Shown here: positions 1 to 42,421 of the stretch, one piece after another | Numbering within the stretch: the first letter of the stretch is position 1 | Layout: each line of letters begins with the position of its first letter | DNA from: Thermoflexus sp. | GTDB taxonomy: Bacteria; Chloroflexota; Anaerolineae; B4-G1; SLSP01 | NCBI GenBank assembly: GCA_020722365.1 | Contig: DYKY01000004.1 | Location: 1 to 42,421, forward strand | Length of the DNA: 42,421 nucleotides | Direction of reading: 5' to 3' | The notes under the pieces: model-generated | What the model saw: only the letters and a program-made list of their open reading frames with translations | What the model was told of the DNA's origin: nothing | Databases searched by the model: none | Position numbers and translations under genes: made by a program

Positions 1-859
1 GGGGGTTACCCCCGGAGCGCGACTGGACCACCACGATCAAGTCAGGTTCGCTATTGTCATACCGGCGAGCAAAACCGGCGGCCTCCATTGCGTCAGCGTC
101 GGCCTCCGGGTCGTAGACGGTGTACATGAACCGGGTGTTGGCTGGATGCGCATTGCCCGCCTCGATCAAGGCCTTGGTTGCCCGAATCATCCACCAGGCT
201 TCGGGAGACTTGTAGGGCGCGTAGGCGGCCTCGTAGGTGGTCGGTGCGCTGTTGAAGCGCCGCCGGTACTCGGCCTGCCCGCGTTCGGTGAGGGTGTAGC
301 TGGTGTCGCCGACGTACCCGGTGAGATACCGTGGCACGGGGATCTGTTCCGCGCGCAGCAGGCCCTTGTCCAGCAACTCGGCCAGGACGTGTTTCGCGCT
401 GCCAACTGCCTTGCCGGTGTGTTGCGCCCACAGTGCGCGGGCTTCGTTGGCCACCACCGTCATCCCTAGCACATACAAGAGCTTGACCGCGTCGCCGGAA
501 AGGTCTACGCCCTGTTCCGCGAGAACCGGGCCTGTGGGGGATGTCGAAGCGACTTCTTCCTCGGTCTGCGCATTTTTGACGCGGAATATTTCCTTTGGGT
601 CGCTGTCGTACAGGTGGTGCGCGTACAGGTACTCCCCCGCTTCGGTGATACTCATCTGCGCCCCTATCGCCCGGGCGAACAGGTCAGGAAACAGCACCAG
701 GAGGTACTGTTGCAGGATAGCTTCGGCGCGGTGGCGCGCGCGCACGCTCGCCGCACTGTGCATTTGACTGCTCAAGTAGCGGCCTTGCAGCACGCTCATT
801 TCCATTGCGTGTTTGGCTTGCAGTTTCTCGATATCGAGCTGCGCTGTGGTGTTACTCAC
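1..859 (-). CDS. Winged-helix DNA-binding protein, replication-relaxation-like (3' end beyond window)
   Basis: An open frame runs on the minus strand from a GTG at 859 off the left edge, giving 286 visible residues with no stop. Residues 8-70 are predicted helical. Residues about 122-200 look like a winged helix: a helix with LLYVLG, a recognition-like stretch with KHVLAELLDKGLL, then a wing ending in SYTLTERG. This order resembles the replication-relaxation / MarR-like proteins of plasmids and integrative elements. A later EPDLIVVV segment (271-278) could be a beta strand of a nuclease-like fold, which is speculative. The GTG overlaps the stop of the upstream gene by 8 bases (GTGAGTAA), suggesting translational coupling. 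The family call is a weak inference; that it is a coding frame is well supported by continuous protein-like composition. Confidence 0.6.
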   Translation of the reverse strand, partial: MSNTTAQLDIEKLQAKHAMEMSVLQGRYLSSQMHSAASVRARHRAEAILQQYLLVLFPDLFARAIGAQMSITEAGEYLYAHHLYDSDPKEIFRVKNAQTEEEVASTSPTGPVLAEQGVDLSGDAVKLLYVLGMTVVANEARALWAQHTGKAVGSAKHVLAELLDKGLLRAEQIPVPRYLTGYVGDTSYTLTERGQAEYRRRFNSAPTTYEAAYAPYKSPEAWWMIRATKALIEAGNAHPANTRFMYTVYDPEADADAMEAAGFARRYDNSEPDLIVVVQSRSGGNP

Positions 860-1376
860 GCCACACCTCCCGGCACGCCGGATACGTGAGGCCGGCGATG
901 CCCGCCCGCAGGTCGCCCAGCGCCAACCGGACTAACGCCAGGGACGCCTGCGCTTCCACCAAAGCCTGACCGTCGTTGTTGCCGTAGAAGGCCAACAACT
1001 GCTCAGCGGCGTAGGCGTAGGTGTCTATCGTTTGCTGCATTGTCAAGGCCAGCAAGCTGTATTCCGCCGGCGCTTCGGGCAGCGTCAAGGTGTTCAGCCT
1101 GGCATCCGCCTGGCCGACCTGTTCCGCCAACCGGAACGCCGCGCCGGTAGACTGCGGTTGTGGCCCACGTGCAATGACGTCCAGGCCGTTGCCGATTTCC
1201 TCCACGGTATCCGCCCAGTGCGTGACCGCCGTGAGAAAGCGCTGTTGTCGTAGCCGGTACAGCGACAGTACCACCGGCGCGCCAAAGCTGTCACACGGCG
1301 CGGCCGCATAGCCCACGCCGAGCGGTAACCCTATCACGGCCAGGGTCAGGCCGATGATGATGAAGTGTTTGTGCAT
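852..1376 (-). CDS. Hypothetical secreted protein, 174 aa
   Basis: I do not recognise the family. The ATG at 1376 is preceded by AAGGAG with 9 bases of spacing; the longer frame starting at a TTG would place that site inside the gene. The N-terminus has two His/Lys-rich residues pairs and then a hydrophobic stretch IIIGLTLAVIGLPLGVG ending in AAA, a typical Sec signal peptide. The mature part is alanine- and leucine-rich and mostly helical, with one cysteine near the mature N-terminus and another near the C-terminus. It is followed with an 8-base overlap by the winged-helix gene and preceded by the 140-aa gene in the same direction, so it is likely in one operon. It is presumably a periplasmic or cell-surface helical protein. 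Confidence 0.6.
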   Translation of the reverse strand: MHKHFIIIGLTLAVIGLPLGVGYAAAPCDSFGAPVVLSLYRLRQQRFLTAVTHWADTVEEIGNGLDVIARGPQPQSTGAAFRLAEQVGQADARLNTLTLPEAPAEYSLLALTMQQTIDTYAYAAEQLLAFYGNNDGQALVEAQASLALVRLALGDLRAGIAGLTYPACREVWRE

Positions 1377-1518
1377 CTTGTTTATCTCCTTCAAATTGAT
1401 GTTGTTTGTCGTTAGCTTTCTTGATTCTGCTATGTACTACAGGTACAATGTGCTGCGTTCGTCCGCTGCTTTGGCGGCGCTCGTATGGTTTTCTTTTTTC
1501 TGGCCACGATGTTCATCC

Positions 1519-1941
1519 TTAAAGCTCCGGCGCGACTTGCACCGTATGCACGGCGATGCCGCGCGGCGCACACTCCCCCTGGATGACGACCCGGCGCTGC
1601 ACCAGGGCACGCAACGCCTTCTCCACCCTGGGGGAAGCCGCGATAAGCGGCACCGCGCCCACGCCGTCCAAGGCTAGCCACAATGTCTTGGTCCGGGGCG
1701 GCGCGCTGACGATGCCGCGTAACAGCAACAAATCGCTCTCGGCGCACAGGTGGACCACACCCTGGGCATCTACTTCGGGCAACGTCCCTTGCCAGGGTGC
1801 CACCGTGACCAGGCGCACGTCGCCGATGCGCTGGCTATGCACACGCAACTTGTGTTTCCCTTCGGGCAGCCGCACCTTGCGCGGGTCTGCCCCGGCGAGC
1901 GCCATCAGGTGGCGCACGACGGTGTTGAGTTCGTAAGACAT
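1519..1941 (-). CDS. Hypothetical protein, 140 aa
   Basis: The ATG at 1941 is chosen because CCTGGAGGT lies 6 bases before it; the same frame is open much further upstream but that part (1942-2280) is not protein-like. The product begins MSYELNTVVRHLMALAG and then has alternating basic and hydrophobic stretches (KHKLRVHSQRIGDVRLVTVAP, in pieces) that suggest a small mixed alpha/beta fold. There is no signal peptide or membrane segment and no motif I know. It is in line with the other minus-strand genes of the cluster, 142 bases upstream of the secreted protein. An alternative start is ATG 2280, which has AGGAG before it and would give 253 aa. Confidence 0.55.
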   Translation of the reverse strand: MSYELNTVVRHLMALAGADPRKVRLPEGKHKLRVHSQRIGDVRLVTVAPWQGTLPEVDAQGVVHLCAESDLLLLRGIVSAPPRTKTLWLALDGVGAVPLIAASPRVEKALRALVQRRVVIQGECAPRGIAVHTVQVAPEL

Positions 1942-2297
1942 TGGTTTACCTCCAGGAAAAACAGGGCTGTACAGGGTAAAAAAACGGCTCCGGTATGACG
2001 AAAAAACGGACAGTTTGGCGTTTCCGCCATACCGTAACGGTGTAAACAGCGAATTTGCGACGACGGTAGCTCCCGGAACACCCCCAAGTGCTGTACCAGG
2101 GCCAAAACAGGGTAGATGCGGGGTAAAACCCCCCGCAAAACCCTGTCTGACGTCGCCAAAACCAGGATTGAGCAACGATTTCGACCTTGACGGTATGAGG
2201 GGAAAACGACACTTTTTTTCCCTACCATGTCTTTTTCCTTCATACCGGAAACGGCGTGTTGATGGGAACTGTTGTTGCATCGCCTTCTCCTGCGTGT
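1942..2297. other. Intergenic region rich in inverted repeats
   Basis: This stretch has no convincing gene. It contains CGGTATG at 1991-1997 with CATACCG at 2028-2034, and CGGTATGA at 2191-2198 with TCATACCG at 2240-2247. Inside the second pair lie AGGGGAAAA and TTTTTTCCCT, which can also pair. Between the two pairs is a compound hairpin (2107-2146). The signal AACAGGG recurs near 1957, 1969 and 2105. Such a layout can be an origin, a transfer origin, a set of operators or a small mobile remnant; the sequence alone does not decide. Confidence 0.5.
2107..2146. repeat. Compound inverted repeat (hairpin)
   Basis: ACAGGGT (2107-2113) pairs with ACCCTGT (2140-2146), and inside it GCGGGG (2118-2123) pairs with CCCCGC (2131-2136) around a TAAAA-type loop. 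Total pairing is 13 bp with a 4-nt/3-nt internal loop. It is not followed by a T-run on either strand, so it is not an ordinary intrinsic terminator. Confidence 0.6.
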
Positions 2298-2876
2298 CTA
2301 TGCTTGGGTCAGGAACGTCCATTGGGCTTGCGCCTGCTTTCTCAAGGCGCGTTCGGGCAGCTCCGGTGTGGGCTGTGCGTGAATGACCACCGTCTCCATT
2401 CCCCAACCGCGTACCACCGCAGCGACCAAGGGCAGCGCCTCGGCGTGGAATGTGCTGATGCAGCCCTGGCGGTCGTAGAGGGGCGCGTAGGGATAACCCT
2501 TGAACTCCGCGCTGCCGCCGGGCCGCAGATCGAACACGGCCAGGCGGCCTCGATTCCGGCGACTCTTGAGCAGCCGGGACGCGGTGCAGAATTCCGTGCT
2601 GGCCTCCTCGTCTGGCGGCCCCACCAGACTCCGCAGCAAGTCCAGGAGGTTCCATACCCCGTCGGGCAGCAGACACGTCAGCACGAGCTGCGCCACCGGG
2701 CCGAACGTCAGGCTCAGCAGGGCTTCGGGATTTTTGTTCCCGGCCGCCAACGCTTCGAGGGCGGGGAGCACACACTGGAAGGCCAACTCGAAGTAGGCGT
2801 CATTGATGCGCCATTCCAGGGGCAAGTGCGCCGTCAGTTCAGCGGTCGTCAATTCGCGCGCTTCACTCATATACAT
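2298..2876 (-). CDS. Hypothetical protein, 192 aa
   Basis: I do not recognise this family. The start is the ATG at 2876, with AAGGAG 11 bases upstream; a second in-frame ATG two codons later is less well placed. The product has no signal peptide. Residues about 25-90 are hydrophobic helices (ALEALAAG, VAQLVLTCLLPDGVWNLLDLL), followed by a basic patch with KSRRNRGRL and a C-terminal alpha/beta part ending in a helix with RALRKQAQAQ. It starts 15 bases after the stop of the upstream exported protein, so the two are almost certainly co-transcribed. It is most likely a cytoplasmic partner of the same system. Confidence 0.6.
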   Translation of the reverse strand: MYMSEARELTTAELTAHLPLEWRINDAYFELAFQCVLPALEALAAGNKNPEALLSLTFGPVAQLVLTCLLPDGVWNLLDLLRSLVGPPDEEASTEFCTASRLLKSRRNRGRLAVFDLRPGGSAEFKGYPYAPLYDRQGCISTFHAEALPLVAAVVRGWGMETVVIHAQPTPELPERALRKQAQAQWTFLTQA

Positions 2877-2891
2877 TGGCCACTCATCTCC

Positions 2892-3509
2892 TTACCACCC
2901 CGGCCCCGTTGGGCCAGGACTGCTGAAGGTGGGCATTGGCTGTGGCGTGGGGCATATCCCCGGCCAGACCACGGCCAGGTAGGGTTCTTCGCCGCGCCAG
3001 ACGACGGCGACACCCACATCGGTGGCGCTGTCCAGGCCGGGATACTTCGCAGTCGCCAGTGAGTCGCGTCGTGGGCTATTCACGAGGTAGCAGTCCGTGT
3101 TCTCCGGGCAGGGGTTACAGCCGGGCCAGTAGAACAGCCACGCTCCGGTAGCTGGCCCTACAGCGTACCGCAGGCCGTACCAGCGTGGCCAGGTCTGTGC
3201 AGAACGTAGCTTGGGCGCTTCCCCGGCCAGGTAGTAGGCCCAGTCTTCCAGATCGGGATCGGGCGCGGCTTGGAGACCGTGCTGTTCCCGTAACCAGTCA
3301 ATGAAGGTCGCGCGGGTGATGGCCTCGTCGCCTTCTGTATCGACGTCGATGGGCATTGCGACTGGCGTGGGAGTTGGCGTTGCCAGCCACATCCGGACTT
3401 CTTCACGGGCAACGTAGAATAGCGGAACCAGGCAACAATGATAGAGCGCCAGCAAGCCGAATGCCGATAGCCAGGCTAATGGTTGGGAGAGAGGCTTACG
3501 CGGTTTCAT
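2892..3509 (-). CDS. Hypothetical membrane-anchored exported protein, 205 aa
   Basis: The ATG at 3509 opens a protein with a basic N-terminus (MKPRKP), one hydrophobic segment at residues about 10-33 containing two adjacent cysteines, and then a TPTPTP linker. This is the layout of a signal-anchored surface protein. The exposed domain has a WAYYLAG motif and a small cysteine cluster CNPCPENTDC that could form disulfides or bind a metal. The C-terminus is rich in proline and glycine. The family is unknown to me. Its spacing to its neighbours (34 bases before, 15 after) indicates an operon with the small gene at 3544-3702 and the 192-aa gene. Confidence 0.6.
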   Translation of the reverse strand: MKPRKPLSQPLAWLSAFGLLALYHCCLVPLFYVAREEVRMWLATPTPTPVAMPIDVDTEGDEAITRATFIDWLREQHGLQAAPDPDLEDWAYYLAGEAPKLRSAQTWPRWYGLRYAVGPATGAWLFYWPGCNPCPENTDCYLVNSPRRDSLATAKYPGLDSATDVGVAVVWRGEEPYLAVVWPGICPTPQPMPTFSSPGPTGPGW

Positions 3510-3543
3510 TCGTAGATCTACTCTCCCGTTTTGGTGGCTTTCT

Positions 3544-3702
3544 CTACTTGCGTATCAGCAATACCTGAAGGTGTTGATGTAGCATATATGGACTGTTCCT
3601 GATTTGCCTGTCGTGTAGACGTTCGCGACGCTTACGCAGCAGGAAGATGTAAACTTTCTCTAATGCTTTGTCGGCTTCTGGCGTCAGTTCTCTATCTGTC
3701 AT
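3544..3702 (-). CDS. Small basic helical protein, 52 aa
   Basis: This short frame begins at ATG 3702, with GAGGT 8 bases upstream, and ends at TAG 3546-3544. The product starts MTDRELTPEADKALEKV and contains FLLRKRRERL, so it is predicted to be an amphipathic, strongly basic helix. It is 34 bases upstream of the exported 205-aa gene on the same strand and would be the first gene of the cluster. Its size and lack of a known motif leave doubt; the ribosome binding site, position and helical composition favour a real gene. Confidence 0.45.
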   Translation of the reverse strand: MTDRELTPEADKALEKVYIFLLRKRRERLHDRQIRNSPYMLHQHLQVLLIRK

Positions 3703-4037
3703 TTTTCTGTACCTCGCAATGATTAAGATTTTGTCTTTGTGCTAATGGGTCCGCACCAACAGTCTCTATGTTAAGCGAGGTCGTATCAAATGATTGTTGG
3801 AAACCTTAGTAATTTTTCCTCACTCTGGCGAGAATTTTTCCTGTCGTGTTTCGTGTTCGAAAAACCCGCTCTTTGAGCATTTCATCCAACCATACAACAG
3901 TGAGTAGCTATTCTGTTAGAGTTCTTTGGTGTTGTTTGATTCGTATTTCGGAATAAAATGTGAGTGCGCTGTAAAAGGAATTCTGGTTGGTATCTACGAG
4001 CTAGTCCATATCCGCAATGAGGTAGTGGAGAGGAACT
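3703..4037. other. AT-rich divergent intergenic region
   Basis: No gene is seen in this 335-bp stretch between the leftward cluster and the rightward YdjM-type gene. It is visibly richer in A and T than the surroundings. AATTTTTCCT occurs twice near 3813 and 3834. ACCTCGC (3711-3717) is inverted as GCGAGGT (3775-3781). The promoter of the rightward gene is annotated separately; a clear promoter for the leftward genes could not be picked. Confidence 0.5.
3932..3959 (+). promoter_or_regulatory. Candidate sigma70 promoter of the YdjM-type gene
   Basis: TTGTTT (3932-3937) and TAAAAT (3954-3959) are separated by 16 bases. They stand 78 bases upstream of the ATG at 4038, in the AT-rich spacer. Confidence 0.45.
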
Positions 4038-5072
4038 ATGAAAGGTATTTCTCATTTCATCACAGGTGTAGCGATTGCCACTTTCTTTCCTGAGGTGGTG
4101 CGGCAGGCTGAATTAGGGGGACTGCTGCCAATGTTAGGAGGGATCGGGGGCATCTTACCTGATACGATAGACTTCAAGATTGCCAGATATTGGGAAAGAT
4201 TTGATCTCTCTATCGATCCCGGCCTGGAACCCGATGCAGAAAAGATCGCCGATGCTCTCGTCGCGGCAATGCGCCAGGCTTACGAGACCGGCAAGGATGT
4301 CAACCTCGTCGCCCATACGATCCGTGTAGGGGCCGATCTCTGGCGCGAGTATGCCATCCGCTTTATCCCCGACAGCGACGAAATCGCCGTACGCATCGGG
4401 CCGTTGGTCAACACCGGACAGGTCCCCCTTGCCGGAAGTGAGCCAGAAGATGCAGTGGAAGTCCGTCGCAAGGTCGGTGTGCCCGTGCGGAATACCTATA
4501 GTGAAGAGTACAAGGTCAACATCTTCTCCGGCCCGACGTTCCGCTTTGCGCGGGAGAACGACCAAGTACGTGTGCATTTTCTGGATTGGCATCATCGCTG
4601 GACACACAGCTTGATCCTGGCGATAGGTGTGGGATTGGTGATGGGGCTGTTGGTTGGGTTATTCACCGGCAACTGGGTCACCGCCCAATGGGGTGCGTTA
4701 GTGACATGGTTGGGGTACAGCGGACATATACTTGAAGATCAAATAGGCCATATGGGGAGCAATCTCTTTTGGCCTTTGACAAAGAAGCGCATCCCTGGCC
4801 CTGGACTGATCCACGCCAGCGATGCGCTCCCCAATTTCCTGACAGTGTGGACATCTGTAGCTTTGATCCTCTATAACCTGGATCGGTTTTCTGGAAACAC
4901 GCGTCTGTTGCCCGCGAACTACCTCCTGGTCATGGTGGCTGTGCCTTGGCTTGTCCTTGGTGGCATCTATGTTCTAGGCAAAACCCGAAAAGTACATTTA
5001 CAGCCTTCCGCAGAAAGCGTACGTCAATCGGAGCAGATTGCAGAAGCGACTCCTTTTGAACCTGCTACATGA
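4038..5072 (+). CDS. Membrane-bound metal-dependent hydrolase, YdjM/DUF457-like
   Basis: The 344-aa product matches the YdjM/LexA-regulated membrane hydrolase pattern: HFITG at 6-10, PD at 41-42, WHHRWTHS at 184-191, and GHILED at 229-234. The His and Asp residues are the expected metal ligands. Membrane helices lie at about 191-212, 214-230, 268-282 and 303-327. A soluble insertion (about 55-180) makes it longer than the ~200-aa typical members. GGAGAGGA precedes the ATG. The substrate of the family is not firmly known; members are often called phospholipase-C-like or metal-dependent hydrolases. A truncated copy follows directly. Confidence 0.75.
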   Translation: MKGISHFITGVAIATFFPEVVRQAELGGLLPMLGGIGGILPDTIDFKIARYWERFDLSIDPGLEPDAEKIADALVAAMRQAYETGKDVNLVAHTIRVGADLWREYAIRFIPDSDEIAVRIGPLVNTGQVPLAGSEPEDAVEVRRKVGVPVRNTYSEEYKVNIFSGPTFRFARENDQVRVHFLDWHHRWTHSLILAIGVGLVMGLLVGLFTGNWVTAQWGALVTWLGYSGHILEDQIGHMGSNLFWPLTKKRIPGPGLIHASDALPNFLTVWTSVALILYNLDRFSGNTRLLPANYLLVMVAVPWLVLGGIYVLGKTRKVHLQPSAESVRQSEQIAEATPFEPAT

Positions 5073-5197
5073 TGAAAGAGATGTCAACGACCTGAAGGGT
5101 TAATGTTTCACCGCGAGTACTTCTGGACTCATCCGTTGGTATCTGTGCGGGATGACCAGGCGGGCAGTTAGGGTGATAGAGTTTTTGGGACGGCTCT

Positions 5198-6085
5198 GCG
5201 CGGTATTGGGAGAGGTTCGACGTCGAGATCGATCCCGGGCTTGCGCCTGACGCAGAAAAGATCGCCGATGCGCTCGTCGCGGCGATGCGCGGGGCTTACG
5301 AGAGCGGCAAGGACTGCAATGTCATTGCCCACACCATCCGCGTGGGGGCCGATCTCTGGCGCGAGTATGCCATCCGCTTCATCCCCGACAGCGACAAAAT
5401 CGCCGTGCGCATCGGGCCGTTGGTCAACACCGGGCAAGTGCCCCTTGCCGGGAGTGAGCCGGAAGGCGCAGCGGAAGTCCGTCGTAAGGTCGGCGTGCCC
5501 GTGCGGAACACCTATAGTGAAGAGTACAAGGTCAACATCTTCTCCGGGCCGACGTTCCGCTTTGCGCGGGAAGGTGACCAGGTGCGCGTGCATTTCCTGG
5601 ATTGGCACCACCGCTGGACACATAGCCTGCTCCTCGCCGTGGCGGTCGGCGCGGTGATGGGGGTGTTGGTGGGGCTGCTCACCGGCAATTGGACTACTGC
5701 ATGGTGGGGCGGGCTGGTGACGGGCTTGGGCTTCGCCGGACACGTGCTCGAAGACCAGTTGGGCCACATGGGAAGTAACCTCTTCTGGCCACTCACGCAC
5801 AAGCGCATTCCCGGCCCCGGCCTGATCCATGCCAGCGACGCGATTCCCAATTCCCTCACGGTGTGGACATCCGTGGCGCTGATCCTCTTCAACCTGGATC
5901 GGTTTTCCGGCGTGGCGCGCTTGCTGCCGTCTAGCTACTTGCTTTTGGCAGTCGGATTGCCGTGGCTGATTCTCGGCGGCGTGTACTTCCTGGGACAGTC
6001 CCGTAAGGCGCATCCCCAACCTTCCCGGGAAAGCATACGCCAGGAGGAACGTATCGCCGAAGCCAGCCCGGTCGAGATGACCTGA
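5198..6085 (+). pseudogene. 5'-truncated second copy of the YdjM-type hydrolase
   Basis: From ARYWERFD (codon at 5198) to the stop at 6083-6085 the translation aligns almost end to end with residues 49-338 of the preceding gene, including the WHHRWTHS motif and the membrane helices. The first ~48 codons are missing, with the family's N-terminal His and PD ligands. An in-frame TAG lies at 5177-5179, and the first ATG (5285) has no ribosome binding site. The copy has diverged at many third positions and is richer in G and C, so the duplication is not recent. It is either a decaying paralogue or the leftover of recombination between two copies. A short product from ATG 5285 (266 aa) cannot be excluded. 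Confidence 0.7.
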
Positions 6086-6106
6086 TGCACAAAAATGTGG
6101 TATAAT
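6077..6106 (+). promoter_or_regulatory. Extended -10 promoter of the LysM lipoprotein gene
   Basis: GTGGTATAAT gives an extended -10 (TGG then TATAAT at 6101-6106). A weak -35 ATGACC is at 6077-6082. The expected transcription start (about 6112-6115) falls on or just before the GTG start codon at 6115. Confidence 0.65.
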
Positions 6107-6114
6107 CTCTTCTT

Positions 6115-7137
6115 GTGAGAAAGGTTTGCGCATCGCCTGTGCCCTGGAGCGCCAGAGTAGCGTTGCTCCTGGTTTTCGTGTTGACGACCGCTTGTCAGGC
6201 TATTGTAACGCCTCCGCCCACCGCGACGCCTCCGCCCACCACGACGCCTACCCTGCGGACAACCGCAGTGTTGTCGCCGAGCGGTTTTCTTACGCCCATC
6301 CCGCCTACGGCGACGTTGACGCCTACGCCATCTCCTACCCCGGTGGTGCATATCGTGGTGCAGGGGGATACGCTTTTCGGTATCGCTCTCGAATACGGCG
6401 TCAGTATGGATGCGCTGGTGCAAGCGAACGGTCTGGATGTGAACCAATACTTGAGCATTGGACAAGTCCTGGTCATCCCGATGGCAACGGAGGAAGAGGG
6501 CGGTGAGTTGGGCATGGTTGCACCGGTGGGACACATGATTCTGGCAACCCCGACGCCCTTGCCTTTGGAAATCGTAGGGGCGACGTTGTACCAGACGCCT
6601 GTGGATGGCGTGTGGTGTATGGGTGAGGTCGCCAATACCACCGACGGCCCGATCACCAACATCCAGGTGCAGGTGACGCTGGTCACTGCCGATGGCATTC
6701 CATTACAGGCGAGCACGGCTTTGGCGGCTGCCGATTATCTCGCGCCGGGTGCGCGCGCGCCCTTTGCCGTGTTGTTCAAAGCGCCGCCCACCGGCTATGC
6801 CGACATTCGGGTCAATTTGTTGCGGGGTGAAGCGGTGAGCGCCATCACCGCGAGTTTCGTCCCCTTGGATGTCGTCCAGCCTACCGGCGCTGTTTCCGGT
6901 CCACAGTATCGGGTTGCCGGGTTGCTGGTCAACAATAGCGGCGTTGCCGTAAACCGCATCGCCGTGGTGGTGACGCTCTATGATGTGGATGGCAAGGTCA
7001 TCGGTTACCGGCAAACCGTTCTCGACGATGAGATAGTTTTACCGGCAGGACAGAGCCAGGAGTTCAAGATTTTATTGATGCCGCAGGGGTTGGAGCCACC
7101 CGCTTCTTTTCAAGTTCTATCCTGGGGCGTGCGTTAG
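6115..7137 (+). CDS. LysM-domain lipoprotein with two FxLYD-like domains
   Basis: The 340-aa product has a basic N-terminus, a hydrophobic segment and the lipobox LTTAC (Cys27), so it should be lipidated and held on the cytoplasmic membrane. A long proline/threonine linker (about 33-76) spans part of the wall. One LysM repeat at about 79-122 (VQGDTLFGIA to GQVLVIP) would bind peptidoglycan. Two beta domains follow at about 155-235 and 255-338 (GEVANTTDGPITN, GLLVNNSGVAVNR), in the style of FxLYD domains. The GTG at 6115 is the start that keeps the signal sequence whole; there is no room for a ribosome binding site after the promoter, so the mRNA may be leaderless. The role is probably structural or adhesive in the envelope. 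Confidence 0.75.
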   Translation: MRKVCASPVPWSARVALLLVFVLTTACQAIVTPPPTATPPPTTTPTLRTTAVLSPSGFLTPIPPTATLTPTPSPTPVVHIVVQGDTLFGIALEYGVSMDALVQANGLDVNQYLSIGQVLVIPMATEEEGGELGMVAPVGHMILATPTPLPLEIVGATLYQTPVDGVWCMGEVANTTDGPITNIQVQVTLVTADGIPLQASTALAAADYLAPGARAPFAVLFKAPPTGYADIRVNLLRGEAVSAITASFVPLDVVQPTGAVSGPQYRVAGLLVNNSGVAVNRIAVVVTLYDVDGKVIGYRQTVLDDEIVLPAGQSQEFKILLMPQGLEPPASFQVLSWGVR

Positions 7138-7143
7138 CGTCCA

Positions 7144-7195
7144 ACTATTCGACTAATGACTATCAAACTATTTGACTAACGCCTACCAGACTATT
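7144..7195. repeat. Short tandem ACTATT-type repeats
   Basis: Six copies of ACTAWY (ACTATT, ACTAAT, ACTATC, ACTATT, ACTAAC, ACTATT) start at 7144, 7152, 7159, 7167, 7175 and 7190, most at 7-8-base steps. They fill the spacer before plsC. Two copies of the same unit at an 8-base step occur on the other strand at the window end (42408-42421). Confidence 0.6.
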
Positions 7196-7210
7196 TTTGA
7201 GGGGGTATTT

Positions 7211-7864
7211 ATGGAAGCCTATTGGAAAATGCGTCAAGTGATTGGCGTGCTCTTTCGCCTATTGACACGTCTGGAGATCATCGGAGCGGAACACATCCCC
7301 GCAGAAGGTGGCTGCTTGCTCGTCACCAATCACATTAGCCGTCTCGATACACCTACCTTGCTGGTTGCTGCGCCGCGTCGCATTTACCCGCTGGCTGCCG
7401 ATAAATACAAAACCTTTCCGGTCTTCAATTGGCTGCTCAACATCAGTGAGGTCGTCTGGATCAACCGCACCGAGTTCGACCGTGAAGCCTTGCTGAATTC
7501 GATTGCTGTGCTCAAACGGGGCGACGTGCTCGGTATCGCGCCGGAGGGGACCCGTTCCCGCAGTGGGGCGTTGCAGAAGGCTAAACCGGGCGTCGCTTTC
7601 CTGGCTGCGCGCACTGGCGTCCCCGTTGTCCCGGTTGGCATTACCGGAACCAATACTATGGTCAGTGACTTCTCGCGCCTGCGCCGGATGCACATTTGCG
7701 TCAGATTTGGCGAGGCGTTTTACCTGCCCAAGTACGGCAAGCTGACGGCGGAAGAGTTGGAGGCCACGACCGAGTTGATTATGGGGCGTCTGGCTGCGCT
7801 GTTACCACCGCCCTATCGCGGCGTATACGCCGCCAGCCCGCCTGTGTTCGCCGCCACGTCATAG
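7211..7864 (+). CDS. plsC: 1-acyl-sn-glycerol-3-phosphate acyltransferase family protein (PlsC-like)
   Basis: This 217-aa protein has the acyltransferase block I NHISRLD (40-46; the NHx4D catalytic pair) and block III PEGTRSRSG (111-119), plus the following PVVPVGITG block. It should acylate lysophosphatidic acid or a related acceptor in membrane lipid synthesis. The N-terminal hydrophobic helix (about 8-20) fits membrane association. The ATG at 7211 is preceded by GAGGGGG; the frame extends further upstream through the ACTATT repeats but that part has no ribosome binding site. Exact acceptor specificity cannot be told. It lies in the same direction as rpoB but rpoB has its own promoter. Confidence 0.85.
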   Translation: MEAYWKMRQVIGVLFRLLTRLEIIGAEHIPAEGGCLLVTNHISRLDTPTLLVAAPRRIYPLAADKYKTFPVFNWLLNISEVVWINRTEFDREALLNSIAVLKRGDVLGIAPEGTRSRSGALQKAKPGVAFLAARTGVPVVPVGITGTNTMVSDFSRLRRMHICVRFGEAFYLPKYGKLTAEELEATTELIMGRLAALLPPPYRGVYAASPPVFAATS

Positions 7865-7886
7865 ATGGATCATCGATTTTTGCGTT

Positions 7887-7914
7887 TTGACGGGAAACAT
7901 AGTCATGGTATAAT
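7887..7914 (+). promoter_or_regulatory. Near-consensus sigma70 promoter of rpoB
   Basis: TTGACG (7887-7892), a 16-base spacer and TATAAT (7909-7914) preceded by TGG (extended -10). The transcript would start near 7921 and have a leader of about 175 bases before the rpoB ATG. Confidence 0.85.
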
Positions 7915-7985
7915 ACTCGTTCGCATGTCTTTATTGTCGTGTTGTTTTATTGTTCATCATTGCGCGAGCGATGAGGGAAACAGCA

Positions 7986-8060
7986 GCACCCACCGTCAGG
8001 TGGGCACCCACCGTCAGGTGGGCACCCACCGTCAGGCGGACGCTCCCACCGGACGGTGGG
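7986..8060 (+). repeat. Four consecutive hairpins in the rpoB leader
   Basis: An 18-base unit is repeated three times (7986-8003, 8004-8021, 8022-8039). Each contains CCCACC, a GTCA loop and GGTGGG; the third copy has GGCGGA in the right arm and is imperfect. A fourth hairpin, CCCACC-GGAC-GGTGGG, spans 8045-8060. The last arm ends 34 bases before the rpoB start codon. Because all arms are mutually complementary, longer alternative pairings are possible. There is no T-run, so it is not a simple terminator. Confidence 0.8.
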
Positions 8061-8094
8061 TGTCATAGTGGCGCCCAGGAGGGGAAGAAATAGC

Positions 8095-11994
<3,900 letters not shown>

Positions 11995-12018
11995 GTTGCG
12001 CGCTGCGCGGCGAATGGG

Positions 12019-12046
12019 TTGACGTTTTTTCCCTTTGTGGTAGAAT
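12019..12046 (+). promoter_or_regulatory. Promoter of the rpsL (str) operon
   Basis: TTGACG (12019-12024), 16 bases, and TAGAAT (12041-12046) preceded by TGG. It lies 24 bases after the rpoB stop and about 215 bases before rpsL. Confidence 0.8.
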
Positions 12047-12060
12047 TCTCATTCGCTGAC

Positions 12061-12210
12061 GGCAGCAAGAACTCCTGCCATCGACAAGTGAAAGGGGCTG
12101 AAAGCTAAGGGCAACAAGCCAAGTGCAGCAAGCCCCGTGTACTACGACAACAACGAGGAGGCCATCGCAGCTAAAGATGGCCTTCTTCACTGGAAATATG
12201 AAGGTTTTTT
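12061..12210 (+). promoter_or_regulatory. Structured rpsL leader, candidate attenuator
   Basis: The leader can form GGCAG/CTGCC (12061-12065 / 12075-12079) and GGGGCT/AGCCCC (12094-12099 / 12131-12136). A long hairpin follows around GGCCATC (12160-12166) and GATGGCC (12176-12182), extendable to about 12 bp with two G-U pairs (12155-12187). The right arm of that hairpin overlaps the left arm of a weaker hairpin, CTTCA (12185-12189) / TGAAG (12199-12203), which is followed by a run of six T (12205-12210). The two are mutually exclusive, as in a transcription attenuator. Which ligand would switch it is unknown; S12 or S7 are natural candidates. Confidence 0.45.
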
Positions 12211-12260
12211 ACCATAGACTGGTCTGATCCCGGGTTATGGGTTAAGTTGAGGAGGAAAAA

Positions 12261-12698
12261 GTGCCTACAATCAATCAGTTGCTGCGCAAAGGACGCAAAC
12301 CGAAGCCGCGCAAAGAGCAGGCGCCCGCGCTTCTGTATAACGTGAATACGAAGAAGGGTGGCCGGCGCACGCGACCAGGGGGCGGCAATCCGCAGAAGCG
12401 TGGTGTTTGCACTGTGGTGAAGACAACCACACCCAAGAAACCGAACTCTGCGCTGCGCAAGATCGCGCGTGTCCGGTTGTCCAACCGTATCGAAGTCACG
12501 GCTTATATTCCTGGTGAAGGACACAATTTGCAGGAGCACTCGGTGGTGCTCGTGCGTGGTGGCCGTGTGAAAGACCTTCCCGGTGTGCGCTATCACATTG
12601 TTCGCGGCGCCTTGGATGCCACGGGTGTTGATGGACGCAGCCAACAGCGTTCCAAGTACGGCACCAAGAAAGTTGCTAAGGGCGCTGCGAAGAAGTAG
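12261..12698 (+). CDS. rpsL: 30S ribosomal protein S12
   Basis: S12 sits at the decoding centre of the small subunit. The 145-aa product has the conserved [13 protein letters not shown] and [20 protein letters not shown] blocks and a Lys at the classical streptomycin site. Compared with E. coli S12 it carries about 16 extra residues between PALL and NPQKRGVC (about 25-43), basic and glycine-rich, and it has a longer C-terminal tail. The start is GTG at 12261 after GAGGAGG. It begins the str operon and is followed by rpsG. Confidence 0.98.
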
Positions 12699-12718
12699 TA
12701 AAGGAGACCGAGTAAACC

Positions 12719-13189
12719 ATGCCGAGACGAAGTAGTCCACCTAGACCTGAAGTCCCCGCCGATATCCGCTTCAACAGCGTGCCGTTACAGCGGTTTATCA
12801 ATCGGATGATGCATGTCGGCAAGAAGAGCGTCGCGCAGCGTGTGATGTACAAGGCGTTGGATCGCGTCGAGTCGCGTACCAACAAGCCTGCTATTGAGGT
12901 CTTCGATGCTGCGTTGCGTAACGTCGCGCCCGCTGTTGAGATCAAGCCGCGCCGTGTGGGTGGGGCCACTTATCAGATTCCGGTTGAAGTGCCGGTGCAC
13001 CGCCAGCTTTCTTTGGCGATTCGCTGGATTTTGGAGGCCGCGCGCAAGCGGTCAGGCCACGGAATGGTCGAGAAGTTATCGGCTGAGTTGATGGATGCTG
13101 CCAATGGCGCGGGTGCTGCGGTCAAGAAACGTGAGGATACCCTGCGTATGGCGGAGGCGAACCGCGCTTTTGCGCACCTCCGTTGGTAA
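12719..13189 (+). CDS. rpsG: 30S ribosomal protein S7
   Basis: S7 nucleates assembly of the 30S head and contacts E-site tRNA. The 156-aa length is normal, and the FINRMMHVGKKSVAQRVMY and PVEVPVHRQLSLAIRW blocks are typical. The N-terminus MPRRSSPPRPEVPADIRFNS is the common bacterial form. An ATG with AAAGGAGA upstream lies 20 bases after rpsL. Confidence 0.98.
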   Translation: MPRRSSPPRPEVPADIRFNSVPLQRFINRMMHVGKKSVAQRVMYKALDRVESRTNKPAIEVFDAALRNVAPAVEIKPRRVGGATYQIPVEVPVHRQLSLAIRWILEAARKRSGHGMVEKLSAELMDAANGAGAAVKKREDTLRMAEANRAFAHLRW

Positions 13190-13280
13190 ACGGTCTGCGC
13201 TGGTAAGCGGCAGTTAGTTTGCCGGACGAGCGCATCAACACGAGTGGGCTGCCGCTGGTTAAATAAAGAAGTGGTTGGCG

Positions 13281-15353
13281 ATGGCCGCAGAACATTCACT
13301 TGCACATATTCGTAACATCGGCATCATAGCACACATCGATGCCGGCAAGACGACGACGACCGAGCGAATCCTGTATTACACAGGGAAGACGCACCGGTTG
13401 GGTAACGTCGATGAGGGAACAACCGTCACCGACTGGATGGTCCAGGAACGGGAACGCGGGATCACGATCACGTCAGCCGCTGTCACATCTTATTGGCGCG
13501 GGCATCAGATCAACATCGTGGATACTCCTGGTCACATCGACTTTACCGCCGAGGTGCAGCGCAGCTTGCGGGTTTTGGACGGTGGGGTCGTCGTTTTCGA
13601 CGGGACAGCGGGCGTGGAACCGCAGTCCGAAACGGTGTGGCGACAGGCGCGGTTGTTCGGTGTTCCGCTCCTGGCCTTCATTAATAAGATGGATAAACTC
13701 GGCGCCGATTTCGCGCACGCAGTCGAGACGATGCGCGGGCGTCTGAAGGCGCACCCTCTGCCCATTCAATGGCCGATGGGGGCCGAATCGAGTTTCCGTG
13801 GGGTGGTGGACTTGCTCGCGTGGAAAGCCATCATCTGGGCCGACGAGCTAGGAACGGTCACGCAGGAAATCCCGGTTCCCGAAGAGGTTGAGACCGATGC
13901 CTGGGTCGCGCGCGAAGCGATGATTGAGACCATCGTCGAGACCGATGACGATTTAACGGAACGCTATCTGGAAGGCGAGGAGATTGCAGAGAAGGAATTG
14001 CGCGTTGCGCTTCGTCGGGCGACGCTGCGCGGTGACCTGCAACCTGTTCTGTGTGGGTCTTCCCTGCGCAACAAAGGCGTGCAGTTATTGCTCGACGCTA
14101 TAGTGGATTTCTTGCCTTCGCCGGAGGATGTTCCGCCGGTTCGCGGTGAGAATCCCAAGAAGGGCACTATCGAAGAGCGTCCGGCGGACCCTGAAGCGCC
14201 GCTGGCGGCTCTGGTCTTTAAAATTGCTACAGACCCTTACGTGGGGCGTTTGGCTTACTTCCGGGTGTATTCCGGAAAGATAAGCCGGGGCAATGTTTAT
14301 CTGAACCCCACCAAGGGGATACGCGAACGAGTCCCGAAGCTGCTGCGGATGTTTGCCGACCGCCGGGAAGAGGTGGACGAGTTGAGCGCAGGCGACATCG
14401 GTGCGACGCTCGGTTTGAAGGGCACTTTTACCGGCGACACGTTGTCTGCAATGCACGCGCCGATCATCCTGGAAACCATTCGTTTCCCTGAACCGGTGAT
14501 CTCGGTGGCGGTGGAACCGCGCACAGTCGCGGATCAAGATCGCCTGAACGAAGCGTTGCAGCGGCTTGCTGAAGAGGACCCTACGTTCCGGGTACGTCTG
14601 GATGAAGGGACAGGGCAGACCGTCATCTCGGGGATGGGGGAGTTGCACCTGGACATTCTGGTGGACCGGATGCTGCGCGAGTTCAACGTGCAGGCCAGTG
14701 TGGGCAGGCTGCGGGTCTCGTATAAAGAAACGGTCACCCGTACCAGCCAGGCCGATGTGGTTTTCGATCGGATGCTGGCCGGAAAACCCCAGTACGCACG
14801 GGTTGTTTTGGAAGTTGCCCCCGCTGACATGGGTGGGGAGTCGCGATTTGAGAATACACTGCGTCCGCAGGACCTGCCGCCGACGTTTGTTGAGGCGGTC
14901 AGAGCTGGGGCGCTAGAATCGTTGGATAGCGGTTTCCTGGCAGGGTATCCGGTGGTGGGCGTGATCGTCCGGTTGGTAGGGGCGGAGATACATCCTGAGT
15001 TTTCGACGGAGATCGCCTTCAAAGCAGCAGCGGCACAGGCTTTTCACCAGGCCGTCGAAGCGGCGGCTCCGGTGGTGCTGGAGCCGGTGATGGATGTCGA
15101 AGTTGTCCTGCCGGAGGAGTTCCTCGGCGAGGTGTTGGGCGATTTGAACGCTCGCGAGGCCAATGTTCAAATGATGGAAGCACGTCCTGGCGGCGGGCAG
15201 GCCGTTCGAGCGTATGCTCCTTTAGCAAAAATGTTTGGTTATGCAACCGACTTGCGAAGTATGACGCAGGGACGGGGGACATTCACAATGGAGTTCCATC
15301 ACTATGCACCGGTGGACTCCCGGCAAATGGATGCCATTTTATATGGCACGTAG
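13281..15353 (+). CDS. fusA: Elongation factor G
   Basis: This 690-aa translocase GTPase has P-loop AHIDAGKTT, switch I QERERGITI, switch II DTPGHIDF and NKMD, followed by domains II to V. The ATG at 13281 is preferred over the TTG two codons earlier; the ribosome binding site is weak. In domain IV, where E. coli EF-G has QSGGRGQYGHV, this protein has RMLAGKPQYARV (about residues 497-508), so the loop that reaches into the decoding site is altered. The rest of domain IV and domain V (EPVMDVEVVLPEEFLGEVLGDLNAR region, TQGRGTF) is normal. It is the third gene of the str operon; a paralogous fusA elsewhere in the genome is possible. Confidence 0.95.
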   Translation: MAAEHSLAHIRNIGIIAHIDAGKTTTTERILYYTGKTHRLGNVDEGTTVTDWMVQERERGITITSAAVTSYWRGHQINIVDTPGHIDFTAEVQRSLRVLDGGVVVFDGTAGVEPQSETVWRQARLFGVPLLAFINKMDKLGADFAHAVETMRGRLKAHPLPIQWPMGAESSFRGVVDLLAWKAIIWADELGTVTQEIPVPEEVETDAWVAREAMIETIVETDDDLTERYLEGEEIAEKELRVALRRATLRGDLQPVLCGSSLRNKGVQLLLDAIVDFLPSPEDVPPVRGENPKKGTIEERPADPEAPLAALVFKIATDPYVGRLAYFRVYSGKISRGNVYLNPTKGIRERVPKLLRMFADRREEVDELSAGDIGATLGLKGTFTGDTLSAMHAPIILETIRFPEPVISVAVEPRTVADQDRLNEALQRLAEEDPTFRVRLDEGTGQTVISGMGELHLDILVDRMLREFNVQASVGRLRVSYKETVTRTSQADVVFDRMLAGKPQYARVVLEVAPADMGGESRFENTLRPQDLPPTFVEAVRAGALESLDSGFLAGYPVVGVIVRLVGAEIHPEFSTEIAFKAAAAQAFHQAVEAAAPVVLEPVMDVEVVLPEEFLGEVLGDLNAREANVQMMEARPGGGQAVRAYAPLAKMFGYATDLRSMTQGRGTFTMEFHHYAPVDSRQMDAILYGT

Positions 15354-15365
15354 GACCAGCGCAGT

Positions 15366-15401
15366 ATAGCGGAGTGGACTGTAAGCAGACAGTGTCGCTA
15401 T
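15366..15401 (+). repeat. Hairpin in the fusA-tuf spacer
   Basis: ATAGCG (15366-15371) pairs with CGCTAT (15396-15401); inside, ACTGT and ACAGT pair around AAGCAG. It has no T-run directly after it. It lies about 70 bases before tuf and could be a processing or regulatory site. Confidence 0.4.
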
Positions 15402-15469
15402 CTTGGTTGGTACATCATTTGAGTCAGTTAAATAAGATCAATCAGTAAAGAAATAAGGAGAGGCAAGCA

Positions 15470-16690
15470 ATGGCTAAAGAGAAATTTGAGCGCACAAAGC
15501 CACATGTGAACGTTGGGACGATTGGTCATATTGACCATGGGAAGACCACCTTAACTGCGGCGATCACCCGCACCCTGGCGACCAAGGGGTGGGCGACTTT
15601 CAAGGGTTACGACGAAGTTGCCAAGGCGGATGCCAAGATGTTCCGCCGTGACGCGACCAAAATCCTGACCGTCGCTATCTCTCACGTAGAGTACGAAACC
15701 GAGAAACGCCACTATGCGCACGTGGACTGCCCTGGTCACCGCGACTACATCAAAAATATGATCACGGGTGCGGCGCAGATGGATGGCGCTATCCTGGTGG
15801 TGTCCGCGGTGGATGGTCCGATGCCTCAGACGCGCGAGCACATCCTCCTGGCGCGCCAGGTTGAAGTTCCTGCGATTGTGGTCTATATGAATAAAGTCGA
15901 CTTGATGGACGACCCCGAGCTGTTAGAGTTGGTTGACCTGGAGATCCGTGAGGTGCTGAGCAGCTACGGTTTCCCCGGTGACGAAACCCCCATCGTGCGC
16001 GGGTCTGCGTTGGCGGCCTTGAACTGCAAGAGCGACGATCCCAATGATCCGGCCTACGAGTCAATCTGGGAGTTGATGCGCGTGGTCGACGAGTACATTC
16101 CTACGCCGCAACGCGATGAGGATAAGCCCTTCCTGATGTCCATCGAGGATGTCTTCTCCATCAAGGGGCGTGGTACGGTCGTCACCGGGCGTGTGGATCG
16201 TGGGACGATGCGCCCCAACACCGAGGTCGAGTTGGTGGGCGACATGTACGAGAAGCCCCGCAAGACCGTGGTGACTTCGATGGAAATGTTCCATAAGACA
16301 CTCGACGTGGTGCGGGCGGGCGATAATGCGGGTCTGCTGCTGCGCGGCGTTGACAAGGACGAGGTAGGGCGTGGCGTCGTTGTAGCTGCTCCGAATACCA
16401 TTCGTGCGCAGCGCAAGTTCGAGGCCGAGGTCTACATCCTGCGTCGTGATGAAGGTGGGCGTCACAAGCCCTTCTTCTCCGGTTACAAGCCCCAGTTCTT
16501 CATCAGCACGATGGACATCACCGGCACCGTCGAGTTGCCGCAAGGCGTCGAAATGGTTATGCCGGGCGACCGCACCAATATGACGGTGGAGCTGATCTCG
16601 CCGGTGGCGATTGAGTCCGGTCAGCGTTTCGCCATTCGTGAGGGTGGGTTGACTGTTGGTGCCGGTATCATCACCAAGATTTTGGGCTAA
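15470..16690 (+). CDS. tuf: Elongation factor Tu with a non-canonical switch I
   Basis: The 406-aa product delivers aminoacyl-tRNA to the ribosome. It has GHIDHGKTT (P-loop), DCPGH (switch II, catalytic His90), NKVD and GSAL, and the usual domains II and III ending [15 protein letters not shown]. The start ATG follows AAGGAGAGG. In place of the near-universal EEKARGITI of switch I it reads [10 protein letters not shown] (59-68), with about five extra residues before it. The Thr that binds Mg2+ is kept as Thr67, but the Arg-Gly pair is not. The residue after the catalytic His is Arg91, as in archaeal/eukaryotic EF-1A, instead of Ala. The sequence is otherwise orthodox and sits in the normal operon position. 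Confidence 0.95.
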
Positions 16691-16730
16691 TTGAGAAACT
16701 GCTCGCAGTTTACGCTATACAAGGTGGTTT

Positions 16731-17039
16731 ATGGCTAAACAACGTATTCGTATTCGGTTAAAGGGATATGATCATCGTATCCTGGATGAGTCCGCGCGGC
16801 GTATCGTCGAAGCGGCTGAACGGACGGGAGCGCGGGTCGTCGGCCCGGTGCCGCTGCCGACCAAGATCGAGCGATTTACGGTACGACGTTCGACTTATAT
16901 CGACAAGGATAGTCACGAGCATTTCGAGATTCGCACCCATAAGCGATTGATCGATATTCAGGAACCGGATTCGAAGACTATTGATACGCTGATGCGGCTG
17001 AATATGCCGGCCGGCGTCGATATCGAAATCAAACTTTAA
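16731..17039 (+). CDS. rpsJ: 30S ribosomal protein S10
   Basis: S10 belongs to the head of the small subunit and, as NusE, also joins antitermination complexes. The 102-aa product shows [17 protein letters not shown] at the start and [20 protein letters not shown] in the middle, both classical. The ATG has AAGGTGG upstream. The gene opens the S10 group 40 bases after tuf and is separated from rplC by a structured spacer. Confidence 0.98.
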
Positions 17040-17063
17040 GCATTGAGTTGCGCTGCTATAGCT

Positions 17064-17108
17064 GCCCCCTGGTCGTTTCCTAAACTACAGGGTTAAGGAC
17101 CAGGGGGC
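17064..17108 (+). promoter_or_regulatory. Perfect 11-bp hairpin between rpsJ and rplC
   Basis: GCCCCCTGGTC (17064-17074) is exactly complementary to GACCAGGGGGC (17098-17108), with a 23-base loop. No T-run follows. A stem this stable in the leader of rplC-rplD suggests a ribosomal-protein binding or RNA-processing site; the partner is not known. Confidence 0.55.
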
Positions 17109-17170
17109 TAGTGTGGCGGCAGCATGGGATGATGCGGCAACCTAGTGCTGGCAGTCCCAAGGAGGATAGG

Positions 17171-17833
17171 GTGAAAGGGATTCTAGGTACAAAAGTGGGG
17201 ATGACCCAGATCATTCAAGAGGACGGTCTTGTGGTGCCGGTGACGGTGGTCGAAGCCGGGCCGTGCTTTGTCACAGGAATCCGCACTCCTGAGCGCGATG
17301 GTTACCGCGCGGTTCAACTGGGGTTCGGTCCGACGAAGTCCCAACGCTTGAGCAAGGGACAGCGGGGCCATTTGCAGCAAGCCGGTGCGCCTGATCTGCG
17401 CCATTTGCGCGAGCTGCGCATCCGTGAGGATGAGGAGTACGAGCTGGGGCAGCGGGTGTTGGTTGACATTTTCCAGGCAGGAGAGCGTGTCGATGTTGAG
17501 GCGACCTCCAAAGGGCGCGGGTTTGCCGGTGTAGTCAAACGCTATCACTTTGCCGGTGGTCCGCGTACCCACGGTCAGTCGGATCGGGAACGCGCGCCGG
17601 GTTCAATCGGTGCGTGTGCCACGCCCGGTAAGGTGTGGAAAGGGAAGAGAATGCCCGGTCGTATGGGCGGTAAGAAGACAACGGTTTCCAATTTGGAAGT
17701 TGTGCTGGTTGATCCAGAGCGGAATCTGATCGCTGTGCGGGGTAGTGTCCCTGGGCCAAATGGTGGTTTGGTCTTGATCAAGATCGCCCGTAAGCAGAAG
17801 CCTGACAGGTCAGGCGCTAAGGGAGGCAAGTAG
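17171..17833 (+). CDS. rplC: 50S ribosomal protein L3
   Basis: L3 helps form the peptidyl-transferase centre. The GTG at 17171 follows AAGGAGG and gives VKGILGTKVGMTQI, the standard L3 N-terminus; an earlier in-frame GTG at 17111 lies in the hairpin spacer. The 220-aa product has the RAPGSIGACATPGKVWKGK block and the RMPGRMGGKKTTV loop. It is followed 2 bases later by rplD, and so the two are translated together. Confidence 0.98.
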   Translation: MKGILGTKVGMTQIIQEDGLVVPVTVVEAGPCFVTGIRTPERDGYRAVQLGFGPTKSQRLSKGQRGHLQQAGAPDLRHLRELRIREDEEYELGQRVLVDIFQAGERVDVEATSKGRGFAGVVKRYHFAGGPRTHGQSDRERAPGSIGACATPGKVWKGKRMPGRMGGKKTTVSNLEVVLVDPERNLIAVRGSVPGPNGGLVLIKIARKQKPDRSGAKGGK

Positions 17834-17835
17834 CA

Positions 17836-18468
17836 ATGCTTATTCCAGTCATGAATATGCAGGGCGAGAAAGTTGATGAGATCGAACTGCGCCCGGATAT
17901 TTTTGAGGCGGCAGTGAATGTGCCGTTGATGCACCAGGCATTGGTGCGCCAGCTGGCGAATGCGCGCCTCGGGACCCACAAGACGAAGACTCGCGGTGAA
18001 AACAACCGCTCGAAAGCCAAGTGGTATCGTCAGAAGGGCACCGGTCGCGCCCGCCACGGCAGTCGCAACGCCCCAACCTTTGTGGGCGGCGGTATTGCGC
18101 ACGGGCCTGTGCCGCGTAGCTACGAGAAAAAGATGCCGCTGAAGATGCGGCGCGCAGCGTTGCGGTCGGCGCTTTCGGTCAAAGCCGCGGCGCAGCAGAT
18201 CGTCGTGGTCGATCGGTTGGCGATGGATGCCCCAAAAACAAAAGAGATGGTGCGGGTGTTGCACAATTTGTCCGTGGTGGATGGTAAGGCCCTGATCCTG
18301 CTCCCGGAACGCAATTCGCCTGTTGAACTCTCTATCCGCAATTTACCCACGGCCAAAGCGCTGCGTGCGCATTATCTGAACGTCAAGGACCTGATGAGCG
18401 TCGACTATCTCGTTATGCCATTGGGGGCGCTTGAGGTGGTCGAGTCTATTTTGGGGCTGGCCTCCTAG
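17836..18468 (+). CDS. rplD: 50S ribosomal protein L4
   Basis: L4 lines the peptide exit tunnel and in some bacteria regulates the S10 operon. The 210-aa product contains the tunnel-loop block WYRQKGTGRARHGSRNAP and GGGIAHGPVPRSY. The C-terminal part has the normal alpha/beta fold ending in VESILGLA. Its start codon is 2 bases after the rplC stop. Confidence 0.98.
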   Translation: MLIPVMNMQGEKVDEIELRPDIFEAAVNVPLMHQALVRQLANARLGTHKTKTRGENNRSKAKWYRQKGTGRARHGSRNAPTFVGGGIAHGPVPRSYEKKMPLKMRRAALRSALSVKAAAQQIVVVDRLAMDAPKTKEMVRVLHNLSVVDGKALILLPERNSPVELSIRNLPTAKALRAHYLNVKDLMSVDYLVMPLGALEVVESILGLAS

Positions 18469-18490
18469 ACACGGCGAGAGGAGTAGAATC

Positions 18491-18778
18491 ATGGATACCT
18501 ATGAAGTCATTGTCCGCCCACTAGAAACGGAAAAAGCCTACATCCAACGCGAGTTAGGGCAGTACGTTTTTATGGTCAATCGTAAAGCGAATAAAGCACA
18601 GATTTCACGTGCTGTCGAGGAAATCTACAACGTCAATGTGCAATCTGTGAATGTAATGAACATGCCGGCCAAGATCAATCACACCCGAGGACGCCGCATG
18701 GTCACACGCCGTGCGCCGTGGAAAAAAGCTGTTGTGACTTTGGCGCCGGATGAATCGATCGAGGCTCTGGAGGCTTAG
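18491..18778 (+). CDS. rplW: 50S ribosomal protein L23
   Basis: L23 sits at the tunnel exit and docks signal recognition particle and trigger factor. The ATG at 18491 ([17 protein letters not shown]) is preceded by GAGAGGAG. The 95-aa product has [18 protein letters not shown] and the basic loop with [16 protein letters not shown]. It ends 1 base before rplB. Confidence 0.97.
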
Positions 18779-18779
18779 G

Positions 18780-19619
18780 ATGGCAATTAAGAATTATAAG
18801 CCCACCTCTCCCGGTCGCCGTTGGATGACCGGACAGACGTTTGAAGAAATCACGCGGGTGGAGCCAGAAAAAACCCTGGTGCGCCCTTTGCACAAGAAGT
18901 CAGGTCGCAACGCCTACGGACGGATCACGGTGCGCCATCGCGGGGGCGGTCACGCGCGCCAGTATCGCCTGATCGACTTCCGGCGTGACAAGTACGACAT
19001 TCCGGCGCGAGTAGATTCGATCGAATACGATCCTAATCGCTCGGCGCGCATTGCTCTGTTGGTCTATGCCGATGGCGAGAAACGCTACATCCTGGCGCCC
19101 TTGGGCTTGCGCGTGGGAAACACGGTGGTCAGCTCCCAGAAGAGTGCGGAAGTCTACGTGGGCAATGCGATGCCTCTGGAGCGTGTGCCGTTGGGAACGA
19201 TGGTCCATAATGTTGAGCTTTACCCTGGTCGCGGCGGCCAACTGGTTCGCGCGGCAGGAGCGACGGCTCAGGTTTTGGCAAAAGAAGGTGATTATGTGAC
19301 ATTGCGTTTGCCCAGTGCTGAAATGCGCCGTGTTCACAAAAGCTGCATGGCAACTGTGGGACAGGTCGGTAACCTGGATCATGCGAACGTCAAATTGGGC
19401 AAGGCTGGACGCAAACGTTGGTCTGGATGGCGTCCTGCAGTGCGTGGTTCGGCGATGTCACCGCGCGACCATCCCCACGGGGGTGGTGAAGGGCGTTCGC
19501 CGGTCGGTATGTCCGGTCCGAAGTCTCCGTGGGGCTGGCGGACGTTGGGTCGTAAGACTCGCCGGAACAAATCTACTGACAAATACATTGTTCGTCGGCG
19601 CAACGCCGGTCGCCAGTAA
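18780..19619 (+). CDS. rplB: 50S ribosomal protein L2
   Basis: L2 is needed for subunit association and peptidyl-transferase assembly. The 279-aa product has the RNA-binding stretch [19 protein letters not shown] and the highly conserved [19 protein letters not shown] near the C-terminus, with the essential His. The ATG is 1 base after the rplW stop, with GGAGG lying in the end of rplW. Length is normal. Confidence 0.98.
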
Positions 19620-19635
19620 GTAAGGGAGGTATAGA

Positions 19636-19917
19636 ATGTCGCGTTCTTTGAAAAAAGGACCTTATGTCAATCCAAAGCTGCTTAAAAAGGTCGAAGAGAT
19701 GAATCGCAGTGGGCAGAAGCGCGTGCTGCGCACGTGGTCGCGCGCTTCTGTGATCTTCCCCCAGATGGTGGGACATACGATTGCGGTTCACGATGGCCGG
19801 CGACATGTTCCGATCTACGTGACGGAAAACATGGTGGGACATCGCCTGGGAGAGTTTGCGCCTACACGGACGTTCCGCGGTCACATTGTCAAAGAGAAAA
19901 AGGGCCGGGTTGTGTAG
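19636..19917 (+). CDS. rpsS: 30S ribosomal protein S19
   Basis: S19 forms a complex with S13 in the 30S head. The 93-aa product starts [16 protein letters not shown] and contains [20 protein letters not shown] and [16 protein letters not shown], all standard. AGGGAGG precedes the ATG. Confidence 0.98.
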
Positions 19918-19941
19918 GAAAGGGGAGCGAGGTAAAGACCA

Positions 19942-20301
19942 ATGCCGGAAAGTGTACACGCTATAGCTAAGCATATTCCCATGGCGCCGATGAAAGTACG
20001 GCGTATCCTGGCTCCTCTGCGGGGCATGGCGGCGCAGGCCGCTCTGGATGCGTTGAAGGCGATGCCGCACGCAGCGACGGAGCCGGTCTACAAAGTGATC
20101 CGTTCTGCAGTGGCGAACGCCGACGAGATGGGATTGGATATCAAAAGTCTGTATATTGTTCAGCTTACGGCTGATGAAGGATCAGGTCGAATGCCCGGCC
20201 GGGGGTGGCGTGCGAGCTGGGGAAGTCGCGGGCGCTATCGGCCGATCCGTAAACGTTCATCGCACATCACGGTCGTTCTTGAAGAACGGCTTCCAGAGTA
20301 G
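19942..20301 (+). CDS. rplV: 50S ribosomal protein L22
   Basis: L22 lines the exit tunnel; its beta-hairpin carries macrolide-related positions. The 119-aa product has the [16 protein letters not shown] start and the hairpin region [20 protein letters not shown], with the conserved C-terminal [11 protein letters not shown]. The short [16 protein letters not shown] tip differs from the usual KPRAQGRA form. Confidence 0.96.
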
Positions 20302-20320
20302 TCTAAGAAGGAGGCGATTT

Positions 20321-21004
20321 TTGGGACGCAAGGTTCATCCCTACGGTTTTCGTTTGAAAGTGATTCGCGATTGGAAGTCACGCTGGTTTGCAGAGGGTCG
20401 GGAGTATTCTAACCTGTTGACGGAAGATCGCAAGATTCGTGACATGATTGCTACGGAAATGCGCTCGCGTGCTCGTGATGGGCAAACTGGCATTTCGCGG
20501 ATCGAAATTGAACGCTTTCCCCCGAATCAGGTCTCGGTCATCATCTGGACGGCGCGTCCGGGTGTGGTGATCGGACGCAAGGGGGAGAACGTCAAGGTCC
20601 TGCGGCAGCAAATCGAGGACTTGACCGGTGGAAAGCGCGTGCATGTGGACATTCAAGAGGTCGAGCAACCAGACCTAGATGCCCGTTTGGTGGCGGAGAA
20701 TATCGTCGCGCAGTTGGAAAAGCGCATCTACCACAGTCGGGCGATGAAACGCGCCGTGCGTCAGGCGATGCGTGCTGGCGCCGAAGGTGTGAAGGTGATG
20801 TGCAGCGGGCGTCTGGCCGGCGCCGAAATGGCACGCCGTGAATGGATGCGTGAGGGTTGGGTCCCCCTGCAAACGTTGCGCGCTGACATTGACTACGCTC
20901 AGGAAGAGGCTCTCACGACATACGGTCGTATCGGCGTCAAGGTGTGGATTTATAAGGGTGAGATTCTGCCCCGCAAACCTGCCGTTGTCGAAGACGCCGC
21001 GTAG
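20321..21004 (+). CDS. rpsC: 30S ribosomal protein S3
   Basis: S3 shapes the mRNA entry channel. The start is TTG at 20321 ([20 protein letters not shown]), which matches the S3 N-terminus and has AAGGAGG 6 bases before it; the open frame extends further upstream inside rplV. The 227-aa product has a KH domain with [12 protein letters not shown] and a C-terminal [20 protein letters not shown] block. Confidence 0.97.
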
Positions 21005-21055
21005 AGCTGATCAAACGGCTAGCAGTTTACGTTGTTATATTAAGGAGATGGAACC

Positions 21056-21481
21056 ATGTTGATGCCTAAGCGCGTGAAATATCGCAAGCAACATCGTGGG
21101 CGCAGAACGGGCAAGGAATCCCGCGGGGTGGATGTGTCCTTTGGTGATTACGGGCTGCAAGCTCTGGAACCGGCCTGGATCACTGCCCGGCAGATCGAAG
21201 CTGCGCGTCGAGCCATTGTGCGTCATATGCGCCGGCGCGGTAAGTACTGGGTCCGCATTTTCCCTGACAAGCCGATCACGGCAAAACCGGCGGAGACCCG
21301 CATGGGTAAAGGGAAAGGGGCCGTCGATCAGTGGGTAGCGGTCGTGCGCCCGGGCCGCGTGATGTTTGAAATCGGGGGAATCCCGAATGATGTGGCGCAG
21401 GAGGCGCTGCAGTTGGCGGCGCATAAGTTGCCGATCAAAACTCAGGTGATTACCCGTTTGGATTTGGAGCAGGAGAGTTAG
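21056..21481 (+). CDS. rplP: 50S ribosomal protein L16
   Basis: L16 positions A-site tRNA on the large subunit. The 141-aa product has [20 protein letters not shown] and [19 protein letters not shown]. The ATG at 21056 has AAGGAG 8 bases before it; a second ATG two codons later gives the family's usual MPKRVKYRK start and is a fair alternative. Confidence 0.97.
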
Positions 21482-21483
21482 CC

Positions 21484-21705
21484 ATGCAGGTCCATGAATT
21501 ACGAGAATTGACAGAGGAAGAGCTGCGGCTTCGCCTGCAGGAAACTCGGCGCGAATTGTTCAACCTGCGGCAACAATGGTATGCCGGCAGCTTGGAAGAT
21601 CACAATCGACTGCGCGCGGTGCGCAAAGACATTGCGCGTCTATTGACGATTCTTCGGGAACGCGAGTTAGGCGCAGCGTTGGCGCAGAAAGGAGCAGCGG
21701 CATGA
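21484..21705 (+). CDS. rpmC: 50S ribosomal protein L29
   Basis: This 73-aa two-helix protein at the tunnel exit has [20 protein letters not shown] and the C-terminal [13 protein letters not shown]. It starts 2 bases after the rplP stop and ends in an ATGA overlap with rpsQ. Confidence 0.96.
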
Positions 21706-21971
21706 GAGAGCTAAACCATTGGCAGTCTCGTCGTCGTCGTCTGACGGGTGTTGTGACCAGTGACAAGATGGACAAGACCGTGGTTGTGAGCGTGGAGCGG
21801 CGCTATCGGCATCCGCTTTACAAAAAAGTTGTGAGTGTGACCAAGAAGTATATGGCGCATGATGAGAACAACGATTGTCGTCTGGGCGACCGGGTGAGCA
21901 TCGTCGAGTCGCGCCCATACAGCCGCCGCAAGCGCTGGGCCGTCGAAGAGATCCTGGAACGGGCCGCGTAA
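21702..21971 (+). CDS. rpsQ: 30S ribosomal protein S17
   Basis: S17 is an OB-fold 16S rRNA-binding protein. The ATG at 21702 overlaps the rpmC stop (ATGA). The 89-aa product contains [36 protein letters not shown] and [18 protein letters not shown], as expected. Confidence 0.97.
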
Positions 21972-21982
21972 GGAGCTTTGCT

Positions 21983-22354
21983 ATGATTCAAAAAGAGACG
22001 CGGTTACAAGTGGCAGACAATACCGGGGCGCAGGAGATTATGTGCATCCATGTGTTGGGTGGTTCACGCCGGCGCTATGGCTACATCGGCGACCAGATTG
22101 TGGCGGCGGTCAAATCGGTCACGCCTACGGCTTCGGTGAAAAAAGGGGAAGTCGTCCGTGCAGTCATTGTGCGAGTAGCCAAAGAATACCGGCGCTCCGA
22201 TGGTTCCTATATTCGCTTTGACGACAATGCGGCAGTCATTCTGGATACTTCGGGCGTCAATCCACGCGGAACCCGCATTTTTGGGCCGGTGGCGCGTGAG
22301 TTGCGTGAAAAAGGTTTTATGAAAATCGTGTCCCTGGCGCCTGAAGTGTTGTAG
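21983..22354 (+). CDS. rplN: 50S ribosomal protein L14
   Basis: L14 lies at the subunit interface and is bound by the silencing factor RsfS. The 123-aa product starts [18 protein letters not shown] and keeps [13 protein letters not shown] and [23 protein letters not shown] precedes the ATG. Confidence 0.98.
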
Positions 22355-22374
22355 GGCCGGTATGAGGTATTGAG

Positions 22375-22695
22375 ATGAATCGTATAAAAAAAGGTGATAC
22401 AGTCGAAGTGATCACAGGCGAAGACAATGGCGTCCGCGGCGAAGTTGTGCGGGTGCTAGATAACGGAACTCGCGTGGTGGTCTCGAAAGTCAACATCGTG
22501 ACGAAGCACCAGAGTGCTCAACGGGCCGGACGGTCGCAGATGCAGGGTGGGCGGATTCAGCTTGAGGCGCCAATCCATATCTCCAACGTCATGCTTGTGT
22601 GTCCGAAATGCAACCAGGCCACGCGCGTGGGATATGCTGTCGTCGACGAGCGTAAAGTACGCGTTTGCCGCAAGTGCGACGCGGTGATTGAGTAG
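22375..22695 (+). CDS. rplX: 50S ribosomal protein L24
   Basis: L24 starts assembly of the large subunit. The 106-aa product has the KOW motif [19 protein letters not shown] and a C-terminal [13 protein letters not shown] / [10 protein letters not shown] part with two CxxC pairs that could bind zinc. Its ATG follows GAGGTATTGAG. Confidence 0.97.
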
Positions 22696-22724
22696 CAGGT
22701 GCCCTGCGCTGGAAGAAGGTCGAT

Positions 22725-23261
22725 ATGCAACAGTTACAGAAGCGTTATCGTGAAGAAGTGACGCCGAATCTGATCAAAGAATTTGGCTATGACAATGTGA
22801 TGCAGGCGCCGCGCATTCGTAAGGTGGTGCTCAATATTGGGATGGGCGAAGCCCTGGATAACCCCAAAGCTTTGGAGTACGCTGTGGCAGACTTGCGGGC
22901 GATCGCCGGGCAACAGCCGGTCATCACCAAGGCGCGCAAGTCCGTGGCGAACTTTAAATTGCGCGAGGGCCGTGCGATTGGCGTCAAGGTGACGTTGCGT
23001 GGTGAAAAGATGTGGGCATTCTTGAGCCGTCTGATCAACGTGGCGCTGCCGCGCACACGCGACTTCCACGGTGTGCCCGACAAGCTGGATGGACGGGGCA
23101 ACTACACCCTGGGGCTGCGCGAGCAGTTGTTGTTCCCGGAAATCAATTACGATAAGATCGATAAAATCCGAGGGTTTGAAGTCACCATTAACACCACGGC
23201 TGAAACCGATGAAGAGGCGCGCCGCCTCTTGGAAATGCTGGGTATGCCTTTCCAACGTTAG
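22725..23261 (+). CDS. rplE: 50S ribosomal protein L5
   Basis: L5 binds 5S rRNA and contacts P-site tRNA. The 178-aa product has [45 protein letters not shown] and the C-terminal [19 protein letters not shown]. Length is standard. Confidence 0.98.
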
Positions 23262-23314
23262 TGCTGGCGCTTTAGAGCTTGTGAACGAACGAGTTTCAAA
23301 GAAGGAGTAAGGGT

Positions 23315-23497
23315 ATGGCACAAAAATCAATGCCGATTCGCGAAACCAGGCGGAAATACAAGGTACGGGTACGCAACCGCTGTTCTCGTTGTGGGCGTCC
23401 GCGTGGCTATTACCGTCGCTTTGGCTTATGCCGGATTTGTGTTCGTGAGTTGGCCTTAGAGGGGAAGATCCCCGGCTTGGTCAAGTCGAGTTGGTAA
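23315..23497 (+). CDS. rpsN: 30S ribosomal protein S14, zinc-binding type
   Basis: This 60-aa short S14 (type Z) has [17 protein letters not shown] and CRIC, giving the four-cysteine zinc ribbon. AAGGAG is located 10 bases before the ATG. The protein belongs to the 30S head. Confidence 0.97.
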
Positions 23498-23509
23498 TGG
23501 AGTAGAGCG

Positions 23510-23923
23510 ATGATAACAACTTCAGATCCAATTGCCGATATGTTGACGCGCGTTCGCAATGCCTTGATGGTCAGGCATGCGGCGGTTGTGATGCCTTCGT
23601 CCAAGATCAAGGTGGCAATCGCCAAGATTCTTAAGGATGAAGGGTATATTGAGGACTATAAATTGGTCACAGACGAGAACATGCACCGGAACCTGGTCAT
23701 CCAGTTGAAGTACCAGGGCGACTTGAAGCATCAGCGGCCTGTGATCACCAACCTGACGCGTGTGAGTAAACCTGGTCGGCGTATCTATACGGCGGCTAAG
23801 GATATTCCCTGGGTGCGCAGTGGGATGGGGATTGCGATCCTCTCCACACCCAAGGGTGTCATCACAGGTCAGCAGGCGCGTCGGCTTAACGTCGGCGGCG
23901 AAGTCATCTGCTACGTCTGGTAG
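23510..23923 (+). CDS. rpsH: 30S ribosomal protein S8
   Basis: S8 binds central-domain 16S rRNA and represses the spc operon in E. coli. The 137-aa product starts with [17 protein letters not shown] and ends with [19 protein letters not shown] and GGEVICYVW. The ATG is 12 bases after rpsN. Confidence 0.98.
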
Positions 23924-23942
23924 AACGGGGAGGGGGGTTGAA

Positions 23943-24488
23943 GTGTCACGCATAGGTAAGATGCCCATCCCGGTCCCGGCTGGGGTGCAGGTGAAGATTG
24001 AGGGAAATACAGTAACGGTTAAAGGACCGCGAGGCGAGTTGACGCGGGAGTTCCGCCCTGAGATGCACATTGTATTCGAGGGCGGCGCGGTGCGGGTCAC
24101 ACGCCCGAATGATGAGCAGGCCATCAAGGCGCTGCATGGGCTTACCCGCGCACTGATCAACAATATGGTGATCGGGGTCCATGAAGGCTACAGCCGAATG
24201 TTGGAAGTTTTGGGAACCGGTTATCGGGCTGAACTTCAGGGAGCGAACCTGGTCATGAGCCTGGGCTTCTCCCATCCTGTCGTGATCACGCCGCCGCCAG
24301 GTATTACTTTTGAGGTCAATCCGCGTAACAGTACGATCACGGTCAGGGGCTGTGATAAGGAATTGGTGGGACGCATTACGGCGGAGATTCGTGCCTGGCG
24401 TCCTGTGGAACCTTACCTGGGCAAAGGCATTCGCTATCAGGGCGAGGTCGTACGCCGCAAGGCCGGCAAAGCTGGCAAGGCCAAATAA
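23943..24488 (+). CDS. rplF: 50S ribosomal protein L6
   Basis: L6 lies near the factor-binding site. The GTG at 23943 (VSRIGKMPIPVPAGV) follows GGGAGGGGG and is the family's normal start. The 181-aa product has TVTVKGPRGELTREF, LEVLGTGYRAELQG and the C-terminal LGKGIRYQGEVVRRKAGKAG. Confidence 0.98.
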   Translation: MSRIGKMPIPVPAGVQVKIEGNTVTVKGPRGELTREFRPEMHIVFEGGAVRVTRPNDEQAIKALHGLTRALINNMVIGVHEGYSRMLEVLGTGYRAELQGANLVMSLGFSHPVVITPPPGITFEVNPRNSTITVRGCDKELVGRITAEIRAWRPVEPYLGKGIRYQGEVVRRKAGKAGKAK

Positions 24489-24532
24489 TCGCTACATTCA
24501 ATAAACACGTGGAACCGAGGGTGAAATAAGAG

Positions 24533-24901
24533 ATGAAACCGGAAATTGATCGTCGCAAAGCCCGAGCACGGCGTCGCGCACACATTCGCAAGACTGTGCA
24601 CGGCACGCCAGAACGTCCACGTCTGAGTGTCTTCCGAAGCCTGGATCACATTTATGCGCAAATTATCGACGATAGTGTAGGCTGCACGTTGGCGTCAGCC
24701 TCTACAGTGGATCAGGCAGTTCGTCAGCAGGTCGCTGAACTGGCGAAGACCGAACAGGCGCAGGTCGTGGGGCAAGTGTTGGCCGAGCGGGCCTTGTCAA
24801 AAGGGGTGACAAAGGTGGTGTTTGACCGTGGGGGATACAAGTATCACGGTCGTGTGAAAGCTCTCGCCGAGGCCGCGCGCAAGGCGGGCCTGGATTTCTA
24901 A
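24533..24901 (+). CDS. rplR: 50S ribosomal protein L18
   Basis: L18 carries 5S rRNA into the large subunit with L5. The 122-aa product has [37 protein letters not shown] and the C-terminal [20 protein letters not shown]. Confidence 0.98.
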
Positions 24902-24942
24902 TTTATACGGCTGCGCCTTAGTTGCGTCTGGCAGGAGGAGAT

Positions 24943-25500
24943 ATGGAGTCACGACGAGATATGGAATTACGACGGGATCGTAAACCATTTGAGGAAGAAC
25001 AAGAAGAACTGGATGAGCGCGTAGTGGACATTACGCGGGTGGCCAAAGTTGTCAAAGGCGGTCGCACCTTCCACTTCCGCGTAGTGGCGATTGTGGGCGA
25101 CAACAAAGGCCAGGTTGGATTGGGAATCGGCAAAGCACGCACAGTTCCCGACGCTATCGGGAAAGCCACCGAACGCGCGCGGCGCGCTATGCACACCGTC
25201 CCGCTGGAAGGCACCTCAATTCCCCACGAGGTGGTAGGACGTTGCGGTGGTGCAAAGGTGTTGTTGCGCCCGGCGACTAGAGGTACTGGCGTGATTGCCG
25301 GTGGTAGTGTCCGTGCAGTGCTGGAAGCGGCAGGCATTCACGATGTGTTGACAAAGTCGCAAGGCAGTGCCACGGCCGTTAACGTTGTGCAGGCCACTAT
25401 GGATGCTCTGGATCAACTACGCTGGGTTGAAGAAGTGGCTAAGGAGCGCGGCAAGCCAGTGGCAGAGGTGATGCCATTCTGGCGAAGGAGAAGTGCATAA
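24943..25500 (+). CDS. rpsE: 30S ribosomal protein S5
   Basis: S5 supports decoding accuracy. The ATG at 24943 follows AGGAGGAG; the longer in-frame start at 24922 overlaps that site. The 185-aa product has an acidic N-terminal extension, [17 protein letters not shown], and [23 protein letters not shown]. Its TAA shares one base with the ATG of rpmD. Confidence 0.97.
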
Positions 25501-25703
25501 TGGCAAAGATGTTGCGCATTACACTGGTGCGTAGTCCCATTGGCTATTCCATCCGTCAGAAGCAAACCGCGTGGGCGTTGGGACTACGCAAGTTGCAGCA
25601 GGTTGTGGAACACCCCGACAACCCGGCTGTGCGTGGGATGGTGAACAAGATCTCGCATCTGTTGAGCGTTGAGGAAGTTGTGCTGGCGGATAGTGAGGCA
25701 TAG
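25500..25703 (+). CDS. rpmD: 50S ribosomal protein L30
   Basis: The 67-aa product has [19 protein letters not shown] and [19 protein letters not shown], the normal bacterial L30. It starts in the TAATG overlap with rpsE. Confidence 0.97.
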
Positions 25704-25716
25704 GGTGGAGGACACT

Positions 25717-26199
25717 ATGAAGTTACATGATTTGCAGCCCGCCGAGGGTGCAAAAAAGAATAGAAAGCGCAAGGGGCGTGGTATTGCGGCCGGGCAAGGT
25801 AAGACAGCCGGGCGGGGTACAAAAGGACAAAAGGCGCGTAGCGGTCCAGGGATGGGGGCGTACTTTGAAGGTGGACAGTTGCCTTTGGTGCGCAAGATCC
25901 CCTTTGTCCGGGGTTACAAATTCTTTAATCCGTATAAGGTGACGTTCAAGCCGGTGAACCTTGGGCAGATCGCTGAGTATTTTGAGGCCCAGGCCGTTGT
26001 TTCCCCGGAAACCCTGGCTGCGGTTGGGTTGATCAAACACGCGAATGATCTGGTGGTCCTGTTGGGCGAGGGCGAGATTGATCGTCCCTTGAATGTGACG
26101 GTCCATCGCATCTCGGCTGCGGCGCGGGCCAAGATTGAGGCTGCGGGTGGCGTGGTGGAATTGCTGCCATGGACACGCGGCGGTTATCGCACCCGTTAA
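25717..26199 (+). CDS. rplO: 50S ribosomal protein L15
   Basis: L15 is a late assembly protein. The ATG at 25717 has GGTGGAGG upstream. The 160-aa product has the N-terminal KLHDLQPAEGAKKNRKRKGR, the glycine-rich GTKGQKARSG region and a C-terminal alpha/beta domain. It precedes secY as usual. Confidence 0.97.
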   Translation: MKLHDLQPAEGAKKNRKRKGRGIAAGQGKTAGRGTKGQKARSGPGMGAYFEGGQLPLVRKIPFVRGYKFFNPYKVTFKPVNLGQIAEYFEAQAVVSPETLAAVGLIKHANDLVVLLGEGEIDRPLNVTVHRISAAARAKIEAAGGVVELLPWTRGGYRTR

Positions 26200-26242
26200 T
26201 CGGCATAAGCTTATCTGGGTAAAACTCTGATGGAGGCAAGTG

Positions 26243-27574
26243 ATGCTTGAGGCCCTGCGTAATGCTTTCAAACTTCCGGATCTACGCCGGCGGATTTTCT
26301 ATACACTTCTGATCCTGGTGATTTTCCGTATGGCGTCGAACATTCCAGTTCCTGGCGTGGACCGTTTGGCGCTCAAGGCCTTCTTTGACTCTGCTACGAG
26401 CGGTGGACAGGCGGCAGGGCTGGGGCAGTTTGCCAATCTCCTGAACCTGTTGTCCGGTGGGGCGGTGCAGAACTTCTCAGTGCTTGCTGCGGGCGTCTAT
26501 CCGTATGTGACGGCGCAAATCGTCCTGCAACTGTTGTTGCCGATCTTCCCAAAGTGGGAACAGCAGATCAAAGAAGAGGGTGAAGAAGGCCAGCGCAAGA
26601 TGAACCAGTGGACGTTCTATTTGACCGTCCCTCTGGCCGCACTGTCGGCCTTCGGGCAGGCGCAGCTCTTCCGCTCGGCGAGCATAGGAACGCAGCAGAT
26701 CTTGCCGAACTTTGGCTGGGGACCGGGCCAGGTCCTACCTACCATCACGTTGTTGATTACGATGACGGCAGGCACGATGTTCGCCGTTTGGCTGGGCGAG
26801 CTGATCTCCGAACAGGGCATCGGCAATGGTCTGTCATTGATCATTTTCGGTGGCATCGTGTCGCGCGTACCGTCCAGCTTCCAAAGCATCTGGGAGACCG
26901 ATGGCATTGTCGGTATCTTGATCTATGTCGTTATTATGGTGCTGACAATCCTGTTCATCGTTTTCGTTCAGGACGGCGAGCGGCGGATCAAAGTGCAGTA
27001 TGGGAAGCGCGTGCGCGGCATGAAAGTCTACGGGGGCGGCAGCACCTACATCCCGTTGAAGATCAACACCGCCGGCATGATCCCGCTGATCTTCGCGCAG
27101 TCCATTTTGGCCTTCCCGGCGGTCATCGCGCAGTTCTTCCTGGGCAGCACCAACCCAGGTGTCGTGAAATTTGCCAACAGCGTCGTAAGTTTCTTCGGCG
27201 GCGACAATATCTGGTACGCGCCGCTCTATTTCCTGGCCGTCTTTGGGCTAACTTACTTTTACACGTTCGTGATGATCGAGCAGCAAAACCTGCCGGAGAT
27301 GCTCCAGAAACAGGGTGGCTTTATTCCAGGCGTGCGACCGGGCAAAAAGACCGAGGAGCACATTCTGGGGATTTACAAGCGCATCACTCTGGCTGGCGCG
27401 TTGTTCCTGGGGATTGTGGCGGTGTTACCCTACATCGTGGGACTCTTTATGAAGTCCAACCAGATGCTCATTCAGAGTTCGGGTTTGCTGATCGTCGTGG
27501 GTACGGTGATGGATACCGTGCGCCAGTTGGAAGCGCAACTGCTCATGCGTAACTACGAGGGCTTCCTGCGTTAA
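26243..27574 (+). CDS. secY: Preprotein translocase subunit SecY
   Basis: SecY is the channel of the Sec system in the cytoplasmic membrane. The 443-aa product has about ten hydrophobic segments, an N-terminal RRRIFYTLLILVIFRMASNIPVPG in pieces, and the cytoplasmic loop with QDGERRIKVQYGKRVRG that contacts SecA and the ribosome. The ATG at 26243 has GGAGG at 6 bases' spacing; a GTG one codon earlier is possible. adk, map and infA are not found after it. Confidence 0.97.
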   Translation: MLEALRNAFKLPDLRRRIFYTLLILVIFRMASNIPVPGVDRLALKAFFDSATSGGQAAGLGQFANLLNLLSGGAVQNFSVLAAGVYPYVTAQIVLQLLLPIFPKWEQQIKEEGEEGQRKMNQWTFYLTVPLAALSAFGQAQLFRSASIGTQQILPNFGWGPGQVLPTITLLITMTAGTMFAVWLGELISEQGIGNGLSLIIFGGIVSRVPSSFQSIWETDGIVGILIYVVIMVLTILFIVFVQDGERRIKVQYGKRVRGMKVYGGGSTYIPLKINTAGMIPLIFAQSILAFPAVIAQFFLGSTNPGVVKFANSVVSFFGGDNIWYAPLYFLAVFGLTYFYTFVMIEQQNLPEMLQKQGGFIPGVRPGKKTEEHILGIYKRITLAGALFLGIVAVLPYIVGLFMKSNQMLIQSSGLLIVVGTVMDTVRQLEAQLLMRNYEGFLR

Positions 27575-27577
27575 AAA

Positions 27578-27589
27578 GTGTGGTATAAT
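27578..27589 (+). promoter_or_regulatory. Extended -10 promoter before rpmJ
   Basis: GTGTGGTATAAT ends at 27589, with TATAAT at 27584-27589 preceded by TGG. No good -35 is seen. The same GTGGTATAAT occurs before the LysM lipoprotein gene. It stands 10 bases after the secY stop and about 73 bases before rpmJ and would drive the alpha group. Confidence 0.6.
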
Positions 27590-27661
27590 AACTAGCCGTG
27601 TGTATGCTGCCCGGCTATGAACCGCGACAAGGTTCTAAGGTTTTAGGAAGGAGTTGGCATT

Positions 27662-27775
27662 ATGAAGGTATCACCATCGGTAAGGCGGCGCTGTCCGAAG
27701 TGCAAAATCATTAAGCGGCGTGGGGTCATTCGCGTGATTTGCGATAATCCTAAGCACAAGCAACGTCAAGGGTAA
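27662..27775 (+). CDS. rpmJ: 50S ribosomal protein L36
   Basis: This 37-aa protein starts [20 protein letters not shown] and ends with the [10 protein letters not shown] signature. The CxxC pair, a Cys and a His form its zinc site. AAGGAG lies 9 bases before the ATG. It is directly followed by rpsM, as in many bacteria. Confidence 0.97.
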
Positions 27776-27817
27776 TTCTGTCCTTTTGGTCGATTTGGAG
27801 GAGGCTGGTAAACAAAT

Positions 27818-28207
27818 ATGGCACGTATAGCAGGAGTTGACCTGCCGCGCAACAAGCGTATCGAGATCGGTCTGACGTACATCTACGGTATTGGGCGCAA
27901 GACCAGCGGCGAGATTTTGGAGAAGGCGGGAGTTGATCCCAGCAAGCGTGACACGGATCTCACCGAGGCTGAACTGTCGTCGATTCGTGATGTTGTAGAT
28001 CGCGAGTATGTTGTCGAGGGTGATCTGCGCCGCGAAGTGCAAATGAACATCAAGCGGCTGATCGAGATTGGGTCTTATCGTGGGCTGCGCCACCGCCGCA
28101 ATTTGCCGGTACGTGGTCAGCGCACGCGGACCAATGCCCGGACCAAGCGTGGTCCCAAGAAGACGGTTCCCGGTCGCGGCCGTCGCCGTGGCTCGAAGAA
28201 AAAGTAA
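27818..28207 (+). CDS. rpsM: 30S ribosomal protein S13
   Basis: S13 bridges the 30S head and the large subunit. The 129-aa product has [39 protein letters not shown] and a basic C-terminal tail of KKK type. GGAGGAGG precedes the ATG. Confidence 0.98.
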
Positions 28208-28268
28208 TCCCAACCTGCCTGTGGTGGTAGGTATGAGTCTGTGGTGGAGAAGGAGCTAGGAGGATTTT

Positions 28269-28673
28269 ATGGCCAAAAGTGCAGCTCGCACCGCGCGCAA
28301 GGTTGCTCGGCGCGTCAAGCGTAATGTACCTCGCGGTTGCGTCTATATTCAGACAACGTTTAATAACACGATCATCACCGTGACAGACCCGCAGGGTAAT
28401 GTGATGCGCTGGGGAAGCGCCGGTGCCTCTGGGTTCAAGGGGACACGGAAGAGTACACCTTTTGCCGCGCGGGTGGCCGCGGAAAAAGTGGCAAAAGATG
28501 CCATCGACAACGATGGATTGCAGGAAGTGGATGTGTTCGTCAAGGGCGCTGGCCCGGGTCGTGAGGCTTCGCTGCGCGCGCTGGCGGCCGTGGGGCTGCG
28601 CGTGCGTTCGATTGTAGATACAACACCTATTCCGCATAATGGATGTCGCCCGCCCAAGAGACGGCGTGTGTAA
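28269..28673 (+). CDS. rpsK: 30S ribosomal protein S11
   Basis: S11 shapes the platform of the small subunit. The 134-aa product has [36 protein letters not shown] and the C-terminal [16 protein letters not shown], all standard. TAGGAGG precedes the ATG. Confidence 0.98.
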
Positions 28674-28709
28674 GTCGACGAAAGTCGGAAGCAAGCATAA
28701 GGAGAGGTT

Positions 28710-29348
28710 ATGGCAAGAAATATAGGGCCTTCGTGCAAGCAGTGCCGGCGTGAAGGGATGAAACTTTATCTCAAAGGTGACAAGTGCTATACCGAAAAGT
28801 GTCCCTTTGAGGAGCGCGCTTATCCGCCTGGTCAGCATGGGAAAGAAACCGCTTTTCGCCGGCGCAAACTGACTGATTATGCCATGCAGTTGCGCGAAAA
28901 GCAGAAGGCGCGCCGAATTTACGGCGTGCTGGAACGCCAGTTCCGTCGTTATTACCACGAGGCGCAGCGGCGTCCCGGGTTGACGGGCGAGAACTTATTA
29001 GCCGTGCTGGAAAGCCGGTTGGATAACATTGTTTATCGGCTGGGTCTGGCTGACTCGCGTCCTCAAGCGCGCCAGTTGGTTATGCACGGTCACTTTACGG
29101 TCAACGGTCGCAAGACGAATATTCCGTCTTTCCTGGTGCGCCCTAATGATGTGGTGGGGGTGCGGCCAGAAAGCCGGCGCGCCAAGTACTTCAAGGAGCG
29201 CAAAGACCTGCTCGGCAAGCGTGAAGTGCCGGCCTGGTTGAGCTTCGACGAAGAAACTTTGGATGGGCGTGTGTTGGTGTTGCCGACACGGCAAGAGATT
29301 GACGTGCCGGTGCAAGAGCAGTTGATCGTCGAATTCTACTCACGCTAA
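28710..29348 (+). CDS. rpsD: 30S ribosomal protein S4
   Basis: S4 begins 30S assembly and in many bacteria represses its own genes. The 212-aa product has an N-terminal [15 protein letters not shown] and CYTEKCPFE, giving a four-cysteine zinc site (C+ form). The S4 RNA-binding domain follows with [18 protein letters not shown]. The ATG follows AAGGAGAGG. Confidence 0.98.
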
Positions 29349-29365
29349 AGCAGACAGGAGGCATC

Positions 29366-30337
29366 GTGTTAGCAGCACCAGTTCTGCCGAAGGTCGAAGT
29401 GGAGGTCAATACTCAACAGTATGGCCGTTATGTAGTCGGCCCACTGGAGAGTGGCTATGGGGTGACGTTGGGAAATTCCTTGCGGCGTGTGTTATTGTCG
29501 TCGCTGGAAGGCGCGGCGATCACTGCTGTACGAATCACCGATATCCCGCATGAGTTTTCCGCGATCCCGGGTGTGCGGGAGGATGTGATTCAGGTTATGC
29601 TCAGATTGAAGCAGATTCGCCTATCACTGGAAGGCGAAGGCCCGCAGTATATGACGTTGCGGATCGAGGGGCCGGGTGTGGTCACGGCCGGGGACATCAT
29701 TGCCCCACCGGAGATCGAAATCCTGAACCCTGATCTGTATTTGTTTACTGTGGATAACGATGAAGCGCATCTGGATTTTGAGTTCACGGTTGAGGAGGGA
29801 CGTGGTTACCTGCCCTCCGAGGGACGGGGACGGATGCCGATTGGCGTGCTGCCGGTCGATGCGATCTTCAGCCCGGTCCGGCGCGTGAACTTCCGTGTGG
29901 ATCAGGCCCGCGTTGGGCAATTGACCAACTACGACCGCCTGATCGTGGACATCTGGACGGATGGCCGGATTGCGCCCTTGGAATCCCTCAAGGAAGCGGC
30001 GCGCATCCTGGTGATGCACTTGCGTTTGATCGCCGGCGCCGAGGTGGAAGAGGAAGTCGAAGCGGTTTCGGACGTTCAGAAAGAGGCTATCCCGTACCAG
30101 GCTTATGCGGTCCCGATTGAAGACCTGGGGTTGGGCATGCGTGTCTACAATGCCCTCAAACGCACCGGGATTTCCAACGTCGGTGAGGTGTTGGAAATGA
30201 TCACGCGGGGACGGGGTGCGATGCTGTCCATCCGCAACTTTGGTGAAAAGTCGCTGGATGAGTTGATTCTCCAACTAAAAATCAAGGGGTTCTGGACGGA
30301 CGCGGCTGAAGAAGTAGAGGCCGTGGAGATCGTCTGA
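29366..30337 (+). CDS. rpoA: DNA-directed RNA polymerase subunit alpha
   Basis: The 323-aa product dimerises to begin assembly of the polymerase. Residues about 1-230 form the N-terminal domain with ESGYGVTLGNSLRRVLLSSL; residues about 250-320 are the C-terminal promoter- and activator-binding domain with EDLGLGMRVYNALKRTGI. The GTG at 29366 follows AGGAGG. It lies between rpsD and rplQ as usual. Confidence 0.98.
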   Translation: MLAAPVLPKVEVEVNTQQYGRYVVGPLESGYGVTLGNSLRRVLLSSLEGAAITAVRITDIPHEFSAIPGVREDVIQVMLRLKQIRLSLEGEGPQYMTLRIEGPGVVTAGDIIAPPEIEILNPDLYLFTVDNDEAHLDFEFTVEEGRGYLPSEGRGRMPIGVLPVDAIFSPVRRVNFRVDQARVGQLTNYDRLIVDIWTDGRIAPLESLKEAARILVMHLRLIAGAEVEEEVEAVSDVQKEAIPYQAYAVPIEDLGLGMRVYNALKRTGISNVGEVLEMITRGRGAMLSIRNFGEKSLDELILQLKIKGFWTDAAEEVEAVEIV

Positions 30338-30360
30338 ACGCAAAGCCAGGAGGTTGAGGT

Positions 30361-30747
30361 ATGCGACATCGTGTCGCGGGTAAGAAATTAAGTCGCTCGG
30401 TGGGCCATCGGACTGCCCTGCGTCGCAATCTGGTGACGGAGTTGTTCCGCCACGACGCCATTCGCACCACACGCGCGAAGGCTGAAGCGATTCGTGGGCA
30501 GGCTGAGAAGCTGATAACGTTGGCTAAGCGGGGCCTGGCTGCTGGAGAGACGGATCCCGCTAAGGAAGTACACGCGCGCCGTCTGGCGGCTGCGCGGCTC
30601 AATGATCCTGCCATTGTGCAGAGATTGTTCAGTGAAATCGCGCCCCAGTTCCAGGATCGTCCTGGCGGTTACACGCAAATGTTCAAACTGGGCTTGCGCA
30701 AGGGCGATGCTGCCCAAATCGTTCTTTTAAAACTGGTCGAAGATTAG
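30361..30747 (+). CDS. rplQ: 50S ribosomal protein L17
   Basis: The 128-aa product has MRHRVAGKKLSRSVGHRTAL and the IRTTRAKAEAIRGQAEKLI block; the C-terminal PGGYTQMFKLGLRKGDAA is typical. AGGAGG precedes the ATG. Confidence 0.98.
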   Translation: MRHRVAGKKLSRSVGHRTALRRNLVTELFRHDAIRTTRAKAEAIRGQAEKLITLAKRGLAAGETDPAKEVHARRLAAARLNDPAIVQRLFSEIAPQFQDRPGGYTQMFKLGLRKGDAAQIVLLKLVED

Positions 30748-30792
30748 CCCGGGTGTGACACCGTCACTGCGCGGCGTCAAAGGTGGTGTGGG

Positions 30793-31533
30793 GTGCGCGT
30801 CAAAGCCGTCGTGGCTTACGATGGCACTGGATATGGGGGATTCCAACGTCAAAAGAACGCTCCCACTATCCAAGAAGAGCTGGAACAGGCGCTGGAAAAG
30901 TTGACGCAGACGTCCTGTCCTGTTTTGGCATCTGGTCGCACCGATGCCGGCGTGCATGCTGAAGGTCAGGTCGTTGCTTTCGATACGGCCTGGCCACATT
31001 CGCTGCCAGATCTGCAACGGGCGATGAATGCTGTGCTGCCTTCACAAATCGCCGTTTTGCAGATGGAGGTCGCTGCGCCGACCTTTCATCCCCGGTACGA
31101 TGCACTGCGGCGTGCTTACCGGTACACGATCTATCGCGGGGCGGTGCGCAATCCGTTCGCGGCGCGCTACAGTTTGCACGTTGCACGCACATTAAACCTG
31201 GAGGCCATGCAGGCTGCGACCTTAATGGTGGTGGGGGAGCATGATTTCGCCGCATTCGGTTCGCCATCGGTGGGGGAGAACACGGTACGCCAAATCTACA
31301 GTGCGGTGTGGATCCAGCAGGATGCGTGGTTGTATTTCGATATCGAGGCCAACGCTTTTCTGTACCGGATGGTGCGGATGTTGGTCGGCTCTTTACTTCG
31401 TGCGGGCTATGATGTACTGTCGCCAGAGGTGTTTGGCGAAATCCTGCGCGGGCGTGAGCGGCGCAAGGCCGGTCCGGCTGTAGCGCCACAGGGGTTATGC
31501 CTCAGGCATGTCTCCTATGCAGAGGGGAATTGA
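30793..31533 (+). CDS. truA: tRNA pseudouridine(38-40) synthase
   Basis: TruA turns uridines 38-40 of the tRNA anticodon stem into pseudouridine. The 246-aa product has the catalytic SGRTDAGVHAEGQV motif (Asp is the nucleophile), YDGTGYGGFQ at the start, and FLYRMVRMLVGSL. The GTG at 30793 follows AGGTGG. It sits between rplQ and rplM, a frequent arrangement. Confidence 0.96.
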   Translation: MRVKAVVAYDGTGYGGFQRQKNAPTIQEELEQALEKLTQTSCPVLASGRTDAGVHAEGQVVAFDTAWPHSLPDLQRAMNAVLPSQIAVLQMEVAAPTFHPRYDALRRAYRYTIYRGAVRNPFAARYSLHVARTLNLEAMQAATLMVVGEHDFAAFGSPSVGENTVRQIYSAVWIQQDAWLYFDIEANAFLYRMVRMLVGSLLRAGYDVLSPEVFGEILRGRERRKAGPAVAPQGLCLRHVSYAEGN

Positions 31534-31574
31534 TTGATTAAGAAGTTTCTTATTTGGATTAGGGGTGAGAAAAA

Positions 31575-32027
31575 GTGAAACAAGCGAGAATCCATAAAAC
31601 CTTTGTCGCCAAGCCGGCTGACATTGAGCGGGACTGGTACGTCGTCGACGCGACCGATTTGACCCTGGGCCGGCTGGCTACGCAAGTGGCGAGCGTGTTG
31701 CGTGGCAAGCATAAGCCGCAGTACACGCCGTATGAGGATGTGGGCGATTTTGTCATCGTGATCAATGCGGAAAAGGTCCAGGTGACAGGCAGGAAGCTGG
31801 ATCAGAAGATGTATTATCATCATACCGGCTATCCCGGCGGCATCAAATCGATCAGCTTGCGCAAACAACTGCAGAAGCATCCTGAGCGGGTCATCGAACA
31901 CGCGGTGAAGGGTATGTTGCCGCACGGTCCGTTGGGCCGCCGTCAATTCAAGAAGCTCAAGGTCTACGTTGGCCCTGAACATCCGCATCAAGCCCAGTCA
32001 CCTAAGCCAATGCCAATCGCTGAATAG
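31575..32027 (+). CDS. rplM: 50S ribosomal protein L13
   Basis: L13 is an early assembly protein. The 150-aa product has [40 protein letters not shown] and the C-terminal [19 protein letters not shown]. The start is GTG at 31575 after AGGGGTGAG. It forms a pair with rpsI as in most bacteria. Confidence 0.98.
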
Positions 32028-32049
32028 ACAGCATAAGGAGTGTCGATTT

Positions 32050-32436
32050 ATGTATTACGAAGGAACAGGACGTAGAAAGACGGCGACGGCGCGCGTACGC
32101 CTGCACACGGAAGGCAGTGGGCAGTTAATGGTCAATGGGCAGCTCTATCAGGACTATTTCCGTCGTGACGTGGATTGGAATAGCGTGATGATGCCCTTGA
32201 AACTCACCGGCACCGAAGCTCAATTCGATGTCACCGTTTTGGTAGAGGGCGGCGGCGTCACCGGGCAGTCGGAAGCCGTGCGCATGGGCATTTCGCGCGC
32301 GCTTCTCAAGGTTGATCCTGAGTTTCGTACTTTGTTGCGCAAAGCAGGCATTCTGACCCGCGACGCGCGCGAGAAGGAGCGGAAAAAGCCAGGTCTCAAG
32401 CGGGCGCGCAAGGCTCCACAATACACGAAGCGTTAG
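32050..32436 (+). CDS. rpsI: 30S ribosomal protein S9
   Basis: S9's tail reaches P-site tRNA. The 128-aa product starts MYYEGTGRRKTATARVRL, and ends with the conserved GLKRARKAPQYTKR-type tail. The ATG at 32050 follows AAGGAG. It is the last gene of the ribosomal run. Confidence 0.98.
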   Translation: MYYEGTGRRKTATARVRLHTEGSGQLMVNGQLYQDYFRRDVDWNSVMMPLKLTGTEAQFDVTVLVEGGGVTGQSEAVRMGISRALLKVDPEFRTLLRKAGILTRDAREKERKKPGLKRARKAPQYTKR

Positions 32437-32474
32437 TCGCTTGCAGTTTGTTTGCTGGCGTGGTTTAGACGTGG

Positions 32475-32511
32475 CAGGTAGGCAATCACCAGATTGCCTA
32501 CCTGTTTGTTG
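32475..32511 (+). terminator. Intrinsic terminator of the ribosomal operon
   Basis: CAGGTAGGCAAT (32475-32486) pairs exactly with ATTGCCTACCTG (32493-32504), then TTTGTTG. A 12-bp stem with a 6-base loop closes the run 38 bases after rpsI. Confidence 0.9.
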
Positions 32512-32550
32512 TATAACGTAGCAGATCAGCAAGGATATGAGCGAGGAAAA

Positions 32551-33996
32551 ATGTCCCACATCACGATTGTTGGTTTAGGTCCCGGTACTTTTGAGCAACT
32601 GACACAGGAGGCGCTGACCACACTGTCTCAAGCCTCCGAGGTGTGGTTGCGCACGGCGCGCCACCCGGTTGTTTCACACCTCCCCGCCGGCCCGGCGATC
32701 CACTCGTTCGATAGCCTTTACGAAGAGGCGCGAACGTTCGAGGAGGTTTACGCGACCATAGTGCAGCGGGTGCTGGCGTTAGGCGCACGCGCGGAGGGCG
32801 TCGTGTATGCTGTGCCCGGACACCCCCTTGTGGGAGAAGCGACGGTCACGCAGATCCTCAAGGCCGCGCGCGAAACCGGCATCCCCACGCGCATCGTTTC
32901 CGGCTTGAGCTTCATCGAACCGACGTTGACGGCTCTCGCTTTGGATGCGTTGGATGGCCTGCAAATCGTGGATGCGCTCGACGTGATCGGGTCGTACTAC
33001 CCAATCTTGAACCCCGACAGACCTGCGCTGATCGCACAGGTTTACAGCCGGGCCGTGGCCTCCGATCTGAAACTCGTGTTGATGAATCTCTATTCTGACG
33101 AGCACCAGACTGCTCTGGTCGATGCTGCGGGGACGGCGGCGGAGACGGTGATTTGGGGGCCGCTTTACGAAATCGATCACCGCGATCACACTCCCTTGAC
33201 CTCGCTTTATGTCGCGCCATTGCCTTACGTGGGCGGTTTCGAGCATCTGCTGGAGACGGTGGCGCATCTGCGCAGCCCTGAAGGCTGTCCCTGGGATCGC
33301 GAGCAGACGCACGCGAGCCTGCGTGAAACCTTGCTGGAGGAAACCTACGAAGTCCTGGAAGCCCTGGACACGGAGGACGACGACGCGCTCCGTGAGGAAT
33401 TGGGGGATCTGCTGTTGCAGGTGGTGATGCACGCGCAGATTGCCGGAGAAGAGGGCGCGTTTCAGATGTCGGACGTGATCGCCCACATTGATGCCAAACT
33501 GAAGCGTCGCCACCCGCATGTATGGGGCGCGGTGCAGGTTGCCGATGCGCACGAGGTTATCGTCAATTGGGAGGCAATCAAGCACGAGGAGCGTAAGAAT
33601 GCGCGTGCGGGCAAAGCCCGTTATTTGCTGGATGGCGTTCCCAAGACGTTACCGGCATTGGCGCAAGCCCACGCCTACAACAGCCGCGCGGCGCGCGTAG
33701 GTCTGGATATGGTTGAAATCGCCGCCGATGTTGCGCACATGCAGCAGGCGGTCGAGACCTTCTTGCAGGCATATGCTGTTGAAGAGCGCGGCGCGGCGCT
33801 TGGTGAGGCATTGTTTGCGATTGCCCAATCCGCCGGTCGTTTGGCCCTCGATCCCGAAGCCGTGCTGCGGGAAGCCAATCTGCGATTTGCCCGGCGTATG
33901 CGTTATGTGGAGCAGGCAGCCCGCGAAAAGGGCGTGACGCTGGCATCGTTGGATGCGGTGGAACGTCTGCGGCTCTGGCGTGAGAGTGCAGAATAA
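32551..33996 (+). CDS. Tetrapyrrole methylase / MazG fusion protein (YabN-like)
   Basis: The 481-aa product joins two domains. Residues 1 to about 220 are a SAM-dependent tetrapyrrole-methylase fold starting HITIVGLGPG and with VYAVPGHPLVGE. Residues about 230-470 are a MazG nucleoside-triphosphate pyrophosphohydrolase with the EExxE...ExxD site: LLEETYEVLEAL and REELGDLLLQVVMHA. CPWDREQTHASLR and WEAIKHEERK are MazG hallmarks. This is the YabN architecture. The MazG part removes abnormal or excess NTPs; the methylase substrate is unknown. The ATG at 32551 follows GCGAGGAAAA, and the frame upstream runs into the terminator. Confidence 0.9.
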   Translation: MSHITIVGLGPGTFEQLTQEALTTLSQASEVWLRTARHPVVSHLPAGPAIHSFDSLYEEARTFEEVYATIVQRVLALGARAEGVVYAVPGHPLVGEATVTQILKAARETGIPTRIVSGLSFIEPTLTALALDALDGLQIVDALDVIGSYYPILNPDRPALIAQVYSRAVASDLKLVLMNLYSDEHQTALVDAAGTAAETVIWGPLYEIDHRDHTPLTSLYVAPLPYVGGFEHLLETVAHLRSPEGCPWDREQTHASLRETLLEETYEVLEALDTEDDDALREELGDLLLQVVMHAQIAGEEGAFQMSDVIAHIDAKLKRRHPHVWGAVQVADAHEVIVNWEAIKHEERKNARAGKARYLLDGVPKTLPALAQAHAYNSRAARVGLDMVEIAADVAHMQQAVETFLQAYAVEERGAALGEALFAIAQSAGRLALDPEAVLREANLRFARRMRYVEQAAREKGVTLASLDAVERLRLWRESAE

Positions 33997-33999
33997 CTA

Positions 34000-34048
34000 C
34001 CAAGACACTAAGTCACAAAGGGTAACGAGGTTTCTCTTCGTGTCTTGG
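34000..34048. repeat. Inverted repeat, possibly dispersed
   Basis: CCAAGACAC (34000-34008) and GTGTCTTGG (34040-34048) flank CACAAAGG-type sequence. From memory, this 'caagacactaagtcacaaag ... gtgtcttggtgc' type of segment recurs in intergenic regions of several environmental bacterial genomes. That it is dispersed in this genome is inference. Confidence 0.5.
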
Positions 34049-34078
34049 TGCCTTCGTGCGGAAAATGATCCGCACGGC

Positions 34079-34108
34079 AAACTCCCGGTTTGGGCCGGGA
34101 GTTTCGTT
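34079..34108 (+). terminator. Intrinsic terminator after the MazG fusion
   Basis: AAACTCCCGG (34079-34088) pairs with CCGGGAGTTT (34095-34104), loop TTTGGG, followed by CGTTTG. It lies between the convergent MazG and thioredoxin genes, and may serve both strands. Confidence 0.8.
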
Positions 34109-34131
34109 TGTGGGGGCAGCCCGGGCGAGTT

Positions 34132-34458
34132 TTACGCGAGATAGGGCTGCAATTCCCGGATAAGCGCGGCCTTGGTGCGATTGCCAACCAGTCGTGTGAC
34201 CTCTTGACCACCCTTGAAGATGATCATGGTGGGGATGTTCATGACGCCATGATGGGTCGCCAGTGCAGATTCCTCCTGCACATTGACTTTGGCGATTTTC
34301 AGTTGCCCATCGAGGTCAACAGCCACCTCTTCCAGCGTCGGGCCTAATTTCCGGCAGGGATGACACCACTCCGCCCAAAAATCCACCAGGACCGGCAGTG
34401 TTGCTTGCGTGACCTCGGCGTCAAAGCTTTGTTCGTCTACATGTGTTACAGTTCCCAT
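34132..34458 (-). CDS. trxA: Thioredoxin with a WCHPC active site
   Basis: The 108-aa product has the thioredoxin fold: VLVDFWAEWCHPCRKLGPTL and the cis-Pro block NIPTMIIFKGG. The redox motif is CHPC, not the usual CGPC, which should raise the redox potential or change partner choice. The ATG at 34458 follows GGAGG. It has its own promoter, facing away from the LysM-M23 genes. Confidence 0.93.
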   Translation of the reverse strand: MGTVTHVDEQSFDAEVTQATLPVLVDFWAEWCHPCRKLGPTLEEVAVDLDGQLKIAKVNVQEESALATHHGVMNIPTMIIFKGGQEVTRLVGNRTKAALIRELQPYLA

Positions 34459-34553
34459 TCCATTTACCTCCGTTTAGTATCAGTTTTGTGCGCTAGGATT
34501 TCGGTGGGACGGCGTGTAATCCCTGCTGCGGGCATTTTCTCGAACCGGCTGTG

Positions 34554-34581
34554 ATTATCGCACGGCTGAACGCATTGTCAA
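34554..34581 (-). promoter_or_regulatory. Promoter of the thioredoxin gene
   Basis: On the minus strand TTGACA (34581-34576), 16 bases, and GATAAT (34559-34554). The leader to the ATG at 34458 is about 90 bases. Confidence 0.75.
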
Positions 34582-34639
34582 GAACAGATTTGCATCTGTA
34601 GTTCACCGATCTCGTCAGAGAATCGTCAGATTCGAGAGG

Positions 34640-34668
34640 TTGCCATTTATTTTTTCTTATGTTATAAT
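34640..34668 (+). promoter_or_regulatory. Promoter of the LysM-M23 pair
   Basis: TTGCCA (34640-34645), 17 bases, and TATAAT (34663-34668). It lies about 40 bases before the start codon and is divergent from the thioredoxin promoter. Confidence 0.8.
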
Positions 34669-34709
34669 AAACTTGTTGGCGGTTTAAGATCGTCACAAGG
34701 CTTGTGATT

Positions 34710-35924
34710 ATGGAAAATACACAAGAAAGTAGTTTACAAGAAATAGATAGTTCACGCCCACAGAGGAGTATCTCTAGTCTTATTGGGCGAATTATAGGCA
34801 GTACGACGGCGATAGTTTGGCGGTGGGGGAATGACCGCCGGGCTGTCGCTGCTTTTGTTGGCCGTTATAGCGCCCACATGTCTATTTTGGTGTTGGCGTT
34901 ATTGATTGGACTGGCCGGGCGTATTGCGCTGGCACCGATCAGTGTGGCGGTAACACCTGAGGCCGGTGTGATGTCTTTGCCGGTTGCCGCTGAACCAGAG
35001 GCTACTCCGACAGCTTCTGTGACCGAAACCCTTCCGATATGGCAAAACGCCAATCAAGTGTCGCGTGCCGTCTTCAGAATGGCACAGCCCCGTACCGATA
35101 TCCCCGAACGGGTGCGTTTGGAAGTGATCACCTACACCGTCCAATCTGGCGATAACATCTTCTTCATTGCGGAACGTTTCAAATTGTCGCCTTATTCGAT
35201 TGCGTGGGCCAATATGGAAACCCTGCAAGGGTCTCCCTGGATGATTCAACCGGGCCTTACACTCTTCATTCCCCCTGTTGATGGCGCTTATCACACGGTG
35301 ATGGCGGGCGAAACCCTCGACAGTATTGCCGAGTTGTATGAGGTACAGGCTTCTGCCCTCGACAATGTGTGGAACAAGCTTGAGCCAGGTGTTGCGCTCT
35401 ACGAAGGCCAGCAGTTGGTGATCCCCGGTGGGGTGGGTGAGGACGTGGAATGGGAAGCGCCGCCCCCCGATCCAGTTGCGCCGGGTGTTTATGCAGCAGC
35501 CGCTAGTTGGGGCGCGTGTGGGGATGTCGCCGTCAGCGGCCCTGGAGCCACAGGATGGTTTATCTTGCCGACGGGGTCGTATGCTGTTTCTGGATGGTAT
35601 TTTGGCGACCCCCGTAATCCTGGGCATATCGGTCTGGATTACATGTGCCGTTTGGGCGATCCCATCTATGCCGCCGATAATGGCGTGGTTGTGTTCGCCG
35701 GATGGGGCGGTGGCTACGGCAATCTGGTGCGGGTGCGGCATGGCAATGGCTATGAAACGTACTACGCGCACTTCAGTGCTTTTGAGGTTGGATGTGGGCA
35801 GGCGGTCTATCAGGGCCAGGTCCTCGGGTATTGTGGCTCTACGGGTTGGTCGACCGGACCGCACCTGCACTACGAAATCCGTTTCAACGGTGTTCCTCAG
35901 AACCCTCAACTTTTTGAGCCATGA
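34710..35924 (+). CDS. LysM-M23 peptidoglycan endopeptidase, first of a tandem pair
   Basis: The 404-aa product has a single membrane segment at about 57-75 after a cytoplasmic basic stretch, so it is a signal-anchored envelope protein. Two LysM repeats follow: one starts with TYTVQSGDNIFFIAERF, the other with YHTVMAGETLDSIAELY. The C-terminal M23 domain has GHIGLD (zinc ligands His and Asp), YYAHFS and GPHLHYEIRF, so the metallopeptidase site is complete. It should cut peptide cross-links in peptidoglycan during growth or division. ATG 34710 is chosen (AAGG at 9 bases); GTG 34704 is an alternative. It overlaps the next gene by ATGA. Confidence 0.88.
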   Translation: MENTQESSLQEIDSSRPQRSISSLIGRIIGSTTAIVWRWGNDRRAVAAFVGRYSAHMSILVLALLIGLAGRIALAPISVAVTPEAGVMSLPVAAEPEATPTASVTETLPIWQNANQVSRAVFRMAQPRTDIPERVRLEVITYTVQSGDNIFFIAERFKLSPYSIAWANMETLQGSPWMIQPGLTLFIPPVDGAYHTVMAGETLDSIAELYEVQASALDNVWNKLEPGVALYEGQQLVIPGGVGEDVEWEAPPPDPVAPGVYAAAASWGACGDVAVSGPGATGWFILPTGSYAVSGWYFGDPRNPGHIGLDYMCRLGDPIYAADNGVVVFAGWGGGYGNLVRVRHGNGYETYYAHFSAFEVGCGQAVYQGQVLGYCGSTGWSTGPHLHYEIRFNGVPQNPQLFEP

Positions 35925-37039
35925 GTATGCCTGCCAAGCCTCCCCAACGAGATAGCCTTGCCTGGCATATCCCTCCCCTGATTCGCTTATTCACGCGCTT
36001 TGCTGTGTGGGTGTGGCGCTGGCGCGGCGACCGCGAGGCGCAACGTCCTGTGTTGGGCCGGTTGGCCTCGCACGTTGCGCTCGTGCTAACCCTGGTGCTG
36101 TTTGTCGTCCTGGGCAGCATAAAATACGACTTCATTGTCTCTGCTTCTCAGGCGGCGGGTGATCTTGCCTCGCGGAATGCAAACGCCAATGTTGATGCCC
36201 TTACCACATCGTCGCCACGCTCGTACTATCGCGGTAGGGGGAACACGGGCATTACTCGCCAGGCTGAGGCGCACACAGCCATTCCTGACCGCCCGCGTTT
36301 GGAGATCATCACCTACGTGGTGCAGCCGGGCGATACCGCTGAGTTGATTGCGCAATCGTTTGGCCTGCAGCCGACGACGTTGATGTGGTCGAATCCGGAG
36401 ATGGAGAAGATGCCCGACCTGCTGCAGGTGGGGCAAGTCTTGACGATTCTGCCCATTGATGGGGTTTACCACACGGTCGCCCTCAGCGATACGTTTGAGT
36501 CCCTGGCCGAGAAGTATAAAGTCACCGCTGAGGCGATTACCACCTGCCCCTTCAACACGATCCCGGCAGATGGACAGTTGGCTGTAGGCGATAAACTGAT
36601 TATCCCGGGCGGAACCAAGCCGTATGTGGCGCGCGAGGTGACAACGTATCAGGGACCGGTGGATACCGAAGTGACCGGCGCGGGTATTTTCTACTGGCCG
36701 GCATCTGGCGTCCTGACCCAGGGATATTGGTACGGTCATCGCGCTATTGACATCGGCGGAGCGGTGGGATCGGCCATTGTGGCCTCGGATGGCGGCTATG
36801 TAAGTTTTGCTGGCTGGACGGATATTGGGTACGGTTATCTGGTCGTGCTGGATCACGCCAATGGCTTCCAAACCTATTACGCGCACTTGAGCCATATTTA
36901 TGTCACCGAAGGCGAAACGGTATATGCGGGCGAGGTCATCGGCGCGATGGGGAGCACGGGAAATTCAACCGGACCGCACCTGCACTATGAAATTCGCTAC
37001 AACGGCTACCCGACCAACCCCTTGATTTATCTGCCGTGA
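35921..37039 (+). CDS. LysM-M23 peptidoglycan endopeptidase, second of a tandem pair
   Basis: This 372-aa paralogue of the preceding gene has the same order: basic cytoplasmic start, one membrane segment (about 50-67), two LysM repeats (TYVVQPGDTAELIAQSF, then YHTVALSDTFESLAEKY), and an M23 domain with HRAIDIG, YYAHLS and GPHLHYEIRY. The start ATG lies in the ATGA overlap with the first copy and has no ribosome binding site of its own, so translation is coupled. The two copies have diverged strongly in the N-terminal half, so they may act on different sites or as a hetero-complex. Confidence 0.88.
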   Translation: MSMPAKPPQRDSLAWHIPPLIRLFTRFAVWVWRWRGDREAQRPVLGRLASHVALVLTLVLFVVLGSIKYDFIVSASQAAGDLASRNANANVDALTTSSPRSYYRGRGNTGITRQAEAHTAIPDRPRLEIITYVVQPGDTAELIAQSFGLQPTTLMWSNPEMEKMPDLLQVGQVLTILPIDGVYHTVALSDTFESLAEKYKVTAEAITTCPFNTIPADGQLAVGDKLIIPGGTKPYVAREVTTYQGPVDTEVTGAGIFYWPASGVLTQGYWYGHRAIDIGGAVGSAIVASDGGYVSFAGWTDIGYGYLVVLDHANGFQTYYAHLSHIYVTEGETVYAGEVIGAMGSTGNSTGPHLHYEIRYNGYPTNPLIYLP

Positions 37040-37063
37040 CAGGCAAACCGGATCCGGTTACAG

Positions 37064-37086
37064 ACGAGCCGCAAGGCTCGTTTTTT
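37064..37086 (+). terminator. Intrinsic terminator after the LysM-M23 pair
   Basis: ACGAGCC (37064-37070), GCAA loop, GGCTCGT (37075-37081), then a T-run. It lies between the M23 gene and the HD gene, only 20 bases before the latter's start. Confidence 0.88.
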
Positions 37087-37105
37087 GTTGCGAAAGAGGA
37101 GGAGG

Positions 37106-37756
37106 ATGGTGATTAGACCGGAGCCTTTGGCGATTGACGAAGCACGGCGTCTGTATACCGGCGCCGACAGCGTGCACGATTTCGATCACATCTTGCGTGT
37201 GTTGACGCTGGCGGAGCGCATTGCCCGGGCGGAAGGCGCCGACCTGGAGGTGGTGCGTACGGCGACGCTATTGCACGATTGGGGACGGGCCGAGGCAGAC
37301 GCCGCCGGGCAGAATCATGCCGCGGTCGCCGCTGCACGGGCGCAAGCCTACCTATCGGCGCGGGGACATTTGCCGGCGTGGATCGAGGCTGTGGTCCACG
37401 CAATTGCTGCGCATCGCTTTCGTGTCGCACCGGAACCGGCGACATTGGAGGCGCAGGTGCTGTTCGACGCGGATAAACTGGACGCGATCGGCGCGATCGG
37501 CATCGCGCGCGCGTTCGCATACGGCGGCGCGCACCAACAACGGTTGTGGGCGCCGATGGTTGCCGTCGACCTGGCGCGTTGGGAGGCCAATGGCGACGAT
37601 ACTGCTCATACGCCGGTCCACGAGTTTGTGGTGAAGCTCTCGCGCATCCAGGAACGGTTATATACCAACGAGGGGCGGGCGATTGCCCAGGAACGCCACC
37701 GTTATATGGAGGCGTTTTACCACCGGTTGGATGCCGAAGTACAGGGTTTGCTGTAA
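37106..37756 (+). CDS. HD-domain phosphohydrolase
   Basis: The 216-aa product has the HD pattern: H in DFDHILRV, the LLHDWG pair, and DADKLDAIG. This is the class of small HD hydrolases that act on nucleotides or phosphate esters with a divalent metal; the substrate is unknown. GAGGAGG lies a few bases before ATG 37106; GTG one codon later is as good. A terminator lies just before it, so it either has a hidden promoter or depends on readthrough. Confidence 0.85.
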   Translation: MVIRPEPLAIDEARRLYTGADSVHDFDHILRVLTLAERIARAEGADLEVVRTATLLHDWGRAEADAAGQNHAAVAAARAQAYLSARGHLPAWIEAVVHAIAAHRFRVAPEPATLEAQVLFDADKLDAIGAIGIARAFAYGGAHQQRLWAPMVAVDLARWEANGDDTAHTPVHEFVVKLSRIQERLYTNEGRAIAQERHRYMEAFYHRLDAEVQGLL

Positions 37757-37758
37757 AC

Positions 37759-37793
37759 AAAAAGCCGGATGTGAGTACCCCATCCGGCTTTTT
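37759..37793. terminator. Bidirectional terminator between the HD gene and lysS
   Basis: AAAAAGCCGGATG (37759-37771) pairs with CATCCGGCTTTTT (37781-37793). The A-run and T-run at the two ends make it work for both convergent genes. Confidence 0.93.
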
Positions 37794-37804
37794 CTGTATG
37801 ATCG

Positions 37805-39313
37805 TCAGTCGCGCGAGCGCAGGTGCGGATAGAGGAGCACGTCGCGGATCGAGCGGTGATCGGTCAGCAGCATAGCGAGGCGGTCAATCCCCAGGCCAAA
37901 TCCGCCGTTGGGGGGCATCCCATACTTCAACGCCCGCAGGTAGTCCTCGTCCATCGGTTGCGCTTCCTCGTCCCCGGCTTCGTAATCCCGCCCCTGTTGA
38001 TAGAACCGCTGTTCTTGCTCGAGGGGATCGTTCAACTCGGTAAACGCATTGCCCATTTCCATCCCGCCGACGAACAGTTCGAAGCGTTCCACGTGGGTGG
38101 GATCATCGGGCTTTTGCTTGGCCAGCGGCGAGATGTCGATCGGGTATTCGCGGATGAAAGTGGGCTGGATGATCGTTGGCTCGGCTGCGGAGAGCAGATT
38201 GTCAACCAGATGGCCCCAGGTGGCGTTGCTGGCGGTATCGTAGCCACGGCGACGCATCTCGGCGCGCAGCGCGTCCGCGTCGGGGAACGCCACGTAGTCG
38301 ATGCCGGAGTGGGTGAGGATCACCTCGCGCAACGTCCGGCGCTGCCAGGGCGGCGTGAAGGTGATCTCGTGGCCCTGGTATGCAATCGTGGCGGTACCCA
38401 AAACGCGCTCCACCGTGTAGGCAATCAGTTGTTCGACGGTTTCCATAATGCCGAACAGATCGGTGTACGCGCAGTAGAATTCGAGCTGGGTGAATTCGGG
38501 GTTGTGCTTGAACGACACCCCCTCATTGCGGAAGTCGCGCCCAATCTCGTAGACGCGCTCGTACATTCCGACAAGCAGACGCTTAAGGTACAACTCGAAC
38601 GAGATGCGCAGGTAGAGATCCTGCTTGAGCTGGTTGTGATAGGTGGTAAATGGGCGCGCTGCTGCCCCGCCGTACAACGGTTGCAAGATGGGCGTCTCGA
38701 CTTCGAGATAGCCGTGGTCGTCCAGCCAGGCGCGCAGGGCGCTGATCATCCGCGAGCGGATGCGGAAGTCCTCGCGGACCTGCGGGTTGACGGCCAGATC
38801 GGCGTAGCGTTGGCGGTAGCGCTCTTCGATGTCGGAGAAGGCGCTGTAGCGTGTGAGATGGCCTGCGGCATCCTCGTATTCTTTCGGGATGGGCAACGGC
38901 GTGATGGCTTTTGCCAACATGCGCAGCACTTTGACCTGGACGCTGATTTCCCCGGTGCGTGTGCGAACGACGGGGCCGCCGGCTTCGACGAAATCGCCGA
39001 TATCGAACGCTTTTTTGAACAGTGTGTAGCTCTCGTCTCCTACCTCGTCTTGCCGTATGAAGAGTTGCAGCTTGCCGCTCTCGTCCTCGATGTGCGCGAA
39101 GGCGACCTTTCCCATCACGCGGATGCTGATCAGCCGCCCAGATACCGTGACGGTGGGTGGGACATTGCCGCTGTGCTCGGCGGCAACGAAGGCTTCGACC
39201 GCAGCCTGGGTGGTGTGGGTGCGATAGGCGCGTGGCGGATAGGGTTCGACCCCGGCCTCGCGTAGTTTTTTGAGTTTTTCGATACGTTGGCGTTCTAGTT
39301 CATTGAATTCCAC
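37805..39313 (-). CDS. lysS: Lysyl-tRNA synthetase, class II
   Basis: The 502-aa enzyme loads lysine onto tRNA. An OB-fold anticodon domain (about 55-140, with VSGRLISIRVMGKVAFAHI) is followed by the class II core: motif 2 YEIGRDFRNEGVSFKHNPEF and motif 3 GGFGLGIDRLAMLL. Length is normal for bacteria. The start is GTG at 39313 after GAGGAG with 6 bases' spacing. It follows greA on the same strand, but a hairpin terminator lies between them. Confidence 0.97.
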   Translation of the reverse strand: MEFNELERQRIEKLKKLREAGVEPYPPRAYRTHTTQAAVEAFVAAEHSGNVPPTVTVSGRLISIRVMGKVAFAHIEDESGKLQLFIRQDEVGDESYTLFKKAFDIGDFVEAGGPVVRTRTGEISVQVKVLRMLAKAITPLPIPKEYEDAAGHLTRYSAFSDIEERYRQRYADLAVNPQVREDFRIRSRMISALRAWLDDHGYLEVETPILQPLYGGAAARPFTTYHNQLKQDLYLRISFELYLKRLLVGMYERVYEIGRDFRNEGVSFKHNPEFTQLEFYCAYTDLFGIMETVEQLIAYTVERVLGTATIAYQGHEITFTPPWQRRTLREVILTHSGIDYVAFPDADALRAEMRRRGYDTASNATWGHLVDNLLSAAEPTIIQPTFIREYPIDISPLAKQKPDDPTHVERFELFVGGMEMGNAFTELNDPLEQEQRFYQQGRDYEAGDEEAQPMDEDYLRALKYGMPPNGGFGLGIDRLAMLLTDHRSIRDVLLYPHLRSRD

Positions 39314-39360
39314 TGTTGACTCCTCAAAATAGTCTCAAATCCAAAATTGTGCCATTTACT

Positions 39361-39396
39361 AAACAAGCCCATACGCTGCTCTGTATGGGCTTGTTT
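39361..39396 (-). terminator. Terminator between greA and lysS
   Basis: AAACAAGCCCATAC (39361-39374) is exactly complementary to GTATGGGCTTGTTT (39383-39396), loop 8 bases. Reading on the minus strand the stem ends in TTGTTTAG. Confidence 0.8.
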
Positions 39397-39414
39397 GCTT
39401 GTGTGCGGAATCTA

Positions 39415-39885
39415 TTACTGTACGGAAAGGATGTCGAAAACAATGTCCCCATCTGGCGCTTGAACCACAGCCTTGTCGCCGACACGCTTGCCCAGCAAGG
39501 CTTTGCCAAGCGGTGATTCGTTGGAAATCTTGCCGCGCGCGGGATCGGCCTCGGCGGAACCGACCACGTGATATTCTTCCGGTTCATCGACGCCGTGTTC
39601 CTGGACGGTTACGTGGCTGCCCACGCCAATCACACCACTAGGCTGGTTGCTCTCGATGATAATCGCCTTGCGCAGTTGCTCTTCCAGGGTCAGGATGCGC
39701 CCTTCCACAAACGATTGTTCGCGGCGCGCATCCTCCAGTTCCGCATTTTCGATCAGCTCTCCCTCACCCAACGCCTCATGCAAACGATTCGCCACCTCCT
39801 GGCGGCGAACTGTCTTCAAATAATTTAACTCTTGTTCTAACGCTTCTCGACCTTCCGGCGTGAGGTATACCGGGCGATTGCTCAT
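39415..39885 (-). CDS. greA: Transcription elongation factor GreA
   Basis: The 156-aa factor reaches into the secondary channel of RNA polymerase to stimulate cleavage of backtracked RNA. It starts with YLTPEGREALEQELNYLKT (coiled coil), and the tip reads GELIENAELEDARREQ instead of the usual GDLSENAEYHAAKEEQ. The two acidic tip residues are kept, the first as Glu instead of Asp. The C-terminal globular domain has SPLGKALLGKRVGD. The ATG at 39885 follows GAGGAG. Confidence 0.96.
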   Translation of the reverse strand: MSNRPVYLTPEGREALEQELNYLKTVRRQEVANRLHEALGEGELIENAELEDARREQSFVEGRILTLEEQLRKAIIIESNQPSGVIGVGSHVTVQEHGVDEPEEYHVVGSAEADPARGKISNESPLGKALLGKRVGDKAVVQAPDGDIVFDILSVQ

Positions 39886-39978
39886 ACCGATGCTCCTCTA
39901 AGTCTTGGTTTTTCGTTGTTGAGGTGAATTGGTTTTATAAAAGAAAAACCCGAGAGCGCTTGGCTCACAGGCAAAGCC

Positions 39979-40006
39979 ATTCTACCATATTTTCAGAGAA
40001 TGTAAA
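39979..40006 (-). promoter_or_regulatory. Promoter of greA
   Basis: On the minus strand TTTACA (40006-40001), 16 bases, and TAGAAT (39984-39979) preceded by TGG. The leader is about 90 bases. Confidence 0.7.
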
Positions 40007-40283
40007 GTTAGCCACGAGGAAACTCGCCTACTGTGTCTGTCTTTCTCTCAATTTCGCGAGTGCCTCCCGTTTGTGTTTTTTTCTGCGCTTCCAGGTCAAA
40101 CTCGCAGGGTTCTGCCTGTGTCTGACTCGCTGCTGGCCTGAACGTCAGCCTATTCAAGGCCTTGCTGGCGGTTTATATGGCTCTCAAAACGGGCTTTTAG
40201 TGCACGGAGCAGGTCTTCACGTTGTTGTGCGTCTCGCGAAGACTTCTCGTCACGACAACCGGGGCCTTTTGCAGGATGTGCGT
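40007..40283. other. Intergenic region downstream of the toastrack gene
   Basis: No gene is seen. A hairpin of GTTGTTGTG (40220-40228) with CACGACAAC (40251-40259) contains GTCT/AGAC inside, and could be a terminator for the minus-strand gene or a dispersed palindromic repeat. Confidence 0.4.
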
Positions 40284-41309
40284 CTAGCGAATCTGAATAC
40301 TGCCGGACCCCTGCTCAATGGTCAACTCGATCTTGTAGTCGGCGTTGGCATAATTCTTGGTTTCCCACACGCCCTCGTCGTCGCGCTCGCCGGAGATGAG
40401 CGTGAACCGCCCGTCAGGCTGGAAGCCGCCGCTGCCGCTATCCAACGTCACCCGCATCCCCACGCCCTCAGGCAGGACAATGGTTATGGAACCCGATCCG
40501 CCGTCCAGTTCACCGTCGAAGCTGCTTGCGGCGGGCAGCTTCAGTTCGATGCTGCCGGAGCCGCCGTCGAGGTTAAGATAACTGACGGGCAACCGGCTCA
40601 GGTCGAAATCACAACTGCCGGAGCCGGTGTCCATCCATAGCTCGTAGGCCACGCCGGGATTGAGTTTCACGTCCCATTGCGCATCGCCGTTGTCGAAATC
40701 CCATTGTCCGAGTCCGAATGTGACGCCCTGGAAATAACTGTCCAAGACAACTTCAGCTTGGCTGTTGGTGTTTGTCACATGGAACGCCAGTTCGCCGCGA
40801 TAGTCGACGTCGGCTTCGATCAGGTTGGGGGAATCCTCCAGGGCGCCGAGGTAACCCGGCGCGCTATTCCAGTCGATGGTGACTTTGGCGCTTTCTACTT
40901 TTTCAATGGGATACTCGACGTGCCTGGATTGCAATCTGGCCGGTTGGGCCAGGTTCACCAACGCCGGGATCTGCTCGGCAAAGAAGGCCAGGCCGATGAC
41001 CATCCCGGCGAGGATGAGGATGAGCACGCCGCTGGCAATCGCGCCGCCGAGCGAGCGCCGCCCGATGAGCACATCGAGGCCCAGGGCCACCAGCGCCACC
41101 GGCCAGAACCGCCACAGCACGGCCCATCCCGACTCCGGGAAGACGCCGAGGTTGGAAAGCAGCAAGAGCACGCCAAACCCGATCAGCACGACCGGCCAGA
41201 AGAACGAGCGCCGCTTTTCTTTGTGCTGCGGCGCGCGCGGGGGTTCGCCCTCAGGGAACGGCTGTGGCAGGATCGGCGCTGCGCTTTCGGGAATTCTATC
41301 TTCGTTCAT
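40284..41309 (-). CDS. Membrane protein with LiaF-like helices and a GSGS-repeat beta domain
   Basis: The 341-aa product begins with a proline-rich cytoplasmic tail, then membrane segments at about 37-53, 62-82 and 88-112 in the style of DUF5668/LiaF N-terminal domains. The C-terminal half resembles the 'toastrack' / DUF4097 beta domain: DTGSGSCDF, DGGSGSIEL, DGGSGSITI, DSGSGGF and EQGSGSIQI recur at about 22-50-residue steps, as expected for a right-handed beta structure. Such proteins often take part in envelope-stress sensing, with polymer formation. The ATG at 41309 has GGAGGTAACG before it. The function is inferred from domain type only. Confidence 0.7.
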   Translation of the reverse strand: MNEDRIPESAAPILPQPFPEGEPPRAPQHKEKRRSFFWPVVLIGFGVLLLLSNLGVFPESGWAVLWRFWPVALVALGLDVLIGRRSLGGAIASGVLILILAGMVIGLAFFAEQIPALVNLAQPARLQSRHVEYPIEKVESAKVTIDWNSAPGYLGALEDSPNLIEADVDYRGELAFHVTNTNSQAEVVLDSYFQGVTFGLGQWDFDNGDAQWDVKLNPGVAYELWMDTGSGSCDFDLSRLPVSYLNLDGGSGSIELKLPAASSFDGELDGGSGSITIVLPEGVGMRVTLDSGSGGFQPDGRFTLISGERDDEGVWETKNYANADYKIELTIEQGSGSIQIR

Positions 41310-41339
41310 CGTTACCTCCACCCAGGAGCTTATGTTTCG

Positions 41340-41366
41340 ACGTTCAAACGTGTATACATATACGCA
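41340..41366. promoter_or_regulatory. Palindromes upstream of the toastrack gene
   Basis: ACGTT-CA-AACGT lies near 41340-41351, and GTATACATATAC follows at about 41353. They are placed some 35-55 bases before the start codon and could be operators. No clear promoter pair was found. Confidence 0.3.
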
Positions 41367-41390
41367 GAGGCATAGATGAGGTTGCGCGAT

Positions 41391-41475
41391 GTCTGGCAGG
41401 CTAACAGCCTAAAGCGGCTGTCAAGCCAGCCCGAAGGGCTTTGTGTATTTAGCGCAAGGGCTTCAGCCCGGCGTC
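41391..41475. repeat. Intergenic palindromic repeat, REP-like
   Basis: Several short stems crowd here: GGCTAACAGCC, AGCCCGAAGGGCT and GGGCTTCAGCCC, with GCGCAAG/CTTGCG spanning the last. This 'gggctgaagccc' type of intergenic element is known to me from other GC-rich environmental genomes. Dispersal within this genome cannot be checked. Confidence 0.5.
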
Positions 41476-41491
41476 TTGCGATGGATGAGTG

Positions 41492-42391
41492 TCAGGGGTT
41501 GAGCATTTCGACGGTTGAGCGCAGGCCCAGTTCATCGATCAGGGCGTTCAGTTCAGGGCGCGTCAACACGCGGCCCAGGCCCGCGTAGGCGGTGAGCGCG
41601 GCTTCCATCATATTCGTGCCGAACGAGCGCCCCTCGTAGCGCGGCGTGGTCGTGATCAGGCGCGTCACGCCGCGTTTGCGCAGCGCCACGACGTTCTCGG
41701 CGGTGGTGGTGTTGGTGACCACCGTCTTGCCGCTGAGGTCTTCCGGCATGTACTTCTTCATAAAGAGGAAATCCCCGGCGATCAGGTCGGCGGCCTGCCA
41801 GTAGCGCGTGAACTTCGGCGTGTATTCCTTGCCCGAGCTGCCGTAGAAGATCATCGACATCGGGAAGTGGCTGACGAACGGCAGCATGATCCGCAGCGCC
41901 CGGCGCAGTTGCTTGATGCCCTTGAGTGGGATGGGTAGGTCGAGACCGAACATGAAGTCGCCGAAAACGACCTCGTCGGCGACATCGGCCACGGCGTGCG
42001 CCAGCCCGGGCCGGTCGACGGCCATCGTCACGAAGGCCTTGTGGAAGTGGGGGACGCCGCCCAACGCCGGCGCCGCCAGTTCGAAAACGCGGCGTTCGAG
42101 CGTGTGTTTGAGACCACTGCCGTCGACGACCGGTGTTTTGTGGACGTCCTGCACCCGCTTCATGGCTGCATGAAGCGGGTATGTGCGCTCGTCCAGGTAC
42201 AGATTCAGATCCACACCGCCGACGCCCAACACATCCACCTTGCCATCCAACTCGGCGAACTTGCGCCGCGCCGCCGCCACGTCGCCATCAAAGCCGATGC
42301 GTTCCAGGCTGATCGTCTGCCCTTTGAGATCAACGGTGACGTGCTTGTTGCGGCTCGAACTTCCCAAACTCACACTGACTGCGTGCTTCAT
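41492..42391 (-). CDS. Conserved protein of the 'quinate 5-dehydrogenase'-named family
   Basis: The 299-aa product starts MKHAVSVSLGSSSRNKHVTV, has a DGKVDVLGVGGVDLNLYLD block, then PVVDGSGLKHTLERR and a C-terminal TTTTAENVVALRKRGVTRLI. I recall proteins of this kind in Chloroflexota and other bacteria labelled 'quinate 5-dehydrogenase', but the sequence has no typical Rossmann GxGxxG nucleotide site at the N-terminus, so the name may be an over-annotation. It is soluble, has no signal peptide, and GGAGGG lies just before its ATG. Two ACTATT units are just upstream. Confidence 0.55.
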   Translation of the reverse strand: MKHAVSVSLGSSSRNKHVTVDLKGQTISLERIGFDGDVAAARRKFAELDGKVDVLGVGGVDLNLYLDERTYPLHAAMKRVQDVHKTPVVDGSGLKHTLERRVFELAAPALGGVPHFHKAFVTMAVDRPGLAHAVADVADEVVFGDFMFGLDLPIPLKGIKQLRRALRIMLPFVSHFPMSMIFYGSSGKEYTPKFTRYWQAADLIAGDFLFMKKYMPEDLSGKTVVTNTTTAENVVALRKRGVTRLITTTPRYEGRSFGTNMMEAALTAYAGLGRVLTRPELNALIDELGLRSTVEMLNP

Positions 42392-42407
42392 AAGTCCCTC
42401 CTGCGAG

Positions 42408-42421
42408 AATAGTCGAATAGT
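42408..42421 (-). repeat. ACTATT repeat at the window end
   Basis: AATAGT occurs at 42408-42413 and 42416-42421, i.e. ACTATTCGACTATT on the minus strand. The same unit and the same 8-base step occur upstream of plsC. The repeat may continue beyond the window. Confidence 0.5.

Follow-up and report, generated by a model that had tools for sequence, protein, structure and literature searches.

The window, a 42,421-nucleotide stretch of DNA from Thermoflexus sp., begins at the end of a contig (G000:C175, 57,884 bases), where gene A runs off the assembled sequence. The leftward six-gene cluster claimed there in a preliminary description is real: all six open reading frames (6/6) are present (Table 1), and genes A-E evolve under purifying selection, with synteny preserved in a congener (L002). 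Between the window and L002, dN/dS is 0.22 for A, 0.19 for B, 0.19 for C, 0.34 for D and 0.16 for E, and at the DNA level the two are 79-81% identical from E to A, the match ending at the start of E. Gene F is less conserved than A-E, with 38% identity to a small open reading frame at the same place in L002.

Tight spacing and coupled starts were previously ascribed to the cluster: gaps are short between F and E (34 bp) and between E and D (15 bp), and B overlaps A by 8 bp, but D-C (356 bp) and C-B (about 124-142 bp) are wider, leaving one coupled start only. The two exported proteins proposed correspond to B and E, both of which have hydrophobic N-termini, with peaks of 2.16 at residue 11 and 1.87 at residue 16, respectively. 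The gene B reading frame spans 852-1394, within which an in-frame ATG at 1376 gives a better alignment with a relative. B lies directly upstream of A in 10/14 loci across Chloroflexota, and B sets of different classes agree in profile-profile comparison (98.3%); if A is a relaxase, this regular exported partner represents a new component for testing. None of the six proteins scored above cut-off in Pfam or PHROGs. In the HMM tables of relatives, training sequences score strongly by construction, and only other rows were counted. Homologues of D in G007 and G011, first assigned by position, were dropped, with a two-sequence HMM finding D in the window and L002 only.

Table 1. Features at the left end of the window (positions of the whole stretch).
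Feature	Position	Strand	Description
Gene A	2..859	-	Cut by contig end after residue 286; coiled coil, MarR-like winged helix, start of PD-(D/E)XK-like domain; divergent MOBC/Replic_Relax-like relaxase candidate
Gene B	852..1376	-	Helical, exported or membrane-anchored; 8-bp overlap with A; ORF open to TTG at 1394, ATG at 1376 preferred
Gene C	1519..1941	-	Predicted OB fold in C-terminal half, SSB/PriB-like; SSB sequence-profile test negative
D-C intergenic region	1942..2297	.	DNA-level conservation with L002; candidate oriT/origin/operator region
Repeat copy 1	1991..2008	+	CGGTATGA type
Repeat copy 2	2021..2037	-	Inverted partner of copy 1
Repeat copy 3	2191..2208	+
Repeat copy 4	2234..2250	-	Inverted partner of copy 3
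Gene D	2298..2876	-	Soluble protein; homologue in congener only
Gene E	2892..3509	-	Exported protein; homologue in congener only
Gene F	3544..3702	-	Basic protein, 52 aa; weak homologue at same place in L002
Element/chromosome junction zone	3703..3922	.	DNA common to congener G001:C9 starts near 3922, runs right into rpoB/ribosomal genes

Gene A and the MOBC relaxases

A from L002, encoded at 9078-10463, was modelled with AlphaFold (pLDDT 79.9); the model has an N-terminal winged helix, MarR-like, together with a PD-(D/E)XK-type domain, and applies to the window protein up to residue 286 only. The top Foldseek match of this model is the restriction enzyme PaqCI (E 2.6e-4), with low TM-scores (0.16-0.20) and E<=0.001 for 3 chains only, and the VIA rows for A were filled by the winged helix and so bear on that domain only. 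The window copy ends before E299/E301, such that any catalytic half would fall beyond the contig end, and a search of this genome with the congener's full A found none of the rest.

The preliminary characterisation of A as replication-relaxation-like was borne out by profile-profile comparison, which relates it to Replic_Relax/MobC. Against PF13814, represented by 12 class-mates matching that family above its cut-off, the A family scored 92.7% (distant A set) and 70.4% (window clade), with controls at 0.9% (winged-helix control), 0.8% and 0.1%. Single members of the A family also had sub-cut-off matches to PF13814 (L012, 0.0013; L060, 0.0034) and to NF041423 MobC_subf (4.9e-4); none passed the curated relaxase cut-offs, and the A of the window had no match. 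The conserved Asp-Glu gap is 19 residues in both the A family (PD280..E299xE301) and the PF13814 family (PD197..E216xD218), and this Asp/Glu/Glu spacing is present in 4/4 full-length window-clade A proteins and most distant ones. The PD motif, and with it the catalytic Asp, is absent from the A of L063 and L064, both Tad-linked, and hence a nuclease is not universal in the family. Judged by these sequence comparisons, gene A appears to be a distant relative of the Replic_Relax/MobC (MOBC) relaxases, and a candidate divergent relaxase. If so, surveys using curated cut-offs overlook such elements.

The MOBC relaxases, including TraX of pAD1 and MobC of CloDF13 (PF13814 Replic_Relax; NF041423), resemble A in their winged helix followed by a PD-(D/E)XK-type domain, in the Asp-19-Glu-x-acidic spacing, and in their carriage on mobile elements with repeats close to the locus. 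One source gives Rel_PF13814 as the MobC relaxase (PMC5357655), and another describes TraX of pAD1 (MOBC) as having an N-terminal winged helix and a restriction-type active site, and as binding direct repeats in oriT (PMC12857230). However, the similarity of A to these proteins is sub-threshold, and A is distinguished by an N-terminal coiled coil and by its regular exported partner. Also unlike the MOBC systems, VirD4 was undetected in 12/13 of the partly incomplete genomes, and in the remaining one (1/13) lies on another contig. A tblastn search of the L002 A against plasmids and phages gave no match, and no viral contigs carrying the window's A were found.

Gene C and the D-C repeats

The model of C has a pLDDT of 68.7 overall, with block means of 73-90 from residue 71 on, and its top structural match is an SSB (Z 8.7, 66 residues, rmsd 2.5). 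The C-terminal half is predicted by this model to form an OB fold like that of SSB or PriB. Assignment of C as an SSB by sequence was rejected, there being no SSB profile match (0.5%), which sets it apart from the SSB/PriB OB-fold proteins, as does the separate SSB that adjoins C in G007 and G011, where the C of G007 is connected through G011 only. Genes for SSB (PF00436) lie close to B-A in G011, G007, G239, G419 and G415, and occupy the place before B in several relatives of other lineages.

The D-C gap contains four copies of one repeat, arranged as two inverted pairs, and all close copies of the repeat core (4/4) fall inside this gap, both in the window and in L002. These repeats are without sequence relatives beyond the two congeners, other lineages carrying different repeats at that place, and the exact inverted-repeat pattern was not found in viral contigs. 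The gap is a candidate oriT or origin.

Mobile-element setting and possible routes of transfer

The preliminary view that such a gene mix typifies integrated or conjugative elements agrees with the neighbourhoods of A relatives, in which SSB, replication initiators, ParA/ParB-like genes, tyrosine integrases, HerA/FtsK-like ATPases and Tad pilus genes occur. Four relatives have the B-A pair adjoining a serine-rich HerA-like ATPase and a Tad pilus locus, and in 3/4 a tyrosine integrase too; integrases were found within or beside the loci L039, L063, L064 and L100 and, counted by genome, in the relatives G042, G172, G267 and G007. Tad gene matches in relatives include T2SSE (1e-28, 5.1e-25, 1e-35), T2SSF (2.6e-11) and TadE (4.2e-10, 4e-8), such that the CpaF/TadA ATPase, TadB/C and TadE that define a Tad locus are all found there, with no Tad gene in the window. 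As in Tad (type IVc) pilus loci, CpaB, CpaE, CpaF, TadB, TadC, prepilin-peptidase and TadE-like genes adjoin B-A in these relatives, whereas the relaxase-like gene, the serine-rich HerA-like ATPase of 1.1-1.4 kaa (NF033849-like) and, in 3/4, the integrase are additions to such loci. The G007 contig, with its FtsK/EccC-like ATPase, integrase and relaxase-like gene, likewise resembles Firmicute and actinobacterial ICEs with FtsK-like coupling proteins (TcpA, TraB). In contrast to those ICEs, VirB4 exceeded its family cut-off in 0/13 of the partly incomplete genomes, three of which have sub-cut-off relatives elsewhere, and a Tad locus stands in its place. The relaxase, VirB4 and TraD search that had been proposed for this cluster yielded a MOBC-like relaxase candidate, in A itself, but no VirD4 in G000 and sub-cut-off scraps only of VirB4.

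This genome's copy showed neither an integrase nor an attachment site, and the sole serine-rich ATPase match in the genome is broken, a remnant lying on contig C127; the element here may therefore be dead. A search for an empty site settled on no match, G001 and G003 having different genes left of the shared flank.

It is reasonably likely that the cluster forms the edge of a mobile element integrated into a Chloroflexi genome beside the rpoB/ribosomal-protein region, and that its operon readies the DNA of this element to be replicated and transferred. The operon probably acts as a divergent MOBC-like relaxosome, nicking DNA and preparing it for transfer. A would bind the D-C repeat array, or a site nearby, through its winged helix, and would nick one strand through its PD-(D/E)XK-type domain in the manner of MOBC relaxases. 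C, with its predicted OB fold, would coat or open the single strand, and B, at the membrane or external to it, may serve to dock A with its DNA onto an export machine. Nicking, an oriT, docking and transfer are inferred, as is any completeness or activity of this copy.

A doubtful but substantial alternative is that A binds DNA in the replication or regulation of the element, its nuclease-like domain being inactive; the repeats would then be its origin of replication or operator, without any conjugation. The DnaA_N-type replication initiators, ParA and ParB-like frame surrounding A in relatives, the DnaB-like helicase adjoining the congener's A, the iteron-like repeats upstream of C in L015, and the loss of the PD motif in L063 and L064 would all fit such a role. 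However, retention of the Asp/Glu/Glu spacing in the four full-length window-clade proteins and most distant ones argues against this, as does the relationship of A to a family recognised as MobC relaxases. It is quite improbable that B and A are instead accessories to a Tad pilus locus of the ordinary adhesive kind, merely riding on mobile elements: although they directly follow TadE in the same orientation in G172 and G267, the pair occurs without Tad genes across the whole G001 contig and with SSB, rep and ParA genes in G419, and A comprises a winged helix and nuclease-type domain, but no pilus part. An anti-phage defence island, with A as a restriction-type effector, seems very improbable indeed. 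The best solved-structure match of A is a restriction enzyme, a CRISPR-like array is situated close to the locus in the congener, and in PADLOC one relative's winged helix weakly matched CARF/Csa3 regulators and the serine-rich ATPase weakly matched HerA models. Yet the PADLOC scan, which covered window proteins B-F and the A of two relatives, gave none above cut-off for the window and no matches among B-F, and the surrounding genes are of replication, partition, integrase and pilus type.

The relaxosome reading can be extended, speculatively and with a low likelihood, to a family of integrative elements in Chloroflexota. Their relaxosome, comprising a MOBC-like A, the exported B, an SSB or OB protein and a repeat-bearing oriT, would pass DNA to a pilus machine of Tad type, equipped with a serine-rich HerA-like ATPase, rather than to VirB/VirD4 type IV secretion, enabling conjugation through a type IVc pilus apparatus, with the window holding a cut or decaying copy. 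The Tad pilus machine is not normally tied to DNA transfer, and to our knowledge little is known of DNA exchange in Chloroflexota; among the titles and abstracts listed by literature searches, none was recognisable as describing Tad-linked relaxase elements. If the Tad machine does carry DNA, bacterial conjugation would extend beyond the type IV secretion family, in a form testable through one gene cluster.

Searches of this genome with two of the congener's replication genes gave no match for its rep-like protein, and, for its DnaB, a 49% identical DnaB-like gene that is probably chromosomal.

The putative operon and its junction with the chromosome

The six leftward genes, from A at the contig end to F farthest right, most likely belong to a MOBC-like operon for DNA processing at the edge of an integrated element; the window contains this operon without its end. 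As the window begins at the contig start, comprising the first 42,421 of 57,884 bases, the contig end truncates gene A after residue 286. Relative to L002, the locus of a same-genus relative, DNA identity is 79-81% across genes E to A, beginning at E's start, dN/dS is 0.16-0.34 for genes A to E, and the D-C gap is conserved about as well as the genes. Gene F is only 38% identical to its L002 counterpart and is a weakly supported gene.

From about position 3922 onward, the window shares DNA with contig C9 of the same-genus genome G001. Since F starts at 3702, the change from element to chromosome is placed between these two points. Both G001 and another same-genus genome, G003, carry differing genes left of the common flank, hence this is a variable spot. 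The right part of the window presumably holds rpoB-type, translation-factor and ribosomal-protein genes. Paired repeats resembling those upstream of F were also seen by eye at F of L002, and may represent a common operator.

Features of the window and of related loci, with their coordinates
Locus	Position	Feature
Window	2-3702	Six leftward open reading frames
Window	3811-3841	AATTTTTCC present twice in direct orientation, upstream of F, by eye
Window	4038-6085	Tandem pair of metal-dependent-hydrolase-like membrane genes; single copy there in congeners G001 and G003
L002	14068-18889	CRISPR-like array (repeated pattern in translated frames) near the congener's A-DnaB-rep genes, interrupted by what is presumably an IS21-type istA/istB pair
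L010	7547-9303	Reverse-transcriptase gene, short protein, then formylglycine-enzyme-like fragment; presumably akin to a diversity-generating retroelement
L059	155-5355	BrxC-like (BREX/DUF6079) gene adjoining the G239 element
L063	7771-8649	Immediately after A, presumed Rad52/single-strand-annealing-like protein; second OB-like protein also directly 3' of A
L064	10404-11195	As L063; no Pfam match for the L064 copy
L097 (G000:C58)	121-3760	Second Replic_Relax protein of the host genome, beside a presumed AbiEi/AbiEii-like pair

Gene A and the MOBC relaxases

Relatives of the window's A protein occur in five of 99 related genomes, its own included; an A profile matched 10 of 396 genomes in the class sample. 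In the phylum sample, 13 of 400 genomes were matched by a broader profile, several marginally. The congener's complete A has 461 residues, and its structure model (8-sequence alignment, pLDDT 79.9, pTM 0.63) includes a long helix at the N terminus, with a winged helix spanning about 125-210 and a beta-beta-beta-alpha-beta core spanning 251-333. Among solved structures, Foldseek placed chains of the type IIS restriction enzyme PaqCI first (E 2.6e-4 to 1.5e-3, TM 0.16-0.20), and the VIA rows were MarR-type winged helices.

Replic_Relax (PF13814) exceeded its cut-off in 47 of the 396 class-sample genomes, and A places were absent from these matches. The PF13814 comparison set consisted of 12 aligned proteins, picked for a readable whole ORF from 20 loci returned. 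Against this set, profile-profile comparison gave 92.7% for the distant A set and 70.4% for the window clade, with control winged-helix replication proteins reaching 0.9% against the PF13814 set and 0.8% against the A family, and an SSB set 0.1% against the latter. In both families a conserved Asp and a conserved Glu are separated by 19 residues (PD280/E299-x-E301 in A, PD197/E216-x-D218 in the PF13814 set). The MobC relaxase superfamily is listed as Rel_PF13814 in PMC5357655. PMC12857230 treats PD-(D/E)XK enzymes as relatives of MOBC relaxases, and describes TraX of pAD1 as having an N-terminal winged helix and as binding a set of five direct repeats that lie within oriT but apart from nic. 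Counting against the MOBC link, none of the A proteins tested passed curated relaxase cut-offs, and the PD motif is missing from A of loci L063 and L064.

Partner genes and neighbourhoods in relatives

Gene B, which encodes a helical protein that is exported or anchored, lies immediately upstream of A in 10 of 14 A loci (all except L003, L038, L039 and L062). In most of these ten the two genes overlap by 4 to 25 bp, with provisional A starts in L014 and L061. Outside these 14, L057 has a B-like frame followed by an A-like frame. B sets from the window clade and from other families and classes agreed at 98.3% over 157 columns. This regular pairing suggests that B acts jointly with A.

In the model of gene C, the strands and single helix follow the order of an OB fold. 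Its first VIA-align rows were SSB domains (3koj_B, Z 8.7, rmsd 2.5; 6rup_B, Z 8.3, rmsd 2.1; 66 residues each); PriB stands lower in the list, which also includes OB proteins of no relation, for example SilF. With Foldseek alone, the model had no match at E<=0.001. C has a homologue in G011 (6e-7) and, via G011, in G007. SSB (PF00436) precedes B in G011, G239, G415 and G419, and lies between C and B in G007.

One 46-kb contig of G007 carries an FtsK/EccC-like ATPase, a DnaA_N-type initiator, C, SSB, B and A, together with a 1.4-kaa serine-rich HerA-like ATPase, CpaE/CpaB, CpaF, TadB-type and TadE genes and a phage-type integrase. G239 has SSB, B, A, three envelope proteins and the serine-rich ATPase, then genes of the Tad (type IVc pilus) machinery: CpaB, CpaE, CpaF, TadB, TadC, prepilin peptidase and TadE. 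G172 and G267 have envelope proteins, the serine-rich ATPase, CpaE, CpaF, TadB, TadC, TadE, B and A, followed by an OB-like protein and a tyrosine integrase. Tad genes were present in four of the 14 A loci within the stretches examined, the other ten mostly lying on a short contig or having a short stretch examined; the whole 58.9-kb contig of G001 has a serine-rich ATPase 38 kb away, and no Tad gene. VirD4 (PF02534) was found in one of 13 genomes, and VirB4 (TIGR00929) exceeded its cut-off in none of the 13, which are partly incomplete, and in one of 14 controls; sub-cut-off VirB4 relatives (E<1e-14) occur on other contigs of G267, G415 and G419. We infer the element's transfer machine from these relatives, and DNA movement by a Tad machine, still a candidate reading, is the more interesting question.

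Intergenic repeats and the state of this copy

In both the window and L002, the D-C gap carries a CGGTATGA-type repeat four times, in the order + - + -. Allowing at most one mismatch, the 13-base core occurs four times in each locus, always inside this gap, and once in total across ten other loci scanned. In single-strand folding, the window's gap scores better than every one of 100 shuffles (z -3.0 as DNA, -2.8 as RNA), and that of L002 has z -3.8 as DNA. Different repeats lie upstream of C in two relatives: inverted ones in G007 and three tandem 39-mers in G011. The D-C repeat region is a candidate oriT, origin or operator.

Elsewhere in the host genome (G000), contig C58 encodes a second PF13814 protein, which is a better match (26.1 bits), and contig C127 carries a broken remnant of the serine-rich ATPase, 82-85% identical to that of G001.
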